The notes beneath the pieces are model-generated. The model was not told where the DNA came from. It saw only the letters and a list, made by a program, of their open reading frames with translations, and ran no database searches. Positions 1 to 41,545 of a DNA stretch of 41,545 bases are shown here, piece by piece. Both the position numbers and the translations under genes were made by a program. This stretch comes from Parcubacteria group bacterium (GTDB lineage: Bacteria > Patescibacteriota > Minisyncoccia > Phycocordibacterales > CALRBT01). The stretch spans positions 1-41,545 of the forward strand of contig CALRBT010000010.1 of the NCBI GenBank assembly GCA_943354475.1. The letters run 5' to 3'. The first letter of the stretch is position 1; the number at the start of each line of letters is the position of its first letter.

Positions 1-2
1 GG

Positions 3-1427
3 TTCGATAAAGTTTCCTTTGAATTTAATGCCAACAAGCAAATGCTTAGTGAGGTGGATTTTTCTGTGCGCAAAGGAATCAAGGTAACCCTAATGGGACA
101 AAATGGTGCCGGCAAGAGTACCCTTTTTAAACTCATTACTGGTGAATTAGCCCCTGAATCAGGTGAGATTACTATCGGTCAGCGGATATCAATTGCTACA
201 GGTAAGCAGGTAATTCCACGAGATCAAATGGAGCTCACGGTGCGAGATTTTTTCCAAAACTGCTTTAAAGAAAAAATCTACGATATTGACCCTCGAATTG
301 ATAAGATTTTGGCGGTAGTAAATCTTAAATGCGATCATGAGAAAGTGATCAAAGCATTCTCTGGTGGTCAGCAAGCACGCCTTCTCCTCGCCTCTGCTTT
401 GATTCAAGATCCAGACCTTCTTCTTCTCGATGAGCCAACGAATAATCTCGATAAAGAGGGGATTCTCCATCTCACCAAATTCCTTCAAGAGTACAAGAAG
501 ACAGTCATTGTTATTTCTCATGATGCGGAGTTTCTCAATTCGTTTACCCAAGGGGTTTTGTATCTCGATGTCTTTACTAAAAAGATTGAGCAATACGCTG
601 GTAACTATAATGACGTAGTCGCGCTCATTTCTGCGCGAATCGAACGAGAGAATCGTAAGAATGCCCAGCTGGCAAAAGAAATTCTAGCCAACAAAGAGAA
701 AGCAAACTTCTTTGCAAAGAAAGGTGGACAAATGCGTCTTGTTGCCAAGAAAATGAAAGAGAAAGCTGAGGAGCTTGAAGAAGAAAAAGTTGATCTACGT
801 CGTGAAGATAAGACGATTCGTCCATTTATTATTCCATCCCAGCCAGAACATCTAGGAGAGATCCTCAGTATCTCTGAGTTTAAGGTAATCAAGAACCACA
901 AGGCGACAGCTCGAAAGTGTGCATTATCGCTAAAGAAAAATCGTCATCTACAACTCGTTGGGCCAAATGGTATCGGCAAGAGTACACTCCTTGAGGCAAT
1001 TGCATCTGGCGAGGCAAAAGGATCGGTGATCGCAGAAGGTGTTCGTGTTGGATATTACCGACAAGATTTTTCAACACTTAACTTTGAAGACACGGTACAC
1101 GAGTCTTTGATGTCAGTTATGGAGAAACAGGTTGAAGAAACGCTCCGTTCTACCGCTGCCGGATTTCTACTTACCGGGGACATTATTCATACCAAGATTG
1201 GGCATCTCTCTGAAGGGCAGAAAGGGTTGGTAGCTTTCGCAAGGTTAGTGCTCCAAAAACCAGGACTCCTCATCCTCGATGAGCCGACCAATCATATTAA
1301 CTTCCGTCACCTACCAATTATCGCCCAAGCGCTCAATAAATATGATGGCGCGATGATCCTAGTCTCCCATGTGCCTGAATTTGTAAAACAGATTCGAATT
1401 GACGAAGTGTTAGATTTGGAGAAATAG
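3..1427 (+). CDS. ABC-F family ATPase, 5' end outside the window
   Basis: This is a soluble ABC-F protein with two ATP-binding domains and no membrane segments. Members of the family bind the ribosome and act in translation or antibiotic protection. The frame is open from base 3 and reads FDKVSFEFNANK before the first ATG at 42, a normal ABC start region, so the true start lies upstream. Domain 1 has Walker A GQNGAGKST, signature FSGGQ and Walker B LLLLDEPTNNLD. Domain 2 has GPNGIGKST, a divergent signature LSEGQ and LLILDEPTNH. The charged linker between them (about 200-270 from the ATG at 42) is Lys/Glu-rich and probably a coiled coil, as in the family. Which ABC-F subgroup it belongs to (Uup, EttA or other) cannot be told from the sequence alone. 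Confidence 0.93.
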   Translation, partial: FDKVSFEFNANKQMLSEVDFSVRKGIKVTLMGQNGAGKSTLFKLITGELAPESGEITIGQRISIATGKQVIPRDQMELTVRDFFQNCFKEKIYDIDPRIDKILAVVNLKCDHEKVIKAFSGGQQARLLLASALIQDPDLLLLDEPTNNLDKEGILHLTKFLQEYKKTVIVISHDAEFLNSFTQGVLYLDVFTKKIEQYAGNYNDVVALISARIERENRKNAQLAKEILANKEKANFFAKKGGQMRLVAKKMKEKAEELEEEKVDLRREDKTIRPFIIPSQPEHLGEILSISEFKVIKNHKATARKCALSLKKNRHLQLVGPNGIGKSTLLEAIASGEAKGSVIAEGVRVGYYRQDFSTLNFEDTVHESLMSVMEKQVEETLRSTAAGFLLTGDIIHTKIGHLSEGQKGLVAFARLVLQKPGLLILDEPTNHINFRHLPIIAQALNKYDGAMILVSHVPEFVKQIRIDEVLDLEK

Positions 1428-1431
1428 AGGT

Positions 1432-1461
1432 TTGACATAGATTGGTTTGTTGTGGTATAAA
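1432..1461 (+). promoter_or_regulatory. Sigma70-type promoter for the 1494 gene
   Basis: TTGACA at 1432-1437 is followed after 18 bases by TATAAA at 1456-1461. It lies 4 bases after the ABC-F stop codon and about 33 bases before the start of the next gene, which has its own SD. Confidence 0.7.
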
Positions 1462-1493
1462 TTTGACAGAAAACTTGAAACAGGAGCAAGCCG

Positions 1494-2015
1494 ATGGCTG
1501 TAGTTGATGAAGGACTTATTTCCAGATCTGCGAAGGTAGCGGAAGAAGTTGGTTATCATACTGGTGATTTTGTTGCGACCATGAGGTCGTCGTTTGGAAC
1601 ACGTCCAGATTATTTTCATCATGGGGTGGGGTTCTTTGAAAATTTTATCCCCCAAGGAATTTCAAGGAATATCAGTTTAGGCACATTCTGGTACATTGCG
1701 CCAGGCGTTGTATTTTTCAGTAGACCACCTTTCGATGGGGATCAAACAACCTTTCAATCCCAGGAATCTGGATTTATCACCAAAAATGTGGAGGGAAGAA
1801 GAAACCTTTACATAATTAAGACCATTGGCAGATTACCATACCACGTCGATATTTTTACCAATGATGGGAAAGACTCCACCTACCCTGTTTCTACTCACCC
1901 AGTTTATTTTGTTTGTAATGCCCCTTCTGGTTATGACTCTGGCGGTAGGGATTACGTTTTGGATGGGCATTGGAATCTGGTGAGGGCAATATTAGATCAG
2001 TGGCTTATAAGTTGA
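1494..2015 (+). CDS. Unrecognised 173-aa protein in a self-contained unit
   Basis: I do not recognise this protein. It starts at ATG 1494 with a clear SD (AGGAG, 7 bases upstream), which is unusual here because the neighbouring core genes lack SDs. It has no signal peptide or membrane segment and is rich in Phe, Tyr and Gly, with a beta-rich look (for example GVGFFENFIPQG and HPVYFVCNAPSGYDSGG). It has its own consensus promoter upstream and a strong hairpin just downstream, so it is a single-gene transcription unit. It is probably a small globular soluble protein. Function is unknown; an accessory or transferred gene is an inference from its expression signals. Confidence 0.75.
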   Translation: MAVVDEGLISRSAKVAEEVGYHTGDFVATMRSSFGTRPDYFHHGVGFFENFIPQGISRNISLGTFWYIAPGVVFFSRPPFDGDQTTFQSQESGFITKNVEGRRNLYIIKTIGRLPYHVDIFTNDGKDSTYPVSTHPVYFVCNAPSGYDSGGRDYVLDGHWNLVRAILDQWLIS

Positions 2016-2028
2016 ATTTGACGAATTT

Positions 2029-2054
2029 CGGCCGGTTGCGCATGCAACCGGCCG
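2029..2054 (+). terminator. Hairpin after the 1494 gene
   Basis: Perfect 11-bp GC-rich stem (2029-2039 with 2044-2054) with a 4-base loop, starting 14 bases after the stop codon. The downstream T-tract is weak (ATGTTGATTTTAAG), so it may work as an mRNA end-stabilising hairpin or as a weak terminator. Confidence 0.6.
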
Positions 2055-2090
2055 ATGTTGATTTTAAGACCTTTGTTATGGAAAAAGTTA

Positions 2091-2115
2091 GGGCCGTGCG
2101 CGACGCGCACGGCCC
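2091..2115 (-). terminator. Terminator for the minus-strand 2315-2136 gene
   Basis: Perfect 11-bp stem (2091-2101 with 2105-2115), loop of 3. Read on the minus strand it is followed by TAACTTTTTCC, giving the T-tract expected of an intrinsic terminator, and it lies 20 bases past the stop of the minus-strand small gene. Confidence 0.65.
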
Positions 2116-2135
2116 ATTACTTTGTTCAGTATGGA

Positions 2136-2315
2136 TCACTTTCTGGTCATTTTCTCTGACCACCAATTTCTTCCATACCTCTTTGTGAGTTCAGCTTCGG
2201 TTACCCTTATCTCCTCGGTTGTTTTTGCCTCGCCAACCTTCTTTTTACCTCCTTGTTTTTGATTTGGTACGAAGTATGCTTTCCCAGCAGTTTGGGAACC
2301 TTGCGTTGCACTCAT
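2136..2315 (-). CDS. Small basic unrecognised protein, 59 aa
   Basis: The frame is open on the minus strand from 2375, but the ATG at 2315 is preferred because GGGGGT lies about 8 bases upstream, and the longer N-terminus looks unconserved (Cys- and Pro-rich). The product is very hydrophilic and basic, with a Lys/Gly run (QKQGGKKKVGEAKT) and a C-terminus containing RYGRNWWSEK. It has no membrane segment. A nucleic-acid-binding role would fit the charge, but that is only inference. Its terminator is the hairpin at 2091-2115, and its upstream leader would contain the double hairpin at 2361-2426. The 1494 gene converges on it from the other side. Confidence 0.55.
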   Translation of the reverse strand: MSATQGSQTAGKAYFVPNQKQGGKKKVGEAKTTEEIRVTEAELTKRYGRNWWSEKMTRK

Positions 2316-2360
2316 CTCGAAGTACCCCCTTGGGTTTGGTGAACAGTATTTGTACGGCGT

Positions 2361-2426
2361 CCTTTGTGAGCACAAGTCAGCACAAAGGATACAAACAAGC
2401 CCTCTTGTGGAGGGCTTGTTTGTATC
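2361..2426. repeat. Double stem-loop in a gene-free stretch
   Basis: Two adjoining stem-loops: an 8-bp stem (2361-2368 with 2381-2388) and a perfect 17-bp stem (2388-2404 with 2410-2426, 5-base loop). There is no good T-tract on either strand. The gene-free stretch 2316-2618 also holds a distant CGGACAA/TTGTCCG pair (about 2456 and 2511). It is either the structured 5' leader of the minus-strand gene at 2315 or part of an RNA of its own. Confidence 0.5.
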
Positions 2427-2578
2427 AGGATTTAAAATAGATTATTTTCTGGACACGGACAAAGCCTCCACTTGTATTGGATTACTCAGAAGGCCCAGCA
2501 GATTTGATGTTGTCCGAAATGACATATCCATATCCTAGCAAACCATCTAAATTGGTCAAGTGCCCGGATTCTACCTAG

Positions 2579-2608
2579 TTGGGGATTACGGGGCAGGTTT
2601 GGTACAAT
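2579..2608 (+). promoter_or_regulatory. Extended -10 promoter for the GIY-YIG operon
   Basis: TGG-TACAAT with the hexamer at 2603-2608 is an extended -10. A weak TTGGGG lies 18 bases upstream (2579-2584). The predicted transcription start is 2-5 bases before the ATG at 2619. An ATG at 2607 overlaps the -10 box and therefore cannot be the start. Confidence 0.6.
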
Positions 2609-2618
2609 GTCATTCAAG

Positions 2619-2882
2619 ATGGCATTCTTTATTTACATCCTCGAATGCTCTGACAAAAGTCTCTACACGGGAGCAACAAGTGATGTCACCAAGCGAGTAC
2701 ATCAACACAATACCGCCAAGGCCGGTGCAAAGTACACGAAAGCAAGACGACCGGTAAAACTAAAACATAGCGAGAAATTCAGGACATTTAAGGCCTCAAG
2801 GTCCAGAGAAGCAGAAATCAAACGAATGACAAGGGTAGAGAAATTAGCATTGATCAAAAAAGCAAAAAAGAAATTACGATGA
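2619..2882 (+). CDS. GIY-YIG domain protein (YhbQ/UPF0213-like)
   Basis: A single-domain GIY-YIG protein of 87 aa, the usual length of the small stand-alone group. The family motif appears as YILEC near residue 7 and YTG near residue 17, followed by the conserved Arg (TKRVHQH, residue 26) and a downstream REAEIK segment supplying the acidic metal ligand (E64/E66). The C-terminus is a Lys-rich helix. Such proteins are structure-specific nucleases or DNA-binding relatives; the substrate here is unknown. The start at 2619 is chosen because the ATG at 2607 lies inside the -10 box. Its stop overlaps the next start (ATGA at 2879-2882), which ties it to the PIF1-like helicase and suggests a shared DNA-repair or recombination role. 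Confidence 0.88.
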   Translation: MAFFIYILECSDKSLYTGATSDVTKRVHQHNTAKAGAKYTKARRPVKLKHSEKFRTFKASRSREAEIKRMTRVEKLALIKKAKKKLR

Positions 2883-4540
2883 CTCAAAAAGAAGCAATTG
2901 AAATATTAAAGATGGGTAAGAATGTTTTTGTCACTGGTCCTGCTGGTTCAGGTAAAACACACCTGATTAATCAGTATATCGCCTATTTGAAGTCTCATAA
3001 TGTTGATATTGGTATCACGGCTTCGACCGGTATTGCCGCAACGCACATGGGTGGCGTAACGATTCACTCTTGGTCTGGAATGGGAATCAAAGCAGCACTC
3101 ACTGAGTATGACCTTGAAGCAATGGAGGAACGACAGTATCTCTGGAAACGGTTTGAGTCAGTAAAGGTACTCATCATCGATGAGGTATCGATGTTACATC
3201 ACTTCCGTTTTGATATTCTCGATACAATTTTGAAGCGAATGAAGCGTAATGACTTACCATTTGGCGGAATCCAGGTAGTACTTTGTGGAGATTTTTTTCA
3301 GTTGCCACCAGTTACTCGAATGGGGGAGCCGCCCGCGCACTTTATTTATAAAGCAGAGTCTTGGAAAAAAGCAGGATTTGCAATTTGCTATCTTTCCGAT
3401 CAGTATCGTCAGAGCGGGGATGACGCTATGCTTTCAATTTTAAATGAGATTCGCGCAGGCGAAGTCTCGGATGAATCAAGAGAGAGCCTCAAAGAGCGCT
3501 TTAATGTCAAAACAATAGAAGGGGTAGAGCCAACAAGACTTTTTACCCACAATGTTGATGTTGATACCCAGAATGAGACAGAGCTCGGGAAGCTTAAGGA
3601 GGGTGAGGTTGAATACTATATGGAAACAGTGGGCAAGGACAATATTGTCGAATCACTGAAGAAGTCCTGTTTGGCACCCGAAGTATTGAGATTGAAGGTT
3701 GGTGCAAGGGTAATGTGTGTCAAGAATAATTTTGATGAAGGATACGCCAACGGTACGCTCGGTATTGTAGTGAGCTGTAAGCCGTTTGAGGATCCGGTTA
3801 TCCGTACTGCGGCAGGAGTATTAGTGACCATTGAGCAGGCTTCATGGAAAATTGAAGAAGAGGGGAAAGTCAAAGCAGAGCTTGTCCAATATCCACTGCG
3901 TCTGGCTTGGGCGATTACAGTGCATAAGAGCCAGGGGATGAGTCTTGATGCGATAGAAGTTGATTTATCAAAGTCATTTCAACCAGGAATGGGCTATGTG
4001 GCGCTCTCTCGTGTTCGAACGATTGAAGGATTGACGATTGTTGGGATCAACGAAGCCGCGTTTGGTGTCCACCAAGAAGTGCTTGAGTTTGACCGAGAGT
4101 TGAAGGTGCAGTCAGATGAAGCACTTGATTTACTTATTGAAATGAAGCCTGTAGGGGTAAAGAAAGCACAGGAGGAATTCCTCAAGAGGATTTTACCAAA
4201 ACAAAAAGAGAAAAAACCAACAACGTTTGAAATGACTGCCGACCTTGTGCGAGGCGGTAAAAGTTTGGATGAAATGGCGAAGACTCGCGGGGTGACTCGT
4301 GAGACGATTATTGCTCATATTGAAAATTTGATTGAAGAGAAGATTGAGCTTGATTTGAAATATCTGAAAGGAGAGATTCCTTCTACACATTTTTCTAAAA
4401 TAGAAAAAGCGCTCAAGGAAGTCTTCGAGAGAACAGGTACAACATTACTTTCACCTGTTAAGGAAAAACTCGGAGCCAATATTTCGTACCAAGAAATCCG
4501 TCTGGCACGCGCACTACTTGGGTATGTAAACAAGAAGTAA
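2879..4540 (+). CDS. PIF1-like superfamily 1 DNA helicase with C-terminal HTH
   Basis: A 553-aa ATP-dependent 5'-3' helicase of the PIF1/RecD2-like group. Walker A is GPAGSGKT (residues 20-27), followed by ASTGIAA (motif Ia), LIIDEVSML (motif II), CGDFFQLPP (motif III), DQYRQ and the late SF1 motifs TVHKSQGMSLD and GYVALSRVR. After about residue 430 a separate tail follows with a helix-turn-helix-like segment (EMAKTRGVTRETIIAHIENL), resembling the HTH found at the end of RecQ and PIF1 proteins in small-genome bacteria. PIF1 enzymes unwind G-quadruplexes and stalled-fork DNA. It is translationally coupled to the GIY-YIG gene by ATGA and is followed 2 bases later by the patatin-like gene. Confidence 0.93.
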   Translation: MTQKEAIEILKMGKNVFVTGPAGSGKTHLINQYIAYLKSHNVDIGITASTGIAATHMGGVTIHSWSGMGIKAALTEYDLEAMEERQYLWKRFESVKVLIIDEVSMLHHFRFDILDTILKRMKRNDLPFGGIQVVLCGDFFQLPPVTRMGEPPAHFIYKAESWKKAGFAICYLSDQYRQSGDDAMLSILNEIRAGEVSDESRESLKERFNVKTIEGVEPTRLFTHNVDVDTQNETELGKLKEGEVEYYMETVGKDNIVESLKKSCLAPEVLRLKVGARVMCVKNNFDEGYANGTLGIVVSCKPFEDPVIRTAAGVLVTIEQASWKIEEEGKVKAELVQYPLRLAWAITVHKSQGMSLDAIEVDLSKSFQPGMGYVALSRVRTIEGLTIVGINEAAFGVHQEVLEFDRELKVQSDEALDLLIEMKPVGVKKAQEEFLKRILPKQKEKKPTTFEMTADLVRGGKSLDEMAKTRGVTRETIIAHIENLIEEKIELDLKYLKGEIPSTHFSKIEKALKEVFERTGTTLLSPVKEKLGANISYQEIRLARALLGYVNKK

Positions 4541-4542
4541 GG

Positions 4543-5286
4543 ATGAGTAATGATAAAATTGCAATCGTGTGTTCAGGTGGTGGTATGCGTTGTGCATACA
4601 GTGCAGGGGCTTTGATTGCACTAGCAGAGGAGTTTGATCTGACCAAACCAGATATCCTTATCGCTACATCAGGGAGTGCTGGTTCATCACTTTATTATTT
4701 GACGGGTCAGTATGATGATATAAAAACCATTTGGACTGAATTACTTTCAACCAGAAAGTTTATTTCTTTCTTTCGATTTTGGAGAATTATGGATATCGAC
4801 TATTTAATTGACGAGGTATTCAAAAAACAGTGTCCTCTCCAAGTTGAGTTATTACCTCAGGTAAACACTAATTTTTATATTCCAATCACCGATACGGTGA
4901 CGAAAAAGGCGCGTTATATTTCAAAGGAAGATAAGGTTGATATTTTCGAAGCCTTGCGCGCAACCAAAGCAATTCCTCTGTTATTTGGTAAGTCCGTGTC
5001 TATTGATAATAATAACTACATTGATGGAGTGGTAGGAGTTTCGTTTGAAGACACTGTTAAAAAAGCAAAAGAACTCGGGGCAACGACAATTATAGCTATT
5101 GATAATTCAAAACATCCTAAGACACCTGCTATGGTGGAAAGTGGAACAGAAATTATTTATATTAGTAATTCCGTCATGCCCGCAAATCGTTTAACTCGAA
5201 GTTCCGAAAAACTAAGAGAGACGCTGTTGCTTGGTTATCGTGACATTGCTAACAATAATAGGCTTCAGGAAATATTTAAAAACTAA
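4543..5286 (+). CDS. Patatin-like phospholipase family protein
   Basis: A 247-aa single-domain patatin-like protein. The oxyanion loop reads SGGGMRCAYSAGAL near residue 11. The nucleophile elbow reads TSGSAGS, so the first Gly of the usual GxSxG is Ser here. The catalytic Asp is in YIDGVVG (usually DGG/A). The family hydrolyses acyl esters of phospholipids through a Ser-Asp dyad. There is no signal peptide, so it is cytosolic or membrane-associated from inside. It starts 2 bases after the helicase stop with no usable SD and lies 9 bases before the MazG-like gene, so it shares their transcript. The altered elbow leaves its activity open. Confidence 0.85.
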   Translation: MSNDKIAIVCSGGGMRCAYSAGALIALAEEFDLTKPDILIATSGSAGSSLYYLTGQYDDIKTIWTELLSTRKFISFFRFWRIMDIDYLIDEVFKKQCPLQVELLPQVNTNFYIPITDTVTKKARYISKEDKVDIFEALRATKAIPLLFGKSVSIDNNNYIDGVVGVSFEDTVKKAKELGATTIIAIDNSKHPKTPAMVESGTEIIYISNSVMPANRLTRSSEKLRETLLLGYRDIANNNRLQEIFKN

Positions 5287-5295
5287 CAAAACTCT

Positions 5296-5604
5296 ATGAA
5301 AAAATATCAAGAACAGGTTGATGTCTGGTTTAAAGAGAACAAATGGGAGTACTGGCAGCCTCTTGCGATTGTTGCACGTCTTTTTGAAGAGGGTGGGGAA
5401 TTTTCAAGGTTGGTAAACCATGTTTATGGTCCAAAGAAAAAGAAGGTGGATGAAGTAGTGCAAGATATGGAAGAGGAAATAGGGGATATTATCTACACGC
5501 TCATCTGTTTTGCCAATTCTCACAATATTGACCTAGATAAAGCAATACAAAAAAGTATTGATAAGGTGGTCGTGCGGGACAAAGACCGGTTTACGAAAAG
5601 CTAA
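5296..5604 (+). CDS. MazG-like nucleotide pyrophosphohydrolase
   Basis: A 102-aa all-alpha NTP-PPase of the MazG/dUTPase-like superfamily. The metal-binding signature is visible: EEGGE near residue 33, then the second half EEEIGDIIYTL near residue 60 with the spaced acidic residues. These enzymes cleave (d)NTPs to (d)NMPs and pyrophosphate, cleaning the nucleotide pool or lowering alarmones. The length is typical for a single-domain member. It is the last gene of the 2619-5604 operon and lies 9 bases after the patatin-like stop, without an SD. It converges with dsbB only 11 bases away, and I see no obvious terminator between them. Confidence 0.87.
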   Translation: MKKYQEQVDVWFKENKWEYWQPLAIVARLFEEGGEFSRLVNHVYGPKKKKVDEVVQDMEEEIGDIIYTLICFANSHNIDLDKAIQKSIDKVVVRDKDRFTKS

Positions 5605-5615
5605 AATGTTCAAAA

Positions 5616-6167
5616 TTATTGATTCTCTATATTCTGTCTTCGGACAAAAAGCATAAGGACAATGAGGAGTGCGAAACTGCTGACGGCAATTAAGGGGAAT
5701 GTGATATAGCCGAATTCAAAGAGAATGCGCTGGGCGCAATCTCCGCCACTACTTGGACAAGGTAAAGATCCATGACCCATCATCTGCAGGAAGTGTTGGT
5801 AGAGTGCGATACAAAAACCAACGATAGATAGTCCGATGACATAATCTGCAATCCTTGAATCTTTTTTCCAGATTGCTATTCCAAAGAGAACAACTAATGG
5901 ATAAATAAAGATTCGTTGGAGCCAACACAGGAAGCAGGGAATGAATCCTAAAACCTCTGAGTAATAAAGGCTCATGATGGTTGATCCAAGGGCAATCAGG
6001 AAGCCAATGTGCAATCCAAATCTTCGAACGAAATTTCCCAGAACAGCATAATCAGAATTTTTCTTTTCAAGAAATAGTAAGGCGATGAGTGTGACGGTTG
6101 CTATCTGCATTCCGATTGTTCCGAGAGCAAGGAGGAAATTCAACTCTTCAACAAATGGAGTCATCAT
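5616..6167 (-). CDS. DsbB/BdbC-type disulfide bond formation protein
   Basis: An integral membrane protein of 183 aa with four to five hydrophobic helices. It carries both DsbB cysteine pairs: PCFLCW (Cys78 and Cys81) and the second-loop pair LPCPSSGGDC (Cys137 and Cys144). DsbB reoxidises an extracytoplasmic thiol oxidase and passes the electrons to quinone; in a reduced CPR genome the final acceptor is unclear. Its neighbour 6 bases upstream encodes a membrane-anchored thioredoxin-fold protein that would be its partner. It is the last gene of a five-gene minus-strand operon headed by an ECF sigma factor. A second ATG follows directly (MM start). Confidence 0.92.
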   Translation of the reverse strand: MMTPFVEELNFLLALGTIGMQIATVTLIALLFLEKKNSDYAVLGNFVRRFGLHIGFLIALGSTIMSLYYSEVLGFIPCFLCWLQRIFIYPLVVLFGIAIWKKDSRIADYVIGLSIVGFCIALYQHFLQMMGHGSLPCPSSGGDCAQRILFEFGYITFPLIAVSSFALLIVLMLFVRRQNIENQ

Positions 6168-6173
6168 AAAGAT

Positions 6174-6554
6174 TTATTTTGGCACCTCGCAGCTGGTCTT
6201 TTCTGCAAGTTGATTTAGAGTGAGCTCGCCATTTAATCTACTCTCATCTGCAAAAATCCATGTTGGATAGCCCGTGATACCCTTGTCGTTACAGGTCTGA
6301 GTTTGCCCTTTCCCACCAGGGAGTGAACATTCAACGTAAGGAAGGAGCTTGGCGGATTTTCCAAACATGGCTTTGGTTGCTTGGCAGTGAGGACACCAGT
6401 AAGCACCATAAAATACCGCACCCTTATCTTTAAGACAGGTAGTAAATCCATCGAGTTTTCCCGGAGTTCTTTGGTAGTAGAAGTAATAACCAAGCGGTAG
6501 TACAAACACGATGAGCACAAATACAGTGAATGTAATTTTTGTAGAAGTTTTCAT
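6174..6554 (-). CDS. Membrane-anchored thioredoxin-fold protein (CPHC)
   Basis: 126 aa with an N-terminal signal anchor (residues 8-26, hydrophobic) followed by a compact thioredoxin fold outside the membrane. The active site is AYWCPHC (Cys54, Cys57), the CPHC form typical of oxidising DsbA-like proteins, and the cis-proline is in GYPTW (Pro97). Extra cysteines (Cys40, Cys76, Cys88, Cys122) may form structural disulfides. It resembles the thioredoxin domains attached to VKOR-type oxidases. It is most likely the direct thiol oxidase that DsbB, encoded 6 bases downstream, recharges. The start follows a possible -10 (TATTCT) by only 4 bases, so it may also have a promoter of its own. Confidence 0.88.
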   Translation of the reverse strand: MKTSTKITFTVFVLIVFVLPLGYYFYYQRTPGKLDGFTTCLKDKGAVFYGAYWCPHCQATKAMFGKSAKLLPYVECSLPGGKGQTQTCNDKGITGYPTWIFADESRLNGELTLNQLAEKTSCEVPK

Positions 6555-6604
6555 ATACAGAATACTGTAACAAAAAGATAGAGTTTTTTCAAACCATCGA
6601 AAAA

Positions 6605-7129
6605 TTAGTTCGTTATTTTTGAACTAGTTGTGGCTGTGCGGTAGTCGATAGGGGGCGGTAGAATTCGAATCAATTTCGCTTCAATTTCTGATTTATCATT
6701 TGGTGAACCAATAATCGTGACGTAATCATCGACTTTCAAGTCGCTCTTTTTTAAGGTTTCTTTGAATTTTTTAATAGTTGTTTTCTCGGTGACGAGTATC
6801 GCTTTCTCTATATTGTGTGTGTCTTCTATCACAATAGTTGGCAAATCAACAGTAATAATTTGTCCCACAGCCCCATGAGAATCTGGAAAATTACCACGCA
6901 TCACCTCCATCTGTATTGGATATTTGTCTGTAAAACCTTTCTCTGTTCCAAACGCCCGGTAGTAATTATCGCCCATACGATACGAGAAGGATGCTTTGTG
7001 GAAACCAACGATCATTCCACACTGAAAGATAAGTAGTGCAACTACAAAAACTCCAATTCCAAAAAGTAATCTACGAAAACCTTTTGATTGTAAAAAATCT
7101 TTATCCATTATTTTATCGATTGTATTCAT
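6605..7129 (-). CDS. Membrane-anchored unknown with DUF5666-like domain
   Basis: A 174-aa protein with one N-terminal membrane helix (about residues 20-43) and an extracytoplasmic remainder. The part from residue 88 on (GQIITVDLPTIVIED to DDYVTIIGSP and then EAKLIRI) follows the pattern of DUF5666/OB-like domains: a GxI-xVD start, a strand of hydrophobic residues, LKVDDYV and a closing AKxIRI strand. That assignment is by pattern only. No enzyme motif is visible. It lies 4 bases after the probable anti-sigma gene and before the thioredoxin/DsbB pair, so a role in extracytoplasmic stress or envelope maintenance is a reasonable inference. Confidence 0.7.
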   Translation of the reverse strand: MNTIDKIMDKDFLQSKGFRRLLFGIGVFVVALLIFQCGMIVGFHKASFSYRMGDNYYRAFGTEKGFTDKYPIQMEVMRGNFPDSHGAVGQIITVDLPTIVIEDTHNIEKAILVTEKTTIKKFKETLKKSDLKVDDYVTIIGSPNDKSEIEAKLIRILPPPIDYRTATTSSKITN

Positions 7130-7133
7130 GTTG

Positions 7134-7547
7134 TTAGACTGATTGTGTTATTAAAAATGTTCCACGTGCGTTTTTGGCTACAAGTTTTGTTGAGTAAAGA
7201 AATAGAAGAACGAGGGTCAACACTGCAGTAATTCCTAAAAGTGGCACTGATTCAATGAGAATGAATAGTACATCCTTGCCTGCAAGGAAGAGGGTGTCGC
7301 TATCTGAAAAAGTCATCGATAGGTATTGATAGAACTCTGACTCGGAAATTTCCGTCAGCATAAAATTTGTAATAGGGATTAAGGTTATAAGTGAACCAAT
7401 AGAGAGGATTGAAAAACCGATAAAACGAACTCTGGATTCTTTTCTTTTGGTCTCAGTGATTCGAGCAATGATATGCAGAGGCATAGCTTCGCTTGGGGCA
7501 AGTCTTGGTAGACTGAGCAAGAGTTCTTTATAAGTATCGTTTTCCAT
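7134..7547 (-). CDS. Probable membrane anti-sigma factor next to ECF sigma
   Basis: A 137-aa protein starting at ATG 7547. A longer GTG start at 7586 directly after the sigma stop is possible, but its added residues look untranslated. The N-terminal 45 residues are cytosolic (MENDTYKELLLSLPRLAP to ETKRKES), followed by two membrane helices (about 48-70 and 96-125) separated by an acidic outer loop. There is no sequence motif that proves an anti-sigma role. The call rests on position directly after an ECF sigma gene and on the topology of a short cytosolic head plus membrane anchor. It is probably co-transcribed with the sigma gene and the redox genes that follow. Confidence 0.6.
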   Translation of the reverse strand: MENDTYKELLLSLPRLAPSEAMPLHIIARITETKRKESRVRFIGFSILSIGSLITLIPITNFMLTEISESEFYQYLSMTFSDSDTLFLAGKDVLFILIESVPLLGITAVLTLVLLFLYSTKLVAKNARGTFLITQSV

Positions 7548-7586
7548 GTTGATTTTTATACGGATTAGGCTACAAAATAGGTGCAC

Positions 7587-8165
7587 CTAGACATTTTGAG
7601 GGACAATTAGCTTGCGGAGTTCAATTAGTGCTCTTCGATGTTGGCTTTTAACGGTGTCGAGCGGTTTGCCAAGAACTTTACTAATCTCCTCAAAGGTGAG
7701 GTCTTCGTTGTACCTTAACATAAGTACTTCTCTATAGAGTAGAGAGAGTTTAGAGAGTAATTCTTCAAGCATTTTTGTTTTCTCAAGTTGTTCAACAAGA
7801 GCATCCGGAAGTGGTTCTGGATCGGTGAGGCTATCAGCAAGATGGTTACCACCTTCGGTGTTTTCAAAATCAGAAAAAACATACTCTTTTTTCTTTCGCA
7901 AAAAATCAATGGTTGAATTTCGTGCGATAGTAAAGAGCCATGTTTTAAAATTTTCACCTACTCTGAACTTCTTTAAATTCTTCCAAACTTTAAAAAAAGT
8001 TTCTTGGACGATGTCCTCGGTATTTTCTTTGTTGTAAGTCAATCTGTAGACGAAGTTGTAAACCGCTCTAAGGTGGCGGTTAATAAGTATGGTAAGAGCG
8101 GATTCAGCACCACCTAGGTAACTTATTATCAAATCACTATCACTCTGCTGAGGAATTTCAGTCAT
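7587..8165 (-). CDS. ECF-type sigma factor (sigma-70 family)
   Basis: 192 aa, typical for an ECF sigma. Region 2 spans about residues 20-90, with VYNFVYRLTYNKENTEDIVQ and FKTWLFTIARNSTIDFLRKK marking regions 2.1 to 2.4. Region 4 spans about 130-185, with YREVLMLRYNEDLTFEEIS and the DNA-reading helix TVKSQHRRALIELRK. It would direct RNA polymerase to a small set of promoters, normally in response to envelope or redox stress. It heads an operon with a probable membrane anti-sigma, a membrane thioredoxin and DsbB, which makes extracytoplasmic thiol state a plausible signal. The start ATG at 8165 lies 6 bases after a CATAAT box on the minus strand. Confidence 0.95.
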   Translation of the reverse strand: MTEIPQQSDSDLIISYLGGAESALTILINRHLRAVYNFVYRLTYNKENTEDIVQETFFKVWKNLKKFRVGENFKTWLFTIARNSTIDFLRKKKEYVFSDFENTEGGNHLADSLTDPEPLPDALVEQLEKTKMLEELLSKLSLLYREVLMLRYNEDLTFEEISKVLGKPLDTVKSQHRRALIELRKLIVPQNV

Positions 8166-8171
8166 TATTCT

Positions 8172-8177
8172 ATTATG
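8172..8177 (-). promoter_or_regulatory. Putative -10 box of the ECF sigma operon
   Basis: On the minus strand TGT-CATAAT (hexamer 8177-8172) precedes the start codon at 8165 by 6 bases, the same geometry as other leaderless starts in this window. No clear -35 is seen. Confidence 0.4.
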
Positions 8178-8219
8178 ACATCAACTAGTGAGATGTGGCT
8201 ATTAAAATTCACTGTGATG

Positions 8220-8248
8220 TTGACAACGAAGCTGGTATACACTTTAAT
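8220..8248 (+). promoter_or_regulatory. Sigma70-type promoter for the 8299/8473 gene pair
   Basis: TTGACA at 8220-8225, 17-base spacer, TTTAAT at 8243-8248. It lies in the divergent region between the ECF sigma gene (minus) and the tandem micro-genes (plus). Confidence 0.65.
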
Positions 8249-8298
8249 CAGCCGAGGAGGGCTTCATTTGGTGAACCTGGAGTTGAGGGAGGATACTC

Positions 8299-8457
8299 AT
8301 GTATTTTGCAATCATCGATGATATTTTTAGGTATGGATTTTGGGAGGGAATTCAAACAATTCTCTTCTTCCTGCTGATTCCATTGGCAATTACAGGAGGG
8401 GTTTTAAGTGGGTGGAAAAACGTTCGTCGATCTCGATGTAAGATTTGTGGAAAGTAG
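8299..8457 (+). CDS. Micro-protein A, 52 aa, single membrane helix
   Basis: Starts at ATG 8299 with a strong SD (GAGGGAGG, about 6 bases upstream). The product opens with an acidic segment (AIIDDIFRYGFWEGI), then has a hydrophobic helix (about residues 19-36), and ends in a basic tail with a CKIC pair (RRSRCKICGK). That suggests a small inner-membrane protein with its tail in the cytosol; the two cysteines could bind metal. It shares the pattern F-x(3)-G-F/L-W-E-G-I/V followed by a helix with the next gene, so the two are probably tandem paralogues. No known family is recognised. It is transcribed from the promoter at 8220. Confidence 0.72.
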   Translation: MYFAIIDDIFRYGFWEGIQTILFFLLIPLAITGGVLSGWKNVRRSRCKICGK

Positions 8458-8472
8458 TGGGTGGAGGGATTC

Positions 8473-8622
8473 ATGATTGAAGTTATAGAAGAGGTTGTTT
8501 CCTCCGCTTTTGACGATGGTCTGTGGGAGGGAGTCAAGTTCGTCATTTTCTTGGCAATCTTTACTATCTTTATTGCCGGGATTTGGAGAGGAGAGGTCAC
8601 TCTGGGAGATGACCATCAATAG
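8473..8622 (+). CDS. Micro-protein B, 49 aa, paralogue of A
   Basis: Starts at ATG 8473, 15 bases after the stop of micro-protein A, with SD GGAGGG 5 bases upstream. It has an acidic head (MIEVIEEVVSSAFDDGLWEGV), one hydrophobic helix (about residues 22-38) and a short polar tail ending GDDHQ. The segment AFDDGLWEGVKFVIFLAI lines up with IFRYGFWEGIQTILFFLL of micro-protein A, but the CxxC tail is absent. A strong hairpin terminator begins 4 bases after its stop, so A and B form one bicistronic unit. Function is unknown. Possibilities such as a toxin-like or regulatory membrane peptide are open, and I do not assign one. Confidence 0.72.
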   Translation: MIEVIEEVVSSAFDDGLWEGVKFVIFLAIFTIFIAGIWRGEVTLGDDHQ

Positions 8623-8626
8623 TCAC

Positions 8627-8664
8627 GACCCTCGGCGCAAGCGCCGAGGGTCGATTTGCGTTTC
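8627..8664 (+). terminator. Intrinsic terminator after micro-protein B
   Basis: Perfect 11-bp GC-rich stem (8627-8637 with 8642-8652), CAAG loop, followed by GATTTGCGTTT. It begins 4 bases after the stop of the 8473 gene. Confidence 0.8.
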
Positions 8665-8710
8665 AAATAATTGTGTGTAATTCTGTTTTTAGAAATTTTG
8701 GGGGGCTCCC

Positions 8711-8959
8711 ATGGAAAACACTACAAGTTATCTTGCTGTTAAATGGCCTGACGGTAAATCTGCTGTTATTACTTTGCATCCAGCAGATAGGGTGGTGCTA
8801 ATTCATCGCTATATGCTCACATTGGATGCACACGTTGAGGTTGCCAGAGAGATTGCTATGGATCACGTTCTTCCCGTACATTTTACTTTCAGTGGGCAAA
8901 TAATTGAAGTTGGTCCGTGGAGTACTCCTGAAGAAATCGATGAAAAATTTCCTGAATAA
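8711..8959 (+). CDS. Unrecognised 82-aa acidic protein
   Basis: ATG 8711 follows a strong G-run SD (GGGGGG, about 5 bases upstream). The product is soluble and slightly acidic, with several His residues and short strands (SYLAVKWPDGKSAVITLHP, VHFTFSGQIIEVGPW) followed by a helix rich in Glu. There is no membrane segment. A start such as YLAVKWPDGKSAVITL suggests a small beta-containing fold, but I do not recognise the family. The promoter is unclear: TTGCGT near 8655 and TAATTC near 8677 are the best match. Its terminator, the hairpin at 8989-9018, is shared with the convergent flavoprotein gene. This is another SD-led single-gene unit. Confidence 0.7.
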   Translation: MENTTSYLAVKWPDGKSAVITLHPADRVVLIHRYMLTLDAHVEVAREIAMDHVLPVHFTFSGQIIEVGPWSTPEEIDEKFPE

Positions 8960-8988
8960 GCAATTTGAGTATATTGATTCTCCAAACA

Positions 8989-9018
8989 AAAAGGATTGGT
9001 ACAGGTACCAATCCTTTT
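8989..9018. terminator. Bidirectional terminator between convergent genes
   Basis: Stem of about 13-14 bp centred on 9003-9004 (for example 8993-9000 with 9007-9014), flanked by an A-run on the left and a T-run on the right. It can therefore end transcription of both the 8711 gene (plus) and the flavoprotein gene (minus). Confidence 0.85.
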
Positions 9019-9026
9019 GTCGTTAA

Positions 9027-10280
9027 TTATTCAATCACTCCGTTTCCCGCCACAAACCCAGTCGTCCAACAAATTTGAAGACTATACCCACCAGATGGTC
9101 GGTCGATGTTGAGAAGATCACCAACAATGTAAAGATTTGAAATAAGACGTGACCGCATTGTTTTGAAGTCCACCTCAGAAAGAGCAACCCCTCCTGAAGT
9201 CACAATCGCTTTATTACTCCCAAGTAAGCCTTTAACCGTCACTCTAATGCCCTTTAGCAAATCAACTAATGTAAGACGTTCTTCTCGTGAGACACTATGA
9301 CATGCGGTATCGGGATTTACTCCAGAGAGTTCAAGGATTACTGGTACGAGGGCGCTTGGCAGAAGATTTGTTAATACGTTTTTAAGTTTTTTATTACTTT
9401 CTGTTTTGAAAATTTCTTGTAATTTAAAATTCAGTTCTCCAGGATCAAGTGTTGGAAGCACGTCGAGCGAAATGATAACTTCACCATATTTGAGTAACTC
9501 CCCAATATCTCTACTCATATTAAGAATGGTCGGACCACTGAGACCAAAGTGGGTGAAGAGAATTTTCCCTTTCCTAACTTCCTGTTTAGCTTCGTTTTGT
9601 AGTGTAGTAATTTTGACATCAACAAGGCTCACTCCTTGAAGTCGCTTAACCCAAGGCTCTTTTATTGAAATTGGCACCAATGCCGAACTCGGTTCAAGGA
9701 CAGAGTGTCCTAATTCCTTTAACCATGTAAACCCATCTCCAGTTGAGCCAGTTTCAGGTCTCGACATTCCGCCTGTTGCGAGAATAAAATTCTTAGCAAA
9801 AATTTTCTTACCGTTTTCTAACTGTACATATTCGACACCGCTTTCTTTTTTAGTAATTCGTGCAACAGGGGAATTTGAGAGAATAGTTACATTACTTTTT
9901 TTCAAATAGTCAGTTAACACATCCCAAACGGATTTTGCACTATTACTCTTTGGGAATACCCGTAGCTCATTTTCAACTTTTGTTTCCATGTTTCGGGAGT
10001 GGAAAAATTCAAGAGTTTCGCTAGATGACCACTGTGAAAACGCCGAGAAAAGAAATTTATCAGCATCTTTAAACTTAACAAGGAGTTTGCGTACGTCGAG
10101 CTCGGCGTTGGTCACATTACAACGCCCACCACCGGTAATAAGGAGTTTCTTGCCAAGCGATTCATTTTTCTCAATCAGGAGAACGTTAAGTCCGCGCTCG
10201 CCAGCTCGCGCGGAAGCCATCATCCCGGCAGGTCCTCCGCCGATCACCACAACATCCCAAATAATATCTCCCTTTGTCAT
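9027..10280 (-). CDS. BaiN/HI0933-type FAD-dependent oxidoreductase
   Basis: A 417-aa flavoprotein of the HI0933/YhiN (BaiN, also called RdsA) family, near the usual 400 aa. The N-terminal dinucleotide motif is VVVIGGGPAGMMASARAGERG. The second FAD motif is KKLLITGGGRCNVTNAE. The C-terminal signature NLYIVGDLLNIDRPSGGYS then LQICWTTGFVAGNG is the diagnostic end of the family. The middle part holds the inserted substrate domain. Some members act on bile acids or 23S rRNA dihydrouridine formation; the role in this organism is not known. The start at 10280 fits the family start, lacks an SD, and lies 6 bases after a TAGGAT -10 box. Confidence 0.93.
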   Translation of the reverse strand: MTKGDIIWDVVVIGGGPAGMMASARAGERGLNVLLIEKNESLGKKLLITGGGRCNVTNAELDVRKLLVKFKDADKFLFSAFSQWSSSETLEFFHSRNMETKVENELRVFPKSNSAKSVWDVLTDYLKKSNVTILSNSPVARITKKESGVEYVQLENGKKIFAKNFILATGGMSRPETGSTGDGFTWLKELGHSVLEPSSALVPISIKEPWVKRLQGVSLVDVKITTLQNEAKQEVRKGKILFTHFGLSGPTILNMSRDIGELLKYGEVIISLDVLPTLDPGELNFKLQEIFKTESNKKLKNVLTNLLPSALVPVILELSGVNPDTACHSVSREERLTLVDLLKGIRVTVKGLLGSNKAIVTSGGVALSEVDFKTMRSRLISNLYIVGDLLNIDRPSGGYSLQICWTTGFVAGNGVIE

Positions 10281-10286
10281 AACTCC

Positions 10287-10292
10287 ATCCTA
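10287..10292 (-). promoter_or_regulatory. Extended -10 for the flavoprotein gene (leaderless)
   Basis: On the minus strand TGT-TAGGAT (hexamer 10292-10287) ends 6 bases before the start codon at 10280. The predicted transcript begins at or next to the ATG. Confidence 0.5.
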
Positions 10293-10317
10293 ACAATTTG
10301 GAAGAACTTTGATGCTC

Positions 10318-10346
10318 TTGACAAGAAATAGTATAAATGCTACGAT
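10318..10346 (+). promoter_or_regulatory. Promoter of the candidate small RNA
   Basis: TTGACA at 10318-10323, 17-base spacer, extended -10 TGC-TACGAT with the hexamer at 10341-10346. It is divergent from the flavoprotein promoter. Confidence 0.65.
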
Positions 10347-10352
10347 ATTGAA

Positions 10353-10502
10353 CATCACATTTATGTGTGTTCCTGATACATAGGAACACTTGAAAGGTGA
10401 GTGTCATGCGAAAGAGATGATGGTACTGTTCGCGACTAAGCCAATGCGTGTGGGCTAACATAGATGGTAGATCACGCACGGGGAGCTTGCTCCCCACCTT
10501 TT
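10353..10502 (+). ncRNA. Candidate small non-coding RNA, about 150 nt
   Basis: A short transcription unit with a consensus promoter (10318-10346) and an intrinsic terminator (GGGGAGC/GCTCCCC stem near 10478-10493, followed by CACCTTTT). It contains an 8-bp hairpin GTGTTCCT/AGGAACAC (10367-10389) near its 5' end. It holds no credible protein gene: the SD-like AAAGGTGAG leads only to a four-codon frame (MRKR), and a 13-codon frame follows. I compared it by eye with SRP RNA, 6S RNA and tmRNA hallmarks and saw none. Start and end are predicted from promoter and terminator positions. Confidence 0.5.
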
Positions 10503-10536
10503 CAAGGACTTAATTCTATTTGAGCTTTTGAAAGGA

Positions 10537-10568
10537 TAAACCACCCCGCCTTACGGCGGGGTGGTTTA
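10537..10568. terminator. Perfect 14-bp hairpin
   Basis: Perfect 14-bp stem (10537-10550 with 10555-10568), TTAC loop. Its feet can extend through TTGAAAG near 10529 and CTTTCAA near 10576. It lies between the small RNA and the next promoter, with no strong T-tract, so it probably acts as a transcription insulator or second terminator. Confidence 0.55.
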
Positions 10569-10589
10569 CGTTGGGCTTTCAAGGTATCC

Positions 10590-10618
10590 TTGACAAACTA
10601 CTCATTTTTGTATACTAT
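10590..10618 (+). promoter_or_regulatory. Promoter of the DEAD-box helicase leader
   Basis: TTGACA at 10590-10595 followed after 17 bases by TACTAT (10613-10618); TATACT at 10611-10616 is the alternative with a 15-base spacer. Confidence 0.65.
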
Positions 10619-10624
10619 AGTCCC

Positions 10625-10922
10625 ATAACAAGCTTTTCTCAATAGTTTTCGTTTTCGACATAAGGTCTCTCTGGCCTTTCCCGGATTCCAAGGACCAATG
10701 GTCCGCTAAACTTACGAGACAGGATTGTCCGAAGTTTAGTCAATAAATAGTAGAAAGAGGTCCATTAAATAGGGCTTCTGTATATGGATGCAGTTCGAGG
10801 CGCGAGCGAGGCTTGCGACCAAAGTGTAGGTGAATCTACTCTGCGGGAGCAAATGAGCGAAGCAACAAAGAAATGTGTCAGATACAGAAGCCCTAAGGCT
10901 TGTTTTTATATAAATAATATAT
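10625..10922 (+). promoter_or_regulatory. Structured 5' leader of the DEAD-box helicase gene
   Basis: About 300 bases lie between the promoter and the helicase ATG, with no SD and no sizeable plus-strand frame. Visible pairings are GGACC/GGTCC (about 10693-10705), CTAAACTT/AAGTTTAG (about 10706-10739) and a 13-bp stem AGGGCTTCTGTAT/ATACAGAAGCCCT (about 10770 and 10882) enclosing some 100 bases. The last stem is followed by AAGGCTTGTTTTTA, so it could act as an attenuator. Long regulated leaders are known for bacterial cold-induced DEAD-box helicase genes; that role here is inference. Confidence 0.5.
10770..10894. repeat. Imperfect palindromic element, copy 1
   Basis: A 125-base element bounded by a 13-bp terminal inverted repeat (AGGGCTTCTGTAT and its complement). 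Read on the minus strand its interior (TTGTTG ... ATTT ... GTAG-6 bases-CTAC ... GCATCC) shares layout and about half of its bases with the element at 41123-41248. Confidence 0.45.
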
Positions 10923-12227
10923 ATGCCAGAAGAAAGAAAATTTAGATCACCATCATTTGCTCGTAGACCTACTGGATCAGGAGGTTCTTCAGCAAGCTCA
11001 TATTCAAGTACCAGACCCAACACCTATTCGAGCAATCGAGGTGGTGATTTCCGTAGATCGACAACAGGAGGAAGTTCTTCATTTCATTCAAGTGCACCTC
11101 GTAAGGCACGACCAATTCAGCGAATGAATAATGTCTCAAGGTTTATCAATAAACCAGTATCTGTTACTGAGGAGATAGTTCACTACACTCCAGAACATAT
11201 GTTCAAAGATTTTGAGATAAACGAGTCACTCAAACTCAACATCATTTCCAAAGGGTACACACTTCCAACGCCAATTCAGGATAAAACCATTCCTCACATC
11301 CTCAAAGGATCTGATGTGGTTGGTCTTGCAAACACTGGTACTGGTAAGACTGCCGCCTTCCTTATCCCACTCATCAACAAAGTGTTAGCGAATCCAAAAG
11401 AGAAGATTTTGATTATGGCACCAACACGTGAGCTTGCAATTCAGATTGATCAAGAGCTCAAAGGGTTTACAAGAGGGATGCGAGTCTATTCCGTTTGCTG
11501 TGTTGGTGGAGCACCAATCAGTAAACAAATTCAATCACTACGATACCTCAATAACTTTATTATTGGAACACCAGGACGTCTTAAGGACTTGATTGAACGA
11601 AAAGTACTCACCCTCACTAACTGTAGTACGGTGGTTCTCGACGAGGCTGACCGAATGCTTGATATGGGCTTTATTAATGATATGAAATTTATGATGGCAA
11701 TGATGCCAGCAGAGCGTCACACACTCTTTTTCTCAGCGACACTCTCACGAGAGATCGAAGCGCTCATCAGTCAGTTCCTTAAAGATCCAGTTAGAATCTC
11801 AGTTAAGACAGGAGATACTGCGGCAAACGTTGAACAGGATATTATCAGACTTAATAAAGGAGAGAATAAGATTGATGTACTCCACAATCTTTTGACCAAA
11901 GAAGAATTTGATAAAGTGCTTATTTTCGGACGAACAAAACACGGTGTTGAGAAGCTTTCAAAAGCACTTATCTCAATGGGACTCAAAGCCGAATCAATCC
12001 ATGGTGATAAAAATCACGCGAACCGTCAGAGAGTCCTTCGAATGTTTAAGGAAGACCAGGTACAAGTACTCGTTGCAACCGATGTTGCAGCACGTGGACT
12101 CGATATCCCAGGAGTTAGTCATGTCATTAATTACGATATGCCAGCATCGGATGAGGATTACGTGCACCGCATCGGACGAACAGGACGAGGTAACAAGAAA
12201 GGTAAGGCATTAACGTTTATTGACTAA
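10923..12227 (+). CDS. DEAD-box ATP-dependent RNA helicase, short C-terminus
   Basis: A 434-aa DEAD-box helicase of RhlE/CsdA type. All motifs are present: Q motif GYTLPTPIQ, motif I ANTGTGKT, Ia PTRELAIQ, Ib GTPGRL, II VLDEADRML, III FSATL, IV LIFGRTK, V ATDVAARGLDI and VI HRIGRTGRG. It unwinds RNA duplexes in ribosome assembly and mRNA turnover. Two oddities stand out. The first 75 residues are a low-complexity Ser/Gly/Arg/Pro tail, usually found at the C-terminus. The protein stops at GKALTFID, right after motif VI, lacking the roughly 25 residues that normally finish RecA domain 2. There is no SD at ATG 10923, and the upstream leader is long and structured. Confidence 0.93.
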   Translation: MPEERKFRSPSFARRPTGSGGSSASSYSSTRPNTYSSNRGGDFRRSTTGGSSSFHSSAPRKARPIQRMNNVSRFINKPVSVTEEIVHYTPEHMFKDFEINESLKLNIISKGYTLPTPIQDKTIPHILKGSDVVGLANTGTGKTAAFLIPLINKVLANPKEKILIMAPTRELAIQIDQELKGFTRGMRVYSVCCVGGAPISKQIQSLRYLNNFIIGTPGRLKDLIERKVLTLTNCSTVVLDEADRMLDMGFINDMKFMMAMMPAERHTLFFSATLSREIEALISQFLKDPVRISVKTGDTAANVEQDIIRLNKGENKIDVLHNLLTKEEFDKVLIFGRTKHGVEKLSKALISMGLKAESIHGDKNHANRQRVLRMFKEDQVQVLVATDVAARGLDIPGVSHVINYDMPASDEDYVHRIGRTGRGNKKGKALTFID

Positions 12228-12252
12228 GTTACTAGCGGTAATCACTAACTCT

Positions 12253-12414
12253 ATGAAACCATCAACAAAAACATTTCAAGTTGCCGGAAAGTGGACAGAG
12301 CGCAAAACAAAAACTGCGGTGGTGATTTGTGCTTGTGGTAATAAATATATTAAAACAAAAGAGACACAGCTCGTATGTATTTGGTGTTCACCGGAGCGAA
12401 AGACATATAAGTAG
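12253..12414 (+). CDS. Small zinc-ribbon-like protein, 53 aa
   Basis: The preferred start is ATG 12253; a TTG at 12220 overlapping the helicase stop would add 11 residues. The product is basic with two cysteine knuckles, CACGNKY and CIWC, 21 residues apart, which suggests a one-zinc ribbon. Small zinc ribbons often bind RNA or ribosomal parts, but I do not recognise the family. There is no SD. It lies 25 bases after the truncated end of the DEAD-box gene, so it is probably on the same transcript, which ends at the strong terminator 12453-12505. Confidence 0.6.
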   Translation: MKPSTKTFQVAGKWTERKTKTAVVICACGNKYIKTKETQLVCIWCSPERKTYK

Positions 12415-12452
12415 AACAAGAGTTGAGCGTTATCCAGTAGGTGGTTCTGCTG

Positions 12453-12505
12453 AACCCACAACAAAAGCCGGCGACGCCGGCTTTTGTTGTGGGTTTGTGA
12501 TTTTT
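12453..12505 (+). terminator. Very long intrinsic terminator
   Basis: Stem of about 19-20 bp (12454-12472 with 12476-12494), 3-base loop GAC, followed by GTGATTTTTG. It is symmetric enough to work on both strands. The promoter of the next gene overlaps its right arm. Confidence 0.85.
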
Positions 12506-12513
12506 GTTATACT
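12484..12513 (+). promoter_or_regulatory. Promoter of the HAD gene (leaderless)
   Basis: TTGTTG (12484-12489), 18-base spacer, TATACT (12508-12513). The start codon at 12520 is 6 bases after the -10 box, so transcription should start at the A of the ATG. The -35 lies inside the preceding terminator arm. Confidence 0.65.
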
Positions 12514-12519
12514 TGGTAG

Positions 12520-13218
12520 ATGAAAAAAGTAGCAATCTTTGATGTCGATGGGACGATTTTTCGCTCAAGCCTTTTGATTGAGCTTGTGGAAGTAATGATT
12601 GAACGTGAGTTATTTAGTTCTGCTCTTCGTAAAAAGTATGAACGTGAACAGAAGGTTTGGCAAAATCGCGAAGGACTCTCCCAACAAGGAGATTATGAAG
12701 CGTATCTTAATAAGGTTATCGAAGTGTTTGTCCAAAACATTAAAGGTATTGGATACGGTGATTTTAAAGATTCCGTTAAGGTGGTTATGGAACGACATCA
12801 GGCGCGCACGTATCGTTATACACGTGACTTGGTTAAGGAGCTAAAGTCGAAAGGTTATTTTATGTTGGCTATTTCTCAGTCACCCAAGGGAATCCTCGAT
12901 GAATTTTGTAAGAAGTACGGGTTTGATAAGGTTTACGGCAGATTCTACGAGCTCGGCCCATCTGAGCAGTTTACCGGTAAGGTAATTGATGAACATTTGA
13001 TTTCAAATAAAGCCAATATCTTGAAGCGTGCAATAGAGCGGGAAGGACTGACACTGCGGGGTTCCATCGGAGTGGGGGATACAGAAGGAGATATTTCCTT
13101 TTTAGAGATGGTAGAGAAACCAATCTGTTTTAACCCTAACAGTCTCCTGTATCGTCACGCTAAACGTATGGGCTGGGAAGTAGTAGTAGAGAGAAAAGAC
13201 GTGATTTATAGGTTGTAA
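12520..13218 (+). CDS. HAD-superfamily phosphatase, SerB-like (HAD-IB)
   Basis: A 232-aa HAD hydrolase. Motif I is FDVDGT (Asp8 nucleophile, Asp10 acid/base), motif II the Ser of AISQSP, motif III the Lys of SNKANIL and motif IV GVGDTEGDI. The helical cap between motifs I and II (about residues 18-95) and the IB-type layout match phosphoserine phosphatase-like and related small-phosphate enzymes. Specificity is not determinable here; a serB assignment would need the pathway context, which is absent. The length is typical of the subfamily. It is transcribed from its own leaderless promoter and stands as a single gene. Confidence 0.88.
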   Translation: MKKVAIFDVDGTIFRSSLLIELVEVMIERELFSSALRKKYEREQKVWQNREGLSQQGDYEAYLNKVIEVFVQNIKGIGYGDFKDSVKVVMERHQARTYRYTRDLVKELKSKGYFMLAISQSPKGILDEFCKKYGFDKVYGRFYELGPSEQFTGKVIDEHLISNKANILKRAIEREGLTLRGSIGVGDTEGDISFLEMVEKPICFNPNSLLYRHAKRMGWEVVVERKDVIYRL

Positions 13219-13237
13219 ATTAAGGGCGGTTTGTCTA

Positions 13238-13267
13238 TTGACAAATCAGGCTATTGTGTTATACAAT
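13238..13267 (+). promoter_or_regulatory. Promoter of the GC-rich 13322 gene
   Basis: TTGACA at 13238-13243 with TATACA (13260-13265, 16-base spacer) or TACAAT (13262-13267, 18-base spacer). The leader of about 50 bases holds a small hairpin CTGGC/GCCAG (13278-13291) before the SD. Confidence 0.7.
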
Positions 13268-13321
13268 ATATTCAGAGCTGGCATCCGCCAGTTTGATATT
13301 TGTTAAAAAGTGGAGGTATCC

Positions 13322-14401
13322 ATGCCGCACGATATGTAATCTCAGCCTGACGTGACTTTGTCTCCTGCCGCACTTGCGGCGTGGGCCAACCCAGGCAATC
13401 ACGGCACTCAAACATTGGTCAATTGTTTCAGCTTCGACTGGGGAGGACTCTCCGATGGGATTGAGGTGACTTTCGGTCATCCAATGGTATCGGGTAAGCC
13501 AGCAATCTTTGTTGGTGGGCACTACATTCTTCGAGATATTTTTGGCGGGTTTGAGTATGTCCGTTTTGGATCAAAGGGGTTGGTTGAGTGCGCTTCGATC
13601 AAGATGATCGAGCGCGACGGCAAAGCACCTATGATGGTGCTGAGCCAGCAATCCACCAACCCTGACTTTCTCGTCCACGTCAACGTGATATTGCCTGAGA
13701 ACATGACCCCGAGGGAGAAATTTTCTTTCGGCGTTCATACCGACGGCGGGAAGATCGAAGTTCGGCACGGTGCCGAGGCTTTGGTCTCGCTTCCTAAGGG
13801 AGCTTCGGTCAATATCTTCTTCCCTGATGGGTCGGTTCGCCGACTGGTTCGGGACGGGTTCAAGCTCAGTGTCGTGAAGCTCACGGCGCTCGAAATGGGC
13901 TTGGCCCGACTTGAGTGGACGCAAAGCTCGCTCGATGAGCTCCGGGTCGCCAATCTCTCATCTGAAGTGAGGGATCCGCGTCAAGACGCGGTTCTTCACC
14001 AGGTGGCGACGGTTCTGAAGTTCGGTGGAGGTTCCTCCGAGATTCTTGAAATCGGCTTCGGGATTTTGAAGGAGTACGCCGATAATGGCGCAATCCGCCT
14101 AGGGGTCAAGACCCACGCTCTCGAAGTGTTGCGGGATGTTTCCCCAGCATATGCCCTGATACTGAACCAAGTCTGCAATGAGATGACGGCAAAGCGTTTC
14201 AGCGCCGGAGCGTTCGGCGACATCCAAGCCGAAGTCTGCAGTAAGCCGACCTCGAAAGGCGACTCGGACCGCAAGGCTCGTGAAGCCAAGTTGGCTGCGC
14301 GTCGCCTGAAGGACCAAGAACTTCGTGCCTTAATGCAGGGGAAGAGCGGTGGTGGCACCACTTCCCACTCGCAGGGTGGGAAAAAGAAAAAGAAGAAGTA
14401 G
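13322..14401 (+). pseudogene. GC-rich unknown gene with in-frame TAA at codon 6
   Basis: A perfect SD (GGAGG, 13311-13315) leads to ATG 13322, which reads MPHDM and then TAA (13337-13339). The same frame continues SQPD and then 349 codons from GTG 13352 to 14401. A nonsense change (for example CAA to TAA) would explain this; restart at GTG 13352, 12 bases after the stop but without an SD, is the alternative. The long frame is GC-richer than its neighbours. The product is soluble, begins VTLSPAALAAWANPGN, has beta-rich middle parts and ends in a charged helix and a Lys tail (GGKKKKKK). I recognise no family. Its promoter, SD and terminator make it a self-contained unit, and its composition suggests transfer. 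Confidence 0.7.
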
Positions 14402-14460
14402 AAACTTCCTCTCCCACCTGCCTAACTGTCCTTAACTAATCTACAAGCCGTATAAACTTT

Positions 14461-14492
14461 CCCGCAACATGTGTTGCGGGAATTTTCTTTTC
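14461..14492 (+). terminator. Intrinsic terminator after the GC-rich gene
   Basis: Perfect 8-bp stem (14461-14468 with 14473-14480), ATGT loop, followed by AATTTTCTTTT. Confidence 0.85.
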
Positions 14493-14526
14493 CCCTTGCT
14501 GTTTTCCGTAATTGAATTTTTTGACA

Positions 14527-14532
14527 TAGAAT
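14527..14532 (+). promoter_or_regulatory. -10 box of the glycerate kinase gene (leaderless)
   Basis: TAGAAT at 14527-14532 ends 6 bases before ATG 14539. No convincing -35 is visible (TTTTCC near 14503 at best). Confidence 0.45.
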
Positions 14533-14538
14533 GAAGTG

Positions 14539-15840
14539 ATGGAGATTCCAAGCTCGCCTATTTTTTATATTAAAAATCGTGAGGCGCTCGCCACAACCAA
14601 ACTTCGCACTGACGCACTCGATATTATAGAAGCAGGCCTTTCTGCGGTAGAAACACAAAAAGTCATGCGAGAACAAGTGACTCGTGTCGGAGACACTATT
14701 TTTACCGGTAAGAAAAATATTCTACTTTCAGATTTCAATCGAGTGTTCGTGGTTGCGATTGGTAAGTGTGCAGTGGATGCAGGAGTGGTTCTCGATGATG
14801 TCCTTGGGGATGCGATTACGGATGGTATCGTCCTTGATGTGAAGAAGGGGCAGTTTAAACACCTTTCATCTTTTGTGGGCGCTCATCCATTTAGTAGCGA
14901 GCAAAATATTTATGCCACAAAGTGGATTGTTGATATGCTCACCGGATTAACCAAACAAGATTTAGTGTTTTTTGTAATCTCTGGTGGTGGATCCGCACTC
15001 CTCTCTTTACCACATAAGACAACTCCAGAGATTCTGGAAGATGTCGTTAAGGATCTTTGGAGATGCGGTGCCACCATTAAAGAGGTAAATACGGTACGTA
15101 AACATCTCTCAGATATTTCAGGTGGACAATTTGCAAAGCTCGTTTATCCAGCGACCGTCATCTCACTTATTTTCTCAGACGTGCCAGGGAACAATATAGA
15201 GACTATTGCATCAGGTCCCGCAGTACTGGATAAAACAACTAAGATTGATGCCGAAAAGATTTTACATAAGTATTGGGTTTGCCATAATCCGAAAACAAGA
15301 AAATTAGAATTTGTTGAAACACCAAAAAATAAAAAATATTTTGCCAATATTACCAATATTACCGTCGTTAGTAATGATAGAGCACTCGTTGCTATGAAGC
15401 AGAAAGCGCAATCACTTGGTTATCAAACGAGAATTGAAAGTAATGCAATTCAAGGTGAGGCAAAAAAGCTAGGAGAAGAATTTGCTGTAAAAAAAATGAA
15501 AGCAAAGTCCTGTCTACTCTATGGTGGTGAAAGTACTGTGGCAATAAAAGGTGACGGTGAAGGTGGACGCAATCAAGAGCTTGCTCTTGGGGCAACAAAA
15601 AAAATAGATAATCACAGGGTTGTCGTTGCAGTATCAAGTGATGGGTGGGACAATAGTGATATAGCAGGGGCAATTGCTGATGCAGGAGATAGAGTGCGAG
15701 CAGAAGAGAGAGGAGTTTCAATTGACGAGCATTTAGAGTATAACAACTCTTATAATTTCTGGAAGCGCTGTGGTGGTGGAATTGAGATTGGGCGAACGGG
15801 AATCAATGTAGCAGATTTTTATTTTATACTAACAGAGTAA
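14539..15840 (+). CDS. Glycerate kinase, GckA/MOFRL type
   Basis: A 433-aa glycerate kinase with the DUF4147 N-terminal domain and the C-terminal MOFRL domain. Family marks are VVAIGKCA, SGGGSALL (residues around 150), EVNTVRKHLSDISGGQ, SDVPGN, and in the last third LLYGGESTVAIKGDGEGGRNQEL with the later SSDGWDNSDIAGAIAD. The enzyme phosphorylates glycerate, in many members giving 2-phosphoglycerate, the substrate of the enolase encoded 2.4 kb downstream. The start at ATG 14539 is preferred over GTG 14536, which lies within the region expected upstream of transcription. There is no SD. The next gene begins 22 bases after its stop. Confidence 0.92.
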   Translation: MEIPSSPIFYIKNREALATTKLRTDALDIIEAGLSAVETQKVMREQVTRVGDTIFTGKKNILLSDFNRVFVVAIGKCAVDAGVVLDDVLGDAITDGIVLDVKKGQFKHLSSFVGAHPFSSEQNIYATKWIVDMLTGLTKQDLVFFVISGGGSALLSLPHKTTPEILEDVVKDLWRCGATIKEVNTVRKHLSDISGGQFAKLVYPATVISLIFSDVPGNNIETIASGPAVLDKTTKIDAEKILHKYWVCHNPKTRKLEFVETPKNKKYFANITNITVVSNDRALVAMKQKAQSLGYQTRIESNAIQGEAKKLGEEFAVKKMKAKSCLLYGGESTVAIKGDGEGGRNQELALGATKKIDNHRVVVAVSSDGWDNSDIAGAIADAGDRVRAEERGVSIDEHLEYNNSYNFWKRCGGGIEIGRTGINVADFYFILTE

Positions 15841-15862
15841 ATTTTATAAAAAATAGTTCTTT

Positions 15863-17677
15863 ATGGATAAATCAACACAACTAATCCTCTGGTTCGACCA
15901 AGTCAATAATGATGATGTTCAATTTGTTGGAGGTAAGAATGCATCACTCGGTGAAATGTACGTAGCACTTCGTGACCGTGGAGTACGGGTGCCAAATGGA
16001 TTTGTGGTGACCGCCAAAGCGTACCGCGATTTCATCCAAGAGACAGGACTCATGGAGGTCATTAAAGGAGAACTTACAGGACTTGATACTGGGAATATTG
16101 AATTACTCCAAAGTGCGGGGAAAAAAGTTAGACAAGCAATCATCAAAAAAGAATTTACTCCAGCACTTACATCAGCTATTAGACAAGCATATCGAGACTT
16201 ATCAAATTGTTACAAAATGAAAGAAGCTGATGTGGCGGTAAGATCTTCTGCTACAGCAGAAGATCTCCCTGGAGCATCGTTCGCGGGTGAACACGAAACT
16301 TACCTCAACGTTGAAGGTGAAGACGAAGTATTACTCAAGGTTCGTGAAGCAATGGCGTCACTCTTTACTGACCGTGCTATTTCGTATCGGGTAGATAAGG
16401 GGTTTGACCACTTCTCTATTGCTCTCTCTGTTGGTGTACAGAAAATGGCAAGGTCAGATGTTGGCTCCTCTGGAGTGATGTTTACCCTTGATACTGAGAC
16501 TGGATTTCGTGATGTTGTCGTAATCAATGCATCATGGGGCCTCGGCGAGATGGTGGTGCAAGGGAAGGTAACACCCGATGAATTCATGGTGTTTAAACCA
16601 ACACTTCGAGATGGTAAGCGTCCAATCATCAAGAAAAATCTTGGCGAGAAAAAACAAATGATGACGTATACCAAAGGGAGTAGTAAAAGTAATACGGACA
16701 CGCAGGAAGTGGATGTCCCCTATAAAGATCAAATTCGTTATTCATTATCTGATGACGAGGCGCTAACTCTTGCGGGTTGGGGTGTAATTATTGAAGAGCA
16801 TTATACTCGTCGCTTCGGTAAACCAACACCGATGGATATCGAATGGGCAAAGGACGGTAAAAGTGGTGAGCTCTACATAGTCCAAGCCCGCCCCGAGACG
16901 GTACAGAGTGAAAAGAAAGGCCTTTCAATTACTGAATACCTGCTAGGGTCTCACGGAGAGCCATTAACGCACGGTATCACGATCGGTCAAAAGATTGTTA
17001 CTGGTAATGCACGAATCATTCTTGAAACAAAAAATCTCGGAGAATTTAAAGAAGATGAAATTCTCATTACTGAAATTACTGATCCCGATTGGGAGCCAAT
17101 TATGAAAAAGGCAAAAGCAATCATCACGGCCAAAGGTGGGCGTACTTCGCATGCTGCTATTGTCTCACGAGAGCTTGGTATCCCTGCGGTGATTGGTATT
17201 GGTATGGAAGAGCTTAGTAAATTTAAAACAGGAATGCCGATCACGGTTGATTGCTCCTCTGGCTCAGTTGGTTATGTGTACAGCGGGACGCTCACTTGGG
17301 AGGAACGAGTTGAAGACTTGGCTACCATCCCCGAAGTTCACACCAAAATTTCGATGAACATCGGAAGTCCTGAGTCGGCGTTTGCCTACGCACACTTACC
17401 ACATCATGGTGTCGGGCTTGCTCGTGAAGAATTTATTATCGCATCACAGATTGGTATTCATCCAAATGCTCTGCTCGAGTTTGATAAACTTCCAAAAGAA
17501 TTGCAGAAAATCATCGATTTAAAAACACTCGGGTTTGATAATAAAGTTGAATACTACGTTTCAAAATTAGCGGAAGGAATTGCACAGATTGCTTCAGCTT
17601 CGTTCCCGGAGCAAGTAATTGTTCGATTCTCTGATTTTAAGACGAATGAATATAGGACGCTCGTTGGTGGGGAATAG
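15863..17677 (+). pseudogene. ppsA: Phosphoenolpyruvate synthase, 5' part of a broken gene
   Basis: Residues 1-604 of a PEP synthase (pyruvate, water dikinase). The ATP-binding domain (IVRSSATAEDLPGASFAG-like region near residue 125) and the phosphohistidine domain (GGRTSHAAIVSRELGIP, His430) are intact. The protein then enters the PEP/pyruvate barrel and stops at FSDFKTNEYRTLVGGE, where full-length enzymes (about 790 aa) continue. The missing roughly 135 residues would carry the RGASRY arginine and the SNDLTQ region. The end of the gene, with the catalytic Cys, is found separately at 18067-18227 in another frame. The enzyme converts pyruvate and ATP to PEP, AMP and phosphate; this copy is unlikely to work. 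It lies 22 bases after the glycerate kinase gene. Confidence 0.88.
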
Positions 17678-17689
17678 GAAAAATTCAGA

Positions 17690-17718
17690 TTGACAATATC
17701 TAGCATTAATGTTAGTAT
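17690..17718 (+). promoter_or_regulatory. Promoter of the unit inserted in ppsA
   Basis: TTGACA (17690-17695), 17-base spacer, extended -10 TGT-TAGTAT (hexamer 17713-17718). It begins 13 bases after the premature ppsA stop. The same -10 (TAGTAT) is used at 19518. Confidence 0.7.
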
Positions 17719-17724
17719 CGAAAA

Positions 17725-18025
17725 GGATGTTACAGGGAATTAACTATGGATACCCCACTTGAACGTGCCCAAAAAGAGTACTGGAAACTCTATGGTGTTC
17801 TGGAGACATGGCATCGCCAGTTCCCGGCCGCAACGGTGTCCAGAACACCATACGCCCAAAATATCATCTGGGATATGATATTTTGGGGTGAGCTTTGCCA
17901 CATCATTTGTGGCAAGTCACAAGCGGAAACGGCGGAGTTTCTCCGCCAACTCCTAGCCCTCTTGGACGACAGTCCTAGATCTCCCCCCACTCAAACAGGT
18001 TCCTCCGGGAACCTGTTCTTTTTTT
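17725..18025 (+). ncRNA. Candidate hairpin-string RNA inserted in ppsA
   Basis: From the promoter to the terminator the predicted 300-nt transcript is almost a chain of stem-loops: GAGT/ACTC (17776-17790), a perfect 14-bp repeat (17791-17804 with 17839-17852), a perfect 13-bp stem (17855-17867 with 17875-17887), an 8-bp stem (17895-17902 with 17908-17915), a 7-bp stem (17931-17937 with 17941-17947), GGAC/GTCC (17964-17975) and the terminator stem. The 13- and 14-bp matches are far beyond chance for 300 bases. The region also has an SD-led frame (17746-18066), so it may be a structured mRNA, a non-coding RNA, or both. Confidence 0.5.
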
Positions 18026-18066
18026 ACCTCAAATACTTCTTCCCTTTCAATTTTTCCGGCAAATAG
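17746..18066 (+). CDS. Possible 106-aa protein with no stop before its terminator
   Basis: ATG 17746 follows an SD-like AGGGA (8 bases upstream). The first 80 residues look like a small amphipathic helical protein (MDTPLERAQKEYWKLYGVLE, then several Trp, Cys and Leu residues). The frame runs on through the terminator hairpin and its T-tract (17994-18025) and stops only at 18066. The encoded end (NLFFFYLKYFFPF) is simply the translated T-rich tract. If the terminator works, the message has no stop codon. Either the stop was lost, or the frame is accidental within a structured RNA. No family is recognised. Confidence 0.4.
   Translation: MDTPLERAQKEYWKLYGVLETWHRQFPAATVSRTPYAQNIIWDMIFWGELCHIICGKSQAETAEFLRQLLALLDDSPRSPPTQTGSSGNLFFFYLKYFFPFNFSGK
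17994..18025 (+). terminator. Strong intrinsic terminator of the inserted unit
   Basis: 10-bp stem (17994-18003 with 18008-18017), TCCG loop, followed by CTTTTTTT. Confidence 0.9.
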
Positions 18067-18227
18067 CTTTCATCGGTATCTGTGGACAAGCGCCGTCTGA
18101 CTTTAAGGATTTTCTCGAATTCTTAATCAGAGAGGGGATTGATTCTGTTTCCCTCAATCCTGATTCAATTGTGCCAATGCTCTTTACGGTTGCAGAAGTT
18201 GAGAAGGCTATTCAAGAAGGACACTAG
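18067..18227 (+). pseudogene. ppsA: PEP synthase, orphan 3' end
   Basis: A frame without its own start codon encodes AFIGICGQAPSDFKDFLEFL followed by IREGIDSVSLNPDSIVPML and a final helix ending QEGH at the stop 18225-18227. This is the well-conserved end of PEP synthase, including the CGQ catalytic cysteine and the GIDSxSLNPD segment. It is in a different frame from the 5' part (15863-17677) and is separated from it by the inserted promoter/hairpin/terminator unit. About 135 codons of the barrel are missing, so this is a replacement or an insertion with deletion, not a simple split. The enolase promoter lies within and just after this remnant. Confidence 0.85.
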
Positions 18228-18239
18228 GCGAGGTATAAT
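18211..18239 (+). promoter_or_regulatory. Promoter of the enolase gene (leaderless)
   Basis: TTCAAG (18211-18216), 17-base spacer, perfect TATAAT (18234-18239), then 6 bases to ATG 18246. The -35 lies inside the ppsA remnant. Confidence 0.7.
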
Positions 18240-18245
18240 AGACCT

Positions 18246-19454
18246 ATGAATGGGATCAAAATTGTTGCAAGGGAAATTCTGGATTCGCGCAGTCGTCCAA
18301 CAATAGAAGTGGAGGCACACTACGGTGACATTGCAGTGACTGCTAGTGTTCCATCAGGTAAAAGTACAGGAAGTCGTGAAGCGATGGAACTTCGTGACAC
18401 TGATGGTTCTGTCTCAAGTGCAATCAAGAATATTAACGGGGAAATAGCAGAGATGCTCTCTGAGATGGAACTCGACCCACTTACAATCGATGCTCGGCTA
18501 CGAGAGCTTGATGGAACGGACAATTACGCAAGACTTGGCGCCAACAGCGTGTTGGCTGTTTCGATTGCGATGCGGAGACTGGCGTCTTTGCGAGATGGAA
18601 TTCCACTCTGGCAGTACATAGCAAAAGAATCTGGTTTTACAGCAAAGTTCCCCGCACTCTTTATGAATATGATTAATGGTGGGGCGCACGCAAACTTTAA
18701 TCTTCCGTTTCAAGAACATATTGCAATAATTACCGGTAAACCAAGCGAGAGTTATGCTCTGGGCAAAGAAATCTTTGAAGAATTAGGTAACAAGATTACT
18801 GTAAAGTATGGAGAAGTGATGATGGGGGACGAGGGTGGGTATGCCCCAAAGTTTCAAGACGGTGAAGATGAAGCATTCAAAACTCTCTTTGGGGTAATTG
18901 AAGGTAGTGCTGGTGTCCATATTGCAATTGATGCTGCAGCATCAGAATTATATAAAGACGGACGATATGACATCGAAGGGAAAAAACTTTCATCGCAAGA
19001 ATTACAAGAATTTTATATAAAGTTAATTCATACATTTGATTTAAAGAGCATTGAAGACCCATTCTCAGAATTTGACGAAGAACCATTCGCGCCATTTCTT
19101 GCTAGTGTTCCTGTGGGTACGTTGGTGGTGGGAGATGATTTAACGGTGACTAATAAGGAGCGTGTGGAAGCTCTTTCATTAAAACATTCGGTTAACGCAA
19201 TGATTGTGAAGCCTAATCAAATTGGAACATTAAGTGATGTTTACGAGGCGGTTCGTGCTGCACGGGCTGTGGGTTGGAAGATTGTCGCATCACATCGATC
19301 GGGGGAAACAATGGATGATTTCCTCGCAGATTTTGCAGTGGGGATTGGAGCGGATGGAATAAAGGCTGGCGCACCGAGTCAGGCACCGCGCAGAGTAAAA
19401 TATGAACGACTGATTGCAATTGAACAGGAAGGAGGTGGAGTGATTGGGATATAG
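18246..19454 (+). CDS. eno: Enolase
   Basis: A 402-aa enolase (usual length about 420-430). It interconverts 2-phosphoglycerate and PEP with two Mg ions. Visible marks: REILDSRSRPTIEVE at the N-terminus, the mobile loop SVPSGKSTGSREAMELRD (SGAST in most enolases), NGGAHANF, catalytic Glu in the DEGGYAP segment, metal ligands in IAIDAAASE and SIEDPFSEFD, GDDLTVTN, the catalytic Lys in VKPNQIGTL and SHRSGET. The C-terminus is slightly short (ends IEQEGGGVIGI). It is transcribed from a consensus leaderless promoter. The position beside glycerate kinase and ppsA remnants marks a former 2-PG to PEP to pyruvate block. Confidence 0.96.
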   Translation: MNGIKIVAREILDSRSRPTIEVEAHYGDIAVTASVPSGKSTGSREAMELRDTDGSVSSAIKNINGEIAEMLSEMELDPLTIDARLRELDGTDNYARLGANSVLAVSIAMRRLASLRDGIPLWQYIAKESGFTAKFPALFMNMINGGAHANFNLPFQEHIAIITGKPSESYALGKEIFEELGNKITVKYGEVMMGDEGGYAPKFQDGEDEAFKTLFGVIEGSAGVHIAIDAAASELYKDGRYDIEGKKLSSQELQEFYIKLIHTFDLKSIEDPFSEFDEEPFAPFLASVPVGTLVVGDDLTVTNKERVEALSLKHSVNAMIVKPNQIGTLSDVYEAVRAARAVGWKIVASHRSGETMDDFLADFAVGIGADGIKAGAPSQAPRRVKYERLIAIEQEGGGVIGI

Positions 19455-19493
19455 AGAACAAAAAGATAAGGAGTATTGCGACCACTTGTTAAT

Positions 19494-19523
19494 TTGACAA
19501 AGTTCGTTTATGTGTGTTAGTAT
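19494..19523 (+). promoter_or_regulatory. Promoter of the 19557 gene
   Basis: TTGACA (19494-19499) and TAGTAT (19518-19523), 18-base spacer, between enolase and the small gene. Confidence 0.65.
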
Positions 19524-19556
19524 GAAAAAGGAGAAAATAAGCAGTGGGGTATGAAT

Positions 19557-19781
19557 ATGGCTGTTAATCAAGTTTCAATGAATGAGTTGGCCATGAGGGC
19601 TCTAGGCCAGACCTTGGGTAACGTACAAGTCGCAATCAGTAACTTAGAGAAATCCGGCGATACTGATGTAGCCAGATTTCTTCGAGAGCATATTTATGTT
19701 GAACCTGAGATGGCGTGGTACTTAAAACCTGAAGGGTATGATAGTGGGAATCAGTGGTCTTTTGGGAGCAAACCATTTTGA
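19557..19781 (+). CDS. Unrecognised 74-aa protein in a self-contained unit
   Basis: Two ATGs are close (19551 and 19557). The second is preferred because GTGGGGT ends 6 bases before it; AAGGAG further up (19528) is too far from either. The product begins MAVNQVSMNELAMRALGQTL and has an amphipathic helical first half followed by a polar end rich in Trp, Tyr and Gly. There is no membrane segment or cysteine. I recognise no family. With its own TTGACA promoter and a 13-bp terminator it is one more SD-led single-gene unit, lying between enolase and the lactate dehydrogenase gene. Confidence 0.65.
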   Translation: MAVNQVSMNELAMRALGQTLGNVQVAISNLEKSGDTDVARFLREHIYVEPEMAWYLKPEGYDSGNQWSFGSKPF

Positions 19782-19831
19782 GATAAAGGGGAACTAACTC
19801 TCACTTAGGACGAGATGTCTGATTGTGAAGT

Positions 19832-19872
19832 AACCACAGGGCACAATAATCGTGTCCTGTGGTTTAGTCGTT
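19832..19872 (+). terminator. Intrinsic terminator after the 19557 gene
   Basis: 13-bp stem with one G-T pair (19832-19844 with 19852-19864), 7-base loop, followed by TAGTCGTTT. Confidence 0.75.
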
Positions 19873-19953
19873 TAAAAGAAACTGAAAACAAGTCATCTTG
19901 GTTAGATTGGAGTATACTATATGGTATTACTAAAATTTAAGAGATAGTACAGG

Positions 19954-20958
19954 ATGAAAATTATATATTTTTTACACGAACCGGATGAGGATAAGATCGC
20001 AAAAGCCGCACTCGGAGAGCACGAATTGGTGTTTATTGAGGGGACTGTTCAGGACAGAGTTGATATTGCTGATAGTGAAGCTGAGGCGATTAGCATTTTT
20101 GTTAACTCAAAAGTTGGCGCTCTAGAAATGGATCGTTTTCCAAAACTTAAATTGATAGCGACTCGTTCGACTGGTTACGATAATGTTGATCTTGCAGAGG
20201 CTAAGAAGCGTGGTATCACAGTAACCAACGTACCAACCTACGGCATCGAGACAGTGGCTGAGTTTACCTTCTCACTTCTCCTTGCGTTAACTCGAAAGGT
20301 TGAGCAAGCACACCGTCGTGTCACCGCAGAAAATTCTTTTAGCCAGGACGGTTTGCGTGGTATTGACCTTGCGGGCAAAACGATTGGTGTTGTTGGAACG
20401 GGGAATATTGGCGCACACGTAGTTGAGATTGCTAAAGGTTTTCGAATGAAGATACTTGCTTACGACCCATTTCCCAAAGAAGAGTTAATAGAAAAATTTA
20501 AAGTTGAGTACGTCTCACTTGAGGATCTTCTTGGTCGAAGTGATATTATCACTCTCCACGTACCTCTTATTCCCGCAACAACACACCTCATCAATCTTGG
20601 TAATGTTGGTAAAATAAAAAAAGGGGCGATACTTATCAATACTGCACGGGGTGGTTTGGTTGAAACAGAGGCCCTCGTGAGTGCATTAAATGACGGCACG
20701 ATTATTGCTGCAGGCCTTGATGTATTTGAAGAAGAGGGCCAAATGGTGCTCGAAGAGCATTTACTTGCTGAAGCCCATCCAGATGAAGAAAAATTGAAAA
20801 CGATACTTGCTGAACATGTGCTCGTAAAACACCCAAGTGTAATTGTTACTCCACATGTCGCATTTAATACCAATGAGGCAGTGAGAAGAATCATCGATAC
20901 GTCGGTTGGAAACATTTTAGCATTTGCTTCCGACTCACCAATGAATGTTGTCTCTTAG
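19954..20958 (+). CDS. D-2-hydroxyacid dehydrogenase, probably D-lactate dehydrogenase
   Basis: A 334-aa NAD-dependent D-2-hydroxyacid dehydrogenase. The Rossmann motif is GVVGTGNIGAHV (near residue 150). The catalytic Arg is in NTARGGLVE, the Glu in LDVFEEEG and the His in TPHVAFNTNEA. The fold, the length and the N-terminal part (SIFVNSKVGALEMDRFPKLK and TRSTGYDNVDL) match fermentative D-lactate dehydrogenases best, though other 2-keto acids are possible. It would reduce pyruvate to D-lactate and regenerate NAD. A -10-like TATACT lies at 19913-19918, which gives a leader of about 30 bases; there is only a weak SD (ACAGG). Confidence 0.92.
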   Translation: MKIIYFLHEPDEDKIAKAALGEHELVFIEGTVQDRVDIADSEAEAISIFVNSKVGALEMDRFPKLKLIATRSTGYDNVDLAEAKKRGITVTNVPTYGIETVAEFTFSLLLALTRKVEQAHRRVTAENSFSQDGLRGIDLAGKTIGVVGTGNIGAHVVEIAKGFRMKILAYDPFPKEELIEKFKVEYVSLEDLLGRSDIITLHVPLIPATTHLINLGNVGKIKKGAILINTARGGLVETEALVSALNDGTIIAAGLDVFEEEGQMVLEEHLLAEAHPDEEKLKTILAEHVLVKHPSVIVTPHVAFNTNEAVRRIIDTSVGNILAFASDSPMNVVS

Positions 20959-21039
20959 TTATAAACAGCCGAGGTCAAATTGAAGTATTGTTTTGTGCTA
21001 TAGTTAGGGTAAACTCTTTTGCAAAGAGCTTCTGCTTCA

Positions 21040-22266
21040 ATGGGATTAAAAATATTAATGTATGGTTGGGAGTTGCCACCTTATAACAACGGAGGCTTGG
21101 GCACTGCCTGTCTGGGCCTCACTAAATCTCTGACCTCACTTGGTATTGATGTCATTTTTGTCCTGCCAAAAATACTACCCCTCAATAGTTCACACATGAA
21201 AATTGTGTATGCTGATATTGATAGACTCAAGATTCACGAAATTGACGCGCTTCTCCACCCATACATAGATTCAAATCAGTATTCAGGTTTACGGGATACT
21301 TACTCTGGGGGTGTTTATGGCAATAATCTTCTTGATGAAGTGAGGCGCTACGCAATCCTTGGAGGGGTTGTTGCAAAGAATGAAGTATTTGATGTCATTC
21401 ATGCGCACGATTGGCTCTCCTTTGGTGCAGGCCTTGAGGCGAGACGTATCTCAGGTAAGCCACTTATTCTCCATGTGCATGCAACATCATTTGATATATC
21501 AGCAGGACAAACTCCTGATGAACGTATCTACAAAATAGAGAAGGATGCTTTCGAGCAGGCAGACCAGATTATTGCAGTTAGTGGATTTACTAAGGATATG
21601 ATTGTCAATCGTTATGGTATTTCCCCTGAAAAGATCTCAGTAGTCCATAATGGAGTTGAGATAGAAGAATTTAGTGGAAACACCACAGCGAGCAGGTTCG
21701 CACTCCTCAAAGAGCAGGGGTACAAAATAGTTTTATTTGTTGGACGGATCACGATGCAAAAAGGTCCGGATTATTTTTTACAGGCGGCGGCAAAAGTACT
21801 CAAATACAACCAAAAAGTATACTTTATCATTGCCGGCTCGGGAGATATGGAGAATCAGATAATCCGCCAGTCAGCATCTCTTGGTATTTCAGATAAAGTA
21901 CTCTTTGCAGGTTTCAGTCGAGGGCAGGACTTACTTGATCTTTACCGTTTAGCAGACTTGTATGTCATGCCATCGGTCTCAGAACCTTTTGGCATCACCC
22001 CGCTTGAAGCGGTTGCTTCTGGTACTCCTGTACTCATTTCCAAACAATCCGGTGTTTCCGAAGTTCTCTCGCACGCCCTCAAGGCAGACTTCTGGGACAT
22101 TGATGATATCGCCGATAAAATTTTAAGCGTCGTTGCCAATGACGCCTTGGGTCGGACACTCAAGAAACATGCATCCTCAGAACTTATAGGTATTAATTGG
22201 AATAAAGCGGCAGAGAAGTGTAATGAACTCTATAAAAAACTTTTAGGTTGGTTTAAGAAAAAATGA
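21040..22266 (+). CDS. GT4/GT5-type glycosyltransferase, glycogen synthase-like
   Basis: A 408-aa GT-B glycosyltransferase. It begins KILMYGWELPPYNNGGLGTA, the acceptor-loop signature of glycogen synthase-like enzymes (KxGGL type with Gly-Gly-Leu-Gly). Further marks are VIHAHDWLSFGAG, the phosphate-binding GRITMQKGPDY and the sugar-nucleotide site SEPFGITPLEAVASGTPVL, including the conserved EPFG-x(4)-E. It would extend an alpha-glucan from ADP- or UDP-glucose. The ATG at 21040 fits the family start; the upstream in-frame TTG is unlikely. A TATAGT -10 with extended TGC lies at 20999-21004, and a small hairpin (21013-21027) is in the leader. Downstream glycan hydrolases support the role. Confidence 0.88.
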   Translation: MGLKILMYGWELPPYNNGGLGTACLGLTKSLTSLGIDVIFVLPKILPLNSSHMKIVYADIDRLKIHEIDALLHPYIDSNQYSGLRDTYSGGVYGNNLLDEVRRYAILGGVVAKNEVFDVIHAHDWLSFGAGLEARRISGKPLILHVHATSFDISAGQTPDERIYKIEKDAFEQADQIIAVSGFTKDMIVNRYGISPEKISVVHNGVEIEEFSGNTTASRFALLKEQGYKIVLFVGRITMQKGPDYFLQAAAKVLKYNQKVYFIIAGSGDMENQIIRQSASLGISDKVLFAGFSRGQDLLDLYRLADLYVMPSVSEPFGITPLEAVASGTPVLISKQSGVSEVLSHALKADFWDIDDIADKILSVVANDALGRTLKKHASSELIGINWNKAAEKCNELYKKLLGWFKKK

Positions 22267-22300
22267 TTTGTTTTGTGCTTTGTGATTAAATAATTTTATT

Positions 22301-22807
22301 ATGAAAAACTATAAAAAAGGTTCAGTGGTCCCTGTGTTACTTGTAGTTATCGGACTATTGATAGTTGGTGGTGGGGCATATTTGTTTACCCAGAAAATTA
22401 AAACTGTAAAAGTTACTGACATCGTTCCAAGCGGGGTTGCTAGTACTTCAGTAGCCATAATCTCTGGTGAGTACATTTTCTCCGATATGACAGGACTAGC
22501 TTTCTTACATGTCCCCAATACTTCAACTGTACATTACGATACTCATTATTTTTTTGGTGACGAGAGCTCTGTACTGCAAACTGACGTACAGAGTCAAATT
22601 GTTGGCGACTTATCACCCCTTAGTGACTCTTGCACGTTGAGTGTTGAAGCTACTGTGGAGATCCAGAATCCAAAGCTGATATTGCATGGTGAGAAGCGAA
22701 ATCTAAAAGAATACAGGGCAACTTTTCTGCGTCTCATATCCAAAGGTAAAGTGTATGACAATTGTGCAGGAGATGGGGGCGTGGTGACCAAAACTGAAAG
22801 GAAATAA
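22301..22807 (+). CDS. Membrane-anchored unknown protein, 168 aa
   Basis: One N-terminal membrane anchor (residues 9-29, VVPVLLVVIGLLIVGGGAYLF) after a short basic tail (KNYKKGS), followed by an extracytoplasmic domain of about 135 residues. The outer part contains two widely spaced cysteines (near residues 110 and 155) that could form a disulfide, which would fit the DsbB system in this window. No family is recognised. It has no SD and lies 34 bases after the glycosyltransferase stop, so it may share that transcript. It lies 47 bases before the GH57 gene, which has its own -10. Confidence 0.7.
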   Translation: MKNYKKGSVVPVLLVVIGLLIVGGGAYLFTQKIKTVKVTDIVPSGVASTSVAIISGEYIFSDMTGLAFLHVPNTSTVHYDTHYFFGDESSVLQTDVQSQIVGDLSPLSDSCTLSVEATVEIQNPKLILHGEKRNLKEYRATFLRLISKGKVYDNCAGDGGVVTKTERK

Positions 22808-22841
22808 TTCACGGTTTCTTCCAATTCATCTAGGCTCAAGG

Positions 22842-22847
22842 TAAGAT
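22842..22847 (+). promoter_or_regulatory. -10 box of the GH57 gene (leaderless)
   Basis: TAAGAT at 22842-22847, 7 bases before ATG 22855. The AAGGTGG between them could also serve as a poor SD if transcription starts further upstream. Confidence 0.4.
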
Positions 22848-22854
22848 AAGGTGG

Positions 22855-24078
22855 ATGCCCTCCGTTTGTCTCTATCTCAAAACACATCAGCCATATCGGG
22901 TAAAACGATACCGGGTGTTTGATGTTGGAGAGGATAATAATTATTTTAACGATAACTCTGAGACCAACCTCAATAATCTCAAAGTTTTAAACAAGATTAT
23001 TGGTAAATCCTACTTACCGACAAACGCGCTCCTTCTCGAGCTCCTCAATAAACATCCAGAATTCAAAGTCAGTTTCTCACTCTCGGGAGTTCTTCTTGAG
23101 CAGTTAGAATCCGCCTCACCTGAAACCATCGAGTCTTTTAAACGACTCGTGGGCACTGGACGAGTTGAAGTACTGGGGGAGAATTATTACCATTCACTTT
23201 CTTTTTTCCATTCACTTCCTGAATTTGAAGAGCAGGTCAAAATGCATCGCGATAAAATTAAGAAACTCTTCGGTGTGACTCCTGCCGTTTTTACCAATAC
23301 CGAAATGTCCTACACCAATAGCCTTGCACTGTGGGCAGAGCAAAATGGATATAAAGGTATTACTGCTGAGGGTTGGGATGGAATTCTTGGTTGGCGAAGC
23401 CCTAACTTTCTCTATGACGCAAAAGATTGTAAAAAGATAAAAGTACTCCTGAAAAATTATAAACTCTCTGATGATATAGCTTTTCGGTTTGGTGAGAAGA
23501 GCTGGAAAGAATGGCCACTTACGGTTCCAAAGTACGCACAGTGGGTCAATGCAATTAATGGTAATGGCGAAACGGTCAACCTCTTTATGGATTACGAAAC
23601 GTTTGGTGAACATCAATGGGAAGAGACGGGTATCTTTGAATTCTTGCGACACTTGCCGGAAGAATTATTAAAAAATCCTGATAATAACTTTATCACTCCA
23701 ACTGAAGCAACTTTGAAATATAAAACGGTGGGGGAATTCGATGTCCCACATATTCTCACCTGGGCTGATACGGAGCGTGATCTCTCTGCGTGGACGGGTA
23801 ATGATATGCAAACCTCAGCACTCGAGACTATCTATTCATTTGAAAACAAAGTTCGCAAGAGTGGAGATGTCAAACTTTTAGATGACTGGCGCAAACTTCA
23901 GACATCGGATCATTTCTATTATATGTGTACCAAGTGGTCTGCTGATGGTGATGTGCATGCCTACTTTAACCCATACAAATCCCCCTATGATGCTTTTGTT
24001 TCCTATATGAATGTCATTACTGATATGCGTCTGAGACTAGAGCGAGTAGAAGATAGGAAAAACAAGTCTAAGAAATAG
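22855..24078 (+). CDS. GH57 family alpha-amylase-like glycoside hydrolase
   Basis: A 407-aa GH57 enzyme. It opens with the family start VCLYLKTHQPYRV (the HQP motif). The catalytic nucleophile is Glu150 in FTNTEMSYTN, and the acid/base is Asp246 in FMDYETFGEH. The segment GITAEGWDGILGWRSPN lies between them and TWADTERDLSAWTGN follows. Members act on alpha-1,4 or alpha-1,6 glucans (amylase, amylopullulanase or branching activity); the short single-domain form here fits an alpha-amylase. There is no signal peptide, so it works inside the cell, consistent with turnover of a storage glucan made by the glycosyltransferase encoded upstream. Confidence 0.92.
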   Translation: MPSVCLYLKTHQPYRVKRYRVFDVGEDNNYFNDNSETNLNNLKVLNKIIGKSYLPTNALLLELLNKHPEFKVSFSLSGVLLEQLESASPETIESFKRLVGTGRVEVLGENYYHSLSFFHSLPEFEEQVKMHRDKIKKLFGVTPAVFTNTEMSYTNSLALWAEQNGYKGITAEGWDGILGWRSPNFLYDAKDCKKIKVLLKNYKLSDDIAFRFGEKSWKEWPLTVPKYAQWVNAINGNGETVNLFMDYETFGEHQWEETGIFEFLRHLPEELLKNPDNNFITPTEATLKYKTVGEFDVPHILTWADTERDLSAWTGNDMQTSALETIYSFENKVRKSGDVKLLDDWRKLQTSDHFYYMCTKWSADGDVHAYFNPYKSPYDAFVSYMNVITDMRLRLERVEDRKNKSKK

Positions 24079-24103
24079 GTAGTATACATACACCGCGATA
24101 CTA

Positions 24104-24132
24104 TTGCATAAAGTGTATTCGTATTGTATTGT
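24104..24132 (+). promoter_or_regulatory. Promoter of the 24184 gene
   Basis: TTGCAT (24104-24109), 17-base spacer, TATTGT (24127-24132). It gives a leader of about 45 bases that ends in a strong SD. Confidence 0.55.
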
Positions 24133-24183
24133 TTCGCTAGAAATAACGCACTTGCGCTATAACCTTAGTCCCAGGAGGGGAAG

Positions 24184-24633
24184 ATGAGAGTAGATTTTCG
24201 CTTCGGCGTTGATGCTCCAAAGAGAGATTCTGAACTGTGGAAGCTTGCACAGGATTTTCTCACTCAACTTAAAGGGGAAATGAAAGAAAGGCCAATGTTG
24301 ATAGTGATTAGAGATAGGGGAGTGTGCAAGATTCTCATCTCCGCTTACTTTCCGGATACGGAAGTATATACTCTTGGTGATTTTGGCAAACCCTTATACC
24401 TCAATTATCGTATTACTGACTCTGCTGGAGAAACAATCGGTACGGTTGGTAGCGCCCTACTTTTCTTGAATGAAAATCCGAAACATCCGGAACAACGTCA
24501 TGAAGTCATGGCACGATTGAATCCGCGTTTTGAAAATGAATTTCGTCACGACTTTACTGGATTAAGGGGGGTTGTTTTGATGGCTTTAGCTACAACAATT
24601 ATTCTGGATCTTCGGAGATGTGTATCTTCTTAG
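24184..24633 (+). CDS. Unrecognised 149-aa protein in a self-contained unit
   Basis: ATG 24184 follows the best SD of the window (AGGAGGGG, 3-6 bases upstream). The product is soluble, begins MRVDFRFGVDAPKRDSELWK, has a central beta-rich part (LIVIRDRGVCKILISAYFPD, LYLNYRITDSAGETIGTVGS) and ends in a hydrophobic stretch (LRGVVLMALATTIILDLRRC) that could be a C-terminal helix packed in the fold or a membrane tail. I do not recognise the family. Own promoter, SD and terminator mark it as one of the accessory-type units. It separates the GH57 gene from the rest of the glycan genes. Confidence 0.7.
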   Translation: MRVDFRFGVDAPKRDSELWKLAQDFLTQLKGEMKERPMLIVIRDRGVCKILISAYFPDTEVYTLGDFGKPLYLNYRITDSAGETIGTVGSALLFLNENPKHPEQRHEVMARLNPRFENEFRHDFTGLRGVVLMALATTIILDLRRCVSS

Positions 24634-24663
24634 GACTCCGGATTCGTGGAACCTATCGAGGCC

Positions 24664-24696
24664 AAGAGCCTACTTCGGTAGGTTCTTTGCTTTTTA
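24664..24696 (+). terminator. Intrinsic terminator with TTCG tetraloop
   Basis: 10-bp stem (24664-24673 with 24678-24687, one G-T pair) closed by the extra-stable TTCG loop, followed by TGCTTTTTA. The remaining 24697-24873 holds no gene; a possible -10 (TCTAAT, 24860-24865) for the next gene is the only signal I see. Confidence 0.85.
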
Positions 24697-24873
24697 TGGT
24701 GGAAAAAACAGATTTTCTGTCTACTCCTCACAGCAGAGCCCCAAGGTATTCACGGTTGACCAATAACAAAATGGCATTATGTTTTTACCTCGGTAACCAT
24801 TACACACATATTTTTCTAGCTTGTTGTTTTTTAATTTGCTATCCTTAATTTAAAGAAACTCTAATGTAACTTA

Positions 24874-25263
24874 ATGTTCAAAAAAATTATTATGAAAATA
24901 GTTAACAATGTTCAAGAAAAATCACAAACTAAAGTGGGGCCCGTTTCAAAATCAGCAGTTACTACAAAATCAGTGAGAGCTACTACAAAAAAGGTTTCAA
25001 ACCAGTTAATTATTGCAGTCGGAAACTTCCGATTTTGGGTACATCAAGGTCCAGTACTCGCGCATCTAAAGGATTTAGAGCACTCGCTCTTGACCATCTC
25101 TGATAGTCAATATGTTTATCACGTAAATAAGGCGAAGAACGACTTTGCAAAATGGACGAAAGACGTACTCAAGGATCCAAAAACAGCAGAATTATTAAAA
25201 AAAGCTAAGTCACGACTGGAAGCGTCAAAGATTGTTACGAAAGCCTTGGGTAAATATAAATAA
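24874..25263 (+). CDS. DUF5752-like small protein of the glycan locus
   Basis: A 129-aa basic protein. Residues 1-45 are a Lys/Ser/Thr-rich, probably flexible lead. From residue 46 (LIIAVGNFRFWVHQGPVLAH) to about 118 it has the pattern of the DUF5752 family: an aromatic FRF strand, LKDLEHSLLTISDSQYVYHV, NDFAKWTKDVLKDPKTAELL and a closing helix. The family is often found fused or next to glycan enzymes, and the position between GH57 and GH15 fits, but its biochemical role is not established. A second ATG at 24892 is possible; 24874 is chosen because TCTAAT lies 8 bases upstream. There is no SD. Confidence 0.65.
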   Translation: MFKKIIMKIVNNVQEKSQTKVGPVSKSAVTTKSVRATTKKVSNQLIIAVGNFRFWVHQGPVLAHLKDLEHSLLTISDSQYVYHVNKAKNDFAKWTKDVLKDPKTAELLKKAKSRLEASKIVTKALGKYK

Positions 25264-25314
25264 CTAAGCGTTTATCTTGTAACACAAAGATTGCTTAGTT
25301 CTTGTTTTTAATAT

Positions 25315-27297
25315 ATGGCTAGATCAATTGTCCTTGGAAATGGAAATATATATGTCGGCTTGGATAAATACGCCCAGGTAAGGGACTTATACTTTCCCTA
25401 TGTTGGTCTTGAGAATCAAGTTGGAGGACATTACAAACACCTTGTTGGTATTTGGGTTGAGAATAAATTCAGCTGGCTAAATGACGATTCATGGGACATT
25501 AAAATTGATTGTGAAGATGAGGCATTGGTTAGTTTGATTACCGCACATAATAAATCACTTGGAATCATCCTTACATTTCACGATGTTGTCTATAACGAAA
25601 GTAATATATTTTTGCGAAAAATTTCAATAACCAATGAGTCAGATAGGAATCGGGAAATCAGATTGTTTCTTGGTCATCAGTTTGAGCTCTATAAATCACA
25701 CTCAAGCGAAACCGCGTACTTCGATCCAATAGGTCATACCCTGATCCATTACAAAGGTCAGCGAGTATTTTTGATGAATGGAGAACTGGATGGGTTGCCG
25801 TTTAGTGATTACAGCACCGGAGTTTTTAATATCGAAGGAAAAGAAGGAACTCATAAAGACGCGGAGGACGGCATTCTTGAGAAGAACCCGATTGAGCACG
25901 GTCCTGTCGACTCGGTCATGGGCTTCAACGCTTTTCTAAAGGATAAAGAAAGCAAGACTGTTTACTATTGGGTTTGTGCAGCAGAGTCGATTGAAGAAGC
26001 CAAAAAACTCAACGATTACGTACTACATAAAACTCCAGAGCATTTAATCAAAAGTACAACTGACTATTGGATTGCTTGGGTGAATAAATATAATTTTAGT
26101 TTTTTTGGATTACCAAAAGAAGTGGTGACACTTTTTAGAAAGTCTCTCATGTACGTTCGCGCCCACGTCGATTCCAAAGGAGCAATCATTGCCTCAGGTG
26201 ATTCGAGTATGATGCAGTACGGTAAAGATACCTATAGCTATATGTGGCCACGAGACGCGGCTTTTACGGCAATTACACTCGATAAAGCGGGGGACCCAAA
26301 TGTTGCAAAAAGATTCTTTCAATTTGCAAACGAGGTGATAAGTGAGGATGGGTATTTTATGCATAAGTATCGACCAGATAAGTCTCTCGGTAGTTCGTGG
26401 CACCCGTGGATTAAAGCGGGGGTTATACAATTACCAATTCAAGAGGATGAGACGGCACTGGTAATTTATGCGCTTTGGCAACATTACGAACATTCGAGGG
26501 ATTTGGAATTCATTGAGAGTCTGTATAATCCCCTGATTAGGAAGGCGGCTCAGTTTCTAATTCACTTTAGAGATCCTGATACAGGACTTCCAAAACCAAG
26601 TTATGACCTTTGGGAAGAAAAATACGGAGTTTCCACATTTACTTGCGCGACGGTCTATGGAGCCCTTGTTGCTGCTTCACGGTTTGCCGAATTATTTGGC
26701 AAAACTGCCGAGAAACGTGAATACGCGCGGGCCGCGGAGGAAATTAAAGCCGGGATATTGGAGCACCTTTATGATAAAGAATCTGGCAACTTCTACAAAA
26801 TGATTCGCGTTAAAGGTAAAGAGAAAATCATTGATAAGACAATTGATATTTCAAGTATCTATGGAATTTATAACTTTGGAATTTTAAGCGTCGATGATCC
26901 GAGAGTTGTTGGGGCAGTCAAAAACACAGAGAACGCGCTTTTGGTTAAGACCTCTGTCGGCGGGTGCGCACGATACGAGAATGATCATTACTTTAGGGTA
27001 GCAAACAATACTCCAGGTAACCCATGGTTTATTGCAACACTTTGGCTTGCCCAGTATTACATTATGCGAGCAGAAAATGAAAAAGCTCTTGAAATTGTTC
27101 GTGACAAACTCTCTTGGGTTAATAGATATGCGCTACAGTCAGGAATTCTTTCCGAGCAAATCAATCCATATACCGGTGAGCAACTCTCAGCTGGGCCACT
27201 GACGTGGAGTCATTCGGAGTTTGTTAATACGGTAATTATGTATTTAGATAAGCTTGAAAAACTTGGTGTCTGCAAGGCATGCAACCCGGTATTATAG
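25315..27297 (+). CDS. GH15 glucoamylase-type glycoside hydrolase
   Basis: A 660-aa GH15 enzyme with an N-terminal beta-sandwich domain (about 1-260, starting VLGNGNIYVGLDKYAQVRDL) and a C-terminal (alpha/alpha)6 barrel. Barrel marks are TYSYMWPRDAAFT (about residues 308-320), the general acid Glu in DLWEEKYGVSTFT (about 431-436) and the general base Glu in LSEQINPYTGEQL (about 614), followed by SAGPLTWSHSEFV. It releases glucose from the non-reducing ends of alpha-glucans. There is no signal peptide, so it acts inside. With GH57 upstream and the ROK kinase and SIS isomerase downstream it forms a path from glucan to fructose 6-phosphate. There is no SD. Confidence 0.94.
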   Translation: MARSIVLGNGNIYVGLDKYAQVRDLYFPYVGLENQVGGHYKHLVGIWVENKFSWLNDDSWDIKIDCEDEALVSLITAHNKSLGIILTFHDVVYNESNIFLRKISITNESDRNREIRLFLGHQFELYKSHSSETAYFDPIGHTLIHYKGQRVFLMNGELDGLPFSDYSTGVFNIEGKEGTHKDAEDGILEKNPIEHGPVDSVMGFNAFLKDKESKTVYYWVCAAESIEEAKKLNDYVLHKTPEHLIKSTTDYWIAWVNKYNFSFFGLPKEVVTLFRKSLMYVRAHVDSKGAIIASGDSSMMQYGKDTYSYMWPRDAAFTAITLDKAGDPNVAKRFFQFANEVISEDGYFMHKYRPDKSLGSSWHPWIKAGVIQLPIQEDETALVIYALWQHYEHSRDLEFIESLYNPLIRKAAQFLIHFRDPDTGLPKPSYDLWEEKYGVSTFTCATVYGALVAASRFAELFGKTAEKREYARAAEEIKAGILEHLYDKESGNFYKMIRVKGKEKIIDKTIDISSIYGIYNFGILSVDDPRVVGAVKNTENALLVKTSVGGCARYENDHYFRVANNTPGNPWFIATLWLAQYYIMRAENEKALEIVRDKLSWVNRYALQSGILSEQINPYTGEQLSAGPLTWSHSEFVNTVIMYLDKLEKLGVCKACNPVL

Positions 27298-27327
27298 GTT
27301 TCCATTTTCCACTTTATATAACCCTGC

Positions 27328-27333
27328 TATACT
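27328..27333 (+). promoter_or_regulatory. Extended -10 of the SIS isomerase gene (leaderless)
   Basis: TGC-TATACT (hexamer 27328-27333) ends 6 bases before ATG 27340. The -35 position shows only TTTTCC (27305-27310). Confidence 0.6.
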
Positions 27334-27339
27334 ATCTCT

Positions 27340-28335
27340 ATGGAAGAGACGATAAAAAATTTTGCAAAGCAGTTTGCATACGAACCAACAATTATTAATC
27401 CTGAGAAGCTGGGAAGTTACGAGAAGTTTATTCTCGTTGGTATGGGAGGTTCGCATTTGCCGGGGGGGTTGATTAAAACATTTGATCCCACAGTTGATTT
27501 GTATATTCACCGAGATTATGGGCTACCAAGACTTCCTGAATATTTTCTCAAAGAAAGTCTGGTTATCCTCAGTTCTTATTCTGGGAACACAGAAGAAGTA
27601 CTTGAGGCAGGGGTAGAGGCACTAAAAGAAAATCTTGCCGTTGCGGTGATGACTTCAGGTGGAGCACTCCTTGAATTTGCACAAAAGAATGGATTGCCAC
27701 ACATAATCTTTCCCGAGGCAACGATCCAGCCTCGAGCAGCAATTGGTTATACCACGGTTGGTTTGGCAACATTTCTTGGACGGGCAGATATTCTTCTTGG
27801 TATACGAGAAGTAGTAGTTACAAGTGACGCAGAGGGGTTAGGCAAAGATCTTGCTCTAAAACTTTCTAACAAGATTCCTGTTATTTACGCTTCAAGGGAA
27901 AATATTGCTATTGCGTACAACTGGAAAATTAAACTAAATGAAACAGGCAAGGTCCCCGCTTTTTACAATGTTTTTCCTGAACTCAATCATAATGAACTCG
28001 AAGGATATGATATTACTGTTTCTTTTGCACCAATTCTTACGAATCTTCACCCGATTTTCCTTACTGACGGTGGAGATCATCCTCAAATTAAAAAACGTAT
28101 GCAGGTAATGAAAGAAATTCTTGATAGTAGAGGGGTTGTTACCTCAGAGTTCTCACTGACATCGACAGATCAAATCGAGCTCAGTATTTATCAAAAGGTA
28201 TTTAGAGCTCTTTTAGTGGCTGATTGGATTGCAGTCTCCCTCGCAAGGGGATACGGTTCTGATCCAGAACAAGTCGCTTTGATTGAAGATTTTAAAAAGA
28301 AAATCAAAGGGGGTGAAAACTTAGAGACAAAATAA
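27340..28335 (+). CDS. Bifunctional phosphoglucose/phosphomannose isomerase, SIS type
   Basis: A 331-aa two-SIS-domain isomerase of the archaeal/CPR type rather than the classical Pgi. SIS domain 1 has LVGMGGSHLPGG and LSSYSGNTEEVL (sugar-phosphate loop, Ser/Thr-rich). The linker FPEATIQPRAAIGY and the domain 2 segment NVFPELNHNELEGYD, with the conserved Glu-x-x-His, are diagnostic of the PGI/PMI family. It interconverts glucose 6-phosphate or mannose 6-phosphate with fructose 6-phosphate. It has a leaderless promoter (27328-27333), follows the GH15 gene by 42 bases and is 4 bases before the ROK kinase gene, with which it is co-transcribed. Confidence 0.92.
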   Translation: MEETIKNFAKQFAYEPTIINPEKLGSYEKFILVGMGGSHLPGGLIKTFDPTVDLYIHRDYGLPRLPEYFLKESLVILSSYSGNTEEVLEAGVEALKENLAVAVMTSGGALLEFAQKNGLPHIIFPEATIQPRAAIGYTTVGLATFLGRADILLGIREVVVTSDAEGLGKDLALKLSNKIPVIYASRENIAIAYNWKIKLNETGKVPAFYNVFPELNHNELEGYDITVSFAPILTNLHPIFLTDGGDHPQIKKRMQVMKEILDSRGVVTSEFSLTSTDQIELSIYQKVFRALLVADWIAVSLARGYGSDPEQVALIEDFKKKIKGGENLETK

Positions 28336-28339
28336 TCAC

Positions 28340-29218
28340 ATGATTATCCTTTTTGATATTGGTGGAACAAGAATGAGAATCGCGGGAACACGGGATGGGA
28401 AAGAATTTAGTGATCCGATTATCAATCTAACTCCTCAAAATTTTGATGAGGCGACGGCTCTTTTTGAGAAAGTTGCCGGGGAAGTTGCTGGGAGTGAAAA
28501 GATAGACCAAATAATTGGAGGTATGACGGGAATATTTAATCAAGATCATTCCGAACTCCTTTCTTCTCCACATTTACCTCACTGGACAGGTAAACCATTA
28601 AAATATTCACTTGAGAAATTCTCAGGGGCAAAGGTGACACTTAAAAATGATAGTACCATGGTTGGTTTGGGTGAGGCGGTTTATGGTGCAGGTAGAGGTA
28701 GTGGAATCCTTGTATACATCACGGTGAGTACTGGGGTAGGAGGGGCTCGTTTTATTAATAACCAGATTGAACATTCCAAACTTGGGTTTGAGCCGGGACA
28801 CCAGATTATGAATATTCAAACAAAAACCGATAAATTCGCTCTCTTTAATTTTGGTCAAAGAACAAATCTTGATAGAATGAATCTGGTAACTCTTGAGGAT
28901 TTGATTTCAGGTAGCGCCCTTGAAAAAAAGTTGGGGCGGGCACCTAAGGAAATTACTGATTCAAAGGTTTGGGATGAGTGCGCTTATGTTTTGGCAATTG
29001 GTCTTCATAATACTTTTTTGCATTGGTCGCCAGATAGGTTAGTCTTGGGTGGTGCGATGTTTAATGAGCAGAGGATCTCGGTTGAAAAAGTAAAGGAGTA
29101 TTTAGCCAAGATTGCCAGAGTGCCACAGGAAATTCCTGAGATAAAAAAAGCAGAGCTCAAAGATAGCGGTGGGCTCTATGGTTCTATGGCGCTCTATAAT
29201 CAGCTTTTGTCAAAATAA
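28340..29218 (+). CDS. ROK-family sugar kinase
   Basis: A 292-aa ROK protein. The ATP phosphate-binding loop is LFDIGGTRMRIAG (residues 4-16). The catalytic Asp is Asp104 in KNDSTMVGLGE, and the second nucleotide motif is YITVSTGVGGARF. The usual ROK zinc cluster (CxCGxxGC) after the EPGHQ segment is absent, replaced by sequence without cysteine pairs, so it belongs to the zinc-less branch. There is no N-terminal HTH, so it is a kinase, not a repressor; glucose is the likely substrate given GH15 upstream and the isomerase 4 bases before it. Specificity is inferred from context. Confidence 0.9.
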   Translation: MIILFDIGGTRMRIAGTRDGKEFSDPIINLTPQNFDEATALFEKVAGEVAGSEKIDQIIGGMTGIFNQDHSELLSSPHLPHWTGKPLKYSLEKFSGAKVTLKNDSTMVGLGEAVYGAGRGSGILVYITVSTGVGGARFINNQIEHSKLGFEPGHQIMNIQTKTDKFALFNFGQRTNLDRMNLVTLEDLISGSALEKKLGRAPKEITDSKVWDECAYVLAIGLHNTFLHWSPDRLVLGGAMFNEQRISVEKVKEYLAKIARVPQEIPEIKKAELKDSGGLYGSMALYNQLLSK

Positions 29219-29240
29219 TTATTCAATCATTTATATAAAT

Positions 29241-29726
29241 ATGAAAGTATTAACACAACATGAAAAAATAGGAGTTGCTGTGGCACTCGTTGCGGCGCTA
29301 GCCATTTTTGTTCTTTTTGTGCCAGGAATTGTTGATAGCTTGTTTGTGACAAAGAGTAATCAGGGTTCGCTTGCAACACCAGTTGTTAGTACTGACACCT
29401 CAAATGATTTGAAGGTGCAAGATATTATTGTTGGTACAGGACCTGAGGCAAAAGCTGGAGACGAAATACTTGTCAAATACACGGGTAAATTAATGGACGG
29501 TACTGTATTTGATAGTTCAGATGCGCATGGAGGGGAGCCAATCAAATTTACACTAGGAGTTGGACAGGTAATCAAAGGATGGGACTTGGGATTACTTGGG
29601 CTCAAGGTTGGTGGTAAGCGGGCGTTGCTCATTAATCCAAGTCTTGGATACGGTGATCAAGTTGTTGGACCAATTCCTGCGAATTCGCCACTTTACTTTG
29701 AAGTTGAATTGGTTGGCATAAATTAG
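29241..29726 (+). CDS. FKBP-type peptidyl-prolyl isomerase, membrane-anchored
   Basis: The start at ATG 29241 gives a 161-aa protein; an upstream in-frame extension into the ROK gene is not credible. It has a signal anchor (residues 10-29, IGVAVALVAALAIFVLFVPG), a short linker and a complete FKBP domain (about 58-161): KVQDIIVGTGPEAKAGDEIL, VKYTGKLMDGTVFDSS, PIKFTLGVGQVIKGWDLGLLG, GGKRALLINPSLGYGDQ and the final strand YFEVELVGIN. The active-site aromatic and hydrophobic residues (Tyr, Phe, Asp, Val, Ile, Trp, Tyr, Phe) are present. It probably helps fold exported proteins together with the Dsb-type system. There is no SD. Confidence 0.93.
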   Translation: MKVLTQHEKIGVAVALVAALAIFVLFVPGIVDSLFVTKSNQGSLATPVVSTDTSNDLKVQDIIVGTGPEAKAGDEILVKYTGKLMDGTVFDSSDAHGGEPIKFTLGVGQVIKGWDLGLLGLKVGGKRALLINPSLGYGDQVVGPIPANSPLYFEVELVGIN

Positions 29727-29789
29727 AGTGTGTAAAACTGGTGAATTTCTTTAAAATCTCCACCAGCTTGTTCTGATGGGGATTTTTGC

Positions 29790-29795
29790 TATGCT
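29790..29795 (+). promoter_or_regulatory. Extended -10 of the tgt gene
   Basis: TGC-TATGCT (hexamer 29790-29795), 11 bases before ATG 29807, giving at most a 4-5 base leader. Confidence 0.45.
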
Positions 29796-29806
29796 GAGGC
29801 GACATT

Positions 29807-31051
29807 ATGTCTACATTTAATTTTGAAATTGAGAAAAAAACCAAAGCTGGCGGACGGGCTGGAGTTCTTCATACACCACATGGAGATATTAAGACGCCTG
29901 CTTTTGTTGGTGTTGCAACGAAGGCGACTATTAAAGGTGTTTCAAGTAGTCAGTTTAAGGAACTCGGTTTACAGACCATCATCGCTAATACATACCATCT
30001 CTATTTATCTCCTGGTGAAAGTATTGTAGAAGAAGCCGGAGGGGTTGCCAAATTTATGAATTGGAAGGGTCCCACAATGACCGACTCTGGTGGTTTCCAA
30101 GTATTTTCACTCGGAACAGCGTTTGGTAAGAAAGTTTCAAAATTTCAATCAGAAGATGTGTCACCCGAAGAAGCTACGGTGCTTTATAATGACGAACTCG
30201 CGACTAGCCACGGTAAACTCGCAATTATTGACGAAGACGGGGTGACCTTCACCTCACATCTTGATGGATCACTTCATCGTTTTACCCCGGAGCGCTCGGT
30301 GGAGATTCAACACAAACTTGGTGCTGACATTTTCTTTGCATTTGATGAATGTACAGAACCGACTGCTCCGTATGAATACCAAAAGGAAGCAATGGAGCGA
30401 ACCCATCGCTGGGCAAAGAGAAGTCTTGCGGCACACCGACAAAACTTTGAGGCTCGAGAGCAAGCGATTTATGGTATCGGGCAGGGCGGACAGTTTGACG
30501 ACTTACGGGAGGAGAGCGCCAGAGCGATAGGAGGGATGGGATTTGACGGGTTTGGACTCGGCGGATCCTTTAGCAAAAAGTATGGAGAGAATTCTCTACA
30601 ATCTGCGCTCAACATGCTCAAATTTTTACCAGATGGAATGCCGGTACACGGTCTTGGTGTTGGAGAACCAGAAGATATTTTACTCGGTGCTTCTTTTGGT
30701 GTTGATACTTTTGATTGTGTCATTCCAACTCGTAATGGCAGAACGGGGGGTATCTTTACAAATAGCGGCAAGATAATCATTGAAAATGCAGAGTTCAAGA
30801 GTGACTTCGGCCCCCTTGATCCAGACTGTGATTGTGTGGTTTGTACTCCTAATCCTACAACAGGAGTTTTCTTTACTCGTTCCTATATTCATCACTTATT
30901 TCGAACTAGAGAGATGTTGGCGCCAATGTTGGCTAGCCAACACAACATTCGTTTTCTCACTAGACTTACCGAACAGATAAGGGAAGCAATCCTCAACGAC
31001 AACTTTGAAAAATTTCAAGATGACTTTTTGAAGAAGTATAAAGGAAAATAA
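29807..31051 (+). CDS. tgt: tRNA-guanine transglycosylase
   Basis: A 414-aa queuine/preQ1 tRNA-ribosyltransferase. It exchanges guanine 34 of tRNAs with GUN anticodons. Family marks are GDIKTPAFVGVATKATIKG, the catalytic Asp in TMTDSGGFQVFSLG, the second Asp region FDCVIPTRNGRTG, the substrate loop GLGVGEPEDIL and the zinc site DPDCDCVVC followed by the His of RSYIHHLFRTRE. It contains an insert near residues 110-160 (EDVSPEEATVLYNDELATSH), as often seen in CPR members. No queuosine synthesis gene lies in this window, so the base may be salvaged. It is followed by a 16-bp terminator. Confidence 0.96.
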   Translation: MSTFNFEIEKKTKAGGRAGVLHTPHGDIKTPAFVGVATKATIKGVSSSQFKELGLQTIIANTYHLYLSPGESIVEEAGGVAKFMNWKGPTMTDSGGFQVFSLGTAFGKKVSKFQSEDVSPEEATVLYNDELATSHGKLAIIDEDGVTFTSHLDGSLHRFTPERSVEIQHKLGADIFFAFDECTEPTAPYEYQKEAMERTHRWAKRSLAAHRQNFEAREQAIYGIGQGGQFDDLREESARAIGGMGFDGFGLGGSFSKKYGENSLQSALNMLKFLPDGMPVHGLGVGEPEDILLGASFGVDTFDCVIPTRNGRTGGIFTNSGKIIIENAEFKSDFGPLDPDCDCVVCTPNPTTGVFFTRSYIHHLFRTREMLAPMLASQHNIRFLTRLTEQIREAILNDNFEKFQDDFLKKYKGK

Positions 31052-31062
31052 AGGTTGAAGTA

Positions 31063-31097
31063 TTAACGACCTGGCAACGACGTTGCCAGGTCGTTAA
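31063..31097. terminator. Perfect 16-bp terminator after tgt
   Basis: 16-bp perfect stem (31063-31078 with 31082-31097), 3-base loop GAC, followed by TGCGTTTTAC and later T-runs. Confidence 0.8.
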
Positions 31098-31141
31098 TGC
31101 GTTTTACACCTATTTTACTTTTTGCCTGCCTCACTGCGTAG

Positions 31142-31147
31142 TATACT
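31142..31147 (+). promoter_or_regulatory. -10 box of the 31154 gene (leaderless)
   Basis: TATACT at 31142-31147 ends 6 bases before ATG 31154. The -35 is poor. Confidence 0.5.
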
Positions 31148-31153
31148 TATCCT

Positions 31154-31387
31154 ATGCCAGAGTCACCGTTTGCAATGTTTGATGTTAGTAAATTGGTTTT
31201 GCCATACTTAGGAAATATATTTCCAATTGTTTTAGCTGTTTCCGCTCTTTTTGTGATAATCACTACCGCAGTACTTCTCTATCACTGGTGGCGATATTCC
31301 GATAATATTATTCTTACGACAGCAACGGTTGGAAGTTACTTTGCTGGATCACTCATTTTACTTTTAATAATGTTGGTTTCTCTCTAA
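31154..31387 (+). CDS. Small membrane protein, 77 aa, two helices
   Basis: 77 aa with a short extramembrane N-terminus (MPESPFAMFDVSKL), a first hydrophobic helix (about 18-43, IFPIVLAVSALFVIITTAVLL), a polar turn with aromatic and basic residues (YHWWRYSDN) and a second helix (about 50-77) that runs to the C-terminus. I recognise no family. Such two-helix hairpins are common in this group of bacteria next to PH-domain or transport genes. It is the first gene after the tgt terminator, with a leaderless promoter. The PH-domain gene starts 110 bases further on. Confidence 0.7.
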   Translation: MPESPFAMFDVSKLVLPYLGNIFPIVLAVSALFVIITTAVLLYHWWRYSDNIILTTATVGSYFAGSLILLLIMLVSL

Positions 31388-31496
31388 TTTCTTTGGTCTT
31401 TCTAACCCCCTATCACCTATTTGTCCAGCAGAAATCCGCACGGACATGATTTATCCAAAAATTTTTTAATCGAATAAATCACCCAACCCCTAATCC

Positions 31497-32048
31497 ATGA
31501 TTGACATAGCCCAAGATGAAAAAGTTATAGTCGTAGTAAGGAGACACTGGTTTGTACTCTTGATGGAAAGTGTCGGTGTCATCTTCTTATTTTTTCTCCC
31601 CTTTATTCTTTGGGCTGTTTTTAAAAGTGAATTGATCAAGGGGCAACTTGGTACCGTCCAGTTACCAACCTTCGACCCCAAGATTGTTTTCTTCTTGGCG
31701 TCTCTCTGGCTCTTGATGATTTGGTTCAGGCTCTTTAATATTTGGACCAACTACTATTTAGATAAATGGGTGATTACGAACAAACGCATTGTTACTATTG
31801 ATCAGGTTGGATTTTTCAACCGTGACGTTTCAAACTTTCGAATCGATAAAATTCAGGATATCGAAACCAAAGTATTTGGACTTCTTGAAACTTTTATTGA
31901 CTATGGCGATATTACTATTCAGACAGCTGGGGAGATGGGGGACTTTACGATGCGCGACGTACCAGCTCCAGCTAATCTGAAAGAAATAATCACCCATCAG
32001 CAGGATGCCGTGGCAAAAGAATTTACTTCTCCAAGATTATCTCCTTAA
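31497..32048 (+). CDS. Membrane protein with bacterial PH domain
   Basis: 183 aa. Two membrane helices (about residues 17-42 and 60-82, FLASLWLLMIWFRLF) are followed by a cytosolic bacterial PH domain (YdbS/bPH2-like) from about residue 83: YYLDKWVITNKRIVTIDQVG, FFNRDVSNFRIDKIQDIE and DYGDITIQTAGEMGDFTMRDV. This is the common CPR/Gram-positive layout of a short transmembrane hairpin plus PH domain. The function is not established; in other bacteria these proteins are linked to envelope stress and competence. There is no SD and no clear -10. Confidence 0.85.
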   Translation: MIDIAQDEKVIVVVRRHWFVLLMESVGVIFLFFLPFILWAVFKSELIKGQLGTVQLPTFDPKIVFFLASLWLLMIWFRLFNIWTNYYLDKWVITNKRIVTIDQVGFFNRDVSNFRIDKIQDIETKVFGLLETFIDYGDITIQTAGEMGDFTMRDVPAPANLKEIITHQQDAVAKEFTSPRLSP

Positions 32049-32050
32049 AC

Positions 32051-32078
32051 TTGTAATACGCTTAAAACATGGTATTCT
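32051..32078 (+). promoter_or_regulatory. Promoter of the 32085 RNA candidate
   Basis: TTGTAA (32051-32056), 16-base spacer, extended -10 TGG-TATTCT (hexamer 32073-32078), just after the PH-domain gene stop. Confidence 0.5.
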
Positions 32079-32084
32079 CTTTGG

Positions 32085-32275
32085 CGTGTCAGCTTGGACC
32101 CCAACACTCCTGGCTGGCGCTGGGCCTCGATTTCCTCGCTTTGGGGACACCATCCTGGTGCCTGGGTTACTGGTTACCCAGGGATCGAGAACCTAGCTCT
32201 TTCTTCATTGCAGATTTTCGCTCCTATTTTTGGAGCAGTCAAAGATAGCCCAAGTAAATTATTGCTTGGGTTTTT
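32085..32275 (+). ncRNA. Candidate structured RNA, about 190 nt, before uvrB
   Basis: The 300-base gap between the PH-domain gene and uvrB holds a promoter, a GC-rich folded stretch and a terminator (CCCAAG/CTTGGG, 32249-32254 with 32265-32270, then TTTTT). Visible pairings: AGCT near 32092 with AGCT near 32195, CTCGAT near 32127 with ATCGAG near 32184, CACCA/TGGTG and CCTGGGT/ACCCAGG in between, and GCTCC/GGAGC (32220-32236). The frames inside it look non-coding and have no SD. I found none of the hallmarks of SRP RNA, 6S, tmRNA or RNase P. The ends are predicted. Confidence 0.5.
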
Positions 32276-32336
32276 ACGTTTTACTATAGATTAGATTTGC
32301 AGGGTTTCGCCAACTGCTTTTTCTTACTTCTTGTGG

Positions 32337-32342
32337 TACTGT
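32337..32342 (+). promoter_or_regulatory. Extended -10 of the uvrB gene (leaderless)
   Basis: TGG-TACTGT (hexamer 32337-32342), 7 bases before ATG 32350. The GTG at 32341 overlaps the box and cannot be the start. Confidence 0.45.
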
Positions 32343-32349
32343 GATTGTT

Positions 32350-34380
32350 ATGGAATTCAAACTACATTCAGAATTTGAACCAGCAGGGGATCAACCCAAG
32401 GCAATTGCTGAACTGGTGGACGGTGTCAAAAAAGGGATGGCGCATCAAACGCTGTTAGGTGTGACTGCCTCTGGTAAGACTTTTACCGCAGCGAACGTGA
32501 TTGCACAAATCAAGAAGCCAACCCTCGTTATTGCCCACAACAAAACATTGGCCGCACAGCTCGCGCAAGAGTACAAAGAATTCTTTCCGGAGAATGCGGT
32601 GCATTACTTTGTCTCCTACTACGACTACTATCAACCGGAAGCATATATGCCGGTCACGGACACTTATATTGAAAAGGAAGCGCAGATTAACGAAGAAATT
32701 GAGCGATTGCGTCATGCTTCGACCCAAGCCTTATTGACCCGCAAAGACGTTATCGTGGTCGCTTCTGTGTCATGTATTTATGGTCTGGGTTCTCCTGTTG
32801 AATATGAGAAGGTTCATTTGAAAATTACGAAGGGGATGAAAATGGAGAGGAATGAATTTCTACGTAAACTTATTTATATTTACTTTGAACGCACCAACGC
32901 TGACCTCACCCCAGGACATTTCCGTGCGCTAGCTAACACCATTGAGATAATGCCGGTCAATGAAAAGATTATTTATCGTCTCGAGATTATGGGAGATGTG
33001 GTCGATACGATTCTTGAAATTGACCCAGTCTCTCGCAAAGTCCATCGTGAACTCGACAACTTTTTTCTCTTTCCTGCAAAACATTTCGTAACACCTGAGA
33101 GCGAGCGAATGCGTGCGATCGATGATATTAAAGCTGAACTCAAAGAGCAGTTAAAGGATTTTGATAAAGAGGGAAAGATTCTTGAGGCTGAAAGACTCAA
33201 ACGCCGAACGACCTATGACGTGGCAATGATTCGTGAGATCGGATTTTGTAATGGGATCGAAAACTACTCGAGGCATTTCTCTGGTAAGAAGGCGGGGGAA
33301 GCGCCAGATACACTGCTCTCATATTTTCCACACAATGCCGATGGAACGCCAGATTTCCTTACTATCATTGATGAGTCGCACGTGACCATTCCACAGCTCG
33401 GCGCGATGTATGCAGGTGATGCATCACGCAAACAGACACTTGTCGAACACGGATTTCGTTTGCCGTCGGCCAAGGATAACCGCCCATTGAAATTTGAAGA
33501 ATTCAACGAACGCATTGGACAGATTATCTTTACTTCAGCTACCCCGTCACATTATGAGCGTGAAGTCAGCCAAAAGGTGGTTGAGCAAGTCATCAGACCA
33601 ACAGGGCTCATTGACCCAGAAGTTATCATTCGTCCAATCCAGAGTAAGGGTAAGTATGGCGGACAGATTGCGGACTTTATTGAAGAGACAATCAAGGTAG
33701 TAAAAGGCGGAGGGCGTGTCATTGCTACGACACTTACCAAGAAAATGGCGGAGGACTTGAGTGTCTACTTGAGAGAAAAGGGGATCAAGGCTGAGTATCT
33801 CCACAGCGACATTCTCACCATTGACCGCATCACCATTCTCTCCAACTTCAGAAAAGGTGTTTTTGATTGTCTCGTTGGCGTTAATCTCCTGCGAGAAGGA
33901 CTCGACCTTCCTGAGGTTGAATTTATTGGTATTCTCGATGCGGACAAGGAAGGATTCTTACGATCGGTCACTTCCCTCATTCAAATTATTGGTCGTGCTG
34001 CGCGCAATGTCTTGGGACGTGTGGTGCTCTATGCCGATCGAATGACCAACTCGATGGAAACAGCTATTGGCGAGACATCTCGTCGTCGTGATAAACAGAT
34101 TGCCTACAACAAAGCTCACGGGATTACACCAAAGACGATTATCAAGAACATCAAAGATATTACCGATCAACTCCAAACTGAGCACAAGAAGGCAGTGAGC
34201 GACTTACTAGCGATTGATACGGCAATGCCTGGTAAGAATATAAGTAAACTCATTAAAGAAAAAGAGCGGCAGATGGGCTCGGCTGTTAAACTGCTCGACT
34301 TTGAAACAGCTGCGATTCTGCGCGATGAAATAAAAGCGCTCGAAGGAATGAATGGAACTAAAATACGAAAGAAAAAATGA
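32350..34380 (+). CDS. uvrB: Excinuclease ABC subunit B
   Basis: A 676-aa UvrB of normal length. It begins MEFKLHSEFEPAGDQPKAIA, the standard start, so ATG 32350 is used rather than the GTG 9 bases upstream. Helicase marks: Walker A GVTASGKT (37-44), the DNA-wedging beta-hairpin with YYDYYQPEAYMP (about 90-101), IIDESHVTIPQ (Walker B variant), ATTLTKKMAE, VGVNLLREGLDLPEV and IIGRAARN. The C-terminal UVR motif (AVKLLDFETAAILRDEIKAL) binds UvrA/UvrC. It verifies damage and positions UvrC in nucleotide excision repair. Its stop overlaps the next start (ATGA). Confidence 0.97.
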   Translation: MEFKLHSEFEPAGDQPKAIAELVDGVKKGMAHQTLLGVTASGKTFTAANVIAQIKKPTLVIAHNKTLAAQLAQEYKEFFPENAVHYFVSYYDYYQPEAYMPVTDTYIEKEAQINEEIERLRHASTQALLTRKDVIVVASVSCIYGLGSPVEYEKVHLKITKGMKMERNEFLRKLIYIYFERTNADLTPGHFRALANTIEIMPVNEKIIYRLEIMGDVVDTILEIDPVSRKVHRELDNFFLFPAKHFVTPESERMRAIDDIKAELKEQLKDFDKEGKILEAERLKRRTTYDVAMIREIGFCNGIENYSRHFSGKKAGEAPDTLLSYFPHNADGTPDFLTIIDESHVTIPQLGAMYAGDASRKQTLVEHGFRLPSAKDNRPLKFEEFNERIGQIIFTSATPSHYEREVSQKVVEQVIRPTGLIDPEVIIRPIQSKGKYGGQIADFIEETIKVVKGGGRVIATTLTKKMAEDLSVYLREKGIKAEYLHSDILTIDRITILSNFRKGVFDCLVGVNLLREGLDLPEVEFIGILDADKEGFLRSVTSLIQIIGRAARNVLGRVVLYADRMTNSMETAIGETSRRRDKQIAYNKAHGITPKTIIKNIKDITDQLQTEHKKAVSDLLAIDTAMPGKNISKLIKEKERQMGSAVKLLDFETAAILRDEIKALEGMNGTKIRKKK

Positions 34381-34574
34381 TTACCTCAAAAAAATTACTC
34401 GCTCATATCTATAGAAGACATAGTACCGTAATGCTCGTCATTTGGGCGCTGGTTGGATTCTATCTCGACCGTTTCCTGGGCCTACTATTTGCCGTTTTCA
34501 TCTACTTGGTCATTGCCCCACTCATTATTTATGGAGCTGAGTGGCTAATAGAGTATTGGAAAAATAGACAATAA
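34377..34574 (+). CDS. Small membrane protein between uvrB and uvrA
   Basis: 65 aa overlapping the uvrB stop by four bases (ATGA at 34377-34380), so it is translationally coupled to uvrB. The N-terminus is basic (MITSKKLLAHIYRRH), followed by two closely spaced hydrophobic helices (about 17-35 and 37-56) and a charged end (EYWKNRQ). No family is recognised. Its tight coupling to a repair gene may be only economical packing; I would not assign a repair role. The uvrA promoter follows right after its stop. Confidence 0.7.
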   Translation: MITSKKLLAHIYRRHSTVMLVIWALVGFYLDRFLGLLFAVFIYLVIAPLIIYGAEWLIEYWKNRQ

Positions 34575-34579
34575 GCTTT

Positions 34580-34609
34580 TTGGAGAGCTCTCTTTGTCTG
34601 TGTTATACT
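34580..34609 (+). promoter_or_regulatory. Promoter of the uvrA gene
   Basis: TTGGAG (34580-34585), 18-base spacer, extended -10 TGT-TATACT (hexamer 34604-34609). The leader of about 50 bases includes an 11-codon upstream frame (34626-34661) ending 3 bases before the uvrA ATG and a CCCC/GGGG pairing. Confidence 0.6.
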
Positions 34610-34664
34610 CTCCATACAAACCCCTATGCACAAAAGCGGGGCAATTGTCGTTAATTTTTAATAC

Positions 34665-37340
34665 ATGCCAGAGGATAAAATCATCGTAAAAGGGGCCAGA
34701 ACCCATAATTTAAAAAATATTACCGTTGAAATGCCACGAAACAAAATGGTGGTTTTTACTGGTCTTTCGGGTTCTGGTAAGTCATCGCTCGCCTTTGATA
34801 CCATCTTTGCCGAAGGACAGCGACGCTATGTCGAGTCGCTCTCCTCGTATGCTCGACAGTTCCTCCGTCAGATGCAGAAACCTGATGTCGATGAGATTGT
34901 AGGGCTTTCACCCGCTATTTCTATTGACCAGAAATCTCGCTCGAACAACCCACGCTCAACGGTGGCGACAATCACCGAGATATTTGATTATCTCCGCGTC
35001 TTTTACGCACGTGTTGGCAAGCCGTACTGTCTGGAGTGTGGTCGTGAGGTGAAGAAACTCTCACAAGAGGAAATCATGGAGACAATCATTCACACGGTTA
35101 AAGAACTTGATTTAAACAAAGAGAATAAGAAAGTACTCGGTGTTGCTTATAATGATCTCAAAGTAAGACTCTATTCTCCGGTAGTGGTAGGACGAAAAGG
35201 TGAATACTATCAACTACTCTACGATTTACTCGGCAAGGGATTTTCTGAAGTGAAGGTTGATGGGGTAAATAAAAAGCTTCGTGAGCAGATCATTCTCTCC
35301 AAGACCAAGAAGCACGACATTGATGTACTCGTTGATGAATTCTATATCAGTGAGTTGGTGGCTGAAAAGTCTGAGAAGTCAAAGAGTAAACCTGCGGATG
35401 GTACGGCTGCGGTTACGGAGCGTCTCAGTGAATCAATCGAAAGAGCGTTACTTGAATCAGAGGGATTGCTCAAGATTGAGTTTCCAACTATAGATGATAT
35501 GGGCAAAGGGGAGACACACGAGAAACTCATCTCAGCCAAGTTTATGTGTCCTTATGATGGATTCTCTTATCCAGAGATTGAACCAAGACTTTTTTCATTC
35601 AACTCGCCTTACGGTGCTTGTCCTGAATGTAATGGACTTGGAACTCGCCATTTCTTTGGTGGAGAGGCGTGTCCAATCTGTAAGGGCGCACGGCTAAGGC
35701 CGGAGGCCTTAGCCGTGCGTATTGGACAAGATGTTATCAAGAATAAAATCGCCACAACTTCAGAGGAGATGGGTAAGAATATTGTTGAGCTCGTTGGTTC
35801 TTCGATTGCCAACGCTCAACTGTTCTTTAAAGACCTCAAACTCACAACCAAAGAGAAAAGTATTTCAAAGACGGTAATTCGGGAAATTGAGAATCGCCTG
35901 CAGTTTATGAGTGATGTGGGTATTGAATATTTAACGCTTGATCGTAGAGCACACACACTCTCAGGCGGTGAAGCACAACGTATTAGACTAGCTTCACAAT
36001 TAGGCTCTGGTCTTGTTGGTGCGCTCTATGTCCTCGATGAACCAACCATCGGACTCCATAGTCGAGATAACGACCGACTGATCAAGACATTGGTTAATCT
36101 GCGGGATACCGGCAATACAATCCTTATTGTGGAACACGATGAAGATACTATCTATGCATCTGATTATATTATCGACATTGGACCAGGGGCGGGAGTACAC
36201 GGAGGCAATGTGGTTGTTTCAGGCTATCTCGATAAATTGCTCACTGCAAAAAAGAATGATTCCGGTTCACTTACCCTTGATTATTTGCGAGGAGATAAGG
36301 TGATTGAAGTGCCGGAGAAACGCCGAACCAACGACAAAGGGGAAATCAAGATTCGTGGAGGAAATATCTTCAACATCAAAAACATGAATGTTGATATTCC
36401 ACTCGGCAAACTTGTCTCTATTACTGGTGTATCAGGCTCGGGTAAATCATCTTTTGTCTATGAGATTTTACACAAGAATCTTCAGGCACGTTTTGATAGG
36501 AGGTATCGAAGTAGCCAAGTATTCAACTGTAATACCTTTACCGGAACCGAATATCTCTCTCGCGCAATCCTCATTGATCAATCAGCAATCGGTAGAACTC
36601 CACGCTCAAACCCAGTGACGTATACTGGTTCGTTTACCTTTATTCGAGATCTCTTTGCTGAGACGACTGAGTCACGCGCTCGCGGTTGGAAGGCAAGTAG
36701 ATTTTCATTTAATGTCAAAGGTGGTCGCTGTGAGACTTGTCAGGGTAACGGTACCATTGCAGTTGAGATGCATTTCTTGCCAACTGTTTATGTACCCTGC
36801 GATGTCTGTGATGGAAAACGGTTTATGAAAGAGACACTTGAGGTGAAGTTTAAAAAGAAAAATATTTACGAGGTGCTCCAGATGACTGTTGAAGAAGCAT
36901 TGACCTTCTTTGAAGACATTCCTGCAATTCACGACCGACTCAAAACACTTGAGGAAGTGGGACTTGGCTACTTACAACTCGGGCAATCAGCGACAACTCT
37001 CTCTGGTGGTGAAGCGCAGCGCGTGAAGATTTCTTCCGAGCTCTATCGACCAAATGTTCAGAAGAGTATTTATCTTCTCGATGAACCAACTATTGGACTG
37101 CATTATGAAGATGTTCGTAAATTGATTGAAATTCTGCAACGTCTGGTGGATAAAGGAAATACTGTTGTGGTGATTGAACATAATATGGATATTATAAAAT
37201 CTTCGGATTATCTTGTTGATATTGGTCCTGAAGGAGGAGATGGTGGAGGAAACATTGTAGCAAAAGGAACGCCGGAGGAAGTATCCTATATGTCGGGAAC
37301 ACATACAGGGAGGTATTTGAAAAAAGCTTTGAAACAGTAG
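34665..37340 (+). CDS. uvrA: Excinuclease ABC subunit A
   Basis: An 891-aa UvrA (usual about 940). It has two ABC ATPase modules: Walker [14 protein letters not shown] (near residue 34) and [13 protein letters not shown] (near residue 590), signatures [16 protein letters not shown] and [15 protein letters not shown], and Walker [13 protein letters not shown] and [12 protein letters not shown]. Zinc modules are [13 protein letters not shown] with CPICKG, and the damage-sensing CETCQGNG with CDVCDGKRF. It recognises damaged DNA and loads UvrB. There is no SD at ATG 34665; a short upstream frame stops 3 bases before it. A remarkable 15-bp perfect palindrome lies inside the coding region at 35687-35719. 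Confidence 0.97.
35671..35727. repeat. Perfect palindromic hairpin inside uvrA
   Basis: 15-bp perfect stem (35687-35701 with 35705-35719), loop GGA, with outer 7-bp arms GTCCAAT (35671-35677) and ATTGGAC (35721-35727). It encodes [17 protein letters not shown] in the zinc-linked region of UvrA, which looks like normal protein sequence. Confidence 0.8.
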
Positions 37341-37453
37341 AATTAAGAAGTAAGGGAACGAAGTGAACACTTATCCTCCAGAGGATAAGGAGTATGCCTT
37401 ATACCCGAAGGGCATAAGAATTAGGAATTAAGGAGGATAATAAATGCAGAAAC

Positions 37454-37480
37454 CGCACCGAACTACGTCGGCGCGGTGCC
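37454..37480 (-). terminator. Hairpin ending the minus-strand 37706 gene
   Basis: A 9-bp stem with one mismatch (about 37455-37463 with 37470-37478). Read on the minus strand it is followed by TTTCTGCATTTATTAT. The stretch 37341-37453 between uvrA and this hairpin holds two more small stem-loops (CTTATCCT/AGGATAAG and TATGCCTT/AAGGGCATA) and no gene. Confidence 0.5.
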
Positions 37481-37490
37481 AAAATCAATT

Positions 37491-37706
37491 TTACTTGGAT
37501 GAGATTTTATCCTCCGGCTTTTCTTTCAAAAGTTTAAGTATTTCAGTGAGTTTATTATCCAAACCTATTATTCCAAAAAAAAGAGGGATAAAGAGTACAA
37601 CGAAGCCTAGTTTTGCTGGGAACTCCCTTGGAATTGGTACAAAAATAAGGTACATCCCAACTAGTGTAGCAAAAACATAAAGCATGTTCCTGACGAGAGT
37701 ACTCAT
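37491..37706 (-). CDS. Small membrane protein, 71 aa
   Basis: The start at ATG 37706 (minus strand) is chosen because AAGGA lies about 8 bases upstream; a longer frame to 37850 runs into uvrC and is not credible. The protein has two hydrophobic helices (about 5-25, NMLYVFATLVGMYLIFVPI, and 30-48, KLGFVVLFIPLFFGIIGL) and a charged C-terminal tail (NKLTEILKLLKEKPEDKISSK). No family is recognised. Its promoter overlaps that of uvrC on the other strand, so the two genes are divergent and may compete for polymerase. Confidence 0.65.
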   Translation of the reverse strand: MSTLVRNMLYVFATLVGMYLIFVPIPREFPAKLGFVVLFIPLFFGIIGLDNKLTEILKLLKEKPEDKISSK

Positions 37707-37755
37707 AACGGAGATCCTTATTGCTGGAAGGTGACTGGACGTAGGTATTCCATGC

Positions 37756-37786
37756 AGTATAGTAGGGTAAAAATGTATCATGTCAA
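37756..37786. promoter_or_regulatory. Overlapping divergent promoters of uvrC and the 37706 gene
   Basis: Plus strand: TATAGT at 37758-37763, 16 bases before the uvrC ATG. Minus strand: TTGACA at 37786-37781 (it overlaps the uvrC start codon) with TACTAT (37764-37759) or TATACT (37761-37756). The two -10 boxes share the same bases, so only one polymerase can bind at a time. Confidence 0.55.
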
Positions 37787-39024
37787 TAGACGACTTTAAA
37801 AAAATAAAATTACCTGATACGCCTGGAGTGTACTTCTTTGTTGGGTCCAAAGGCGAGACGCTCTATATTGGTAAAGCCACTTCGCTCAGGGATCGGGTCA
37901 AGAGTTACTTCAGCAAAGATCTTATTGTGACGCGTGGGTTATTGCTCGTGCAAATGCTTGAGCAGGCAAAAACAATTAAATTTGAAAAGACTGACTCAGT
38001 CCTTGAGGCGCTCATTCTGGAGGCGGCACTCATTAAGAAACATCAGCCAAAATTTAATACAAAAGAAAAGGACAATAAGAGCTTTAACTTTATGCTCATC
38101 ACCAAAGAGGAATTTCCACGCGTACTCATTGTCCGTGGCAGAAATATAGAGAAGGAGTTTAAAGGGTCAGAAATCGCACAACTTTTCGGCCCGTTTCCCA
38201 ATGGATCAGCACTCAAGGTGGCGATGGGTATTGTTCGCAAAATTTTTCCCTATCGCGATAAGTGCGAACCCAATCAAGGTCGCCCTTGTTTTAATAGACA
38301 AATAAAACTCTGTCCCGGAGTCTGTGCTGGAGAAATTACTGCTAAAGAATATCAAAAAAACATACGGCACATCATCTTATTTTTTGAAGGTAAGAAAAAA
38401 GCGCTTCTGGACACACTAACTAAAGAAATGAAAGCCTTTGCCAAAGCTAATGATTTTGAAAGCGCTGGCAGAATCCGCAATACACTCTATGCGCTCAATA
38501 ACATTCAAGACGTTGCGCTGATCAAGGATGATATTCGCCGTATCACCGATGGTGGCGGGGTAGACCTCGCTCGTCCTTTCCGAATTGAGAGTTTTGACGT
38601 TGCACACATGGCAGGGGAGAACATGGTTGGAGTGATGTGTGTACTGGTTGATGGTGAGATTGATAAATCTCAGTACAGAAAATTTATTATTCAAAACATC
38701 ACTTCTTCAAACGACACTGGTGCACTCAAACAAATCCTCGAGCGACGATTTACACATCTAGATTGGCCACTACCTAACCTGATTGTCGTAGATGGTTCGT
38801 TGGCTCAGCGAAATGTTGCAACAGAGGTACTCCAGAAACTTGTACAGAAAATCCCTGTTGTTTCAGTAGTCAAAGATGCACACCATAAACCTAAGGATAT
38901 AGAAGGGGACAGTGTGCTTGGGGTTAAATACAAGAGGGAAATCCTCCTTGCTAACAATGAATCCCACCGCTTTGCCATTACGTTCCATAAATCCAAGCGA
39001 AAAAAGGCATTTCTAAAAACTTGA
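37780..39024 (+). CDS. uvrC: Excinuclease ABC subunit C, C-terminally shortened
   Basis: A 414-aa UvrC against about 600 aa in most bacteria. It has the N-terminal GIY-YIG nuclease (DTPGVYFFVGSKGETLYIGK), the Cys cluster (CEPNQGRPCFNRQIKLCPGVC), the UVR motif (FAKANDFESAGRIRN) and the RNase H-like 5'-nuclease with ESFDVAHMAGENMVG, LIVVDGSLAQ and the His of SHRFAITFHK. It stops at RKKAFLKT just before the helix-hairpin-helix part (normally SxLDxIPGIG). One base out of frame the next codons read KLDKI, a hint that the original C-terminus was lost by a frameshift or a breakpoint near 39020-39032. Both nuclease centres look intact, so partial function is possible. Confidence 0.9.
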   Translation: MSIDDFKKIKLPDTPGVYFFVGSKGETLYIGKATSLRDRVKSYFSKDLIVTRGLLLVQMLEQAKTIKFEKTDSVLEALILEAALIKKHQPKFNTKEKDNKSFNFMLITKEEFPRVLIVRGRNIEKEFKGSEIAQLFGPFPNGSALKVAMGIVRKIFPYRDKCEPNQGRPCFNRQIKLCPGVCAGEITAKEYQKNIRHIILFFEGKKKALLDTLTKEMKAFAKANDFESAGRIRNTLYALNNIQDVALIKDDIRRITDGGGVDLARPFRIESFDVAHMAGENMVGVMCVLVDGEIDKSQYRKFIIQNITSSNDTGALKQILERRFTHLDWPLPNLIVVDGSLAQRNVATEVLQKLVQKIPVVSVVKDAHHKPKDIEGDSVLGVKYKREILLANNESHRFAITFHKSKRKKAFLKT

Positions 39025-39064
39025 CAAGATTAACTTATTCGCCAAGAACATTGAGGCGGTGGTC

Positions 39065-39238
39065 ATGACTGGGCCGATGGCCTACGATCGCAAGATTTTC
39101 TGGTTCGTCTCGAACGCTAAGGAGTGGGCGAAACAAGAGTCCGAAAGACTCCAAATCCCGCTCCACGCATCGCTCATTGAGCGCAACTGGAGCGTGGACC
39201 CGCCGAAAGGTACCTGGATCACCTCAGTACCAAGTTAA
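39065..39238 (+). CDS. GC-rich 57-aa frame after truncated uvrC
   Basis: ATG 39065 has a GAGG about 8 bases upstream. The product (MTGPMAYDRKIFWFVSNAKE then a polar helix and NWSVDPPKGTWITSVPS) looks like real protein: it has several Trp residues and a folded appearance, but no known family. The frame is open back to 39017 and includes KLDKINLFAKNIEAVV, so it may instead be the C-terminal fragment of a longer foreign gene joined to uvrC. GC content is clearly higher than in uvrC and ddl, and the mRNA has several perfect 5-7-bp hairpins (for example GTTCG/CGAAC, GAGTC/GACTC, TCCACGC/GCGTGGA). A two-part terminator follows. Confidence 0.5.
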   Translation: MTGPMAYDRKIFWFVSNAKEWAKQESERLQIPLHASLIERNWSVDPPKGTWITSVPS

Positions 39239-39246
39239 GCCAAAAA

Positions 39247-39303
39247 GTCCCGAGCGGACGTGAAGAAGTCTATTCTTCACGCACCGTCGGGACTTCTTCA
39301 TTT
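39247..39303 (+). terminator. Two-part terminator after the 39065 frame
   Basis: Outer 7-bp stem (39247-39253 with 39287-39293) and inner 8-bp stem (39260-39267 with 39273-39280), followed by TTCTTCATTTT. Its outer arms and tail closely resemble those of the terminator at 39887. Confidence 0.8.
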
Positions 39304-39315
39304 TAGATTAGGCTA

Positions 39316-39344
39316 TTGACATGTATAATTATTTATTATATCTT
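39316..39344 (+). promoter_or_regulatory. Promoter of the 39400 gene
   Basis: TTGACA (39316-39321), 17-base spacer, TATCTT (39339-39344). Confidence 0.65.
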
Positions 39345-39399
39345 ATATCGCAGATTGGGAGCCTATGACCTAAGACACCGAATAAAGGAGAAAGCCGAA

Positions 39400-39882
39400 A
39401 TGCTGACAAACACTTTTCCGAGCTGGCAAAACTGGATTGTTATCCAGTGTCTGGCAATTACTCTAGCGATTGTTAGCTATCCGCAGGAGAGCGTAGATCT
39501 ATTCCATCTCTACTTCTACCTCACATTGATAGTGACAATTTGCAACTCTCTCAGTTTAATGCTTCTTGTTCTAGATGCTACTAGATTTAGCGGGGTAAAG
39601 GAACCCTATATTGTCAAAGAATTAATTATTTTTTGGATAAAATATTCTATCTTGACGATTCATGCTCAAGGATTGGCAATTTGGGTCGCCCTCTATCTTT
39701 GGGCTAGCGCTCCTTGGCCGGCACTCATCCCTCAAGAAAGCTGGCTCGAACTCTGGGGATGGGCGTTTGTTACTACACTTTCGATTATTCCTTTGACAGC
39801 AAAGGGTCTTGGGATTTTCGTGCCCATTGCCATACTTGTCGCAGGGGTAAGGCGATTTTTCTACACATTTATATATAAATAA
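39400..39882 (+). CDS. Unrecognised integral membrane protein, 160 aa
   Basis: ATG 39400 with SD AAAGGAG about 9 bases upstream is preferred over an in-frame ATG at 39316, which lies in the promoter. The protein has about four hydrophobic helices (near residues 12-28, 36-60, 78-105 and 124-155) with many Trp and Leu residues (WVALYLWASAPWPAL, WLELWGWAFVTTL) and a basic end (RRFFYTFIYK). There are no cysteines suggestive of redox function and no family is recognised. It has its own TTGACA promoter and two strong downstream hairpins, so it is another self-contained SD-led unit, placed between uvrC and ddl. Confidence 0.7.
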   Translation: MLTNTFPSWQNWIVIQCLAITLAIVSYPQESVDLFHLYFYLTLIVTICNSLSLMLLVLDATRFSGVKEPYIVKELIIFWIKYSILTIHAQGLAIWVALYLWASAPWPALIPQESWLELWGWAFVTTLSIIPLTAKGLGIFVPIAILVAGVRRFFYTFIYK

Positions 39883-39886
39883 TAAG

Positions 39887-39944
39887 GTCCCGGCAATACA
39901 CGGAAGATTTCTTCCTCCATGTATTGCCGGGACTTCGTCGTTTC
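39887..39944 (+). terminator. Long terminator after the 39400 gene
   Basis: Stem of about 14 bp plus a 5-bp inner stem (39887-39900 with 39920-39933 and GGAAG/CTTCC inside), followed by TTCGTCGTTT. It begins 5 bases after the stop codon. Confidence 0.8.
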
Positions 39945-39954
39945 TGGGTTTTGA

Positions 39955-39998
39955 AAACCAGTACTATTTGTGATGGTCGTCACAAATAGTACTGGTTT
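39955..39998. terminator. Second, perfect 19-bp hairpin before ddl
   Basis: 19-bp perfect stem (39955-39973 with 39980-39998), 6-base loop, A-rich and T-rich flanks. It can act on both strands and insulates ddl from the unit upstream. Confidence 0.8.
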
Positions 39999-40115
39999 CT
40001 TTTAAATTTAAATTCCGTAGTATTTTTTGCCTTGGCTAAAAGTCGCTACTTTAATGTGGATAAAAAATTCATTCAGTGACAGTCCATGTTTGTTCCGCGT
40101 AGTTCCGCATTCTGG

Positions 40116-40121
40116 TATACT
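40116..40121 (+). promoter_or_regulatory. Extended -10 of the ddl gene (leaderless)
   Basis: TGG-TATACT (hexamer 40116-40121) ends 6 bases before ATG 40128; an in-frame ATG at 40086 lies upstream of it and is excluded. TTCCGC at the -35 position is weak. Confidence 0.6.
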
Positions 40122-40127
40122 ACTCGT

Positions 40128-41108
40128 ATGGCAAAACTGCATGTGGCAATTATCCGTGGTGGACCTTCGAGTGAATACGAAGTGTCGCTTGCTTCCGGTG
40201 ATACTATCTTAAAAAATATTCCAGAAAAATATCATCCGGTTGATATTTTGATTTCAAAATCTGGTCAGTGGCATCGCGGAGGAATGGAGGTTGATCCTAG
40301 GCGAGCACTCTCTAGCATTGACGTTGTGTTTAACGCGCTCCACGGTGAATATGGTGAAGATGGTAAGGTACAGCAGATTCTCGATAGGTTGGGGGTTCCG
40401 TATACTGGCTCTGGTGTGCTTGGATCAGCGCTTGGCATGAATAAGCACCTCGCCAAACAGCATTTCATAAAAGCAGGACTCAAGACACCCCACTCTAAGT
40501 TAATTTCTCCACTCTCTGACGATGAACAACTGCAAGACCTTGCACGGACACTATTTAAGAGTTTTCCTATTCCTGCAGTAGTAAAACCAGTAAGCGCAGG
40601 GTCCTCGGTTGGGGTAACGATCGCTCGAACGTTAGCTGAGCTTGAAGCGGGACTTACGAAAGCATTTTCGCTTGGTGGATCGGTACTGGTTGAAGAATTT
40701 ATTCCAGGAAAAGAAGCTACTTGTGGCGTGATTGAGCAGTTCCGAGGAGAGGCACTCTATGCTTTGATGCCGATTGAGATTACCCCACCTCCTAAAAATG
40801 GTTTCTATGATTATGAGGCCAAGTATGTAAGTAATGATACAGGGTATGTACTGCCCGGGAACTTCACAAAAGAGGAGAAGGAGGCTATACAAAAAGCATC
40901 CATTCTTGCACATCAATCACTGGGACTACGACATTACTCTCGCTCTGATTTTATTGTTTCGCCCAAACGTGGGGTTTACATTCTTGAGACAAACACTTTG
41001 CCTGGCATGACGAGTCACTCTCTCGTCCCAAAATCAATTGAGGCAGTTGGGTCGACCTTGCCTGAGTTTATTGAACATTTACTCACACTTGCTTTGGAGC
41101 GCAAATAA
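40128..41108 (+). CDS. ddl: D-alanine--D-alanine ligase
   Basis: A 326-aa ATP-grasp ligase that joins two D-Ala for peptidoglycan. The start at 40128 is chosen because the -10 box lies just upstream. Marks: VAIIRGGPSSEYEVSLASG (GGxSxExxVS), FNALHGEYGEDGKVQQILD, YTGSGVLGSALGMNKHLAK, VVKPVSAGSSVGVTI, VEEFIPGKEATCGVIE, the segment YDYEAKYVSNDTGYVLP and the Mg-binding ILETNTLPGMTSHSLVP. Glu in the EYEVS motif and the Tyr of FYDYEAKY fit D-Ala-D-Ala rather than D-Lac specificity. It is a single gene with its own leaderless promoter. Confidence 0.96.
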   Translation: MAKLHVAIIRGGPSSEYEVSLASGDTILKNIPEKYHPVDILISKSGQWHRGGMEVDPRRALSSIDVVFNALHGEYGEDGKVQQILDRLGVPYTGSGVLGSALGMNKHLAKQHFIKAGLKTPHSKLISPLSDDEQLQDLARTLFKSFPIPAVVKPVSAGSSVGVTIARTLAELEAGLTKAFSLGGSVLVEEFIPGKEATCGVIEQFRGEALYALMPIEITPPPKNGFYDYEAKYVSNDTGYVLPGNFTKEEKEAIQKASILAHQSLGLRHYSRSDFIVSPKRGVYILETNTLPGMTSHSLVPKSIEAVGSTLPEFIEHLLTLALERK

Positions 41109-41122
41109 GAGTATATTTTCTT

Positions 41123-41248
41123 CTGAATCAATAAAATCACTTCGTCTGCGTTGTTGTGATGCGGATTTATTCGTTCACTGTACGTCAAAGTACAGTTCCC
41201 TCATAAATCCTTTCACGTCTAGCATCCAAAGCAATTTAACTGATTCAG
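41123..41248. repeat. Imperfect palindromic element, copy 2
   Basis: A nested inverted repeat of 126 bases: CTGAATCA/TGATTCAG (outer, 41123-41130 with 41241-41248), GATGC/GCATC, GGATTTAT/ATAAATCC and ACTGTAC/GTACAGT around a 6-base centre. It fills the gene-free stretch between ddl and tRNA-Ala. It is similar in layout to the element at 10770-10894. Confidence 0.55.
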
Positions 41249-41340
41249 ACTAGGAAAGTTTCTGTTTTTACTTAAGTGATCCGGCTGATTATTTTTGGTT
41301 TACTAAAACCTATAACCTAGTCCCTAACTCCCTTTCCAAA

Positions 41341-41413
41341 GGGCCCCTAGCTCATCTGGTAGAGCACCTGTTTTGCACTCAGGAGGCAAGCGGTTCGAGT
41401 CCGCTGGGGTCCA
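41341..41413 (+). tRNA. tRNA-Ala (anticodon TGC)
   Basis: A 73-base cloverleaf. The acceptor stem GGGCCCC pairs with GGGGTCC and includes the G3-T70 wobble that identifies alanine tRNA. The D arm is TAGCTCATCTGGTAGAGCA, the anticodon loop TTTGCAC with TGC at 34-36, and the T arm AGCGG-TTCGAGT-CCGCT. The discriminator base is A, and CCA is not encoded (the sequence continues CAATT). The last anticodon-stem pair (31-39) is T-T. Confidence 0.97.
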
Positions 41414-41444
41414 CAATTCCGAATTTGAAGAAAGATTGACCTCG

Positions 41445-41463
41445 CCCGCGCCAAAGGCGCGGG
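41445..41463. terminator. GC-rich hairpin after tRNA-Ala
   Basis: Perfect 8-bp stem (41445-41452 with 41456-41463), AAA loop, 31 bases after the tRNA. No T-tract follows, so termination is only possible, not shown. The last 80 bases of the window contain nothing else I can support. Confidence 0.4.
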
Positions 41464-41545
41464 CTCGGACTGATGTTTCCGCCAAGTCCCGCCAAGGCAT
41501 TTTGAATTCCGTCAAAAGCATTCCTGCCGCTACGCGGCGGTTCGA

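Follow-up and report, generated by a model that had tools for sequence, protein, structure and literature searches.

Inserted into a broken PEP-synthase gene of a Parcubacteria group bacterium is a foreign segment carrying one small gene (positions 17675–18068, forward strand, of the 41,545-nt stretch of DNA analysed here in full and referred to as the window). The 5′ part of the host gene (15863–17677, forward) covers residues 1–604, ending ...TNEYRTLVGGE, and its 3′ remnant (18069–18227, forward; FIGICGQAPSDFKDF...) is 58–60% identical to the C-termini of intact relatives. According to tblastn with these relatives, the segment replaces codons ~606–758 of the enzyme gene; ~150 codons of the intact relatives are missing in the window, and the C-terminus resumes from FIGICGQAPSDF after 394 foreign bases. 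Attached to the small gene is the 3′-end remnant of a foreign rarA (18027–18086, reverse strand), 85% identical to residues 382–401 of RarA from a Nomurabacteria MAG (L014).

The small gene is a forward-strand reading frame that begins at 17746 and, followed as far as the T-tract of an intrinsic terminator at 18025, encodes ~93 residues (MDTPLERAQ...GNLFF), an assignment based on dN/dS and homologues. Formally, the ORF from 17746 has 106 codons and a stop at 18064–18066. Located inside the frame is the predicted terminator (17994–18025, forward), composed of a 10-bp stem (17994–18017) capped by a C(UCCG)G tetraloop and a T7 tract extending to 18025. Inspection of the 17746 frame found it open across this element, and reading of the other two frames found no stop inside the terminator either.

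Upstream of the frame is a putative sigma-70-type promoter (17690–17718, forward; TTGACA-17-TAGTAT, 10/12 matches). It is the one promoter match found, and is not significant alone because shuffled sequences give 1.4 matches on average; TTGACAATA is retained in both other full-length homologues. Between the −35 and −10 elements lies an operator-like palindrome, ATAnCTAnCATTAATGnTAGnAT (17696–17718, no strand assigned), which is identical in L014 and retains its core, CATTAATG, in the homologue L009. A role for this palindrome as a regulon element was rejected, as it occurs in a single copy in the 786-kb genome.

Four homologues of the gene were found, the window copy included, of which three are closely related. 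The L014 protein is 90% identical over 92 residues, and a further locus, L027, has the same protein in the same surroundings. The protein of L009, a species in the same genus as L027, is 76% identical, and a third species of that genus carries a remote relative (L023, 30%), which was detected with E = 9e-7 by a profile built without it. Within the donor genus, 3 of 35 species have homologues; samples of ~400 genomes drawn from the order and from the class yielded no further credible homologue, and phage, plasmid and viral contigs yielded none. Two other profile matches (L025 and L026) were rejected, as the matched positions lie inside unrelated genes, and a third (L024), a 32-residue match in a 37-residue frame, was set aside.

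In L014 and L009 the gene occupies its native locus, where msrA lies on one side and a convergent rarA on the other. The rarA that belongs to the host is located on another contig (C11) and is ~70% identical to that of L014. Since the gene lies inside a broken PEP-synthase gene with a foreign rarA scrap attached, it was acquired horizontally, from a relative of L014. The right junction falls within ~12 shared bases, TTTCATCGGTAT, and the junctions look like short shared homologies; DNA uptake followed by recombination at such homologies is a plausible route of transfer. A mobile element with its own enzyme was rejected, as the 394-base insert contains only the 17746 ORF and no transposase, and an assembly chimaera is unlikely, both halves of the broken gene flanking the insert in order. 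Judged from the sequence, recombination would have placed a small gene, complete with its expression signals, within an enzyme gene unrelated to it. The broken copy (15863–17677 and 18069–18227) is the sole PEP-synthase match in the genome at the search threshold, which suggests that PEP-synthase has been lost in this lineage.

The frame is a protein gene under purifying selection, and not a structured RNA that stands by itself. In the comparison of the window with L009, differences at the three codon positions of the 17746 frame number 9/15/40, with dN of 0.154 and dS of 1.133 (dN/dS 0.14), confirming protein-level selection by the dN/dS comparison that the sequence-only reading had proposed. 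No comparable ratio is seen for the remaining forward frames in the same pair, and the reverse frame sharing third positions, which has stops, gives a weaker signal of the kind expected as an echo of this selection. No family of Pfam, NCBIfam or PHROGs matches the product at a meaningful score, PADLOC also returned nothing, and the PDB holds no relative by sequence; DUF6743 was rejected as a family because its match (E 0.04–0.16) is below its cut-off. AlphaFold, run with two sequences, predicts a disordered tail attached to a three-helix bundle, with a mean pLDDT of 76.6, although the five models disagree (47–77). Foldseek searches of PDB and viral libraries gave no significant match to this fold; it weakly and unspecifically resembles helical bundles, among them ribosomal protein bS20, and the predicted bundle is too generic for a function to be named from it. 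The tail is Pro/Ser-rich; its C-terminal 17 residues, SPRSPPTQTGSSGNLFF, include one basic residue, and this tail is without the basic character expected of an mRNA-channel-binding factor.

In all four homologues (window, L014/L027, L009 and L023) no stop codon precedes the terminator and the frame passes through the T-tract, which extends to the relatives what had been claimed for the window alone. L023 has a terminator of different sequence (AGCCCCGC...GCGGGGCTTTTT); like those of the other homologues, it starts one or two codons past a PxxPP motif, which lies directly before the terminator stem and is kept in all four. An open frame is by itself weak evidence here because the stretch antisense to rarA is stop-poor and short spurious ORFs of sister species likewise stay open across it. 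The better-supported ORFs that sister species carry at the homologous locus do stop before their terminators: in six such species, the longest ORF before the terminator ends ahead of the T-tract (223, 214, 187, 138 and 111 residues, and 60 in L070). Across 320 kb sampled from the host genome, 2 of 312 ORFs contain a strong sense terminator, and only the 17746 ORF ends through it. A GGCAAGC...GCTTGCC hairpin followed by TTTTG was also noted near the start of a ybeY-like ORF on host contig C2 (L053 11–120).

The retained PxxPP motif, together with a stop codon that read-through would meet 13 codons past the T-tract, could also point to a conditional terminator. A ribosome that trails RNA polymerase closely and may pause at the conserved Pro-Pro codons before the terminator stem would block folding of the terminator, and the downstream stop (18064) would then be used, making the gene a self-attenuator rather than a case of ribosome rescue. 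We regard this as unlikely: the C-terminal extension past the terminator is not conserved (in L009, 4 nt are deleted and the tail differs; L023 is unrelated there), and nothing useful lies downstream, a region that is antisense to the rarA end in the native locus.

Packed into the frame upstream of the terminator are four hairpins. H1 (17791–17852, forward) has a perfect 14-bp stem (17791–17804/17839–17852), found in the window copy only, that extends to 17 bp with one mismatch. H2 (17855–17887, forward) has a perfect 13-bp stem (17855–17867/17875–17887) and a 7-nt loop, and is followed by H3 (17895–17915, forward; 8-bp stem 17895–17902/17908–17915) and H4 (17931–17947, forward; 7-bp stem 17931–17937/17941–17947); a weaker hairpin lies at ~17958–17980. 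The sequence-only reading had counted seven stem-loops, which are found where it placed them, except that the seventh (17696–17718) is the promoter palindrome, upstream of the likely RNA start.

This string of stem-loops, which had been described as beyond what random sequence would give, is far more stable than both sets of controls. Against dinucleotide shuffles, the MFE of 17700–18040 has a z-score of −6.8; since the region is coding, a stricter null was also used, in which permutations preserve the protein and the codon usage, giving z = −5.3 for the window copy (0/200 permutations reached its stability) and −4.4 once the terminator was left out. At −113.8 kcal/mol it is the lowest among 260 sampled coding segments of 276 nt from the same genome, two others of which have a similar z-score, and 14 segments from neighbouring genes have z-scores from −2.2 to 1.1. 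Five longer inverted repeats (17–26 bp) occur elsewhere in the window, so long inverted repeats alone are not unique there; what is unusual is the density of hairpins inside a reading frame. Long perfect inverted repeats with short loops are found at 12453–12495 (21 bp), 39955–39998 (19 bp) and 31062–31098 (18 bp). A separate hairpin-rich coding segment was observed on host contig C9 (L057 19211–19857; z −5.6 against codon permutations); the second frame that comes after and overlaps it may be a broken peptidase-like gene.

Folding is also strong in the two close relatives, with codon-permutation z-scores of −4.8 for L014 and −3.3 for L009 (−4.7 and −2.1 with the terminator removed), whereas the remote L023 is weakly structured (z ~ −1.7), with little structure beyond its terminator. 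The hairpins differ in how well they are kept. H1 retains 11/14 pairs in L014 and 10/14 in L009, its 14-bp stem being broken in both; H3 retains 8/8 and 5/8, and H4 7/7 and 6/7, respectively. In H2, all 13 pairs are present in the window, L014 and L009; in L009, both bases have been replaced in two of the pairs, and three pairs are G-U. The two double replacements are the only two-sided changes, among only three alignable sequences. The terminator stem is kept at 10/10, and its loop stays UNCG despite an amino-acid change, being C(UUCG)G in L009. When substitution was simulated with the numbers of silent and replacement changes kept, retention exceeded expectation for H2 (13/13, P = 0.017), for the terminator (10/10, P = 0.026) and for all stems together (P = 0.007); with the changed codons held fixed, P was 0.13 for H2 and 0.02 for H4. 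This is modest evidence for selection on folding, with H2 specifically kept and the other hairpins turning over.

A new non-coding structured RNA, one of two options raised by the sequence-only reading, is thus not borne out, as clear retention is limited to H2 and the terminator. An alternative is a structured regulatory RNA overlapping, or also encoding, the small protein; the strong folding in three homologues and the two-sided changes in H2 are what it would lead one to expect. As it matches no Rfam family, loses the 14-bp stem, is barely structured in the remote relative and has substitutions that follow the codon positions, we consider such a dual-function RNA very improbable. The other option, a coding RNA that needs ribosome rescue, is the better supported, by purifying selection and by the stop-less homologues. 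None of the homologues combines a kept protein with lost stems and a stop codon before the terminator, the pattern that the same reading had named as evidence against itself.

The hairpins could have a further origin, in which the gene is a fast-evolving orphan or passenger, its stop lost without penalty since tmRNA cleans up, and its stems are products of palindrome-making mutation at the DNA level rather than of selection on RNA. The patchy distribution described above, the turnover of most stems and a dN/dS of ~0.7 between the window and L014 fit such a history. Between these two copies, differences across 17791–17990 affect several adjacent bases at a time inside stem arms (GAAGAG versus CTAGCC is one case), a pattern that resembles template switching or gene conversion and not changes of one base at a time. 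The antisense strand, moreover, folds more stably in 2 of 3 copies, so folding energy does not decide the strand. Set against this history are the dN/dS of 0.14 across the longer distance, the retention of H2 and the terminator above simulated substitution, and the UNCG loop that persists through an amino-acid change; on balance, we hold the passenger explanation to be rather doubtful.

The reading that we place first, at a little short of even confidence, is a horizontally acquired small-protein gene whose non-stop message is held down by trans-translation, with arfA and brfA as the model for this mode of expression. In the host, contig C4 carries a tmRNA (L032 1501–2020), which was found by Rfam and missed by ARAGORN; its tag, ANVLSKAKSVASPYFTGNTFASTYALA, is readable, ends YALA and is long, at 27 residues, and a long insert lies near the last pseudoknot. 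The small-protein gene would be transcribed from its own promoter, and transcription would end at the intrinsic terminator within the reading frame; as the terminator is inside the frame, the usual message would have no stop codon. Ribosomes would reach the 3′ end of the message and stall, making a message that ends at 18025 a substrate for trans-translation, in which tmRNA would free the stalled ribosomes and direct the ~93-residue product to degradation by tagging it. Accumulation of the protein would require that trans-translation be overloaded. The dense hairpins of the coding region may add restraint by slowing translation, by double-strand cleavage that makes further non-stop ends, or by protecting the 3′ end.

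To our knowledge, genes whose normal message is stop-less by design are few, arfA and brfA among them, and are tied to ribosome rescue. The gene described here has the sequence hallmark of a non-stop-mRNA gene, a strong intrinsic terminator within the frame and no stop before it. Similar to arfA of Escherichia coli, it is short, has a terminator hairpin in its frame and a predicted stop-less message, and resides in a host with tmRNA; it shares with arfA of many genomes the convergent 3′ overlap with a neighbour, here rarA. It differs from arfA in having no sequence match, a predicted three-helix bundle, a Pro/Ser-rich tail in place of a basic one, and many hairpins along the whole frame, where arfA has one near the 3′ end. 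With brfA of Bacillus it shares an intrinsic terminator ahead of the stop codon, giving a predicted non-stop message, but again there is no sequence match, and hairpins besides the terminator run along the frame. In the arfA ORF, the terminator doubles as an RNase III site (PMC10107115), and the 3′ end of arfA often overlaps the neighbouring gene (PMC10070815). In brfA, the terminator is within the coding region, before the stop codon, and the non-stop message is under the control of trans-translation, which keeps its level low (PMC6881298). The resemblance to dual-function and structured RNAs of Rfam is in the strong, partly conserved secondary structure; the gene differs from them in being conserved chiefly as a protein and in having no match at gathering scores, and relaxed thresholds likewise gave only chance-level matches.

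Neither in sequence nor in fold did the protein show a relation to ArfA, ArfT or BrfA. A literature search of limited extent found no report of such a rescue factor in Patescibacteria; a review points out that rescue factors of this kind may escape sequence-similarity searches (PMC8012679). The gene would be a Patescibacteria candidate for expression from a non-stop message. A bolder proposal, that it represents a new Patescibacteria family of tmRNA-controlled non-stop proteins, possibly a rescue or translation-stress factor independent of ArfA, ArfT and BrfA, with the entire coding region folded to restrain expression, is speculative and in our view improbable. A stop-less frame that ends in a terminator and is kept across homologues is a searchable signature.

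The rarA–msrA interval that houses the gene natively is variable across the genus, holding different genes or none in each species. Downstream of rarA in L061–L088 are small genes, structured elements or nothing, varying by species; many of the genes and elements are directed towards rarA and have a terminator right where rarA ends. Shared by three g58 species is an element in this interval starting TTCTGGAAGCYG (L076 1331–1500; L078, minus strand, from 1291; L079 from 1315). The L076 element, which has no Rfam match, resembles a small structured RNA of ~130 nt: it folds into a rod that a perfect 17-bp stem closes, with a terminator-like hairpin after it.
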